Shown here: piece after piece, positions 1-44,229 of the stretch
Position numbering within the stretch: the first letter of the stretch is position 1
Layout of the letters: each line of letters starts with the position of its first letter
IMG/VR virus record: IMGVR_UViG_3300031999_000052
Location: 1-44,229 of that record
Length of the DNA stretch: 44,229 bases
Source of the DNA: a virus
Reading direction: 5' to 3' (one strand)
Made by a program: the position numbers and the translations under genes
Notes under the pieces: generated by a model
Database searches by the model: none
What the model saw: only the letters and a program-made list of their open reading frames with translations
Told to the model about the DNA's origin: nothing

Positions 1-532
1 CAAGTCCTGTTACGTCAAATTCTTCTGTTTGAAGTGGTTTTTTTGCTTTTTTATCGAATGGTTTACCTTCACCAGCAGCTTCTTCAACTTTCTGACCTTT
101 TTTTGCTTCTTTATCAAATGGGTCGCCTTTACCAACAGTATCAGTGATTTTTACATCTTCTTCTACTTTTTCGCCTTCTTTTGATTTTTCAACAAAGGGT
201 TTACCTTCACCAGCAGCTTCTTCAACTTTTGCCACTTCTTTTGCTTTTTCATCGAAGGGTTTACCTTCTCCAGCAGTTTCTTTTACAACCTTTTTGGTTT
301 CTTTAGTTTGATTTTTCATAACAGATTCTTTATTTGTTTCAGATTCGTCTAATTTTTTGTAAGACTCTTTTACTGATTTATTTTTATTTTGTAATTCTTC
401 TTTTAATAAGTTGTTGAATTTTTCGGGAAATTCTTCAGCTAATTTTTTCTTAGCATTAGCATCTGCAGCTTCCATGATTTCATTATAATCACTTAAAGCC
501 TCTTTTACTATCGATTTTTTATCGTCTTTCAT
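1..532 (-). CDS. Prohead core/scaffold-like protein, 3' end off the window
   Basis: Partial gene starting at ATG 532 and running off the left edge after about 177 codons. The product is very Lys/Glu-rich and low in hydrophobics. From about residue 85 it carries four degenerate repeats around GEGKPFDxKAKE. This composition, and its place directly after the gp21-type protease on the same strand, match T4 gene 22 (scaffold) following gene 21. An LKE site near residue 44 could be cut by the protease. A major capsid gene would be expected next, beyond the window. The scaffold role is inferred from composition and order, not from a recognised domain. Confidence 0.6.
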   Translation of the reverse strand, partial: MKDDKKSIVKEALSDYNEIMEAADANAKKKLAEEFPEKFNNLLKEELQNKNKSVKESYKKLDESETNKESVMKNQTKETKKVVKETAGEGKPFDEKAKEVAKVEEAAGEGKPFVEKSKEGEKVEEDVKITDTVGKGDPFDKEAKKGQKVEEAAGEGKPFDKKAKKPLQTEEFDVTGL

Positions 533-568
533 ACTATTTTAATATCGTATCTAATATTATAATCTTTA

Positions 569-578
569 TATAAATACA
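569..578 (-). promoter_or_regulatory. Late-type box before the scaffold-like gene
   Basis: Sense-strand TGTATTTATA lies 36 nt before the ATG at 532, a longer gap than most copies. Confidence 0.5.
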
Positions 579-674
579 TTATTTTTAAGAAAAAGCATAT
601 TTTTTTATAAAAACACACTAATTTTCTTGTTTTTTCAAAATATTATATTTATATTTTATTGCAATTAATTCTCT

Positions 675-1370
675 TTATAATAGAAATTTATTAACGGCAG
701 TTATTATTTTTATTTCTTCTTCTTTAAGATAAACACCATTATTGTTCACATAATTTTCACCAAATTCATCACGTTTAAGGGGAAATAAATATGCACCCGG
801 AATACTTGGTGTTGAAACTAAATCAAAACCTATTAATTCAAAATCATTTTGAACAAGATTTTCACCATTTATTTCTTTAAGCGTACCAACACCACGAGAT
901 GAAATTCCTATTTTTATTTTGTTTTGTAAATAAAGAACAATTTTATCACCAACAACTGAAACAACCCCATATTTAATGTATCCGGGAGATACAATAATTT
1001 TAATTTGTCCAAATAAAACATTTTCTTGATCATCTTTACCCCACCATATTTTCGTAATCATGTGTGATATATTTTGAAGTGAAATAATAGATGAGTCAGG
1101 ATGATCTGCTTCTGATACGGCACTATTTGTATCAATTAATTGTTGATATATGTTAACTTGTGGTACTAAAACATCTTTTGGATAAATTCTACCATTTTTA
1201 TTTTTAACACCCCATTTTTGTAGAACGCAATTGATTAAGACTGGTTCATTTGGCTTGAGTTCAAAATTTTCCTTAAGAATATCTTTATTAATTTCTGAAC
1301 TAATATATCCAGCATCGTGTTCAATCAAAATTCCAAATCCTATTTCACCTGCTTGTAATATCTTACTCAT
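675..1370 (-). CDS. 21: Prohead protease, T4 gp21-like
   Basis: Serine protease that matures the prohead by cutting scaffold and internal proteins after (L/I)-x-E. At 231 aa it is close to T4 gp21. Visible motifs are NKNGRIYP (57-64), SEADHP (86-91, with the probable catalytic His90), GISSRG (155-160, with the probable nucleophile Ser) and GFDLVSTPSIPG (181-192), the usual order in this family. It lies between the portal and scaffold-like genes, as in T4. Its presence gives meaning to the many (L/I)xE leaders elsewhere in the window. It has its own late-type box. Confidence 0.9.
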   Translation of the reverse strand: MSKILQAGEIGFGILIEHDAGYISSEINKDILKENFELKPNEPVLINCVLQKWGVKNKNGRIYPKDVLVPQVNIYQQLIDTNSAVSEADHPDSSIISLQNISHMITKIWWGKDDQENVLFGQIKIIVSPGYIKYGVVSVVGDKIVLYLQNKIKIGISSRGVGTLKEINGENLVQNDFELIGFDLVSTPSIPGAYLFPLKRDEFGENYVNNNGVYLKEEEIKIITAVNKFLL

Positions 1371-1386
1371 ATTAAATATCTTTCTA

Positions 1387-1396
1387 TATAAATAGT
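1387..1396 (-). promoter_or_regulatory. Late-type box before the protease gene
   Basis: Sense ACTATTTATA ends 16 nt before the ATG at 1370. C replaces the usual G at the second position. Confidence 0.5.
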
Positions 1397-1444
1397 TTTA
1401 ATTACTTAATTGGTATTTTTAAAATTTATATTTTTTATAATAAT

Positions 1445-1453
1445 GTATTTATA
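1445..1453 (+). promoter_or_regulatory. Late-type box before the baseplate hub gene
   Basis: Sense GTATTTATA followed by ATAAAA, 14 nt before the ATG at 1468. Confidence 0.6.
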
Positions 1454-1467
1454 ATAAAATCAGAAAA

Positions 1468-4400
1468 ATGGCGAGTAATGTTAAACCAATTGAACCTAAT
1501 GATGTGAACATTAATATGAATATGGTTAATGGTATTCCACAATATCAGGATATGTATATTTTTGCTGAATTAACAGCAACCAGAAAGGGAAGGACAGTAT
1601 TGGTTAGTATTGGGAATCTTAATGAATATTCTATTGAGGAAACTGGTCTGGGAGATACCAAAACGGTTAATTTTTTGGGTAATAATCAAGATATAACAAA
1701 TCCAAATTATTTAAATTTTACAACAAATTATTATGATGGCAGCAATGGAAATAAAGTTCAATATGAAGGATTTGGAATAAGTAATATTAAAATCGTAACT
1801 AATTCATCTTTTATTCCTCAAATTAATATTCAGTTTGTTGACATAAGAGGATTGGCATTTTTTAATCGTGAAGATTCACCATATAGAATATTATTTGATT
1901 TTCCACCACCCATTTTTAATTTAACAATTAAAGGATATTATGGTAAAGCATTAAAATATCAAATACATCTTGTTAAATACACTTCTGAATTTAAAGCAGA
2001 AAATGGTAATTTTATTATTGATGCAGAATTCGTAGCAGTTACATTTGCACCATTAGCCGATATTTTATTTAGATATATAATTAATTTTCCGTTAATTAAT
2101 AATCCAAATTCAATTAATCCAAATTCTGGTGTTAAACCAAATAACACATATGAATTAATAACAAAATTAAGAAGTTTATATTCAAAAGTTTCGGAACGAA
2201 TAAAAGGTGAAAATCTAACCAGAAATTATGACAATATAATAGCCAAAATTCGTAAGGTTGATGATATGTATTCAGCATTATCCTTTTACAATATGGATGA
2301 AAATTTGAATAAAAATGGTATTATATATACCATGATATTAGATAAATCACAATTATCAACACCCCCATTTAATATAAGCATAAATAATGCGGAAATAATT
2401 CAATTAAAAAATAATTATATTCTTAACTATGCCGATATAATTAAAGAATTTCCAACAGCCAATAATTCAGAAAATATTAACAAAAGACTTTATATTGCAA
2501 ATATATGTTCAAATGAAACTTCAGAATATTCATCTGTATCTGACCAAGAAGCTGCATTAAAAACATTTAGCAATAAATTAATTAATAATGCAAAAAATAT
2601 TGGACTGAATATCAATATTCCATCCCCAATTCGATTTACAAATAACTATAATATATCATTAGGAAAAGGAAATAATAATGAAGAATTAACATATTATGTT
2701 GGAATTGACATTACCGATTTATTCTTTAATTTATATAGAGAAAAAACTAATTTAAATATTGCAAGATCAAATACTTCAACAGAAATTAATATCATGATTA
2801 ATGGTTTAATTGAGGAAGAACTTGGCATGTTGCCCACAATATATAACATATTTAAAATTATTTTAGATGATGTTGATACATTTTTTAATATTTTAAGAGA
2901 AAAATCTAATAATGCCGAAGAACATCATAATGAAATCAGCATAAAAAATCAAATATTAAGTTCTGAAATGTATAAAGATATTGATGCTAAAAAAAATAAT
3001 ATTAATGCTCATATATTTGCATTTCCATTAGTTGTAAACAAACAACCAGTTTCTGGTGGATTTAGAGAGGTAAGAATCGCACCAATTGAACTTAGCAAAA
3101 GTTTAGAACCAAATCCATTTCCAGAAATAACATTGGTTAATAATTTTATTGATACGTTTTTTCTTCAAAAAAAATTCACCGAACTTTTAAATCAAAGGGA
3201 TATACTTGATGAAGATGGAAAATTAAGATGGATACCAATATCACCAATTGATTCACAACATGTAAATGATAATACTGAAAGTCCTTATATGAAAATTTTA
3301 TGTCCTTCAATTATTTCAGGAGAAATTAGTTTAAATTCTGAAGATGAATTGGTTCAAATATTCAATATTATGTTAAAAAGATTTTATGTATTATCCCAAT
3401 ATTCATTTTTAACAACTTTTTATGAAAATGGAAATATTGGTAAGGCAATTATTGAATTATTTTCAAATTCTGAAGCCATTAATTTAGTATCTTCAATAAC
3501 TGACATAAAACATGCTGGTCTTTTAAAAGAAAAAGCAAAAAAATATATAAATAATATTGAATTTTTTTATGATGATTTAGAAAAATCCGTTAATTATAAT
3601 TTTAATGAAACTGAAAAATTATTTTTTTCAATGTCTGATAATGAAAATGATCCTTATAATGATGCATATGTTGATAAAAAAAATTCTAATTATAAAGGAC
3701 TTAAAATAAGTTTTAGTGATATTAATTTTCAGGAAAATCCCGATAATAAATCCAACAATTTAATTGATGTGTTTATAACAGACTATAAAAATAAGAATTT
3801 TTTGAGTTGGGTTAAAGGTCAAAATCAATTTTTAAATTCCATTGGTTTAACCGATAAAAATGTTATATATGTTAAAGATGATATGATCGGGTCGGAATTA
3901 CTTAATTTTACTGTTAACCCATATTCATATAGTGTTACTGCTCCTAATATTCAGGAAAATCAAATAATAACTAATTATGAAGGAATTGTACTTAGAACAA
4001 AATTTTTAACAAATAATTTTAGTATTGGAATTGATAAAAAAACTGCCATTGATCTTTTATCTGAAAGTGGTAATATTATTTTTAAAAATGGAATCAGTGC
4101 AAATATAATGCCTAATTCTAATATAGAAAGCATTAATATTATTGATATGTGGGTAAATCAATTATCACATTATGATGATGAAATATACAATACAATAATT
4201 AACACAAAATCAAAATTAGGAGCATTATTATATTTATCAAATTTTGGATATACGTTAGGTCCATTTAATGATTTTCCCAATAAATTAAACACCAAAATAT
4301 TTAATATTCCAGCAGTAATTAGTGTTCCGGCATATTTACCACCATATATGGGTGTTTTAATTGATGCAATAAATGGCAATGGTATAACCGAAACCGAAAT

Positions 4401-6726
4401 ATATGATTTCTTCACAACTGGTGCAGGAAAAAATTTAAGTAGTTCAGGTCTTTTTATTTTTGCAGATATTTATGATATTAAAAATCATTTATCTGAAAAC
4501 GATAAATTAGAATTTAAAAAAGAATTTGATAATTTTTATAATGGTTTTTCATCGCTTAATTATAATGATATTTTTAATCAAATTAAATTATTATATGATG
4601 ATGTTAATAATATAGTGGAAATTAAAGAATTAAAAAAAAGGGCATATGAATCTGATTCAAATTTATTACAATATATAAATGCAAAAAAAAATGCATACGG
4701 ATATCGATTAATCCCCAATTCTGGAAGTGATAATCATAATTATTATGATTATATTATTAAACCATTAATTACAAGAACAAATATTATAAATTTTAGTGAT
4801 ATAACATTTAATATTGACCCAACAATTATTCATAATAATTATCAGTCTCTTAATTCATTAAATAAAGATACAATAATAAAACCCATCAATGATAATTATT
4901 TTAAAGAATTTTTTTCAAATACATTAAATGCAATAAGTGATGAAGAAAAAAAATTAATAGAATCAGAAAAAGCAAATGATAATTTAAAAAATGATGATGA
5001 TATTATAACGCAAACATATTATTCATTTAAAAATATTAACGATAAATGGCTTTCCAGTCCCAATTTTAAAAACATAAATGGTTTTCCATTTAATAATGAT
5101 AATAACAATAATTTAATTAAATTATTTGCTTTTGTTGACAGAGCAATGAATCCAATTGGTGATACAATGATTAATGCTGAGGTTTTATTAGAAATGTTTG
5201 AAGACCCAAATATTTCAGTATTTACTGCATTATCACAACTTTTATCATTAAATGGATTTGAATTTTTTCCATTACAAAATTTTATGTCATATGATGATGA
5301 AATAAATAATAATAAACTTTGGGAAGAATCATTTAAAATAGATACCAGTGGTATTGTTAATGGTAGTCCAGCATATGTTTGTATGTTTATTGGCGGGAGT
5401 TCAAGTTATCCAACAAATTGTGGTAATGGTTTTACTGATGATAGTATTATTGATTTGGAAACTGCAGATTCGTTAGATTTTAATACAACTAAACCAGCAG
5501 TTCTTTCCGATGATGAAATAAATAATCCTACATTTCCATATAGACAAGTAAAAGCATTTAAAGTAAGATTTGGTGAACAAAATCAATCAATGTTTACCGA
5601 TATAAAAATTGAAAGTAAAGAATATCCCGATACAAATGAATCAATACAAATATTATCAAGATTGGCTGGTGATATGAAAGATGAAGCACCCGTACCAAAA
5701 GGTCAAAATTTATATAACTTGTATGAAAACAGGGCATATAGAGCAACAATAACTGGCATGGGCAACGCAATGATTCAACCAACACAATATTTTCAATTAG
5801 AAAATGTGCCTTTATTTAATGGTGCATATTTAATATTATCGGTTGAACACACAATTGAATTGAATAAAATGATGACAAATTTTTCTGGAACTAAAATTCT
5901 CAGATATCCCGTTCCAAGAGTAATGAATCCAGCAGCAATTTATGGTTTTGAAGGTGGTTTTGAAAGTATGTCCCCCGGTGAAACGATACAAAAAACACAA
6001 GCAATAACAATGTCACAACCAAGGTTAACCGAATTAAAATCTGTTTTTGGAATTGATATTTCTCATTATCAGGGAAATATTAATTGGAATAAAATAATTA
6101 ATAATCCCAATACTAATGAACCAGAAATTAAATTTGCTTTTATAAAAGTCACTCAAGGAACTAACATTATTGATAACATGGCAGAAACAAATGCTACTCA
6201 AGCAAAAAATGCTGGTTTAAAAATTAGTTATTATCATTTTGGAGAACCATACACGGGTCAAGATATTGTTGGTAATGCAAAAGCACAAGCAAATTATTTT
6301 ATTAATACAATTATAACCAAAATTGCAGCAAATAAATTACCAGAACCAGATTTTCCACTTATATTAGATTTTGAAAATAATGATATTAATAATACCAAAT
6401 GGTCAATAAATAAAACCAATAATAATTTATGGATTAATACATTTATTACCGAACTAAAAAAAGCAAAATATAATACAATTCTTTATGGTGGTAAAAGTAT
6501 TTTTGAAGAAAAAACAAATAATAATTTTAGTGAAGTGCCATTATGGTTTGCAGGACCAATAGAAGCACCAAATAGTCCAGAAATGACAAATCCAATAATT
6601 CCAAGTGGATGGAAAAACTGGATTGTATGGCAATTTAGTTGGCAGGGAAGACCTTATGGACATCATGGTGACGTTGATTTAAATGCAATGAAAGAAGATT
6701 ATTTTAATTCACCCAAATTAACATAA
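1468..6726 (+). CDS. Baseplate hub protein with C-terminal GH25 muramidase
   Basis: A 1752-aa structural protein. Residues from about 1527 to the end form a GH25 lysozyme domain: GIDISHYQGNINW, FAFIKVTQGT, YYHFGEP, LILDFEN and WIVWQFSW are present, with the catalytic Asp/Glu in the DIS and LDFEN positions. Residues about 1365-1490 look like a gp27/gpD-type hub domain (MFTDIKIES, GMGNAMIQPTQYF, GAYLILSVEHTI). The N-terminal 200 residues are also baseplate-like. T4 splits hub and lysozyme between gp27 and gp5; here both appear in one chain with a different lysozyme family. It is on the plus strand inside an otherwise minus-strand block. It probably digests peptidoglycan at the tail tip during entry. 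Confidence 0.8.
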   Translation: MASNVKPIEPNDVNINMNMVNGIPQYQDMYIFAELTATRKGRTVLVSIGNLNEYSIEETGLGDTKTVNFLGNNQDITNPNYLNFTTNYYDGSNGNKVQYEGFGISNIKIVTNSSFIPQINIQFVDIRGLAFFNREDSPYRILFDFPPPIFNLTIKGYYGKALKYQIHLVKYTSEFKAENGNFIIDAEFVAVTFAPLADILFRYIINFPLINNPNSINPNSGVKPNNTYELITKLRSLYSKVSERIKGENLTRNYDNIIAKIRKVDDMYSALSFYNMDENLNKNGIIYTMILDKSQLSTPPFNISINNAEIIQLKNNYILNYADIIKEFPTANNSENINKRLYIANICSNETSEYSSVSDQEAALKTFSNKLINNAKNIGLNINIPSPIRFTNNYNISLGKGNNNEELTYYVGIDITDLFFNLYREKTNLNIARSNTSTEINIMINGLIEEELGMLPTIYNIFKIILDDVDTFFNILREKSNNAEEHHNEISIKNQILSSEMYKDIDAKKNNINAHIFAFPLVVNKQPVSGGFREVRIAPIELSKSLEPNPFPEITLVNNFIDTFFLQKKFTELLNQRDILDEDGKLRWIPISPIDSQHVNDNTESPYMKILCPSIISGEISLNSEDELVQIFNIMLKRFYVLSQYSFLTTFYENGNIGKAIIELFSNSEAINLVSSITDIKHAGLLKEKAKKYINNIEFFYDDLEKSVNYNFNETEKLFFSMSDNENDPYNDAYVDKKNSNYKGLKISFSDINFQENPDNKSNNLIDVFITDYKNKNFLSWVKGQNQFLNSIGLTDKNVIYVKDDMIGSELLNFTVNPYSYSVTAPNIQENQIITNYEGIVLRTKFLTNNFSIGIDKKTAIDLLSESGNIIFKNGISANIMPNSNIESINIIDMWVNQLSHYDDEIYNTIINTKSKLGALLYLSNFGYTLGPFNDFPNKLNTKIFNIPAVISVPAYLPPYMGVLIDAINGNGITETEIYDFFTTGAGKNLSSSGLFIFADIYDIKNHLSENDKLEFKKEFDNFYNGFSSLNYNDIFNQIKLLYDDVNNIVEIKELKKRAYESDSNLLQYINAKKNAYGYRLIPNSGSDNHNYYDYIIKPLITRTNIINFSDITFNIDPTIIHNNYQSLNSLNKDTIIKPINDNYFKEFFSNTLNAISDEEKKLIESEKANDNLKNDDDIITQTYYSFKNINDKWLSSPNFKNINGFPFNNDNNNNLIKLFAFVDRAMNPIGDTMINAEVLLEMFEDPNISVFTALSQLLSLNGFEFFPLQNFMSYDDEINNNKLWEESFKIDTSGIVNGSPAYVCMFIGGSSSYPTNCGNGFTDDSIIDLETADSLDFNTTKPAVLSDDEINNPTFPYRQVKAFKVRFGEQNQSMFTDIKIESKEYPDTNESIQILSRLAGDMKDEAPVPKGQNLYNLYENRAYRATITGMGNAMIQPTQYFQLENVPLFNGAYLILSVEHTIELNKMMTNFSGTKILRYPVPRVMNPAAIYGFEGGFESMSPGETIQKTQAITMSQPRLTELKSVFGIDISHYQGNINWNKIINNPNTNEPEIKFAFIKVTQGTNIIDNMAETNATQAKNAGLKISYYHFGEPYTGQDIVGNAKAQANYFINTIITKIAANKLPEPDFPLILDFENNDINNTKWSINKTNNNLWINTFITELKKAKYNTILYGGKSIFEEKTNNNFSEVPLWFAGPIEAPNSPEMTNPIIPSGWKNWIVWQFSWQGRPYGHHGDVDLNAMKEDYFNSPKLT

Positions 6727-6739
6727 AATAATTATTAAT

Positions 6740-7513
6740 TTATAATAATCCTTTCTTAAGTTCATGAAGACCAATAATATCATCATCCACGGTTTGTGGA
6801 TTAAATAACATTTCTTTTATTTTTTGAATTGCTTTAGTAATATTTTCTTTAACAGTATCTTTATTAACATTTTCTAATATTAATAAATTTTCATTTTTAT
6901 ATTCTTCAAGAAGTTCTTGTTTTTCTTTTTCATCAGATTTAATAAGTTTATGAAACAAATTTTTATCTTCTTCATTTAACGATTCATATCTTTTATTAAA
7001 TTTATTAACTGCAATTGCAATAATATCTTCATTTATAAGTTCAGCATCAACATTTTCAAGAATATTTTTCTTTGAATTTTTTATATGATTTAAAACTAAT
7101 GTAAATGATTCATGAATATCATCAACATCAATATCAGAATAATTACTCAAAGATTCTTTAATTAAATTTCCAATTGCAATATACAATTTAACTTTATCAT
7201 TAACCTGAACATCTTCAGTAAGGAATGGTTCTAATTTTTCATGTTCTTTTTCAATTTCATTGAGAGTATATACTTCAAATAATTTAATATTATTATCAAT
7301 GTAACGAGTTGCAATTAAATCATTTTCAAGATGTTTTGTTTCAATATTATTAAACACCTTAAATTCTAATTGTAAAATGGGTGAATTTTTTACAACATTG
7401 AAAAAATCATTTGTTAATTTTTTTGATTCTTCAATTAAAGTATTACCAAAATAAGCGTCCTTTAATTTCTTGGAAACCACCAAATTAACAATTCCAATAT
7501 TGATGTTTTTCAT
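6740..7513 (-). CDS. Conserved-position phage protein between portal and protease
   Basis: A 257-aa acidic, probably all-helical protein with no domain I recognise. It sits between portal and protease, where T4 has its small prohead core genes 67 and 68, so a core or assembly role is possible. Several LxE/IxE tripeptides are present but no leader-like N-terminus. It has its own late-type box 19 nt upstream. Function unknown. Confidence 0.75.
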   Translation of the reverse strand: MKNINIGIVNLVVSKKLKDAYFGNTLIEESKKLTNDFFNVVKNSPILQLEFKVFNNIETKHLENDLIATRYIDNNIKLFEVYTLNEIEKEHEKLEPFLTEDVQVNDKVKLYIAIGNLIKESLSNYSDIDVDDIHESFTLVLNHIKNSKKNILENVDAELINEDIIAIAVNKFNKRYESLNEEDKNLFHKLIKSDEKEKQELLEEYKNENLLILENVNKDTVKENITKAIQKIKEMLFNPQTVDDDIIGLHELKKGLL

Positions 7514-7532
7514 ATAATTTTGTTCGATTTAT

Positions 7533-7542
7533 TATAAATACT
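7533..7542 (-). promoter_or_regulatory. Late-type box before the 257-aa gene
   Basis: Sense AGTATTTATA followed by ATAAA, 19 nt before the ATG at 7513. Confidence 0.6.
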
Positions 7543-7581
7543 GTAAATAACTATAAACGTTTATTTTATATATTATATTAA

Positions 7582-9591
7582 TTATTCAAGTAATTCAATA
7601 TTTTCAATATCAACATTCTCCGCTTCATCAATTTTTTGTTCTTTATTAATACTATCACTTGTTTTTAATAAAGCATCAATTTCATTAATCATAGTTAATG
7701 CACCTTTATTTAATTTATCATTAATCGCATTATTTTCGCTAATAACTTTTTTATGTTTCTTTTCTTTTTTATGTTCGGGTTCTAAACTATTACCAAAAAC
7801 CATTTTTTCAACATGTCTATTGAATTCTTCTTCGCTTAATTTTTTGCGTCCTTCAGCCAATGGTGGCATTTCTCCACCACCACCTGCGGGTGGTGTTGCA
7901 GCAGCAGGTACTCCACCACCAGTAGCAAGTCCAGCACCGATTTCAGGTGGTACTCCCGCAGGTGGTGCTGGCGGTGCACCCATTTCACCAGCAGGTGGCA
8001 TTTCCCCTTGTTCTGTTGTGCCAGTTTCACTACCCAATGGCAATCCTTCCATTGGCTCACCAAATCTACTATCAATATCCGTAAACAAACCAGATTTTTT
8101 AATAATAACTGGAGAATCTTGAAGTTCTTGCATAACAACTTTTTCCATTTTTTGTTGTTTTAAATCATCAACAATTTCTCTATCACTCCAATTAAATAAC
8201 ATACGTTTTGCTGTAGTATGTGACATTGCTGCAATACCACCTTCACCACGTGTTAATTCAGTATATGTTTGTGCTTTATCACGCATTAATTCTGATTTTA
8301 ATAATTCTTGCTGAGTTGAAGGATTTGTAAGCGTTAAAACAAAACCACTTAAATCTTCATTAGTATAACCCAATAAATATAAATGTATCATTGCCATTTT
8401 ATTGAGTTCTTGAATCATTGCTTGCTGAATACGATTTATTTTTTTAGAAAAACGAATATCGTATTGTGCCATATTTTTACCAGCACCAACAGCATCTTGG
8501 AAACTCAAAAATGGTTTTGGAATACCAAGACCAACAAATAAGTTATCCCTAAGATACTCTATATCTTGAATTTGATCAAGATTTGAAGCACCGGGTAAAG
8601 TTTCAATTCCTGTTTGTGTATTTGCATTTCTTACTGGTAAGAAATAATCTTCATCATTACCAAGTATATTAAAACGATAATCAATTTGACCATCATTTGG
8701 TGATACTTGTGCCATTTTCTTAAATTTTGTTGCAACTTTATATATATATTCTTCAATATCATCTTCATCAATATTTCCAACATCAATTTTGAATACTTTC
8801 TTTTCACCTGCACGAACAATACGATACGTTAACATAGCATCTTCTGCCATTACTAACTGTCTGAAAACTCTACGTACTTTATTTAAAATAGATGAGCCAT
8901 ATGGTAAATATTTATCGTCTCCGAGTAATCTGAAATGTGCAATTTCAAATACATTGAATTCATCACCTGTCATTCTTTCTCTGAATTTAACAAGTGGTTT
9001 ACCATTTTGAATTCTTTCAAATCTTTCAATTTCATAATTTACCAATTGTTTTACGTGAGAAATGCCTTTTTTTCTTTCACCATAAAGTAAAACAAAATTA
9101 TCACCATATTTTACAATATTTCTTACCCAAAAAGGTAAATTAACGTTCACATTTACAATATCATAGAAAAATTCTTCTAATAAATATTTTATTCTTTCTT
9201 TATTAGAATAAATATTTAACATTTTGCCATTCAAACCAATTGTGGTTGCTTCTTCCATAAATAAATCTAACGCACTTGAAATAATTGGATAATATTCCAT
9301 ACCCTCATAATCAATATATGCTGGTAATCTGGCTGCCTCATATTGTAAAGCCTTTTGAAAACCTCTATCAGTAGTTCTAAAAAATTTATTTTGAAGTTCT
9401 CTTTTTTGTTCTAACTCCAAACCCTTTCTATGTATTTCTTCAGGAGTATTACCCCTAATAATAATTTTTGTTTCTTTAGAAGGTGTACTTTGTGATATGG
9501 ATGGTTGTTGTGTTTGAAGATTAAATCCATCAAGATTCAAAAATTGATTAAGTTGTTGATATATTGTTCCTCTTTTTTCCTTTTCAGCCAT
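7582..9591 (-). CDS. 20: Portal protein, T4 gp20-like
   Basis: Portal vertex protein through which DNA enters and leaves the head. At 669 aa it is longer than T4 gp20 (524 aa). The N-terminal 450 residues show the gp20 pattern: an acidic YEGMEYYPIISSALDLFMEE helix, WVRNIVKYGDNFVL, GSSILNKVRRVFRQL, EDAMLTYRIVRAGEKKVFKI and LPGASNLDQIQDIEYLRDNL. Added at the C-terminus is a Pro/Gly/Ala-rich linker (about residues 525-580) and a charged helical tail, not seen in T4. It follows the terminase on the same strand, as expected for a T4-type head module. It has its own late-type box. Confidence 0.92.
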   Translation of the reverse strand: MAEKEKRGTIYQQLNQFLNLDGFNLQTQQPSISQSTPSKETKIIIRGNTPEEIHRKGLELEQKRELQNKFFRTTDRGFQKALQYEAARLPAYIDYEGMEYYPIISSALDLFMEEATTIGLNGKMLNIYSNKERIKYLLEEFFYDIVNVNVNLPFWVRNIVKYGDNFVLLYGERKKGISHVKQLVNYEIERFERIQNGKPLVKFRERMTGDEFNVFEIAHFRLLGDDKYLPYGSSILNKVRRVFRQLVMAEDAMLTYRIVRAGEKKVFKIDVGNIDEDDIEEYIYKVATKFKKMAQVSPNDGQIDYRFNILGNDEDYFLPVRNANTQTGIETLPGASNLDQIQDIEYLRDNLFVGLGIPKPFLSFQDAVGAGKNMAQYDIRFSKKINRIQQAMIQELNKMAMIHLYLLGYTNEDLSGFVLTLTNPSTQQELLKSELMRDKAQTYTELTRGEGGIAAMSHTTAKRMLFNWSDREIVDDLKQQKMEKVVMQELQDSPVIIKKSGLFTDIDSRFGEPMEGLPLGSETGTTEQGEMPPAGEMGAPPAPPAGVPPEIGAGLATGGGVPAAATPPAGGGGEMPPLAEGRKKLSEEEFNRHVEKMVFGNSLEPEHKKEKKHKKVISENNAINDKLNKGALTMINEIDALLKTSDSINKEQKIDEAENVDIENIELLE

Positions 9592-9614
9592 TTTTATAAT
9601 TTTTTATATTTTTT

Positions 9615-9624
9615 TATAAATACT
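9615..9624 (-). promoter_or_regulatory. Late-type box before the portal gene
   Basis: Sense AGTATTTATA followed by seven A, 23 nt before the ATG at 9591. Confidence 0.6.
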
Positions 9625-9662
9625 TCGATTTTTTGAAAAAGTCATTTAAATATAAATACAAA

Positions 9663-10964
9663 TTAATTTTTCTTTTTCTTATCCAAATCTTTAAACAACC
9701 ATTTATTTACTAAATATGGATTTAAAGACGATACGCTATTTGGTGAAATCATGGGTTTATTTTTAAAACCCTTATTTTTTTCAATTTCTTTAATATCATT
9801 AATAGTGATAATTGAATTAAGCATTTTTTCGGTAATTCCTTTACTTTGTTTAAATCTTGCCATATCAAAATTTAATACATATAAACCAATTGATAATCCC
9901 ATAATTGAATCATCATGGAATGAACGTTTATGATCAGCAACACGATTGCCAGCAATTGTAATAAAAGTTTTTAATTCATTTAATAATCTCATTGATCTAA
10001 TAATAACATCTTCCAAATGAATTGCTCTTTGCATTTCAAGAAGAACAGATGCACGATTATTACCAATGAAAAATCCGGGAATTAAATCTACATTAACCAC
10101 CGCACCGTCTGCCATTGTTTTTTGTCCTTTTTTAATATATCCTTGTAATCTGTCTCTTGATGGTTTATGTGTTACTTCTGCATAATGAATATTTTCATAA
10201 CCAAATTCAAGCATTTTTTCTATAGTTTGTACACCATAACCGCCAGTAATATCAACTACACAATATGCATTATTATATCGTTTACCATATTGATATGCAA
10301 TTTCTGCAAGCATTTGAGGTGTTATTTTACCATAATATTCAGCAACTTGTTCAACTTTATGTCTTTTTATTTTAACTTTTTTTACTTTTTCGCCTTTTAT
10401 AATTATTTTTTCTTCAATAATTTCAATGGTTTTTAAAATATTAGCCGTTGAATTATCTTCACCATGTCCGGGTGATGCATCCAATGCAATAATATAATCT
10501 TCACCAGCAATTGAGTCTTCAAAAATCCACATATTTTTATCAATATATTCCTGACGTATTGGAACTTTGATTTCATATTCTTCAATACGTTTTAGATATT
10601 CTTCGGCAATAAAATTATCTCCAGAACCCAAAAAGCTACAATTATGATTTAAAAAACCATTTGCAAAATATTCACAATCTTTAGAATCTACAATATCGTA
10701 GAATTCATGTTCACCCACAATTTCCACAGATTTCACATAAAAATCACCTTCGGTTGTTGTAATATATGCTACATTGGGAACTAATGATTTAGCATACATA
10801 TCAACACCATTAGCTAAAAATATGTGGTCTTCACTTACAATTATTGAAAAATTATTTTCTAATGTTATTTTATAACCAACATTTTTAAATAATTTTTCAA
10901 TTCCAAGAAAATCAACAAATTCGCCAGAATTATTTAAAATTTCGTATTCTGTATTTATTAACAT
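9663..10964 (-). CDS. 17: Terminase large subunit, C-terminal half with C-intein
   Basis: A 433-aa protein. Residues 1-108 are a C-intein: a block-B-like IIVSEDHIF (41-49), a block-F-like EFYDIVDSKDCEYFANG and the terminal FLNHN, directly followed by Cys109, the +1 extein nucleophile. Residues 109-433 are the gp17 nuclease half (CSFLGSGDNFIAEEY; acidic residues in ALDASPG, VVDITGGYG and HDDSIMGLSIG). The ATG overlaps the stop of the upstream half by 7 nt (ATGTTAA), so translation is probably coupled. Trans-splicing with the N-half should rebuild a normal terminase. The C-intein resembles the atypically split AceL-TerL intein in length, position and start. Confidence 0.92.
   Translation of the reverse strand: MLINTEYEILNNSGEFVDFLGIEKLFKNVGYKITLENNFSIIVSEDHIFLANGVDMYAKSLVPNVAYITTTEGDFYVKSVEIVGEHEFYDIVDSKDCEYFANGFLNHNCSFLGSGDNFIAEEYLKRIEEYEIKVPIRQEYIDKNMWIFEDSIAGEDYIIALDASPGHGEDNSTANILKTIEIIEEKIIIKGEKVKKVKIKRHKVEQVAEYYGKITPQMLAEIAYQYGKRYNNAYCVVDITGGYGVQTIEKMLEFGYENIHYAEVTHKPSRDRLQGYIKKGQKTMADGAVVNVDLIPGFFIGNNRASVLLEMQRAIHLEDVIIRSMRLLNELKTFITIAGNRVADHKRSFHDDSIMGLSIGLYVLNFDMARFKQSKGITEKMLNSIITINDIKEIEKNKGFKNKPMISPNSVSSLNPYLVNKWLFKDLDKKKKN
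10641..10964 (-). other. C-intein (IntC), 108 aa
   Basis: Codes for the C-terminal splicing part, ending in His-Asn before Cys+1. It contains block B, so the break lies between blocks A and B rather than at the common endonuclease position. Confidence 0.88.
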
Positions 10965-12121
10965 GTTAAAAATTTAACACATTCATTGATTATTTTTAAA
11001 TCTTTTTTGTTTCTATTATATTCATCGGAAGTTATTATTTTAATATTATAACCCATTTCATTAATTATTTTATATCTTTTTTCATCATTTCTTGATGAAT
11101 GCCAATAATTACCATTATATTCAATAACATTATTTCCTTGTTTAAAATCAAACATCATTACTGTTTTATCATAAAAATATTCTGATGGTATTTTTAAAAC
11201 ATATTCTTGATTTAAATCGTGGAAATAAATACCCTCTTTATTTTTCAATCGTTCATAGATTTTCCAAAATAATTCTTGCGAAATTACACTAAATTTATTG
11301 GCTTTTAATTGTGATAATTTATTCATTTTCTTTTCAACACAATCTTCATATTTTATTATACCCGTTGTATTACCATATTTTCTAATAAACCATTCCTTAC
11401 TATTTGTTTTTATTTTTCGTAATTTTTCTTTTCTTTTATTCATATGTGTTTCCCATCCATCTCCATATTTTTTAAAAAACCATTCTTTTGAAGGATATTT
11501 GGGATTACATTTTGAGCATAAAATTATTACTTCATTATTTATCATTTTCCAATGTTTTAACTTTTTATGAATTTCACAATAAATGTTAATTTTATTAACA
11601 AAAAAGAATAATCTATAAGAAAATTTATTTAAATTTTTATTAAGTGTATTAAATTCTTGTGTATAAAAGTATAGACTTAAATATAATCTTTTATCATCAT
11701 TTAATAATCTTCTATTACCCGATTTACCAAAATATTTTTTATAGTTATTTTTAAGTAATTCTCTTGTTTGTTCCTTATTATATAAATTTTTAATTTTATT
11801 TAATTCATTATGACAAATATTCCATTGTTTCTGTGCCGAATTTATATTTGCTTCTTTAAAACATTTATATTTCTTTTCAAAAATTAATATTTTATTATCT
11901 TTTTTTATTAAATTAATGTCGCCATTGTAATTTATAAGATATTTTATTTTAGCTTCTAAAATTTTATTTGAATGATATACTTGCATATCATAAGTATATA
12001 TATTAATAAGACTTAATAGATTTGGAAAATCTTTATTAAACTTTGATGTACCACCTTTTATAAAATACTGTTCAATGTTTTTAACCAATTTTAAAATTTT
12101 AATTAAAATATTTTTATCCAT
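10958..12121 (-). CDS. Possible free-standing Vsr-like homing endonuclease from an internal start
   Basis: In-frame ATG at codon 410 of the terminase N-half. It is directly preceded by a 7-bp inverted repeat that contains a late-type promoter box. Starting here gives a 387-aa protein containing only the linker and endonuclease parts, separate from the intein. The C-terminal core (IEYNGNYWHS, then a Lys/Arg-rich helix and YNIKIITSDEYNRN) resembles the Vsr-like nucleases described in fractured split-intein genes. The internal start is inferred from the regulatory signals. Confidence 0.55.
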   Translation of the reverse strand: MDKNILIKILKLVKNIEQYFIKGGTSKFNKDFPNLLSLINIYTYDMQVYHSNKILEAKIKYLINYNGDINLIKKDNKILIFEKKYKCFKEANINSAQKQWNICHNELNKIKNLYNKEQTRELLKNNYKKYFGKSGNRRLLNDDKRLYLSLYFYTQEFNTLNKNLNKFSYRLFFFVNKINIYCEIHKKLKHWKMINNEVIILCSKCNPKYPSKEWFFKKYGDGWETHMNKRKEKLRKIKTNSKEWFIRKYGNTTGIIKYEDCVEKKMNKLSQLKANKFSVISQELFWKIYERLKNKEGIYFHDLNQEYVLKIPSEYFYDKTVMMFDFKQGNNVIEYNGNYWHSSRNDEKRYKIINEMGYNIKIITSDEYNRNKKDLKIINECVKFLTC

Positions 12122-13348
12122 GAGTATTGTATTTTTAGATAAATACTCACAAGAATTGTTTTGTTCTTCGAACTTTTTATATAAATCTGAAATTTTAATA
12201 TTTTCAATAATATCGTTTTTTTTATTCCTAATTGTTATAACTGCATCACCAAAAATACATAAAAGTTCCTGTGCGATCTTACGCATATCACCATTTGCAT
12301 TTCGAATTTGTTCTTCAAACCAAGGTGAACTGGCTTCCCATCCATCATCCATTAGTTGAATTCTTTTTTTATTGTCCCAATTTTCATCAATTAATCTAAT
12401 TTCAGTTTCTTTTCCTTTATTTTTTAACCAAACCAAATCTTTATTATATCTTGGGTCATTAAACCACCACAATTCAACTGCTTTAAAATTATTTTCATTA
12501 TTTCTTGCACCAATAAATGTTTTATAGAAAACCGCATCTAAGCCGGATGGTGTGCTAACCATAATTGCAGCACCACCTGTTTGTAATGTTGGTTGTGCTG
12601 ATGTCCAGAATTTATCGCCTTTTTCAGTCCATGCTGTTTCATCCCAGAATAATAATGTTGGAGTATAACCACGAAGACCTTTTGATGAAAAAGCACCTAA
12701 AGATGAACCATTATCATATCTTTTTAATTTTTGAGTATCTTTAAAATTACCCTTATTAGTATCTCTACCTGTTTTAGGTCTTAACCATTCAGGACAACTA
12801 TCAATAAAATCAACAGAATCATTCATCATTTCATCACGAGCAGTTTCCAATTTATCGGCAACAATAGCAACACTTCTGTTTTCATTAAACATTACGTACC
12901 ACGCAATAAATGCACAAGTTGTTGTTGAAACACCACCCTGACGATATTTATTAGCAATAACAAATCTTTCTTCCATATAAGTTTTAATCAAATCCTTTTG
13001 AAAATCAAAAAAAATAAATGGAACAATCATACCTGCTTTGCCTTTAGTTTGGTCAAAAATTGTTAAATATGTTTCAATGAAATAAATTGGATTAGTTGCA
13101 CAATGAACAATTTCATATTCTTGTTCGACAAGTGTTAATTCACTTGCTTTTTTTGCAATACCATCTTTTGTAACAATAATCGGTTCAATTTTTCCAGATT
13201 TTTTTCGAAGTTCAATTGCTCGTTTTCTGGCTTCTTCTTTTTCTCTTTCTTTTTGAATATCGAATGGAATAACGGGTATGTGTTCTGGAAATAATGATTC
13301 ATCTTTATCTTTATCGGGAGTAATATCTAAATTTGTGTTGATACTCAT
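10958..13348 (-). CDS. 17: Terminase large subunit N-half, N-intein and Vsr-like endonuclease in one frame
   Basis: A 796-aa protein. Residues 1-363 are the gp17 ATPase half: a variant Walker A, NKYRQGGVSTTT (133-144), and Walker B, LLFWDETAW (232-240). Cys364 starts a short N-intein (CIFGDAVITIRN, then ISDLYKKF) of about 33 residues. The frame then stays open for 400 more codons. This part has a Cys-rich patch (YCEIH...CSKC), two WFxxKYG-type repeats and a C-terminal Vsr/EDxHD-like core around VIEYNGNYWHSSRNDEKR. Splicing must remove the whole tail in trans with the downstream gene. Whether the endonuclease works as a fusion or mainly from an internal start is open. Confidence 0.9.
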   Translation of the reverse strand: MSINTNLDITPDKDKDESLFPEHIPVIPFDIQKEREKEEARKRAIELRKKSGKIEPIIVTKDGIAKKASELTLVEQEYEIVHCATNPIYFIETYLTIFDQTKGKAGMIVPFIFFDFQKDLIKTYMEERFVIANKYRQGGVSTTTCAFIAWYVMFNENRSVAIVADKLETARDEMMNDSVDFIDSCPEWLRPKTGRDTNKGNFKDTQKLKRYDNGSSLGAFSSKGLRGYTPTLLFWDETAWTEKGDKFWTSAQPTLQTGGAAIMVSTPSGLDAVFYKTFIGARNNENNFKAVELWWFNDPRYNKDLVWLKNKGKETEIRLIDENWDNKKRIQLMDDGWEASSPWFEEQIRNANGDMRKIAQELLCIFGDAVITIRNKKNDIIENIKISDLYKKFEEQNNSCEYLSKNTILMDKNILIKILKLVKNIEQYFIKGGTSKFNKDFPNLLSLINIYTYDMQVYHSNKILEAKIKYLINYNGDINLIKKDNKILIFEKKYKCFKEANINSAQKQWNICHNELNKIKNLYNKEQTRELLKNNYKKYFGKSGNRRLLNDDKRLYLSLYFYTQEFNTLNKNLNKFSYRLFFFVNKINIYCEIHKKLKHWKMINNEVIILCSKCNPKYPSKEWFFKKYGDGWETHMNKRKEKLRKIKTNSKEWFIRKYGNTTGIIKYEDCVEKKMNKLSQLKANKFSVISQELFWKIYERLKNKEGIYFHDLNQEYVLKIPSEYFYDKTVMMFDFKQGNNVIEYNGNYWHSSRNDEKRYKIINEMGYNIKIITSDEYNRNKKDLKIINECVKFLTC
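12122..12148 (-). promoter_or_regulatory. Hairpin plus late-type box just before the internal endonuclease start
   Basis: Perfect inverted repeat GAGTATT/AATACTC with a 13-nt loop, abutting the ATG at 12121. The 5' arm and loop contain AGTATTTATC (12138-12147), the late-type box, 16 nt before that ATG. On long transcripts the hairpin would lie over the start region; transcripts begun at the box would lack the 5' arm. Confidence 0.6.
12158..12259 (-). other. N-intein (IntN), about 33 aa
   Basis: Begins with Cys364 after extein residues AQELL and shows block A only (CIFGDAVITI, KISDLYKKF). Very similar in form to the 25-residue AceL-TerL N-intein. The 3' limit is approximate because the frame continues into linker. 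Confidence 0.85.
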
Positions 13349-13364
13349 TTATAAATATTTATAA

Positions 13365-13372
13365 TAAATACT
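13365..13372 (-). promoter_or_regulatory. Late-type box before the terminase gene
   Basis: Sense AGTATTTA, followed by a second partial TATTTATAA; 16 nt before the ATG at 13348. Confidence 0.55.
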
Positions 13373-13379
13373 GTCCCAT

Positions 13380-13465
13380 ATAAAACCGCAGGGAGCGGTA
13401 CATATCTTGATGTATCGCTCCCCGAATTTCCTTCTTCCTATGTATTGGTAAGATGAACTTTTTAT
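13380..13465 (-). ncRNA. Candidate short RNA ending in a 13-bp hairpin
   Basis: A late-type box at 13466-13475 points into a stretch with no ATG. About 45 nt later comes a 13-bp stem (13391-13403 with 13410-13422, one G-U pair, 6-nt loop) followed by GCGGTTTTAT. It may be an independent small RNA or the terminator of the upstream gene with a chance box. Confidence 0.4.
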
Positions 13466-13475
13466 TATAAATACC
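13466..13475 (-). promoter_or_regulatory. Late-type box with no ORF behind it
   Basis: Sense GGTATTTATA followed by ATAAAA, inside the gap between the 162-aa gene and terminase. Confidence 0.5.
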
Positions 13476-13480
13476 TTATT

Positions 13481-13969
13481 TTATTCAAATTTCATTGATG
13501 ATATTTCAATAAATTCATTATTTTTTAATATTATTTTTCTTGCATTTAATAAATCTTTAACTTTTGTAAGTGTCATACCATAATGAAATACTAATAATGG
13601 AAGATCATTATTATCTTCTTCAAACATTTTTTGATAATCGCTAACATTATTACCATTTTCATCTCGTTTTTCGATTTCATAAGCTAATGCATGAATTGTA
13701 TGATAGCCATGCATATATTCTCTATCAACGGCTTCATGCAAACAAAATAAATCAAATGAACTTGTTTTTAAATTAAAAACGGCATTAATATATTCTTCTG
13801 TAGGGGGTAATGCATTATCACAAGCAGGTGAAATATCCCAGCACCAACCTTCAATATCAATATTGGTATCATCAAGAGAAAAAATAAACTCATATAACCC
13901 TTCATTCTTTGAATTATACCCAATTTTTAATATGAAAATTAATTTAAGTTTATTATCTTCATAATTCAT
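13481..13969 (-). CDS. Hypothetical protein upstream of terminase
   Basis: 162 aa, mixed alpha/beta composition, no recognised domain. It has a Trp/Cys patch (IEGWCWDISPACDN, 39-52). It is near the size and place of T4 gp16, the small terminase, but lacks the expected coiled-coil helices, so I do not assign that role. It has its own late-type box 13 nt upstream. Confidence 0.75.
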   Translation of the reverse strand: MNYEDNKLKLIFILKIGYNSKNEGLYEFIFSLDDTNIDIEGWCWDISPACDNALPPTEEYINAVFNLKTSSFDLFCLHEAVDREYMHGYHTIHALAYEIEKRDENGNNVSDYQKMFEEDNNDLPLLVFHYGMTLTKVKDLLNARKIILKNNEFIEISSMKFE

Positions 13970-13982
13970 ATTATGATTTTCA

Positions 13983-13992
13983 TATAAATACT
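13983..13992 (-). promoter_or_regulatory. Late-type box before the 162-aa gene
   Basis: Sense AGTATTTATA followed by TGAAAA, 13 nt before the ATG at 13969. Confidence 0.6.
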
Positions 13993-14000
13993 AACAAATT

Positions 14001-14438
14001 TTATTCAATACCCATCATGTCAAATCCAAATTTCTTTTGAATTATTTTATTTGTTAGCGTAATAATTATATTATAATTAGATATTTCTATACGTTCTCTG
14101 TATTTGAAGTATTGAAAAAATGCTTGTAAAAGTATTGATAAACCAAAACAAATAAAAAATAAAAATTTGATTTCTGAAAATATCATAAATGATGATATAA
14201 ATATAAAAATATATGAGGAAATTTGTGCAACAAATTTACGTGAAAATGTAACATATATAATATCTTCAAAATTTGTAATTGCAAGTCTTCTGAATTCAAG
14301 CCAATCAATTTTTGAATTTTCAGAAAATTGTCCTTTTTTAATACCTTGAACATTTAAAAATCTTCTTTTTTCTTCTTTTTTTGAATTACCAATATATGTT
14401 CTATATAATTTTAGGTGATTATAATTTCTTGTTATCAT
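14001..14438 (-). CDS. Small membrane protein with two predicted TM helices
   Basis: 145 aa. A hydrophobic hairpin at about residues 69-112 (QISSYIFIFISSFMIF, then LFFICFGLSILLQAFF) follows a basic N-terminal region of about 68 residues. Function unknown. Unlike its neighbours it lacks a late-type box; the upstream sequence has CGTATAATA instead. It is insulated from the gene behind it by a strong terminator at 14490-14517. Confidence 0.7.
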   Translation of the reverse strand: MITRNYNHLKLYRTYIGNSKKEEKRRFLNVQGIKKGQFSENSKIDWLEFRRLAITNFEDIIYVTFSRKFVAQISSYIFIFISSFMIFSEIKFLFFICFGLSILLQAFFQYFKYRERIEISNYNIIITLTNKIIQKKFGFDMMGIE

Positions 14439-14489
14439 ATAATTCGTCTTATGTTTTTTTATTATACGAAAAATATATCAAAATGTTAC

Positions 14490-14517
14490 AAAAAAACCCG
14501 AAAATTTTCGGGTTTTT
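14490..14517 (-). terminator. Intrinsic terminator after the scaffold-like polyprotein
   Basis: Self-complementary CCCGAAAATTTTCGGG (14497-14512) flanked by A and T runs, so it could act on both strands. Confidence 0.85.
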
Positions 14518-14553
14518 AAGATTTAATATTTTTTATGTGTAATCTAATTGTGT

Positions 14554-16569
14554 TTATTTACTTTTTTTAGATACAACAGATTCGTATAATTTGAACTGTT
14601 CGTCAATTACCGCATCAAGTTTTTTTAATGTTTCGGATTTTTTACTTTCCGTAAGATTTGATTTTCTTAAACCAGCCTTTTCTTCAAGTCTATTACGAAT
14701 ATATTTTCTTAATTTTTGTTCCGTTTCATTCATTGCAACATTAACTATTTTATTCTGAGCATCAACATTTACATCAACTGTAGTTGTCGGAGCACCATCA
14801 GGTTTTACAACACCACCACCAAGAACTTGTGCGTCAGTTGCAAATCCAATTTCGGGTTTTTTATCAACAATATCTTTTTCAATTTCTTCACCCTTTTCAA
14901 CTTCAAGAGGTTCATCATCTTCTTTTAATATATTTGGTTGTACTTCAACATTTGCTGGGTCAAAACCTTCAGCAGCAGTTCTAAATTTACTTAAATTTGC
15001 TTGAGCAGCACCAGCACCAAGTTGATTTTGAATTGTTGCTAAAATACTTTTAACATTAATTGGTTGTTGACCTGCTTTTGTTAATGTAGCATTTAAATTA
15101 GCAATTTGTTTACCCAATGTAGCAGCATCCGCTTCAACTTTTTTTACTGCGGGATTTATTTCGCCTTTATAATATGTTTGTTTAGCACCTTGATATGCTT
15201 TACCAATTGCTTGTCCAGCACCTTTAACCGCACCACCAATTGCTTGTCCAACACCTTTTGCAGCACCACCAATTGCCTGTCCAGCAGCTTTACCTAAACT
15301 CCTTAAACCACCCCAAAGTTCATTAAGTTGAGCCATTGAATCTTCTTCAGTTGCTTCATTCATTGAATCAACCTGTGGTTGAATTTTTTCAGCATATTCT
15401 TCGTGACCATAATCACCCTTTAATTTATCAAGAACATCTGGAGATAATTTAATAATTAAACTAATTGTTTTTTCATCACCATCATTCATACCTTCTTCAT
15501 GTGCACTAACATAACCATTTACTACATTGGCTTGTTCTTCACTATCACATTCCATAAATGATTCAGGAGTGCCATAACCTCTTGATTCAGCATATTTACC
15601 AAAACCGCCACATTCTGAACATTGTTCTTCTTCAATTTCATCATTTTGAGATACATTTGCACCTAATTCTTCAACATCTTCATCAGGAACAACTTTGAGA
15701 ATTTTGTCTGCCATTATTTTTCTGTCTTCAATTTCAACATCTTCGAATTTATCTTTAAATGCTGTAAGAAATGAATTTACGTATGATTTAACTTGAGAAT
15801 CAGTTAATTCAGTACCTCTTATTTTATTAGTTACTTTACCAAGAGATTTTTCAATTTCTTTTATTGTAATACTTTTTTCATCTTCAGGAGCAACAGCATC
15901 ACTTGTGGGTTCTTCTTCTGAAGGCATTTCTTCACCACCTTCTTCTGGTGCAGGTTCTTCTGAAGGCATTTCTTCACCACCTTCTTCTGGTGCAGGTTCT
16001 TCTGAAGGTACTTCTTCACCACCTTCTTCTGGTGCAGGTTCTTCTGAAGGTACTTCTTCACCACCTTCTTCTGGTGCAGGTTCTATAGGTACTTCTGTAT
16101 CTACGGGCATTTCAGGAGTTGCTTCTGCACTTGTTGCTGCATCTAAGTCACCTAATTTACTTTCAGCATTGTCAATTTCTTCACCAGCTTTATCTTCATT
16201 AAGTCTTTTCTTTTCCTTACTACCAGTTTTACTTGGTTTTAATGAAACCGCTTCATTAATTGTATGAAATATCATATTTCTTTGTTTATCGGCTTCGGAT
16301 AATGATTTATATTGAAAATTTGTCACATTTTCCAATCCACCAATATATGCAAAATCAGCAATATTAGGGTCTTGTTTTGTTCCAGCTTTTTTAACATAAT
16401 AATGGTGCTGTTCCTTGATAATGCCATAAGCAACACCATCTGCTGCTCTTTTATAATCAATTAAAGTACCTAAATTACGATTTTTAGATTCTTTTAATGC
16501 AGGTTTATTTACTTCTGCTAATTCCTGAAGTCTTTGATAAAATGCTTCTTTTGTTGCATGTCTTTTCAT
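14554..16569 (-). CDS. Scaffold/internal-protein polyprotein with many gp21-type sites
   Basis: 671 aa, very acidic. In order: a leader-like N-terminus ending in ALKE (24-27); four copies of a 14-residue Pro/Glu/Gly repeat (about 164-219); a helical acidic segment; a Cys motif CSECGG (317-322); a Gly/Ala-rich amphipathic stretch with GQAIGGA repeats (about 420-462); and a basic C-terminus. (L/I)xE tripeptides suitable for prohead protease occur after residues 27, 106, 125, 417, 550 and 641, so processing could release several peptides, including the glycine-rich one. T4 gp22 and gp67 give internal peptides in the same way. The role is inferred. Confidence 0.7.
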   Translation of the reverse strand: MKRHATKEAFYQRLQELAEVNKPALKESKNRNLGTLIDYKRAADGVAYGIIKEQHHYYVKKAGTKQDPNIADFAYIGGLENVTNFQYKSLSEADKQRNMIFHTINEAVSLKPSKTGSKEKKRLNEDKAGEEIDNAESKLGDLDAATSAEATPEMPVDTEVPIEPAPEEGGEEVPSEEPAPEEGGEEVPSEEPAPEEGGEEMPSEEPAPEEGGEEMPSEEEPTSDAVAPEDEKSITIKEIEKSLGKVTNKIRGTELTDSQVKSYVNSFLTAFKDKFEDVEIEDRKIMADKILKVVPDEDVEELGANVSQNDEIEEEQCSECGGFGKYAESRGYGTPESFMECDSEEQANVVNGYVSAHEEGMNDGDEKTISLIIKLSPDVLDKLKGDYGHEEYAEKIQPQVDSMNEATEEDSMAQLNELWGGLRSLGKAAGQAIGGAAKGVGQAIGGAVKGAGQAIGKAYQGAKQTYYKGEINPAVKKVEADAATLGKQIANLNATLTKAGQQPINVKSILATIQNQLGAGAAQANLSKFRTAAEGFDPANVEVQPNILKEDDEPLEVEKGEEIEKDIVDKKPEIGFATDAQVLGGGVVKPDGAPTTTVDVNVDAQNKIVNVAMNETEQKLRKYIRNRLEEKAGLRKSNLTESKKSETLKKLDAVIDEQFKLYESVVSKKSK
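15913..16080 (-). repeat. Four 42-bp direct repeats inside the polyprotein gene
   Basis: Tandem units coding PAPEEGGEE(V/M)PSEE. Copies are nearly identical at DNA level, so copy number is likely to vary between strains. Confidence 0.9.
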
Positions 16570-16613
16570 TTGAATATTTTTAATATGTATATTATTATTA
16601 GTTTAATATCTTT

Positions 16614-16623
16614 CATAAATACT
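16614..16623 (-). promoter_or_regulatory. Late-type box before the polyprotein gene
   Basis: Sense AGTATTTATG, 44 nt before the ATG at 16569; a longer leader than usual. Confidence 0.5.
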
Positions 16624-16650
16624 GAATTAAGAACAAAAAAATTCCAATAT

Positions 16651-16899
16651 TTAGATTATTTCATATTTTTCATTTATTATTTTATGTTTAATCAACATTT
16701 CATAAACTTTAGACGTTATTAAATTTTTTCTTTTATAATTTTCAATAATTGCCAAATTTGCTTTTGTTCGTGAAACATTTTCATTTAAAAATTTCACATT
16801 TTTATGTAAATTTTCCAATATGTCATAAAAAATCTTTTCCGATTTTTTTCTTTCAACATATTCATTTAATTGTTTTTGTGTTACTATAAATCTTTTCAT
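16651..16899 (-). CDS. Small protein with (L/I)xE leader
   Basis: 82 aa, Lys-rich and helical. The N-terminus MKRFIVTQKQLNE ends in LNE (11-13), so it fits the packaged-leader pattern with a different leader type. It starts 3 nt after the stop of the nucleotidyltransferase-like gene, so it is the last gene of the 18.5-16.7 kb operon. Function unknown. Confidence 0.7.
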   Translation of the reverse strand: MKRFIVTQKQLNEYVERKKSEKIFYDILENLHKNVKFLNENVSRTKANLAIIENYKRKNLITSKVYEMLIKHKIINEKYEII

Positions 16900-16902
16900 A
16901 AT

Positions 16903-17715
16903 CTAATCAATAAATTCATTTAAACTCAATTCCTGAGTTAAATAATCATTTTTTAACTCCATCATTTTTTCCAAATAACCAGTATTTCTTAATATCTTAA
17001 AAACCAAATTTTCCGTTGAAAATTCACCACCAGTATCAAGTCCTGATTGTCTATATTTTTTAATTTTATTTTTTAATATTTCATGCCTATTTAAAAAATC
17101 TTCTTCGCTTTTATTATCTTCCAAATCATCAATTGCATTCATTATATCTGCAGATTTTAATTGAACATTTGCGCTATCAACATTAATAATTTTTTTTGTT
17201 GGTTTTCTAATCCAATCATCTTTAACTAATGAATATGTGCCTGATGAATGATGTGGTTCTTGAAAGTCTTGAAAATACATTTCAACATCATGTCCCTTTA
17301 CTTGAATTGGAAGTTTGTTTGTCCATAATTGTTTTTTCAATTTTAAAAAATCACCCACAAATTCTTTATTTTCTGAAATTTGATTAAAATCAAGAGTTAT
17401 ATGAATATCCAAATCCGATTCTTCATTATAATTATAATTAGCCATACTGCCCGTTAATATTATATCATTATATTTAAGATTTTCAGCATTACAAAATTCA
17501 ATAAATCTTTTGGCATTCATTAATAATGTTTTTCTTACATCTGATTTTAATTTTTCATCAAATTCCCAAATAAGTGGTGATAATGTATCATGCATTTGTA
17601 TTGATGATACATCAACAGTATCTGGTTCAATAACTTCCTTTAATACATCTGAAATATTATTTCGTGACCAATATCTGCCAGACCAAAAACGTGGATTTTT
17701 TTTATTTTCTTCCAT
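16903..17715 (-). CDS. Nucleotidyltransferase-fold protein
   Basis: 270 aa. The motif ILTGSMANYNYNEESDLDIHI region (86-106) has the GS of the pol-beta nucleotidyltransferase fold and the paired Asp101/Asp103 metal ligands; VEMYF further on is the likely third-strand position. Families with this fold add nucleotides to RNA, protein or small molecules; the substrate is not evident. There is an LKE at 25-27, after a basic N-terminus, which may be a protease site. It lies in an operon between two leader-bearing genes. Confidence 0.7.
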   Translation of the reverse strand: MEENKKNPRFWSGRYWSRNNISDVLKEVIEPDTVDVSSIQMHDTLSPLIWEFDEKLKSDVRKTLLMNAKRFIEFCNAENLKYNDIILTGSMANYNYNEESDLDIHITLDFNQISENKEFVGDFLKLKKQLWTNKLPIQVKGHDVEMYFQDFQEPHHSSGTYSLVKDDWIRKPTKKIINVDSANVQLKSADIMNAIDDLEDNKSEEDFLNRHEILKNKIKKYRQSGLDTGGEFSTENLVFKILRNTGYLEKMMELKNDYLTQELSLNEFID

Positions 17716-17724
17716 TTTAAATTA

Positions 17725-18528
17725 TTATCTACTAAAATTTTGATATATATTATCATTTTTAATATCTACTGGTTGTCCTCTTGGTGTTGTTGTAGGAACT
17801 ACACGACTCATATCATAACCAAACCAACGACCAGATAAACCATCTAACCATGCCTTTGCTTCTTCTTCTGTATTATATTCTTTTGCATTTGTTGACCAAG
17901 TGTTTTCACCCGTACCCACCACTTCTGCACGATATTTAATTAATTGTTCACCTGTTGGTTCATCTTCATTAACTTGTTTTGCATAATTTTTTCCAAGTGG
18001 ATCAGGTACACTATAAGCCTCATCTTTAATTCCCCCCTTAAATCTTTTTGCTAATGCTTTACGTTTTGGCGTACATGTTGATTTAGTCATGGGTGTACAA
18101 TATCCCTTATGTTCAGGATTAATTGCATTTTGAATCCATTTTTCGTCAGATTCATTCATATTACCATGCTTTGCTTTATCCCAATTAATAACAGGAATTT
18201 TTTTTCCGACAGGTGCATCCCCTTCCTTCAATTCTTTTTTGTCTTTGTGTTCTTCTTTTTCAAAATCAGGTGGTTGCATTATATCTTCATTTTCTTCCGA
18301 TTCTTTGTCATCCTTTTTTTCGAAATTCCATTTTTTCTTACCGGAAGTTTTTTTCTTTTCTTCCTTATCTTCTTTGTCTTCCCCTTTTTTCTTAGAAATT
18401 TCTTCCTTATCTTCACCCTTTTTCTTATCAAAATTCCATTCAGTAAGAAGTTGAGCACTTGGTTTAAATGTTGGGTCTATTTTTCCCAAAACTTCGAAAA
18501 GTCTCTGTTTATTGTCTTGATTTTTCAT
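17725..18528 (-). CDS. Packaged-leader protein with Lys/Glu linker and Cys motif
   Basis: 267 aa. The leader MKNQDNKQRLFEVLGKIDPT leads to LLTE (27-30). Then comes a long Lys/Glu-rich disordered stretch (about 35-110), a conserved-looking NAINPEHKGYCTPMTKSTC segment (about 137-155, with a basic helix after it), and a C-terminal domain with YNTEEEAKAWLDGLSGRWFG. The middle segment recurs in other phage structural proteins as far as I recall. A virion or injected role is inferred from the leader. First gene of its operon, with its own late-type box. Confidence 0.75.
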   Translation of the reverse strand: MKNQDNKQRLFEVLGKIDPTFKPSAQLLTEWNFDKKKGEDKEEISKKKGEDKEDKEEKKKTSGKKKWNFEKKDDKESEENEDIMQPPDFEKEEHKDKKELKEGDAPVGKKIPVINWDKAKHGNMNESDEKWIQNAINPEHKGYCTPMTKSTCTPKRKALAKRFKGGIKDEAYSVPDPLGKNYAKQVNEDEPTGEQLIKYRAEVVGTGENTWSTNAKEYNTEEEAKAWLDGLSGRWFGYDMSRVVPTTTPRGQPVDIKNDNIYQNFSR

Positions 18529-18542
18529 AATATTAATTTTTA

Positions 18543-18552
18543 TATAAATACT
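18543..18552 (-). promoter_or_regulatory. Late-type box of the 18.5-16.7 kb operon
   Basis: Sense AGTATTTATA followed by TAAAAA, 14 nt before the ATG at 18528. Confidence 0.6.
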
Positions 18553-18554
18553 TG

Positions 18555-19679
18555 TTAATGATATAATAAAAATGTTCGTTTCACATCTTTTCTTTGAGCA
18601 GCCACATCACCTTCACCTTTTGGCATTATCATTACATTAAATTTTGGTTCATTGCTTTCTGGTATTTTTAATAATTCATCATAGGTAATTAATGTGTTAT
18701 TATCAACATTAAATTTATCAGATATTCTTTGTTTTAAAATATTAATACTATTATTATCTTTTGGTATTAATTTACCTGCAATATCTGTTTTAAAATGTGC
18801 TCTATCTCTAATGAATAAATCAGTAAATAATGCAGAAGGAACAATTTCAGATGTTTTAGCTGTTGATAAATTTATTTTTTTTCTTTCTTTTTCAGATGCA
18901 TCAATGGAAAAATTTAACAATACATTAGGGTCATTCATGTTATATACATCACCCATTTTTGTATGGGCATATGAACCAAAATCATATCCTTCATCTTTTA
19001 ATTCCTTTGTTATTTTCACAGCAATTTGAAAATATTTTTTTGAGAAAAAATCACCAGCATCGTTCCATCTGAAAAGAATCTTTTTTCCTTTATTTTTAAT
19101 TGCAATTATTTCCAATTCACGTTTAAGAATCTTTTCAAATATATCGGGATAATTAAGCAATAAATTTAAAACCCTTGTTTGCTTAATAAAAATTGGTGTT
19201 AATAGTACATATCTACCACGTCTTGCATAACACACATGTGCGCATGCTCCTGCTCCGGGGCACGTATTAACAATATAAAATTTCTTATGTTCAATATCAT
19301 AAACTAAACCACGTAATGCTGGAATTCCCACATTAAACGTAATTGAATTATTACCAATTGATTTTTCCATTTTTTCATTTTGACTATATATTTGTGGTGG
19401 CATTTTTGTGATGTTTTCAATAAATGTATTAACATCAAGTTCACCTTTTTCATCAAATGGAATTGCTTTGTTATGTATTAATAATAAGCCTTTTTTTCTT
19501 TTATTACCCAATAATCCCTGATTTACCAATACACTATTACAATAATCTTTTAATGCTTCAATACTAAGACATTCTTTTGACACATCACTAAAATCACTTT
19601 CCCAATCAATTTCATTTAATGGAACTCCACCAACCTTTTCCATCATTTCAAAAAGTCGTTGCTTATTATTCCTAATCAT
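18555..19679 (-). CDS. GP88-like protein with packaged leader
   Basis: 374 aa. The leader NKQRLFEMMEKVGGVPLNE ends in LNE (21-23). The body shows CPGAGACAHVCYARRGRY (140-157; Cys140, 146, 150) and FRWNDAGDF (203-211), the signature I know from the mycobacteriophage gene product 88 family. The biochemical activity of that family is not established to my knowledge; the spaced cysteines suggest metal or cluster binding. A leader in front of this family suggests the protein is packed in the head. It is divergently transcribed from the fibre gene. Confidence 0.75.
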   Translation of the reverse strand: MIRNNKQRLFEMMEKVGGVPLNEIDWESDFSDVSKECLSIEALKDYCNSVLVNQGLLGNKRKKGLLLIHNKAIPFDEKGELDVNTFIENITKMPPQIYSQNEKMEKSIGNNSITFNVGIPALRGLVYDIEHKKFYIVNTCPGAGACAHVCYARRGRYVLLTPIFIKQTRVLNLLLNYPDIFEKILKRELEIIAIKNKGKKILFRWNDAGDFFSKKYFQIAVKITKELKDEGYDFGSYAHTKMGDVYNMNDPNVLLNFSIDASEKERKKINLSTAKTSEIVPSALFTDLFIRDRAHFKTDIAGKLIPKDNNSINILKQRISDKFNVDNNTLITYDELLKIPESNEPKFNVMIMPKGEGDVAAQRKDVKRTFLLYH

Positions 19680-19694
19680 AAAAAAATCATTTTT

Positions 19695-19704
19695 AATAAA
19701 TACT
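19695..19704 (-). promoter_or_regulatory. Late-type box before the GP88-like gene
   Basis: Sense AGTATTTATT followed by AAAAA, 15 nt before the ATG at 19679. Confidence 0.55.
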
Positions 19705-19725
19705 ATAATATATTCAAATACAATT

Positions 19726-19735
19726 AGTATTTATA
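19726..19735 (+). promoter_or_regulatory. Late-type box before the fibre gene
   Basis: Sense AGTATTTATA followed by TTAAA, 17 nt before the ATG at 19753. With 19695-19704 it forms a divergent promoter pair. Confidence 0.6.
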
Positions 19736-19752
19736 TTAAATTCTTGTACGAA

Positions 19753-21597
19753 ATGAATTTAGAATGCTTGGATGGTATAATTACCGATAATTTAGCGATA
19801 CACATAGACTTAACTAATCTCAAGTCATGGAATTTAAATACTGGTTTTACATCATTTAGTTTAACAAAATGGAATGGTGCTATTTCCGATAATATTAATC
19901 TTATTGATTTTGGATTAACAGGATTTGATAACGGAAAAACAAATATAATGTGGAGCGGTTTTACATTTGTACCAAGTGCCACCACATTTTCAATGTATAG
20001 AATTGGCTATAATCAAGTTCAAAATCCAACAACTGGCAATACAAGCGGTTTAACAGCAACAACAAAATATGATTTATATCCAATGAGTGCTGTAACTACT
20101 GGTATGACTGGAAATTATTTTGAACTTAATGGTGGTTATTTACAAGGATTTTTTAAATTAAAAGATTATAATTATAAATTATTACCCTCAAGATTTAACA
20201 ATGGTGTTACAATTGAAACATTATTATATCTTTATTCTAATTCACAAGGCATATTTTATATGATGGGTGTTCGTGCTGAAGATAAATATAATCCATATTT
20301 TTCTGGCGAAACAATTACCGGAACTACAACAGGTGTAATAACAAGTTTTGATAATTATTTAGATGCTATTCTTGAAAAACAAACAAATAAAATAGCATTT
20401 CCTTCATTCGAAACTAAAACAGAAACAACATTTTATGAAGAATTACCAATTGATAATATAAAAAATAATGCAATTGCTTTTATATTAACTGAAGATAAAA
20501 GATTAGCATATAAATATATTAATAATGATGGCTTAATTATAACTAATACATCATCAGTAATTATCAGTAGAACTGGTTTTACTTGGATTACAATAACGTT
20601 TACACCAAATAATACAATTGAAGACCCTGATCTTTTGGAATGTACAAAACAAAGAACTGGTAAATTAATTTTTTATGTTAATGGTCGTGCCGTTTGGTTA
20701 ATAAAAGAATTTCCTGAATTTTATTTTAAATCATTCAATAATGACAAAGAAAAACAATTAGGTGTGCCATATTCAATTAGCTGGGGTGGCGGTTCGTTTG
20801 GTTTAAAACATTCTTGGCATTATGATTATCAAACATACGGACTTTATACTGGTCAAGATACTAATTATGTCAATAATAATTTTTTTGTTGAAGCAAACCC
20901 AATTTCAACAGAATGTTATACAGCACCAACAGGAAATACTTATTTAGAAGGTTTGTCATTAAGTGCCAATAGTACCACATTTACTGTTGATGATATTTGT
21001 GACCCAACAATTAAAAATCCAATTAGGATAATGAGTATTATATATACTGGTTCAACAGCAAATACATATTTTATAAAATTTAATCATCCAATTTCTGTTT
21101 TATCAAATAGGGATTATACAATTGATTTATCAATATTTAATGACGGTTTTTTTAATAACAATGCAATCAATAAGGTTTCCATATTGGTTTATGGTAATGT
21201 TGATGTAAATATTATCGATGAAATTATATATGAAGGTGGTTCTGATGTTTGGAAATCATTAAAATGTGTTTTTAGAATAAATAATAACACAGGACAACAA
21301 TTTGTATTCGCTGGATTATTAATAGAAACAACAAATACATTTAATTTAAATTACCCATTATTTATTAAAGATTTAACATATACAGCAACAGATATTTTAG
21401 TGCAAGATGAAAGAAAAAATAACTTAACAATAGAACAAAATTTTAATTCTGGATTTATTGGTGGTATTCAAAAATTAAGAATATATGATAAAGCATTCAC
21501 ATCGCCAGAAGTTCTGCATAATATTATTATTGAAATAAATAATAATCCAAATCAAAATATTATAATAAATAAAGGCGGAAGAATTATCTATTATTAA
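19753..21597 (+). CDS. LamG-like virion adhesin or tail fibre
   Basis: 614 aa from ATG 19753; an upstream TTG at 19744 is possible but lies close to the promoter box. The protein is beta-rich with many Thr, Asn and Gly and no leader. Near the C-terminus IGGIQKLRIYDKAFTSPEVL is the typical closing strand-and-turn of a laminin-G/concanavalin-like jelly roll; the upstream KLIFYVNGRAVW fits the same fold. Such domains bind surface glycans, so host attachment is the likely role. It is followed at once by a small Cys-rich gene. Confidence 0.65.
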   Translation: MNLECLDGIITDNLAIHIDLTNLKSWNLNTGFTSFSLTKWNGAISDNINLIDFGLTGFDNGKTNIMWSGFTFVPSATTFSMYRIGYNQVQNPTTGNTSGLTATTKYDLYPMSAVTTGMTGNYFELNGGYLQGFFKLKDYNYKLLPSRFNNGVTIETLLYLYSNSQGIFYMMGVRAEDKYNPYFSGETITGTTTGVITSFDNYLDAILEKQTNKIAFPSFETKTETTFYEELPIDNIKNNAIAFILTEDKRLAYKYINNDGLIITNTSSVIISRTGFTWITITFTPNNTIEDPDLLECTKQRTGKLIFYVNGRAVWLIKEFPEFYFKSFNNDKEKQLGVPYSISWGGGSFGLKHSWHYDYQTYGLYTGQDTNYVNNNFFVEANPISTECYTAPTGNTYLEGLSLSANSTTFTVDDICDPTIKNPIRIMSIIYTGSTANTYFIKFNHPISVLSNRDYTIDLSIFNDGFFNNNAINKVSILVYGNVDVNIIDEIIYEGGSDVWKSLKCVFRINNNTGQQFVFAGLLIETTNTFNLNYPLFIKDLTYTATDILVQDERKNNLTIEQNFNSGFIGGIQKLRIYDKAFTSPEVLHNIIIEINNNPNQNIIINKGGRIIYY

Positions 21598-21601
21598 AGT
21601 C

Positions 21602-21811
21602 ATGAGTAGATTATCGGAAATTTATGAAGGTTGGAAAAATTATATATTCCCAAATCCAGAAGTTGAAAAAGAAGCCAAAAGAAGAATAGCAATTTGTATT
21701 GAAACTAATTGTAAAGAAATGCAACCAAATAATACGTGTTCATTATGTGGCTGTTATATGCCAGCAAAAGTTCGTTCACCAAAAAGTAAATGTAAATTAA
21801 AAAAATGGTAA
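21602..21811 (+). CDS. Small Cys-rich (zinc-ribbon-like) protein
   Basis: 69 aa. Cysteines in CIETNC, CSLCGC and a final SKCKLKKW suggest a small zinc-binding fold. It starts 4 nt after the fibre stop and is probably co-transcribed with it. Similar small proteins occur near tail genes of large phages as far as I recall. No function assigned. Confidence 0.75.
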   Translation: MSRLSEIYEGWKNYIFPNPEVEKEAKRRIAICIETNCKEMQPNNTCSLCGCYMPAKVRSPKSKCKLKKW

Positions 21812-21824
21812 TTAAATTATTTTT

Positions 21825-22433
21825 TTAACAATATGGTACGTTTTGAATCTTATCCTTCATTTCAGAAGTGCGAACATCCAAATTTGTATAACTACCAATA
21901 TAATCTTGAGTATATTCTCTGATGAATAATGTTTGAATTTTCACAGGTGCTTTTTTAAATGCAATAAAATCAATTTCATCACCTTCAATTGTATTTAAAA
22001 TAACTTTAATATCATTCCAATAAAAACTACTAAACCAAACATCACCTTCCGGTTCAATATAATTGCTTATATTACCTTTATTATACCATTCATCTTTACG
22101 AATTGAAACATCATCACCATAAAAATTTAGTTCAAATTGAATTGGTTCTTTAGTTTGATCATACATATAATCAATTTTTAATAAGTATTCAATTATAAGT
22201 TTTGTTGCATTTTCGGGTTCTTCATCCCAATTACCATCAATTTTTGAATCAAGAATATCAATTTTAATTTTATTTTTTTTATTTAAAAGTGAATCACAAA
22301 TAAATTGTTTTTGAAATTCTTCGTTTTTTAAAATATTAATAATTTCTTCTTCTTTAGAATGAGCTTCATTACCCAAAAAATCGAATTCAGAAATTTCTTC
22401 ATTAATAATTTTTATGAGGTTCTTTTTTTTCAC
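21825..22433 (-). CDS. Packaged-leader protein (IINE type), unknown
   Basis: 202 aa from GTG 22433. The leader MKKKNLIKIINE shares IINE with the ART-like and SprT-like genes; the predicted cut is after Glu12. The body is acidic, mixed alpha/beta, with IEPEGDVWFSSFYWND (about 127-142) and a Cys-terminated tail. No recognised fold. It is convergent with the small Cys-rich gene and has its own late-type box. Confidence 0.7.
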   Translation of the reverse strand: MKKKNLIKIINEEISEFDFLGNEAHSKEEEIINILKNEEFQKQFICDSLLNKKNKIKIDILDSKIDGNWDEEPENATKLIIEYLLKIDYMYDQTKEPIQFELNFYGDDVSIRKDEWYNKGNISNYIEPEGDVWFSSFYWNDIKVILNTIEGDEIDFIAFKKAPVKIQTLFIREYTQDYIGSYTNLDVRTSEMKDKIQNVPYC

Positions 22434-22448
22434 AATTTAAACTTTTTT

Positions 22449-22458
22449 AATAAATACT
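22449..22458 (-). promoter_or_regulatory. Late-type box before the 202-aa gene
   Basis: Sense AGTATTTATT followed by AAAAAAG, 15 nt before the GTG at 22433. This position supports the GTG start. Confidence 0.55.
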
Positions 22459-22497
22459 TATTATTTTATATAAATGCCGAATAATTTACCATATCAA

Positions 22498-22507
22498 AGT
22501 ATTTATA
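22498..22507 (+). promoter_or_regulatory. Late-type box driving a gene-free stretch
   Basis: Sense AGTATTTATA. The next ATG opens only an 8-codon frame, and a terminator follows 130 nt later. Confidence 0.5.
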
Positions 22508-22671
22508 AAATGAAAGGTCATTGCTTAATGATGAATTAAGTTAGGTTTGATAAAAATCAGGAATGATTTTTTTTAATTTTATTGCCAGTTAGTGGTTATG
22601 TAAAATTTTAAGACTTGACTAAAATTTTTAAAAATGGTAATTGCATCACAAATGTGGTGCAATTATTTTTT
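22508..22671 (+). ncRNA. Candidate small RNA between late-type box and terminator
   Basis: About 160 nt with no ORF beyond 8 codons. It ends in a 10-bp stem (22640-22649 with 22654-22663) followed by TATTTTTT. The promoter-terminator pairing suggests a discrete transcript. Confidence 0.4.
22640..22671 (+). terminator. Intrinsic terminator
   Basis: ATTGCATCAC/GTGGTGCAAT stem with AAAT loop, then a T-rich tail. Confidence 0.75.
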
Positions 22672-22710
22672 AACATAAAATAAAATATTTTATATTTTTT
22701 TCGAAAATAT

Positions 22711-22740
22711 TTGTATTTATAATTTTATTGTATATATTTG
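22711..22740 (+). promoter_or_regulatory. Host-type (Bacteroidota sigma-A) promoter, module 1
   Basis: TTG (22711) - 19 nt - TATATTTG (22733). The flanking sequence, TTTGTATTTATA to TTTGCAAT, is nearly shared with the promoter at 29011. Confidence 0.75.
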
Positions 22741-22776
22741 CAATGAATTTAAATGGTATTATTTTATTAAAAAGAG

Positions 22777-22845
22777 ATGAAAAATTTAATGAACATACAA
22801 CCCCAACAGCATCCACAAATAGATGAATGGGGAAATTATGTTTAA
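22777..22845 (+). CDS. Micro-ORF 1 before tRNA cluster
   Basis: 22-aa frame starting MKNLMNIQPQ after AAAAAGAG, about 35 nt behind a host-type promoter and 40 nt before a terminator. A longer frame from ATG 22743 is unlikely because that ATG would be at or before the transcription start. It may be a leader peptide. Confidence 0.35.
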   Translation: MKNLMNIQPQQHPQIDEWGNYV

Positions 22846-22880
22846 AATTTTTCAAAAGTAGCGAGTTTTGAGTTAAACAA

Positions 22881-22914
22881 AAAAACCCCATTCAGAAATG
22901 AGTGGGGTTTTTTG
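22881..22914 (+). terminator. Intrinsic terminator of module 1
   Basis: CCCCATTC/GAGTGGGG stem with AGAAAT loop followed by TTTTTTG. Confidence 0.85.
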
Positions 22915-22916
22915 TT

Positions 22917-22927
22917 GTTCTTTGAAA
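22917..22927 (+). promoter_or_regulatory. boxA-like element
   Basis: GTTCTTTGAAA just after the terminator; near-identical copies at 23787 and 29271 also precede tRNAs. It resembles rRNA boxA (E. coli TGCTCTTTAACA). Confidence 0.4.
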
Positions 22928-22983
22928 TTTTGGGTTATATTAATAAGAATTGAAATTATTTCAAATACTTTTTGACTAATATA

Positions 22984-22993
22984 AATATTTATA
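22984..22993 (+). promoter_or_regulatory. Late-type box before HNH gene 1
   Basis: Sense AATATTTATA followed by TTAAA, 13 nt before the ATG at 23007; same layout as before HNH gene 2 at 43145. Confidence 0.55.
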
Positions 22994-23006
22994 TTAAATT
23001 TGAATC

Positions 23007-23600
23007 ATGAAAGAAATAATTGAAAATTCCAAATCATTACGAGAAGTATCCATACAATATTTTGGATACATCAACGTAATTACATATTCGAAAATAAGAA
23101 AGTTCATCGTTACGAATAATATCGACACAACTCATTTTATTAAGAATGTATCAGCGTTTAATCATACTAAATATCCGAAAATAATAAAAACATGCCCTAT
23201 ATGTGGAAATGGGTTTGAAACGAAATCTGGTCATCCAAGAGAAAAAACTGTCTGTTCACATTCATGTGCAAATACTTTTTATCGGACTGGAACAGAACAT
23301 CCTAATCATAAAAAAGATGATGATTTAAATGGAGAAACAAAACATAGAATCATTTGTTTTAGATATCACAAGAAAAAATGTGTTTGTTGTGAAGAAGAAA
23401 ATATAGTAGAAGCACATCATTACGATGGAAACAAAAAAAATAATGCTCCTGCAAACTTAGTTCCGCTATGTCCAACACATCATCGTTATTGGCATAGTAG
23501 ATTCAGACATATTGTTAAAACGAAGATTGATGAATATGTAAAAAATTTTATTTCAGGTGTTGATCGAGAGGTTAAAGATGCTGGCTTTGGAAACCAGTGA
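23007..23600 (+). CDS. HNH homing-type endonuclease 1, 3' end inside a tRNA gene
   Basis: 197 aa. An N-terminal helical region is followed by a zinc finger CPICGNGF...VCSHSCANTFY (about 69-97) and an HNH core CVCCEEENIVEAHH...LVPLCPTHHRYWH (about 125-165). Free-standing nuclease with no intein or intron signs; probably a mobile gene. Its last 16 codons lie within the tRNA at 23554, with the stop in the anticodon stem. HNH gene 2 at the right end shares the finger motif (CSxxCANxF), the promoter layout and the tRNA overlap. Confidence 0.85.
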   Translation: MKEIIENSKSLREVSIQYFGYINVITYSKIRKFIVTNNIDTTHFIKNVSAFNHTKYPKIIKTCPICGNGFETKSGHPREKTVCSHSCANTFYRTGTEHPNHKKDDDLNGETKHRIICFRYHKKKCVCCEEENIVEAHHYDGNKKNNAPANLVPLCPTHHRYWHSRFRHIVKTKIDEYVKNFISGVDREVKDAGFGNQ

Positions 23601-23650
23601 CGGCACAAAGGTAGTGTCGTCCGAGGGTTCGAATCCCTCACGCCTGACCA
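23554..23650 (+). tRNA. tRNA with class II arm, anticodon TGG by geometry (Ser-like body)
   Basis: Acceptor CAGGTGT/ACGCCTG, A73, encoded CCA. An 8-bp variable arm (GACGGCAC/GTGTCGTC) and the D arm look Ser-like. The anticodon arm CTGGC-TTTGGAA-ACCAG has a C31-A39 mismatch and reads TGG; a one-base shift gives GGA (Ser). Identity unresolved. Confidence 0.7.
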
Positions 23651-23653
23651 AAT

Positions 23654-23730
23654 GGTAGGTGTAGCTCAATTGGTAGAGTGCCAGATTGTGGTTCTGGTGG
23701 TTGTGGGTTCGAACCCCATCTCCTACCCCA
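23654..23730 (+). tRNA. tRNA-His (GTG)
   Basis: Anticodon arm CCAGA-TTGTGGT-TCTGG. Extra G at -1 pairs with C73, the His mark. CCA encoded. Confidence 0.92.
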
Positions 23731-23786
23731 AAAAACGCCAAGGGGGGTTCGCAAAAAAAACCTTGCAAAACTCTGGGTGTTAAAGT

Positions 23787-23797
23787 GTTCTTTGAAA
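23787..23797 (+). promoter_or_regulatory. boxA-like element
   Basis: GTTCTTTGAAA 74 nt before tRNA-Pro. A TGTCAG...CTGACA spacer hairpin follows at about 23837-23863. Confidence 0.35.
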
Positions 23798-23870
23798 ATC
23801 TTGACAATAATTAAGCAAATTTTTGCGACAAAAACTGTCAGAAATATAGTAAATATTCCTGACAAAAATT

Positions 23871-23947
23871 CGGGATGTAGTTCAGTTGGTTAGAATGGGT
23901 GGTTTGGGACCATCAGGTCGGGGGTTCGAGTCCCTCCATCCCGACCA
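23871..23947 (+). tRNA. tRNA-Pro (TGG)
   Basis: Anticodon arm GGTGG-TTTGGGA-CCATC; acceptor CGGGATG/CATCCCG; A73; CCA encoded. Confidence 0.9.
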
Positions 23948-23974
23948 ATCATTTGATTATCAAATGATTAATAT

Positions 23975-24050
23975 GGGTTAATTAGTGTTAGCGGTTAGCA
24001 TAAAAGTTTGTGGCACTTTTGGCGTGGGTTCGAACCCCACATTAACCCCA
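23975..24050 (+). tRNA. Second tRNA-His (GTG)
   Basis: Anticodon arm AAAGT-TTGTGGC-ACTTT. Again G-1 with C73 and encoded CCA. Sequence clearly different from the first His gene, so not a recent copy. Confidence 0.85.
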
Positions 24051-24057
24051 ATGATAT

Positions 24058-24128
24058 TGTTTTATGGTGTAATGGTAACACGAATGTCTCTGGAACATTA
24101 ATTCTAAGTTCGAATCTTAGTGAAACAA
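24058..24128 (+). tRNA. tRNA-Gln (CTG)
   Basis: Anticodon arm AATGT-CTCTGGA-ACATT; acceptor TGTTTTA/TGAAACA; A73; CCA not encoded. Confidence 0.88.
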
Positions 24129-24143
24129 CGAAAAATTAATTAT

Positions 24144-24216
24144 TGTCCCGTGGTGTAATTGGTTAACACATAACGCTTTGACCGTTATATTCCAAGTTCG
24201 AGTCTTGGCGGGATAG
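24144..24216 (+). tRNA. tRNA-Gln (TTG)
   Basis: Anticodon arm TAACG-CTTTGAC-CGTTA; acceptor TGTCCCG/CGGGATA; G73. Ends next to the stop of the convergent ART-like gene. Confidence 0.9.
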
Positions 24217-24876
24217 CTAAATTATTTTAATTTTATTTGGGTCAAAAACCATTCTAATTGTAGATTCTGTACCTTTACCAGTATAAGTATCTCTAACGCC
24301 CAAAATATCGATAATATCATACTTTAATAATTGTGCTATTATTCCAAGTGTTTCAGAAGTCATTTTTCCATTTTTAACCCAAAATGGAAACATGGCATAA
24401 TATTTATCAATTGTTTCTTCAGGTACATCATCTTTCAATAATGCTTTTTTTACAATATCACTATTTATACCTCTAAAACTTTCACCATAAGCAGGTATTG
24501 TAAGAATTTTTCCCGAATCATCAATTTTTACATTTAAAACAGATGGTTCTGCATTTGCATAATCAAATGCTCTCCAAGGATTACTATATGTTTTTGCAAC
24601 TCCCGCATTTCCAGTAAAATAAATTGGTTTTTTATATGTTAGGTCTTTAACTAATTCACCTGATCTATGTAGTAATTCATGATATAAATTTTCATTACCC
24701 ATTTCTCTTGCTTTCTGCATTTCCGCCTGTACTTCATTCCATTCTTGTGGGTCAGTAACATATGTTGTTGTATTGGTTCTTGGACTAAATGCACTGACTT
24801 TTTGAATATCTCTAACATCAGGTGTGCCATGATACCAGTTTTTTATTTCTTCATTGATGATTTCGATAATATTCAT
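24217..24876 (-). CDS. ADP-ribosyltransferase-like protein with packaged leader
   Basis: 219 aa. MNIIEIINE ends in INE (7-9). Then WYHGTPD (14-20) matches the strand-1 motif of PARP/ART-fold enzymes, IYFTGNAGVAKTYS (85-98) the second core region, and ESTIRMVFDPNKI near the C-terminus the last strand. The catalytic triad cannot be assigned by eye. T4 packs an ADP-ribosyltransferase (Alt) with a leader cut by gp21; this protein fits the same plan, but it is not a clear Alt homologue. Substrate unknown. Confidence 0.7.
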   Translation of the reverse strand: MNIIEIINEEIKNWYHGTPDVRDIQKVSAFSPRTNTTTYVTDPQEWNEVQAEMQKAREMGNENLYHELLHRSGELVKDLTYKKPIYFTGNAGVAKTYSNPWRAFDYANAEPSVLNVKIDDSGKILTIPAYGESFRGINSDIVKKALLKDDVPEETIDKYYAMFPFWVKNGKMTSETLGIIAQLLKYDIIDILGVRDTYTGKGTESTIRMVFDPNKIKII

Positions 24877-24880
24877 AATA

Positions 24881-24889
24881 ATAAATACT
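24881..24889 (-). promoter_or_regulatory. Late-type box very close to the ART-like start
   Basis: Sense AGTATTTAT, only 4 nt before the ATG at 24876; the mRNA would be leaderless or the box may not be used. Confidence 0.35.
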
Positions 24890-24892
24890 TAT

Positions 24893-24922
24893 TTGTTGTT
24901 TATAAATTAAATCATATCTTTG
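24893..24922 (+). promoter_or_regulatory. Host-type promoter before the cREC gene
   Basis: TTG (24893) - 19 nt - TATCTTTG (24915), 12 nt before the ATG at 24935. Confidence 0.75.
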
Positions 24923-24934
24923 CAAAAATTTAAT

Positions 24935-25312
24935 ATGTCATATTGTCTTTTTCTTGATGATTTCCGAATGCCCGAAGATGCATTTCTTTATACTCACAAT
25001 CAATTATATTTAGATTTGAATTGGAAAATTGTTCGTTCGTATGATGAATTTGTGAAAGATACTTTAGAAAATGGAGTAGCTGAAGGGTATTCATTTGATC
25101 ATGACTTGGCAGACCAGCATTATACACAACGATTAGAATATGATCAATACACCGAAAAAACAGGATATCACTGTGCAAAATGGCTTATCTATTATTGTAT
25201 TGATAACAAAAAAGAACTTCCAACAACAATATTAATTCATTCAATGAATGTTGTTGGAAGTCAGAACATTAAATCACTTTTCGAAAGTTATTTTAAATCG
25301 CTTAAATTATAA
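24935..25312 (+). CDS. Cyclic-phosphate-processing receiver-domain (cREC) protein
   Basis: 125 aa from ATG 24935; a TTG at 24920 overlaps the promoter. CLFLDDFRMPEDA near the N-terminus, YSFDHDLA in the middle and ILIHSMNVVGSQNI near the C-terminus are the landmark motifs of the cREC receiver-like family. That family was linked by comparative genomics to processing cyclic phosphate ends in RNA repair; direct biochemistry is limited. It stands near tRNA genes and is driven by a host-type, probably early, promoter. Together with RNA ligase 1 at 40.2 kb it suggests an RNA-repair capacity. Confidence 0.8.
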   Translation: MSYCLFLDDFRMPEDAFLYTHNQLYLDLNWKIVRSYDEFVKDTLENGVAEGYSFDHDLADQHYTQRLEYDQYTEKTGYHCAKWLIYYCIDNKKELPTTILIHSMNVVGSQNIKSLFESYFKSLKL

Positions 25313-25313
25313 A

Positions 25314-25715
25314 TTATTCTTTTTTTGTTTTATTTAATTTTAGTGCAACTGGTTCTCCCCTTTTACTTTCAATCCAATCAAGTATTGCACCTACGATAAT
25401 TTCAATAACGCCTTTGAAAAGAAGTCCTTCTGATTCTTCATCAAGACCCGGTATGTCAACCAATGAATTTATTAAATCTGCTGCAAGAGTTTCGGCAAGT
25501 TCTACATCTTCAGCCATTACAGCTTCTACAAGAGCAGCCAATTTAATTTTAACTTCTTCTTTAAGTTTATCAACAAATTTATTATCCACAAATGTTATAA
25601 TGGCTTTGAATAAATAACCATCAACAAATTCAGCAATACCTTTAAGTTTTACAACATCATCAAGTAATGATGCTAATTTTTTTTCTTGTTCTAATGTTAA
25701 AATACCTTCTTCCAT
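25314..25715 (-). CDS. Helical protein of unknown function
   Basis: 133 aa, acidic and helix-rich with alternating Leu/Ala/Val, and a hydrophobic segment GLLFKGVIEIIVGAILDWI (about 102-120). No leader of the packaged type. Convergent with the cREC gene. Its late-type box is 35 nt upstream. Function unknown. Confidence 0.7.
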   Translation of the reverse strand: MEEGILTLEQEKKLASLLDDVVKLKGIAEFVDGYLFKAIITFVDNKFVDKLKEEVKIKLAALVEAVMAEDVELAETLAADLINSLVDIPGLDEESEGLLFKGVIEIIVGAILDWIESKRGEPVALKLNKTKKE

Positions 25716-25750
25716 AATATTTCTTTTTTTATAATTAAAATTATTTTTTT

Positions 25751-25760
25751 TATAAATACA
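25751..25760 (-). promoter_or_regulatory. Late-type box before the 133-aa gene
   Basis: Sense TGTATTTATA followed by AAAAAAA, 35 nt before the ATG at 25715. Confidence 0.5.
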
Positions 25761-25774
25761 TAATAAATTATTTT

Positions 25775-26911
25775 TTATCTTCTTGAACCAGAACTTGAAG
25801 AACTTCTTGAACCACCCGAATTTCTTGAACCAGAACTTGAAGAACTTCTACCAGTACTTGATGAACCACCACCATAAGAAGAACCACTTCTACTTGGTGC
25901 AGAATAACTACTTGAACTTCTACTTGGTGTAGAATATGCGTTTCTACTTGGTGTAGAACTTCTGCTTGGAGTATAATGACTTCCAGAACTCCTACTTGGT
26001 GTAGAATAATTACTTGAACTCCTACTTGGTGTAGAATAATTACTTGAACTCCTACTTGGTGTAGAATAATTACTTGAACTCCTACTTGGTGTATATGTAC
26101 GTGAACCTGTACTTCCTTCAGTACGTTTTACTGTATTGTTTTCTGTATTTGTATATGGTTTTTTATATGTACGATTTGTTGAACTATTATAACTTTGTTT
26201 TGTATTCACACGTGGATTTGCATATGAAGGTGTATATGTTCGTCTGCTTCCATTATATGTTGGTTTATTTTGTGTTGTTGTTATTGCATGATTTTGTACT
26301 GAACTTTGTGTATTAATAGTTCTTCTACTATCTCTGTGACCATATTGGATATTATTATATCTTGGCTGTTGATAATAACCATAATAATTATGATTATAAT
26401 ATCTTGGTGTTTGCCAATAATACCAATTATAATAATATGGTGTATAATGCCAACTATAATAATATGGTGTATAATGCCAACTATAATAATATGGATAATT
26501 CCATCCATAATAAAAATCCCAATCATACCAATCATAATACCATGAATAATGATATGGTAGATAGTAAACGCCAAACCATAAATTAAAACTACCGTGATGA
26601 TATTTTTTTATTAAGTTTGCATAATATAAAGTTTCTTCATCATAATAATCATCATAATAATTTTCTTCTCTTTCTTCTTTTAATTCTTTTTTGGCTAATT
26701 TAAGTTCTTTTTGTAATTTCTTTAAGCTATCATCTTTAGCTGTATAATAAAGGTCATCATATACTGGTTCTTCAGAAGTTTGTTCTATTGTTGTACCTAA
26801 TCTTTCAATTTCTTTAGCTTCACGATACTTTTCGTAATTAGATTTTTTAACTTGTGCAAATATTACACTTGTTAAAAACACTGCGATTGTTGTTAATATT
26901 ATTTTTTTCAT
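25775..26911 (-). CDS. Secreted Tyr/Trp-rich, Ser/Arg-repeat protein
   Basis: 378 aa. The N-terminal 20 residues form a Sec signal peptide (Lys-Lys, hydrophobic core, VIFAQ end) of Bacteroidota style. Then come a Lys/Glu coiled region (about 60-90), a striking Tyr/Trp/His-rich stretch with PYYYSWHYT repeats (about 110-190), and a Ser/Arg-rich tail with seven or more TPSRSSSNYS-type repeats. The layout is more like a host cell-envelope protein than a phage one, so transfer from a host is likely. No catalytic motif. Confidence 0.75.
   Translation of the reverse strand: MKKIILTTIAVFLTSVIFAQVKKSNYEKYREAKEIERLGTTIEQTSEEPVYDDLYYTAKDDSLKKLQKELKLAKKELKEEREENYYDDYYDEETLYYANLIKKYHHGSFNLWFGVYYLPYHYSWYYDWYDWDFYYGWNYPYYYSWHYTPYYYSWHYTPYYYNWYYWQTPRYYNHNYYGYYQQPRYNNIQYGHRDSRRTINTQSSVQNHAITTTQNKPTYNGSRRTYTPSYANPRVNTKQSYNSSTNRTYKKPYTNTENNTVKRTEGSTGSRTYTPSRSSSNYSTPSRSSSNYSTPSRSSSNYSTPSRSSGSHYTPSRSSTPSRNAYSTPSRSSSSYSAPSRSGSSYGGGSSSTGRSSSSSGSRNSGGSRSSSSSGSRR
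25900..26099 (-). repeat. Short tandem repeats coding TPSRSSSNYS units
   Basis: About 30-bp direct repeats (CTACTTGGTGTAGAATAATT and variants on the plus strand). They are in frame and code protein, so not a CRISPR array. Confidence 0.8.
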
Positions 26912-27019
26912 TATATTTGTTTTTTAATTAAAAACAATATTCGTGCCGAAACAATTAAAATTTTTTATGTATTTATTATAAATTTCTTATAATATTAATA
27001 CATAAGATAATTACAATTT

Positions 27020-27310
27020 ATGAAAAAGCAAGATGATAAACAAAGACTTTTTGAAATCATGGAAAAAATCGATAATTCATTTAACTCAAACTATAAAACC
27101 ACTTTACAAGAAAATAAATTAAACGAAAGAAACAATCCAATCATTGGAACAGTTTTAGCTAATGATAAAAATTTTAAATATCTTCTTAAAAACATAAAAG
27201 ATTGGTTTACTGGAAAAGCAGGATATATTGAACCAAATCAAATAGAATATTTTAAAAATTTGGTAATTGATGAAATTGTAAATTTATTAAATAATTTAAC
27301 AAAAAGATAA
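27020..27310 (+). CDS. Packaged-leader protein, tandem array member 1
   Basis: 96 aa. The leader MKKQDDKQRLFEIMEKIDNS ends with LQE (29-31) or LNE (34-36). The mature part is only 60-65 residues, helical, with no known domain. First of four successive leader genes at 27.0-29.0 kb; 3 nt separate it from the next. Confidence 0.7.
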   Translation: MKKQDDKQRLFEIMEKIDNSFNSNYKTTLQENKLNERNNPIIGTVLANDKNFKYLLKNIKDWFTGKAGYIEPNQIEYFKNLVIDEIVNLLNNLTKR

Positions 27311-27313
27311 ATT

Positions 27314-27793
27314 ATGAAAAAAATAACAAAACAAAGACTTTTTGAAGTTATGGGAAGACTTGATAAAACATTCAAACCCAAATTAAATGAAAATCGTGAT
27401 GGATTTAAACAAATGACATTATTTTTTATTTACGATAAATTTAATGATTCATATCTTGGTAGTTTAGACCCAATTGATGAACAAGAACGTATCTCAGAAT
27501 TTCATGAGGGCACTAAAACTGAAATTCTTGCCACACCAGAATTTCAAAAATTTGCAAAAGAAAAAAATATTACACCAGAGCAGATTGGAAAGATACGTAG
27601 AGATTATGAATACACTATGGATGGTCAACCATTAGAAAGTGAACATTATGCGCCAAGTGATTCTATGGAATTATATGACAAAAAAAACGATATTTGGTAT
27701 AATTTATCTGGACAACAAATGCGTGACCCATCTGAATTTGACCGTGGTGGTGAAGGATATACACCATTTGGTGACGAAGGCGATGATTATTAA
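27314..27793 (+). CDS. Packaged-leader protein, tandem array member 2
   Basis: 159 aa. The leader KQRLFEVMGRLDKTFKPKLNE is almost the same as in member 3 and in the gene at 37251; predicted cut after Glu26. The mature part is acidic and ends in a Gly/Asp-rich tail. No recognised fold. It follows member 1 at once, so the two are probably one transcript. Confidence 0.72.
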   Translation: MKKITKQRLFEVMGRLDKTFKPKLNENRDGFKQMTLFFIYDKFNDSYLGSLDPIDEQERISEFHEGTKTEILATPEFQKFAKEKNITPEQIGKIRRDYEYTMDGQPLESEHYAPSDSMELYDKKNDIWYNLSGQQMRDPSEFDRGGEGYTPFGDEGDDY

Positions 27794-27818
27794 AATAATA
27801 AAAGAAATTATTAAACTT

Positions 27819-28466
27819 ATGAAAAAAAATAGCAAAGAAAGACTTTTCGAAGTCACATCAAGACTTGATAAAACATTCAAGCCAAAATTAAATGAAGAAA
27901 TGAGCGTTACATCAAGTCCTGCAATGCTTAAAACACCAAGACCATTATACCAAATTGCTGATGAAATTCGTAAAGATTGGGGTTCAAAAATGTACTTTGG
28001 GGCAAAACCATATTGGGAAGCAATGGCAACTCTGGATTCAATTAATGATAAGTATGGCATGGATTCAGCAAAAAGTATTGTTCTTTATTTTCTATCAAAT
28101 GCAAGCACATGGAGAGGCGAAATAGCTAAACGCATTAAAACAGAATTAAAACAAATGGTGGGTTTAAAAGAAGAAGTTGCAACTTCGCAAATTGGAACAG
28201 TACCAAAAGAAACTGGTATTAATGAAGGTTCTTCATTAGGAACACCAATTAATAAATATGTATATTTCGCATATAATTATCCGAGTGATTTTATTGAACA
28301 AGCATGGGCAGATAATCCAAATTTAATGGAACATATAAAAAGTAAATTCCGTGGATATTATGATAAATATGGTGCTGAAGGTGTTATGAACAGATTTTAT
28401 GTTGAATTAGATGATAGTAATCAACGAATTCTGGAAGACTGGATTTTAGCTAATTACAAAGGTTAA
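27819..28466 (+). CDS. Packaged-leader protein, tandem array member 3
   Basis: 215 aa from ATG 27819; the frame is open further upstream but only as a shadow of member 2. The leader cut is predicted after Glu26, with further INE and LKE tripeptides near residues 127-130 and 193, so it may be cut again. The first mature domain (IADEIRKDWG, YWEAMATLDSINDKYG, GEIAKRIKTELK) is helical; a second follows after a linker. Function unknown. Confidence 0.72.
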   Translation: MKKNSKERLFEVTSRLDKTFKPKLNEEMSVTSSPAMLKTPRPLYQIADEIRKDWGSKMYFGAKPYWEAMATLDSINDKYGMDSAKSIVLYFLSNASTWRGEIAKRIKTELKQMVGLKEEVATSQIGTVPKETGINEGSSLGTPINKYVYFAYNYPSDFIEQAWADNPNLMEHIKSKFRGYYDKYGAEGVMNRFYVELDDSNQRILEDWILANYKG

Positions 28467-28504
28467 TAAAAAATATTTTAACTATTAATACGTTTAAATT
28501 TCTT

Positions 28505-28975
28505 ATGAAAAAAACAAATAAAGAATTATTATTTGAAAGAATGCATACTGTTGGTGGTATGCCATTAAAAGAATTTGAAATTACAAACACAACTAAAACA
28601 AATATTAAATATCAAAGTTTAATTGATTTTATTGGTGAATCTAAAGGATATTCAATTTATTTACATACAACAGATACCGTTGAAAATGCCAAATCTATTT
28701 GTGAAAACGGTCTTGAATTTAAAGATTTTGACAAAACTACAGATTCTATTAATAGTGTAGATGCTTTGGTTTATAATTTAAATATTAGAAGAGATTATGG
28801 AAATTTTACCGTAATTATTCAAATAAGTGGAAATATAAGTAATTATGAAACAATAAGCAGAAAAGGATATGATAAAAATAATGAAGAAATATTCATTTTA
28901 CCACCACAATATATTAAAGGATATTTTGATAGAACAACATATAAAATATTTGCAAATCCATTGTTTATAGAATAA
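28505..28975 (+). CDS. Packaged-leader protein, array member 4, possibly ART-like
   Basis: 156 aa. The leader NKELLFERMHTVGGMPLKE ends in LKE (21-23), the same sub-type as the GP88-like gene. The body has YSIYLHTTDTVENAKSICEN (about 49-68) and EEIFILPPQYIKGYFD near the end. This is reminiscent of the ART fold (strand-1 LYHxT, then a helix and a late Glu) but it is not conclusive. Confidence 0.65.
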   Translation: MKKTNKELLFERMHTVGGMPLKEFEITNTTKTNIKYQSLIDFIGESKGYSIYLHTTDTVENAKSICENGLEFKDFDKTTDSINSVDALVYNLNIRRDYGNFTVIIQISGNISNYETISRKGYDKNNEEIFILPPQYIKGYFDRTTYKIFANPLFIE

Positions 28976-29010
28976 ATTAAATAATTATTATAAATTTTTT
29001 TCAAAAAAGT

Positions 29011-29039
29011 TTGTATTTATAAAAAAATGATTATCTTTG
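29011..29039 (+). promoter_or_regulatory. Host-type promoter, module 2
   Basis: TTG (29011) - 18 nt - TATCTTTG (29032). Upstream and downstream flanks match module 1 at 22711. Confidence 0.75.
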
Positions 29040-29062
29040 CAATTAATAAAATTTTAAAATAG

Positions 29063-29152
29063 ATGAAAAAAATGCTCGATATATTAGTAATAGCCTTGGC
29101 AAATGTCCTATTATGGGCGGTTGTAGAGGATGCTCTATATACAGTCGGGTAA
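29063..29152 (+). CDS. Micro-ORF 2: 29-aa single-TM peptide
   Basis: MKKMLDILVIALANVLLWAV is one hydrophobic helix after a basic start. It lies about 24 nt behind a host-type promoter and 40 nt before a strong terminator. It could be a small membrane protein or a leader peptide. Confidence 0.45.
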   Translation: MKKMLDILVIALANVLLWAVVEDALYTVG

Positions 29153-29190
29153 TGTTTTTAATCATTACATCTCCTTTCTTAAAAACGAAA

Positions 29191-29228
29191 AGACCCGACT
29201 ACCCTAAATTTAGTCGGGTCTTTTTTTG
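29191..29228 (+). terminator. Intrinsic terminator of module 2
   Basis: 10-bp stem GACCCGACTA/TAGTCGGGTC followed by TTTTTTT. Confidence 0.9.
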
Positions 29229-29270
29229 AAATAAGTGAAACAAAATAAAATTTGTTTCGTATAAGGAGAG

Positions 29271-29281
29271 GTTCTTTGACA
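29271..29281 (+). promoter_or_regulatory. boxA-like element
   Basis: GTTCTTTGACA 12 nt before tRNA-Asp and 43 nt after the module 2 terminator. Confidence 0.4.
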
Positions 29282-29293
29282 TGCTGGAATTTT

Positions 29294-29367
29294 GGTGCGT
29301 TAGTTCAGTTGGTTAGAATATCTGCCTGTCACGCAGGAGGTCATGGGTCCAAATCCCATACGCACCG
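29294..29367 (+). tRNA. tRNA-Asp (GTC)
   Basis: Anticodon arm TCTGC-CTGTCAC-GCAGG; acceptor GGTGCGT/ACGCACC; G73. The T loop is TCCAAAT instead of TTCAAAT. Confidence 0.9.
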
Positions 29368-29371
29368 TTAT

Positions 29372-29445
29372 ACTCTCGTAGGCTTCTTGGTGAAGAACTT
29401 GGCTGTCACCCATGTAAAATAGAGGTTTCGAATACCTCCGGGAGT
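29372..29445 (+). tRNA. tRNA-like gene with Asp (GTC) loop and abnormal D arm
   Basis: Acceptor ACTCTCG/CGGGAGT and T arm are good. The anticodon loop CTGTCAC has one T-T mismatch in its stem. The D arm can only fold as CTTC/GAAG shifted by two bases with a 5-nt loop. It may be a degenerate or specialised Asp tRNA. Confidence 0.6.
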
Positions 29446-29451
29446 GCAAAA

Positions 29452-29593
29452 AACATTCAACTGTCGGATCATATCTGTGTTTGGGTATGATTTACGAAGA
29501 TAGACGTGTTGTTGTAATAAGCATAGCAGCCTTCAATAAGCTGTTGATTGTGGCATGAAAAAGCCATCACACGTAACAAGGACGTTGAATGTT
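29452..29593 (+). ncRNA. Structured candidate ncRNA closed by a 10-bp stem
   Basis: Ends pair as AACATTCAAC (29452-29461) with GTTGAATGTT (29584-29593). Inside: ATCATA/TATGAT (29468-29473, 29486-29491), ACGTGT/ACACGT (29504-29509, 29569-29574), AGCAGC/GCTGTT (29525-29530, 29540-29545) and TGGC/GCCA (29551-29554, 29563-29566). It is a nested multi-branch fold with no ORF, between tRNAs. Not a family I recognise. Confidence 0.6.
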
Positions 29594-29613
29594 TCTATTA
29601 TAACAGTAAAAGT

Positions 29614-29649
29614 AAATTAAAAAGTATTATGTGTGATACTTTTTAATTT
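29614..29649 (+). terminator. 14-bp hairpin after the ncRNA
   Basis: Perfect AAATTAAAAAGTAT/ATACTTTTTAATTT stem with 8-nt loop and T-rich tail. The rest of 29650-29777 is AT-rich with TTGCATRTAA-like repeats and no gene seen. Confidence 0.6.
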
Positions 29650-29777
29650 TAAAACATTAAATTTACCGCTATGGCAGTAAAATACATGAAAAAGTTGTAT
29701 ATATGATACTTTTGCATGTAATTACATATAATTGCATAAAATCATATAAATTCATATGCTTTTGCATATAAATAAAT

Positions 29778-29851
29778 GCTCCTATCGTCTAATTGGTTAG
29801 GACACCACCCTTTCACGGTGAAGATTACGGATTCGACTTCCGTTGGGAGTA
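29778..29851 (+). tRNA. tRNA-Glu (TTC)
   Basis: Anticodon loop CTTTCAC; acceptor GCTCCTA/TGGGAGT with G1-T72 and T6-G67 wobbles; A73. Confidence 0.85.
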
Positions 29852-29907
29852 CAAAAAGTGTTGTATATTATTAACAAAATGATTATTTTTAAAAAAAATA
29901 TATTACA

Positions 29908-30396
29908 ATGGGATTAGCAATTGAATCAAAAAAGGGTCAAGAAACCGTTCATCAAGAAATTAAAATGCTTAAATATATTGAAAAGTGCTGGAATGTTAAA
30001 ATAAAAATCACCGATAAAAAGAAACCAATACCACATGATGGAATAATAATAAAAAATAATAAAATTATTGGTATTTTTGAAAGTAAAAATCGACAATTTA
30101 CACTTTATAAATTAGAAAAATTTGGTAGCTGGTTAATCACATATGAAAAATTGGAAAAATGTCGATTAATTGCAAAAAAAATGAAAATTCCATTATATGG
30201 ATTTTTAGGAATTGAACATAGTAATTTAATTATGTTTTGGAAAATTGCAGACGAAAATGGTAATTATTTATTTAATTTTGAACACTATTATTCATATACA
30301 CAAGATACATGTGAAGGTGGTGATGCATATAGAGATAATGCCTTTTTACCGCTTGAATTTGGAAAATTAATACAACCAAATCAAAAATTTGAATAA
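29908..30396 (+). CDS. PD-(D/E)XK nuclease-like protein inside the tRNA cluster
   Basis: 162 aa. HDGIIIKNNKIIGIFESKNR (43-62) gives the D-x13-E-x-K core (Asp44, Glu58, Lys60), with Glu17 as a possible extra acidic residue. The rest is mixed alpha/beta. Located between tRNA-Glu and tRNA-Val, it may be another mobile endonuclease or a recombination/repair nuclease. No packaged-type leader. Confidence 0.65.
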   Translation: MGLAIESKKGQETVHQEIKMLKYIEKCWNVKIKITDKKKPIPHDGIIIKNNKIIGIFESKNRQFTLYKLEKFGSWLITYEKLEKCRLIAKKMKIPLYGFLGIEHSNLIMFWKIADENGNYLFNFEHYYSYTQDTCEGGDAYRDNAFLPLEFGKLIQPNQKFE

Positions 30397-30406
30397 TATT
30401 CATAAT

Positions 30407-30481
30407 GCTTCCTTAACTCAGTTGGTTTAGAGTGTTTGCCCTACAAGCAAAAAGTCGCAGGTCCGACTCCTGCAGGAAGCA
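30407..30481 (+). tRNA. tRNA-Val (TAC) with C33
   Basis: Anticodon arm TTTGC-CCTACAA-GCAAA pairs perfectly and puts C, not T, at position 33. Acceptor GCTTCCT/AGGAAGC; A73. Confidence 0.87.
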
Positions 30482-30534
30482 CAATTTGTCTGTAAATTCA
30501 TGACAAAATATCGGCTTATTATACGATAAATGCC

Positions 30535-30560
30535 AATTATCGGTTAATAAACCGATAATT
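30535..30560 (+). terminator. 11-bp perfect hairpin between tRNA-Val and tRNA-Leu
   Basis: AATTATCGGTT/AACCGATAATT with AATA loop. No long T run, so it may be a processing stem rather than a terminator. Confidence 0.5.
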
Positions 30561-30591
30561 AAAATATATGCTATAAAATAACGATAATTAT

Positions 30592-30675
30592 CCGATTGTG
30601 ATGGAATTGGCAGACGTGCATGGCTAAGGACCATGTGCCCGAAAGGGTTTGTGGGTTCGACTCCCACCAATCGGA
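30592..30675 (+). tRNA. tRNA-Leu (AAG)
   Basis: Class II arm GCCC-GAAA-GGGT; anticodon arm CATGG-CTAAGGA-CCATG; acceptor CCGATTG/CAATCGG; A73. A34 is rare in bacteria and would need deamination to inosine for wobble reading. Confidence 0.85.
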
Positions 30676-30709
30676 CAATAACTGTCTGGAAATTCCAAAC
30701 GATTTATTT

Positions 30710-30793
30710 GCTCTCATGGCGCAACTGGACTAAGACGCACGTGCCTTAGAAGCACGCCTTAATTGGATGTCGGTTCGACTCCGACTGAGAGCA
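30710..30793 (+). tRNA. tRNA-Leu (TAG)
   Basis: Anticodon arm CGTGC-CTTAGAA-GCACG; class II-length variable arm; acceptor GCTCTCA/TGAGAGC; A73. Confidence 0.88.
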
Positions 30794-30808
30794 CATAGGA
30801 CTGTTTAA

Positions 30809-30891
30809 AGTTTTCATAGGGTATAGGTTTATCGCAAGGTTTACTGAACTGCTTAGAAAACTCATGTGATGGCTGGTTAATGCGCATCACA
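30809..30891 (+). ncRNA. Folded spacer RNA between tRNA-Leu and tRNA-Ala
   Basis: Two helices: AGTTTTC/GAAAACT (30809-30815 with 30856-30862), then TGTGATGGC with GC(G)CATCACA (30865-30873 with 30882-30891). No ORF. It could be a processing spacer or a small RNA. Confidence 0.35.
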
Positions 30892-30896
30892 CAATT

Positions 30897-30970
30897 GGGG
30901 CAGTGGTGACCAAAGGCTAACATGATAGACCTGCAATCTATAGATGAGGGTTCGATTCCCTTCTGCTCCA
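30897..30970 (+). tRNA. tRNA-Ala (TGC) with C33
   Basis: The acceptor GGGGCAG/CTGCTCC contains the G3-U70 wobble that marks Ala; A73. The anticodon arm ATAGA-CCTGCAA-TCTAT has C at position 33. Confidence 0.82.
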
Positions 30971-31000
30971 CATTGATAATCAAATAGTTACACAAAATAC

Positions 31001-31074
31001 GGCACTGTACTCCAATCGGTAGAGAGAGCAGACTTAAAACTTGTAAAATGTGGGTTCGAATCCCACCAGTGCTA
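31001..31074 (+). tRNA. tRNA with Leu (TAA) anticodon but short class I body
   Basis: Acceptor GGCACTG/CAGTGCT; loop CTTAAAA. The anticodon stem is weak (GCAGA/CTTGT, A31-C39 mismatch, two wobbles), and the variable loop is only 5 nt, unlike normal Leu tRNA. Confidence 0.65.
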
Positions 31075-31106
31075 CAAATCGTCTGAAAATTCCAGACAAA
31101 ACACAT

Positions 31107-31188
31107 ACATCCGCATCCATTGGTGAGGTAAGCAAACTCCAAATTTGTGCCGAAAGGTGTGTCTGTTCGAATCGGACCGGGTGTGCCA
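31107..31188 (+). tRNA. tRNA-Trp (CCA) with long variable arm
   Basis: Anticodon arm GCAAA-CTCCAAA-TTTGT; G73 fits Trp; CCA encoded. The 12-nt variable arm (GCC-GAAA-GGT) and an irregular D arm are odd for Trp; a one-base shift would read CAA (Leu). Confidence 0.65.
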
Positions 31189-31220
31189 AAACAATATGAG
31201 TTAGCAGTACACTATTGTTT
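31189..31220 (+). terminator. Weak hairpin after the tRNA cluster
   Basis: AAACAATA/TATTGTTT stem, 16-nt loop, no clear T run. Confidence 0.3.
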
Positions 31221-31254
31221 CAAAAAATAAAAACGTATTTATTTATGATATTAT

Positions 31255-31285
31255 TTGTTTATTAATATAAAATAAAGTAAATTTG
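31255..31285 (+). promoter_or_regulatory. Host-type promoter of the 31.3-33.6 kb gene run
   Basis: TTG (31255) - 20 nt - TAAATTTG (31278), 11 nt before the ATG at 31297. Confidence 0.65.
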
Positions 31286-31296
31286 AAAAAATCATT

Positions 31297-31536
31297 ATGT
31301 TGAAAAAAACTGTCATACAATCTTTAATTAAAGATATTGAAGAAACTAATATCAGAGGAATTGAATTAACAATGAAAGGCATTTTAACCATTTTGGAAAA
31401 TTCTCTTGAGGATGAAGAAAAACAAATCATAACAGCTTTTGAGGAAGGTGTTGGTTATGAACAGTCAGTTCTTGGTAAAGTAGATTACCCTTCTTCAAGA
31501 TATTTTCATGATACATTTGAAAACGATAAAAAATAG
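31297..31536 (+). CDS. Small protein, unknown
   Basis: 79 aa, acidic, helical first half. No domain recognised. First gene of a tight run of six ORFs behind a host-type promoter, so probably expressed early. Confidence 0.65.
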   Translation: MLKKTVIQSLIKDIEETNIRGIELTMKGILTILENSLEDEEKQIITAFEEGVGYEQSVLGKVDYPSSRYFHDTFENDKK

Positions 31537-31541
31537 ATCAT

Positions 31542-32270
31542 ATGCTTATAATAAATCATAAGAAAAAAGATTTTTATGATGGTGTTGTTGGCACAACTGG
31601 TATTGACAAAACCATTGTTTATGACCGTCAAATAATTGAGGTTGAAGAAAATAACATACCTAAAATTTTTCAAAGAAAAACTGGTTATTGGGGTTTAAGA
31701 TATCGTGAAAATTCTTTTCATAGTTTAAATTATTATCCAATAAAAAAAGAATATCAGAAATTTTATGATAAACAAGCATATTTTATTGTTGGATTTTGTG
31801 GGAAACTTTATATTGGCTGGAAACTTTATCATGCCAAAACAGAATATCCACATGAAATCATTACAACAATAAAATATGATAATAAATATATAAAAACTAT
31901 TTTAGAACCAAAAAGTTGGCATGGTATTCTTGAAGACAATATAAATAACATTTTGACATTTGATGCACTTCAATTATTCAGGGATTTTAACACACCTGTT
32001 TTTATTTATGATAGTGATTATAACAGAAGTTTTCTTGATTCAAATCACGGAAGTAATAATCCAAAATTTTTTATTAATCCATTATTAAAAGATTATGAAT
32101 TTTACAAAGTATTTGATACATTTCAGGCGTTTCAGGAAATTCAGATGTTTTTAAGTGGTGTACTTGGAAACAAAGAAAAAGAAATTGTGGAAGTTGCTGA
32201 TAAATATAAGATTCAGCAACACGGATTTGATTATAAATGGAGTTTCAGAAAAGAATCAGAAAAAAAATAA
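31542..32270 (+). CDS. Conserved large-phage protein of unknown function
   Basis: 242 aa. DFYDGVVGTTGIDKTIVYDR and YFIVGFCGKLYIGWKLYH are patterns I recall from hypothetical proteins of many large phages, usually in early regions. Mixed alpha/beta, no catalytic signature I can name. It starts 5 nt after the previous stop. Confidence 0.8.
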   Translation: MLIINHKKKDFYDGVVGTTGIDKTIVYDRQIIEVEENNIPKIFQRKTGYWGLRYRENSFHSLNYYPIKKEYQKFYDKQAYFIVGFCGKLYIGWKLYHAKTEYPHEIITTIKYDNKYIKTILEPKSWHGILEDNINNILTFDALQLFRDFNTPVFIYDSDYNRSFLDSNHGSNNPKFFINPLLKDYEFYKVFDTFQAFQEIQMFLSGVLGNKEKEIVEVADKYKIQQHGFDYKWSFRKESEKK

Positions 32271-32271
32271 T

Positions 32272-32379
32272 ATGATAGATTTTTGGATTATATTGGGTGG
32301 GTCTTTTTTCATTGGATTTTTAGTTTGGCTTAAATTCTGCTGGGATATGCATATTTTAATATTTAAAAATCGTAAATGA
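32272..32379 (+). CDS. Small single-TM protein
   Basis: 35 aa from ATG 32272, 1 nt after the previous stop. FWIILGGSFFIGFLVWLKFC is one membrane helix followed by a basic tail. Confidence 0.55.
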   Translation: MIDFWIILGGSFFIGFLVWLKFCWDMHILIFKNRK

Positions 32380-32400
32380 AAGTAGAAATATTAAAAATTA

Positions 32401-32670
32401 ATGCAAATATTGTATAATATTGATATTTTTCCCGCAAGATTCGTTAATAATTTGGGTGATAATAAAGTTTACATCAAATGTTTATTTGGATATGAAACCA
32501 ATATTATTGAAAACAGAATTTTTGATGATATTATGATTGCAGGTATTGAAAATCCAAAGTATTTATTGGTTGGCATAATGACTGGTGCTGGGTTTATGCA
32601 AATTAATGTTTGTGATGGTAATAAATTTGAAAAATATTTTAAAAGTAAATGGAAAAATTTGTTGATATAA
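32401..32670 (+). CDS. Small protein, unknown
   Basis: 89 aa, beta-rich appearance, no domain recognised. Its 3' end overlaps the next gene by 22 nt, which indicates coupled translation. Confidence 0.6.
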   Translation: MQILYNIDIFPARFVNNLGDNKVYIKCLFGYETNIIENRIFDDIMIAGIENPKYLLVGIMTGAGFMQINVCDGNKFEKYFKSKWKNLLI

Positions 32671-32840
32671 AAGAAAGAATTAAAGCACGGCTTGATAATT
32701 TAAAAAATGATGGTGATTTATCTGATATTGGTAATGAAATTGGTATTGTGTTAGGTAAGTATTTAACAACAGATGATGAATTCAATGATTTTATTCATGG
32801 ATTAAAACATGGAATATCATTAACGAATGGTACACATTAA
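32649..32840 (+). CDS. Small acidic helical protein
   Basis: 63 aa with Asp/Glu-rich helices (IKERIKARLDNLKND; TDDEFNDFIHGLKHG). No domain recognised. It overlaps the preceding gene in another frame. Confidence 0.6.
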   Translation: MEKFVDIKERIKARLDNLKNDGDLSDIGNEIGIVLGKYLTTDDEFNDFIHGLKHGISLTNGTH

Positions 32841-32858
32841 ATAATAAATTAAAATATT

Positions 32859-44229: not shown

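What the first reader, a model, noticed from the sequence alone, without database searches (positions are those of the whole stretch)
9663..13348. Terminase gene fractured by an AceL-TerL-like atypical split intein
Seen: the N-extein ends before Cys364 of one ORF, followed by a block-A-only N-intein. The next ORF starts with a 108-aa C-intein ending in HN, followed by Cys and the nuclease half. The two ORFs overlap by 7 nt (ATGTTAA). Known: AceL-TerL is a split int from a phage terminase with a 25-aa N-part and 104-aa C-part. This appears to be a relative in a defined phage context, with different sequence.
Basis: partly seen in the sequence, partly recalled or inferred. Interest (0 to 1): 0.85.

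Follow-up and report, generated by a model that had tools for sequence, protein, structure and literature searches.

The report
Split terminase intein with fused endonuclease
A large bacterial virus has its DNA-packaging motor gene cut in two by a self-removing protein element; here the element's DNA-cutting enzyme is joined to the first half, and the enzyme's own start signal appears to lie inside the element's last codons, which shows step by step how mobile elements can break genes.

Summary
The terminase (TerL) is broken after residue 363 by an intein split between blocks A and B, with Cys1, block-B His, His-Asn and Cys+1 in place and a 7-nt ORF overlap. About 30 relatives lack the intein at exactly this codon junction; others carry a contiguous mini-intein, a split intein with free-standing HEN, with N-fused HEN (window plus seven relatives), with C-fused HEN, or with a dead or lost HEN. 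No locus has HEN joined on both sides. The intein is scattered over the terminase tree. A gene-start motif of these phages (GTATTTAT) is embedded in the last N-intein codons in 15 of 15 HEN-bearing loci and mutated in the two where HEN is dead or gone, so HEN probably keeps its own promoter. Best explanation: an AceL/GOS-TerL-type trans-splicing mobile intein of the 'fractured gene' kind, in which stop-codon loss fused HEN to the N-half. New variant of a known kind. Splicing, cleavage and promoter activity are inferred, not shown.

The parts
12260..13348 (-). TerL N-extein, residues 1-363 (ATPase half), ending AQELL
   Evidence: ORF; Terminase_6N E 4e-10; exact codon junction with C-extein in about 30 distinct intein-less relatives
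12140..12259 (-). N-intein, 40 aa (N ORF residues 364-403): block A with Cys1, CIFGDAVITIRNKKNDIIENIKISDLYKKFEEQNNSCEYL
   Evidence: Homologous 40-aa N-inteins end in a stop right after or one codon after xYL in free-HEN loci
12139..12146 (-). GTATTTAT gene-start (promoter-like) motif inside the last N-intein codons, 25 nt upstream of the HEN internal ATG
   Evidence: Motif sense-oriented upstream of 14 of 50 window genes, 0.22 expected; 15 of 15 HEN-bearing loci have it here, 0 of 2 HEN-dead loci
10961..12121 (-). Homing endonuclease region fused in frame to the N-intein (387 aa from internal Met410 of the N ORF; stop TAA at 10958-10960)
   Evidence: 15-member alignment, Met invariant; dN/dS 0.13 against L108
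10961..11314 (-). Vsr/I-Bth0305I-like catalytic domain (about residues 316-433 of the N-intein-HEN part); candidate catalytic residues E692, D734, H750, D755 of the N ORF
   Evidence: VIA-align Z 9.6 to 3R3P, Z 8.1 to 1VSR; profile hit to 3R3P E 0.0012; conservation
10958..10964 (-). 7-nt overlap ATGTTAA: start codon of the C-half and stop codon of the N-half/HEN ORF
   Evidence: 4-, 7- or 10-nt overlaps in the same frame relation in relatives
10641..10964 (-). C-intein, 108 aa: block B (SEDH), blocks F and G, ending His107-Asn108
   Evidence: alignment; Intein_splicing E 7e-4; gp41-1 intein 1e-9 and CatC 3e-4 with profile
9663..10640 (-). TerL C-extein (nuclease half), 325 aa starting Cys+1 (CSFLGSG), plus stop
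   Evidence: phrog_24361 terminase E 1e-4; relatives at 73-85% identity
13364..13371 (-). GTATTTAT motif 23 nt upstream of the TerL N-half ATG

Best explanation
A mobile, class-1, atypically split intein of the AceL/GOS-TerL kind interrupts TerL at the start of its nuclease half. The N-polypeptide (TerL 1-363, 40-aa N-intein, HEN) and the C-polypeptide (108-aa C-intein, TerL 364-688) are made from overlapping ORFs, the second probably by translational coupling. The intein pieces assemble, trans-splice to give a 688-aa terminase, and release N-intein-HEN and C-intein. HEN, made as part of the fusion and probably also alone from an internal promoter and ATG, would cut intein-less TerL alleles of co-infecting phages and spread the element. 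The fusion arose when the N-intein's stop codons were lost, first extending the N-intein across the HEN promoter and then into HEN. Shown: anatomy, conservation, empty sites, patchy distribution, purifying selection, motif conservation. Inferred: splicing, cleavage, promoter activity, coupling.
For: Splicing residues: Cys1, block-B His, His-Asn invariant; CSFLG follows in all. A contiguous homologue at the same site folds as HINT (pLDDT 81.5, pTM 0.75; gp41-1 Foldseek E 1e-8, VidaL and CatC listed; Z up to 19). Free-HEN loci whose C-inteins are 68-80% identical to the window's can only make whole TerL in trans. HEN C-terminal domain resembles I-Bth0305I and Vsr. dN/dS 0.10-0.16 for HEN, 0.05-0.10 for C-intein in close fused pairs. 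Intein presence needs 11 changes on the TerL tree, at least 6 forced. Synonymous divergence is lower in the element than in exteins in 3 of 5 pairs (Fisher p 1e-9 to 2e-18). GTATTTAT in 15 of 15 N-intein ends; the codon before TAT is GAG, ACG, GCG, ATG or GTG, always ending in G although GAG is only 12% of Glu codons. In L125 the stop TGA lies just before a similar motif.
Against: No biochemical evidence. For the window's own pair (with L108) the element is not less diverged than the exteins (p 0.39), so recent homing of this copy is not shown. HEN codon bias could lower synonymous differences in other pairs. Trees of short, fast inteins are weakly resolved. The motif's being a promoter is inferred from position and orientation only.
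Confidence: 0.86

Rival explanations
1. A -1 ribosomal frameshift at the overlap joins N-intein, HEN and C-intein into one chain, which splices in cis; the 'split' is only apparent.
For: The C-half frame is the -1 frame of HEN in all loci and is open for only 3-7 codons before its ATG, with a T-run inside.
Against: Of eight N-fused loci only L022 has the canonical T TTT TTA; L024 has no T-run heptamer. Seven close relatives have HEN as a separate ORF, where this frameshift cannot yield full TerL. Split loci keep an ATG at C-intein residue 1, contiguous alleles lack it.
Confidence: 0.05
2. The intein is dead and TerL works as two non-covalent subunits, as reported for a phage ribonucleotide reductase gene in pieces.
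For: Splitting of an essential gene by HEN into two working peptides is known (cited in PMC10448857).
Against: All splicing residues are invariant and both intein parts are under strong purifying selection, not expected for a dead intein.
Confidence: 0.04
3. Same trans-splicing intein, but the covalent HEN fusion is a neutral accident: only HEN made from the internal promoter and ATG is active, and the fused tail is a passenger. (A rival on the fusion only, compatible with the rest of the best explanation.)
For: Internal Met and GTATTTAT kept in all eight fused loci; fusion needs only stop-to-sense changes, perhaps twice (AU p 0.03 against one clade).
Against: The linker stays open in all eight fused loci, which have diverged a good deal; nothing tested separates this from a useful fusion.
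Confidence: 0.5
4. The insert is a group I intron or an assembly artefact rather than an intein.
For: HENs of this family occur in introns too (3R3P is named a mobile intron protein).
Against: No Rfam intron match in the window; intein motifs conserved and in frame; identical C-intein DNA in several independent metagenomes (L108 group).
Confidence: 0.01

Closest known systems
AceL-TerL / GOS-TerL atypically split inteins (consensus 'Cat', PDB 6DSL)
   Same: Phage TerL host, split between block A and block B after the first helix, short N-intein and ~104-108-aa C-intein; CatC profile match E 3e-4. PMC11766414 gives IntN 25 aa (AceL), 37 aa (GOS) and 104 aa (Cat IntC).
   Different: N-intein is followed in the same ORF by ~390 aa of HEN; 40-aa N-intein whose end overlaps a gene-start motif; sequence clearly divergent (the L130 group is nearer to Cat).
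Fractured genes (Dassa et al. 2009, paper not held; content partly from memory)
   Same: Phage gene broken in two by a split intein with a Vsr-like HEN between; control elements travelling with HEN were noted there.
   Different: HEN is not free-standing here but fused to the N-half; promoter-like motif lies inside N-intein codons.
Aeromonas phage PX29 genes 17A/17B, Vibrio phage Va1, Providencia phage PSTRCR_127 (GenBank)
   Same: Same TerL region, short N-intein ORF overlapping the next ORF, C-intein. PX29 is annotated 'N-intein' and 'GIY-YIG endonuclease and C-intein'.
   Different: HEN fused to the C-intein (PX29 GIY-YIG; Va1 Vsr-like) or free (PSTRCR_127 GIY-YIG); none fused to the N-intein.
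I-Bth0305I / EDxHD (Vsr-like) homing endonucleases (3R3P, 1VSR)
   Same: Catalytic-domain fold Z 9.6 and 8.1, sequence profile E 0.0012.
   Different: Associated with a split intein; long N-terminal region with no assigned relative, presumably DNA-binding.
Canonical HEN-containing inteins (PI-SceI type)
   Same: HINT plus HEN as one mobile unit.
   Different: HEN there sits at one conserved site near the C-end (PMC6801210); here it is at the atypical site near the N-end and joined at one side only.

Membership tests
Class 1 intein (HINT) | Nucleophile at position 1 (Cys) in block A | tested here: met
   Cys1 in all N-inteins
Class 1 intein (HINT) | Block B His, penultimate His, terminal Asn, nucleophilic +1 residue | tested here: met
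   H47, H107, N108 invariant in 19; Cys+1 in all
Class 1 intein (HINT) | HINT fold | tested here: met
   Shown on contiguous homologue L029; the window's two pieces could not be folded together here
Class 1 intein (HINT) | Protein splicing activity | not testable with these tools
   Needs expression
AceL/GOS-TerL atypically split intein | Intein parts on two ORFs, split between block A and block B | tested here: met
   40-aa and 108-aa parts on two ORFs
AceL/GOS-TerL atypically split intein | Detectable sequence relationship to AceL/GOS consensus | tested here: met
   CatC E 3e-4 with profile A5; linking group L130 E 2e-10
AceL/GOS-TerL atypically split intein | Same TerL insertion codon as AceL itself | not tested
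   AceL locus not fetched; same site shown for the Cat-like L130 group
Fractured gene | Conserved gene broken by a split intein with an endonuclease coding region between the halves | tested here: met
Fractured gene | Endonuclease is a free-standing gene | tested here: not met
   In frame with the N-half in the window and seven relatives; met in L004, L014, L018, L023, L026, L027, L110, L125. Hence filed as a variant, not a plain member
EDxHD/Vsr-like homing endonuclease | Vsr-like catalytic fold | tested here: met
   Z 9.6 (3R3P), 8.1 (1VSR)
EDxHD/Vsr-like homing endonuclease | Catalytic E, D, H, D | tested here: inconclusive
   Conserved candidates; not superposed residue by residue on 3R3P
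EDxHD/Vsr-like homing endonuclease | Site-specific cleavage of the empty allele | not testable with these tools
   Needs enzyme assay

The most novel reading that the evidence does not exclude
The last codons of the N-intein double as the promoter of the endonuclease that travels with it. Stepwise stop-codon loss (L125, then free-HEN loci, then N-fused loci) turned a free-standing endonuclease into a domain joined to the intein at the atypical site, where HEN is tolerated only because the chain is broken; splicing then releases an N-intein-endonuclease. The locus group records, at one codon, how an intein is invaded, split, fused and reduced.
Probability: 0.45. Interest if true: 0.76.

Novelty: new variant of a known kind. 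Interest (0 to 1): 0.63.

Why it matters
Beyer et al. 2019 (PMC6801210) note that all HEN domains in inteins sit at one site and that, if invasion were random, inteins with HEN elsewhere should exist. Here HEN is covalently joined to an intein at another site, but always with the chain broken on one side (none joined on both in the loci read), which fits their steric argument. The same site offers empty, contiguous, split-free, N-fused, C-fused and HEN-dead alleles, so the origin of split inteins becomes testable. The short N-intein and its contiguous relatives are also candidate protein-engineering tools.

Tried and rejected
Frameshift and intron explanations (see rivals). Reading the window as evidence of a recent transfer: not supported for the window-L108 pair. 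A single origin of the fusion: HEN-only tree of 15 allows it (64% of bootstraps), rooted tree disfavours it (AU p 0.03, with a long L125 branch); left open. First alignments of the short N-intein fragments were misplaced by MAFFT and redone with extein anchors and trimmed ends. I first took L135 for a cis-contiguous HEN intein; its HEN is interrupted by stops and its halves are separate ORFs. The TATAAATA motif (T4 late promoter) seemed to explain gene starts, but the enriched orientation is GTATTTATA, its reverse complement. The split site is not exactly the 'N35' loop of PMC6801210; by hand alignment it lies some 10 residues nearer the N-end. A paper search for the motif found nothing relevant. 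No match of the HEN N-terminal ~280 aa to a solved fold was seen, but that part was barely tested.

Full report
What is there. The window is a 44,229-base virus record with T4-like packaging genes: portal (Portal_T4 E 2e-61), prohead protease and TerL. TerL is in two overlapping minus-strand ORFs. ORF 10958-13348 (796 aa) is TerL 1-363, then CIFGDAVITIRNKKNDIIENIKISDLYKKFEEQNNSCEYL, then ~393 further residues. ORF 9663-10964 (433 aa) is a 108-aa C-intein ending LNHN, then CSFLGSG and the nuclease half.

Empty sites. A scan of IMG/VR with the C-half gave 80 loci. In about 40 loci (30 distinct rows in the tree) the codon for TerL residue 363 is followed directly by the first C-extein codon; the joined peptide is (I/V)(A/S)QELLCSF(L/V)GS. 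This fixes the insertion point and the predicted spliced length, 688 aa.

Alleles at the site. In the distinct intein-bearing loci of this clade, and in more distant relatives, I find: contiguous mini-intein without HEN (L029, L030, L032, L191); split with free-standing HEN (L004, L014, L018, L023, L026, L027, L110, L125, L130, L131, L133, L136, L138, L139); split with HEN fused to the N-half (window, L108, L009, L012, L095, L022, L024, L025); split with HEN fused to the C-half (Va1 L001, L144/L146/L148; GIY-YIG in PX29 L003); split with HEN lost or broken (L011, L015, L135). PSTRCR_127 (L002) has a free GIY-YIG HEN. None has HEN in frame with both intein parts. In the free-HEN loci of the window's clade the N-intein ends right after, or one codon after, 'xYL' in a stop; in the fused ones that stop is TAT or TCT followed by sense codons.

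It is an intein. Cys1, the block-B His, His107-Asn108 and Cys+1 are invariant. AlphaFold2 of the contiguous homologue L029 (31-row alignment, pLDDT 81.5, pTM 0.75) gives a HINT fold: gp41-1 E 1e-8, VidaL 5e-7, CatC 9e-5, many inteins at Z 13-19. By sequence the profile matches gp41-1 (1e-9) and CatC, the AceL/GOS-TerL consensus (3e-4); the more distant group at the same site matches CatC at 2e-10. The split lies between block A and block B, as in AceL and GOS.

The HEN. The N-intein-HEN part was modelled (pLDDT 79, pTM 0.41, so separate domains). Residues ~316-433 match the I-Bth0305I catalytic domain (3R3P, Z 9.6) and Vsr (1VSR, Z 8.1), and 3R3P is also the only sensible sequence-profile hit (E 0.0012). 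Another chain, 3hrl (a putative endonuclease-like protein), scores 9.9, tied. Purifying selection: dN/dS 0.13 (HEN), 0.17 (N-intein), 0.10 (C-intein) for window against L108, with similar values in other close fused pairs; the wider pair window-L012 gives a less informative 0.66 for the 40-codon N-intein.

Mobility. On the TerL tree the 'empty' label needs 11 changes, at least 6 forced by well-supported branches. L024 (split, N-fused) and L032 (contiguous) are sister TerLs (SH-aLRT 100) with very different inteins; L027/L110 and L022/L025 are sister TerL groups among the intein-bearing loci but differ in intein type. Synonymous differences are rarer in the element than in the exteins for L027-L110 (0.10 vs 0.32), L022-L025 (0.14 vs 0.32) and L012-L095 (0.23 vs 0.42, due to HEN), but not clearly for window-L108 or L009-L024.

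A gene-start motif inside the N-intein. GTATTTATA occurs 19 times in the window against 1.7 expected. GTATTTAT lies within 60 nt upstream of 14 of 50 window genes (0.22 expected), mostly 21-32 nt before ATG; in 32 loci of the clade the sense orientation is seen about 100 times and the antisense 4 times upstream of 177 ORFs (loci share orthologues, so these are not independent counts). In a 349-kb relative GTATTTATA occurs 80 times against 27 for the reversed control. In all 15 HEN-bearing loci of the clade this motif is formed by the last N-intein codons, xxG TAT TTA T, 15-25 nt before the HEN ATG. The residue before Tyr is E, T, A, M or V, but its codon always ends in G, rare here (GAG 12%, ACG 6%, GCG 7%, GTG 10%). 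In L011 (HEN gone) and L015 (HEN broken) TAT has become TTT. The C-intein ATG has no such motif. In L125 the N-intein stops (TGA) just before a similar CTATTTAT; in most of the far group a TATTTAT lies between the N-intein stop and HEN. I read this as HEN's own promoter, overrun by the N-intein reading frame as stops were lost. The same stop loss, one step further, fuses HEN to the N-half. The fused state may have arisen twice (AU p 0.03 against one clade), but L125 is a long branch and the trees are only moderately supported.

How it most likely works. Inferred: N-half and HEN are translated as one chain from the TerL promoter-like motif; HEN also alone from its own; the C-half by coupling at the overlap. 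The intein parts meet, splice, and give whole TerL. HEN cuts intein-less alleles in mixed infections. A -1 frameshift that would make one chain is unlikely, as the slippery sequence is not conserved and free-HEN relatives cannot use it.

Placement. Works like, and is related to, AceL/GOS-TerL split inteins. It differs from a plain 'fractured gene' because HEN is not free-standing. N-fusion of HEN was not found in the literature that is held; Dassa et al. 2009 itself is not held, so priority is uncertain. PX29 shows that C-fusion was annotated before.

Noticed in passing
L015:2832-4201, L018:2033-3411, L029:3206-4572, L030:3185-4587, L131:1533-4180: A second, contiguous intein-like insert (~450 aa; longer in L131) at TerL residue ~265, VS|CVTKD...(T)HN|TPSG; in L015 and L131 it ends in Gln (GYQ, GHQ) instead of Asn.
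   Followed up: partly
window 33606-33988 (+): A full-length tmRNA gene (Rfam RF00023, 103.6 bits) in a phage, with an unusually long predicted tag (29 aa, ARAGORN).
   Followed up: no
window, 19 sites (e.g. 7533-7541, 9615-9623, 13466-13474, 41282-41290): GTATTTATA, probable promoter motif of this phage group; it is the reverse complement of a T4-late-promoter-like TATAAATAC, an orientation I cannot explain.
   Followed up: partly
window 13350-13363 and 22980-22993: Palindrome TATAAATATTTATA upstream of two gene starts.
   Followed up: no
L173:888-2906, L174:4501-6519, L181:3632-4925: Vsr-like HEN followed by a C-intein-like stretch (L173, L174) and TerL from residue 141: another TerL insertion site, near the P-loop.
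   Followed up: no
window 1468-6726 (+): 1752-aa ORF with a GH25 lysozyme-like domain at its C-terminus, opposite in strand to the packaging genes.
   Followed up: no
window 14554-16569 (-): ORF with PAPEEGGEE(V/M)PSEE repeats and no Pfam match.
   Followed up: no
L001 and L002: Vibrio phage Va1 and Providencia phage PSTRCR_127 TerL are split by inteins that are not annotated as such.
   Followed up: partly

What the first reader, a model, noticed from the sequence alone, without database searches (positions are those of the whole stretch)
10958..12259. Homing endonuclease fused in frame to the N-intein, with its own promoter and hairpin at an internal start
Seen: the reading frame does not stop after the N-intein but runs through a non-conserved linker into a Vsr-like nuclease. 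In that linker a 7-bp inverted repeat (GAGTATT/AATACTC) carrying the late-type box abuts an in-frame ATG at 12121. Known: in T4, intron endonucleases such as I-TevI are kept silent on read-through messages by a hairpin and are expressed from an internal late promoter. Inference: the same control logic evolved here inside a split intein.
Basis: partly seen in the sequence, partly recalled or inferred. Interest (0 to 1): 0.82.

Follow-up and report, generated by a model that had tools for sequence, protein, structure and literature searches.

The report
Late-promoter endonuclease inside a split intein
In a large phage, a selfish DNA-cutting gene sits inside the split gene for the DNA-packaging motor and appears to carry its own late switch (promoter, RNA hairpin and a copy of its own target site), much like the switch of the unrelated phage T4 intron endonucleases.

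Summary
In detail: a 796-aa minus-strand frame joins TerL-N, an N-intein and a 387-aa Vsr-like endonuclease (HEG). An in-frame ATG at 12121 lies 25 nt below GTATTTAT, inside a TGAGTATT/AATACTCA hairpin.

The promoter claim is strong. GTATTTAT is the dominant start-proximal motif in this phage and its relatives (usual spacing 22-25 nt). At the internal start it is invariant in 15 lineages with an intact HEG, mutated in both lineages that lost the HEG, and conserved at a third codon position and across stop codons.

The hairpin is weak as a single case but belongs to a class: box-spanning hairpins over the start codon mark HEGs, not other box genes, in this phage group (p = 7e-6).

One correction: in W the HEG is fused, so a hairpin cannot silence it on read-through mRNA; it can only gate the internal start. 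The control did not arise at this locus; the fusion is the derived step, seen in two clades.

Verdict: new variant of fractured-gene split inteins with T4-like HEG control. No experiment exists.

The parts
12260..13348 (-). TerL (T4 gp17-like) N-extein, ATPase part
   Evidence: Terminase_6N over cut-off, E 4e-10; phrog_5989 terminase large subunit, E 1e-30
12140..12259 (-). N-intein, 40 codons from Cys1 (CIFGDAVITI...) to the tail ...NNSCEYL
   Evidence: Block A only; the same intein is contiguous in L027, L028, L030
12148..12170 (+). Homing-site-like stretch, inverted relative to TerL, abutting the box; candidate operator
   Evidence: 17/23 to the consensus of 23 distinct intein-less TerL sites; PWM 19.7, 2.8e-6 per window; same register in nearly all lineages. 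Function inferred
12139..12146 (-). Late-type box GTATTTAT, 25 nt before ATG 12121
12121..12149 (-). Hairpin TGAGTATT / AATACTCA, 13-nt loop region, covering the A of the start codon
   Evidence: -8.9 kcal/mol, z about -3; class effect among HEGs
12122..12139 (-). Non-conserved linker SKNTIL between N-intein and HEG
10958..12121 (-). Vsr-like homing endonuclease, 387 aa, internal start ATG 12121
   Evidence: M1 invariant in 15 relatives
10961..11296 (-). Catalytic domain of the HEG (model residues 276-387)
   Evidence: VIA-align Z 9.6 to I-Bth0305I 3r3p, Z 8.1 to Vsr 1vsr; invariant D325, E334, H341
10958..10964 (-). Overlap ATGTTAA: stop of the fusion/HEG and start of the C-part (translational coupling inferred)
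   Evidence: Sequence; overlap kept in most relatives
10641..10964 (-). C-intein, 108 aa, blocks B, F, G, ending HN before Cys+1
   Evidence: Profile match to gp41-1 intein 6qaz E 2.5e-8
9663..10640 (-). TerL C-extein (nuclease part)
13364..13371 (-). GTATTTAT box of TerL itself, 23 nt before its ATG

Best explanation
This is a mobile, atypically split TerL intein whose Vsr-like homing endonuclease is made in two ways. (1) Late mRNA from the TerL box is translated as TerL-N/IntN/HEG, and translation couples through the ATGTTAA overlap to IntC/TerL-C; trans-splicing then yields TerL plus an IntN-HEG by-product. (2) A late-type promoter (GTATTTAT, 12146-12139) buried in the end of the N-intein starts a short mRNA from which the free 387-aa HEG is initiated at ATG 12121. 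On longer mRNAs the sequence upstream of that start folds back on the start codon and limits internal initiation. The inverted homing-site-like stretch (12170-12148) beside the box is a likely operator by which the HEG shuts off its own promoter. Shown by sequence: anatomy, box motif and conservation, hairpin class effect, homing-site similarity, empty target sites. Inferred: transcription start, gating, autorepression, cleavage, splicing. Rough step probabilities: promoter 0.85, internal start used 0.75, fusion also made 0.65, hairpin function here 0.5, operator function 0.45.
For: Box: 31 copies in the window against 6.3 by chance, not reached in 100 shuffles. It or its one-base shifts lead the enriched 8-mers at -32..-14 in the window and four of five relatives' records, spacing mostly 22-25 nt. 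It stands at 0 of 97 starts within 20 nt of a same-strand gene and at 53 of 200 others, which fits a promoter rather than a ribosome site. Internal site: 15-25 nt before the invariant M1 in all 15 intact-HEG lineages, changed to GTTTTTAT in both HEG-deleted lineages L009 and L013. DNA-level constraint: the codon before Tyr-Leu varies (E, M, A, V, T) but always ends in G, used in about 7-11% of such codons (Met aside), and the last T holds across sense and stop codons. Hairpin: 22 other HEGs mean z -2.8 against -0.2 for 50 non-HEG box genes, p 7e-6; TerL-intein HEGs p 0.002; the window site is more stable than all 50. Split-intein HEGs L103, L108, L109, L114, L116 and L143 have other arms but the same layout. 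The same pipeline recovers T4 I-TevII: box at -26, z -3.4. Homing-site-like stretch. Mobility: intein-less TerL sites. Nuclease.
Against: No transcript or protein data. The hairpin arms break in L010 and L091 (about 60% HEG identity) and several lineages show no hairpin. In W the hairpin lies in a translated frame. No gp55-like late sigma factor was found by sequence (inconclusive). The homing-site-like stretch persists in L009 and L013 after HEG loss, and synonymous-codon controls show that the tail peptide in AT-rich codons already gives the match, so selection on it as DNA is not shown. No Shine-Dalgarno is visible before 12121. The lineages are related, so counts are not independent.
Confidence: 0.6

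Rival explanations
1. Only the fusion is made. The HEG acts as an IntN-HEG by-product of splicing; box, hairpin and homing-site-like stretch are relics from ancestors in which the HEG was a separate gene.
For: The frame is open in eight lineages of two clades with frame-keeping spacing of 22 or 25 nt, while free-standing lineages vary between 15 and 23. The hairpin is not conserved among fused relatives.
Against: The box is intact in all eight fused lineages while the linker next to it has diverged, and M1 is invariant. A relic should have decayed, as the box did in L009 and L013.
Confidence: 0.17
2. The internal box is real but serves the TerL C-part: it supplies extra mRNA for IntC/TerL-C downstream, and the HEG is a passenger on it.
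For: The C-part has no box of its own within 40 nt and is coupled to the HEG stop.
Against: In L009 and L013 the gene is still split, the HEG is gone and the box is mutated. Box-to-start spacing fits the HEG start as it does other genes.
Confidence: 0.1
3. The homing-site-like stretch is not an operator but a scar or coincidence: either the HEG once invaded the intein at a sequence resembling its target, or the tail peptide happens to be written in similar AT-rich codons.
For: Synonymous-codon null gives 13-34% of draws at least as good; the stretch persists after HEG loss in L009 and L013; weak in L012.
Against: Score far above 705,374 background windows in many lineages, at a fixed position beside the promoter, the place where I-TevI has its operator.
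Confidence: 0.45
4. The window hairpin is a chance fold of AT-rich sequence with no role.
For: 7-bp repeats are common in this ORF, 5% of windows fold as well; arms not conserved in L010, L091.
Against: More stable than all 50 non-HEG box starts; HEG class effect p 7e-6, repeated with a fixed window, p 3e-7; distant split-intein HEGs share the layout.
Confidence: 0.4

Closest known systems
I-TevI / I-TevII / I-TevIII control in T4 introns (review PMC2988022)
   Same: Internal late promoter close to the HEG start, hairpin that forms only on longer mRNA, homing-site-like operator at the promoter; I-TevII box at -26 and hairpin z -3.4 in our own pipeline
   Different: GIY-YIG enzymes in RNA introns; here a Vsr-like enzyme in a protein intein, inside a translated frame, other box sequence, no visible Shine-Dalgarno, candidate operator inverted and abutting the box
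Fractured genes: split inteins with a HEG between the halves (Dassa et al. 2009, cited in PMC10448857; paper itself not held)
   Same: Host gene split at an intein, HEG between halves, Vsr-like nuclease (the last from own knowledge of that paper)
   Different: HEG fused in frame to the N-intein, with an internal late-type promoter in the N-intein tail
Atypically split TerL inteins (AceL-TerL, GOS-TerL; PMC13014065)
   Same: TerL host, short IntN and long IntC, Cys nucleophile
   Different: IntN 40 codons with tail, continues into a HEG
I-Bth0305I / Vsr-like homing endonucleases
   Same: Catalytic domain fold and sequence
   Different: N-terminal about 270 residues without a solved relative found; intein-borne
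PX29 gp17B (GIY-YIG HEG with C-intein) and Vibrio phage Va1 terminase
   Same: HEG fused to one half of a split TerL intein
   Different: Fusion on the C-intein side; here on the N-intein side

Membership tests
Fractured gene with split intein | Two separate frames carrying complementary intein halves at one conserved site | tested here: met
Fractured gene with split intein | HEG as a separate gene between the halves | tested here: not met
   Fused in frame in W; separate in L002, L014 and others
Fractured gene with split intein | Protein trans-splicing | not testable with these tools
   Splice residues Cys1, His-Asn and Cys+1 present
Atypically split TerL intein | Split near the N-terminus, short IntN (15-37 aa reported), long IntC | tested here: met
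   IntN about 35-40 aa with tail, IntC 108 aa aligned to gp41-1 residues 34-128
Vsr-like homing endonuclease (I-Bth0305I) | Vsr/EDxHD-type catalytic fold | tested here: met
   3r3p E 0.0013, Z 9.6; 1vsr Z 8.1
Vsr-like homing endonuclease (I-Bth0305I) | Cleaves the intein-less allele | not testable with these tools
   Empty sites exist; cleavage unknown
I-TevI-type HEG control | Internal late promoter next to the HEG start | tested here: met
   By motif and conservation only
I-TevI-type HEG control | Hairpin sequestering the start on longer mRNA only | tested here: inconclusive
   Present in W and as a class among HEGs; not conserved in L010, L091
I-TevI-type HEG control | HEG silent on read-through mRNA | tested here: not met
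   Open fused frame in W
I-TevI-type HEG control | Homing-site-like operator at the promoter | tested here: inconclusive
   Similarity present; binding and nucleotide-level selection not shown
T4 late promoter | TATAAATA box and gp55 sigma factor | tested here: inconclusive
   Box is GTATTTAT; gp55 not found by sequence in partial records

The most novel reading that the evidence does not exclude
The tail of the N-intein is a dual-code segment: as protein it ends the splicing half, and as DNA it holds the HEG's late promoter plus an inverted operator resembling the homing site. A Vsr-like HEG in a protein intein has thus converged on the three-part control of T4 intron HEGs, and fusion to the N-intein gives a second, splicing-released form of the enzyme.
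Probability: 0.35. Interest if true: 0.78.

Novelty: new variant of a known kind. Interest (0 to 1): 0.64.

Why it matters
How intein-borne endonucleases are timed and limited is little studied, since they are normally co-translated with an essential protein. Here one locus exists in free, fused and deleted states, with a promoter box that tracks the presence of the HEG, so the question becomes directly testable. That box-spanning, start-covering hairpins mark HEGs of several nuclease families in one phage group suggests that the T4 control logic is a general solution and not a T4 peculiarity. It also gives a sequence rule for spotting HEGs and internal promoters in uncultured phages.

Tried and rejected
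(a) DNA similarity to isolated phages: none. (b) Protein-level conservation of Tyr-Leu as the reason for the box: rejected by the invariant third-position G and by the T kept across sense and stop codons. (c) The box as a ribosome-binding or translation element: disfavoured, absent from tightly packed genes. (d) A conserved hairpin sequence in the TerL-intein HEGs: not found. (e) T4 gp55 homologue: not found, inconclusive. (f) Operator-like match in distant split-intein HEGs: not significant in L103, sites not located in L108-L116. (g) A C-intein profile scan for more lineages gave no new informative ones. (h) Direct-orientation match of promoter region to homing site: not significant. (i) Literature searches for late promoters or autorepression in split-intein HEGs: nothing beyond the T4 review. 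(j) Foldseek alone gave only E 0.14 for I-Bth0305I; the Vsr-like call rests.

Full report
WHAT IS THERE. On the minus strand, ORF 13348-10958 (796 aa) joins the TerL ATPase part (Terminase_6N over cut-off), an N-intein beginning with Cys at 12259, and a 387-aa nuclease starting at an in-frame ATG at 12121. The next ORF (10964-9663) starts inside the HEG stop (ATGTTAA) and carries a 108-aa C-intein and the TerL nuclease part. The C-intein profile matches the gp41-1 intein (E 2.5e-8) and weakly CatC. Relatives L027, L028 and L030 hold the same intein as one contiguous 143-147-aa mini-intein without HEG, and intein-less TerL relatives (23 distinct sites) show the uninterrupted site. So this is a mobile intein allele, split at the 'atypical' position near its N-terminus, as in the AceL and GOS TerL inteins (PMC13014065).

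THE NUCLEASE. A profile of 15 relatives matches one plausible solved structure, the I-Bth0305I catalytic domain 3r3p (E 0.0013). The AlphaFold model (mean pLDDT 81.5) aligns over residues 276-387 to 3r3p (Z 9.6, 2.1 A over 89 residues) and to E. coli Vsr (Z 8.1). M1 is invariant in all 15 aligned sequences, whether the HEG is fused or free.

FUSED OR FREE. Eight lineages have the HEG fused in frame (W, L003, L006, L010, L019, L022, L023, L091). Seven others have a stop at the box or just after it and a separate HEG (L002, L012, L014, L016, L018, L021, L026). L009 and L013 have lost most of the HEG. On the HEG tree the fused state falls in two clades and needs two changes. Outgroup HEGs are free, so fusion is probably derived, although one origin with a loss is not excluded. 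Spacing from box to ATG is 22 or 25 nt in all fused lineages, keeping frame, but 15 to 23 in free ones. Fusions on the other side, to the C-intein, exist in isolates: GIY-YIG in Aeromonas phage PX29 and a Vsr-like HEG in Vibrio phage Va1.

THE PROMOTER BOX. GTATTTAT occurs 31 times in the window against 6.3 expected. Counting 8-mers before gene starts without prior choice puts GTATTTAT or its one-base shifts at the top in the window and in four of five other phage records of the group, with spacing mostly 22-25 nt; the fifth (G002, 15 genes) is too small to rank it. None of 97 starts lying within 20 nt of a same-strand gene has it, against 53 of 200 others. The internal box, at -25, is intact in all 15 intact-HEG lineages and reads GTTTTTAT in both HEG-deleted ones (1 in 136 by label shuffling, ignoring relatedness). 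It is held as DNA: the codon before Tyr-Leu varies (E, M, A, V, T) but always ends in G, a base used in about 7-11% of such codons (Met aside), and the T after TTA is kept whether it begins a sense codon or a stop.

THE HAIRPIN. The stem TGAGTATT/AATACTCA (12149-12121) covers the start (mean unpaired probability 0.13; -8.9 kcal/mol; z about -3). Alone it is not remarkable, and it is not conserved in L010 or L091. But in this phage group it belongs to a class. Among genes with the box, 22 homing endonucleases (GIY-YIG, HNH and a DUF7487 protein) have mean z -2.8 against -0.2 for 50 other box genes (p 7e-6). The 15 TerL-intein HEGs also differ from those 50 (p 0.002), and the window site is more stable than every one of the 50. 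The class was first noticed because the strongest hairpins turned out to be HEGs; the comparison was then extended with HEGs found by Pfam search and repeated with a fixed 61-nt window (p 3e-7). HEG labels for a few proteins (such as L162:11413 and L167:18558) rest on inspection and not on a Pfam cut-off, and not every box gene was scanned. More distant split-intein HEGs (L103, L108, L109, L114, L116, L143) show the same layout with different arms; L111 does not. The same pipeline recovers the published arrangement for T4 I-TevII: late box at -26, hairpin z -3.4.

THE HOMING-SITE-LIKE STRETCH. The 23 bp beside the box (12170-12148), read on the opposite strand, resemble the TerL insertion site from -14 to +9: CACAAGAATTGTTTTGTTCTTCG in W against consensus CACAGGAATTATTATGTTCATTC (17/23; about 3e-6 per window). 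Relatives reach 19-20/23 at the same register, above nearly all of 705,374 background windows. L012 is weak (14/23). In W the match to its own, diverged site is only 14/23. I-TevI has a 15/20 match between operator and homing site at its late promoter and represses itself there (PMC2988022). Two cautions: the tail peptide (FEEQNNSCE) in AT-rich codons gives the match anyway, and the stretch survives in L009 and L013. So similarity is shown, operator function is not; a scar of HEG invasion is an alternative.

MECHANISM. The most likely picture has two products. Late mRNA from the TerL box makes the fusion, and splicing releases TerL and IntN-HEG. The internal promoter makes a short mRNA for the free HEG, and the operator-like stretch would limit it once the enzyme accumulates. 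The hairpin can reduce initiation at 12121 on long mRNA only; it cannot silence the HEG domain in the fused frame.

STATUS. All of this rests on sequence. The lineages are related and counts are not independent events. No 5' end, protein, binding or splicing data exist. The key paper on fractured genes (Dassa et al. 2009) is not held in the library, so statements on it rest on citations and own knowledge.

Noticed in passing
L166:9593-10243(-), L162:11413-11961(+), L166:15246-15974(-), L169:11783-12409(+), L162:8742-9470(+), L166:4518-4973(-), L167:16444-17130(-): Free-standing HNH and GIY-YIG type endonucleases with very stable hairpins enclosing GTATTTAT, most of them covering the start codon: T4-like HEG control as a group-wide feature.
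   Followed up: yes
window, 31 sites: GTATTTAT is probably the late promoter of this phage group, 22-25 nt before the ATG as a rule. The sigma factor is unknown.
   Followed up: partly
L009 and L013: HEG deleted from the split intein, box mutated to the same GTTTTTAT in both, split TerL retained: natural knock-outs of the element.
   Followed up: partly
L013, L027, L028: TerL N-part or whole frame is about 450 aa longer than in relatives, suggesting a second intein or insertion upstream in TerL.
   Followed up: no
window:43169-43837 and 23007-23600: Two HNH-type endonuclease genes (weak family matches); the first has a box at 43146 but no strong hairpin.
   Followed up: partly
window:13390-13427: Strong GC-rich inverted repeat (GGGAGCGGTACAT / ATGTATCGCTCCC) between TerL and the upstream gene, likely a terminator.
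   Followed up: no
window:11225-11232: A second sense-strand GTATTTAT inside the HEG coding region, conservation not examined; probably chance.
   Followed up: no
L122:3866-5941: Vsr-like HEG homologue in a 692-aa frame continuing downstream, possibly fused to a C-intein as in Vibrio phage Va1.
   Followed up: no
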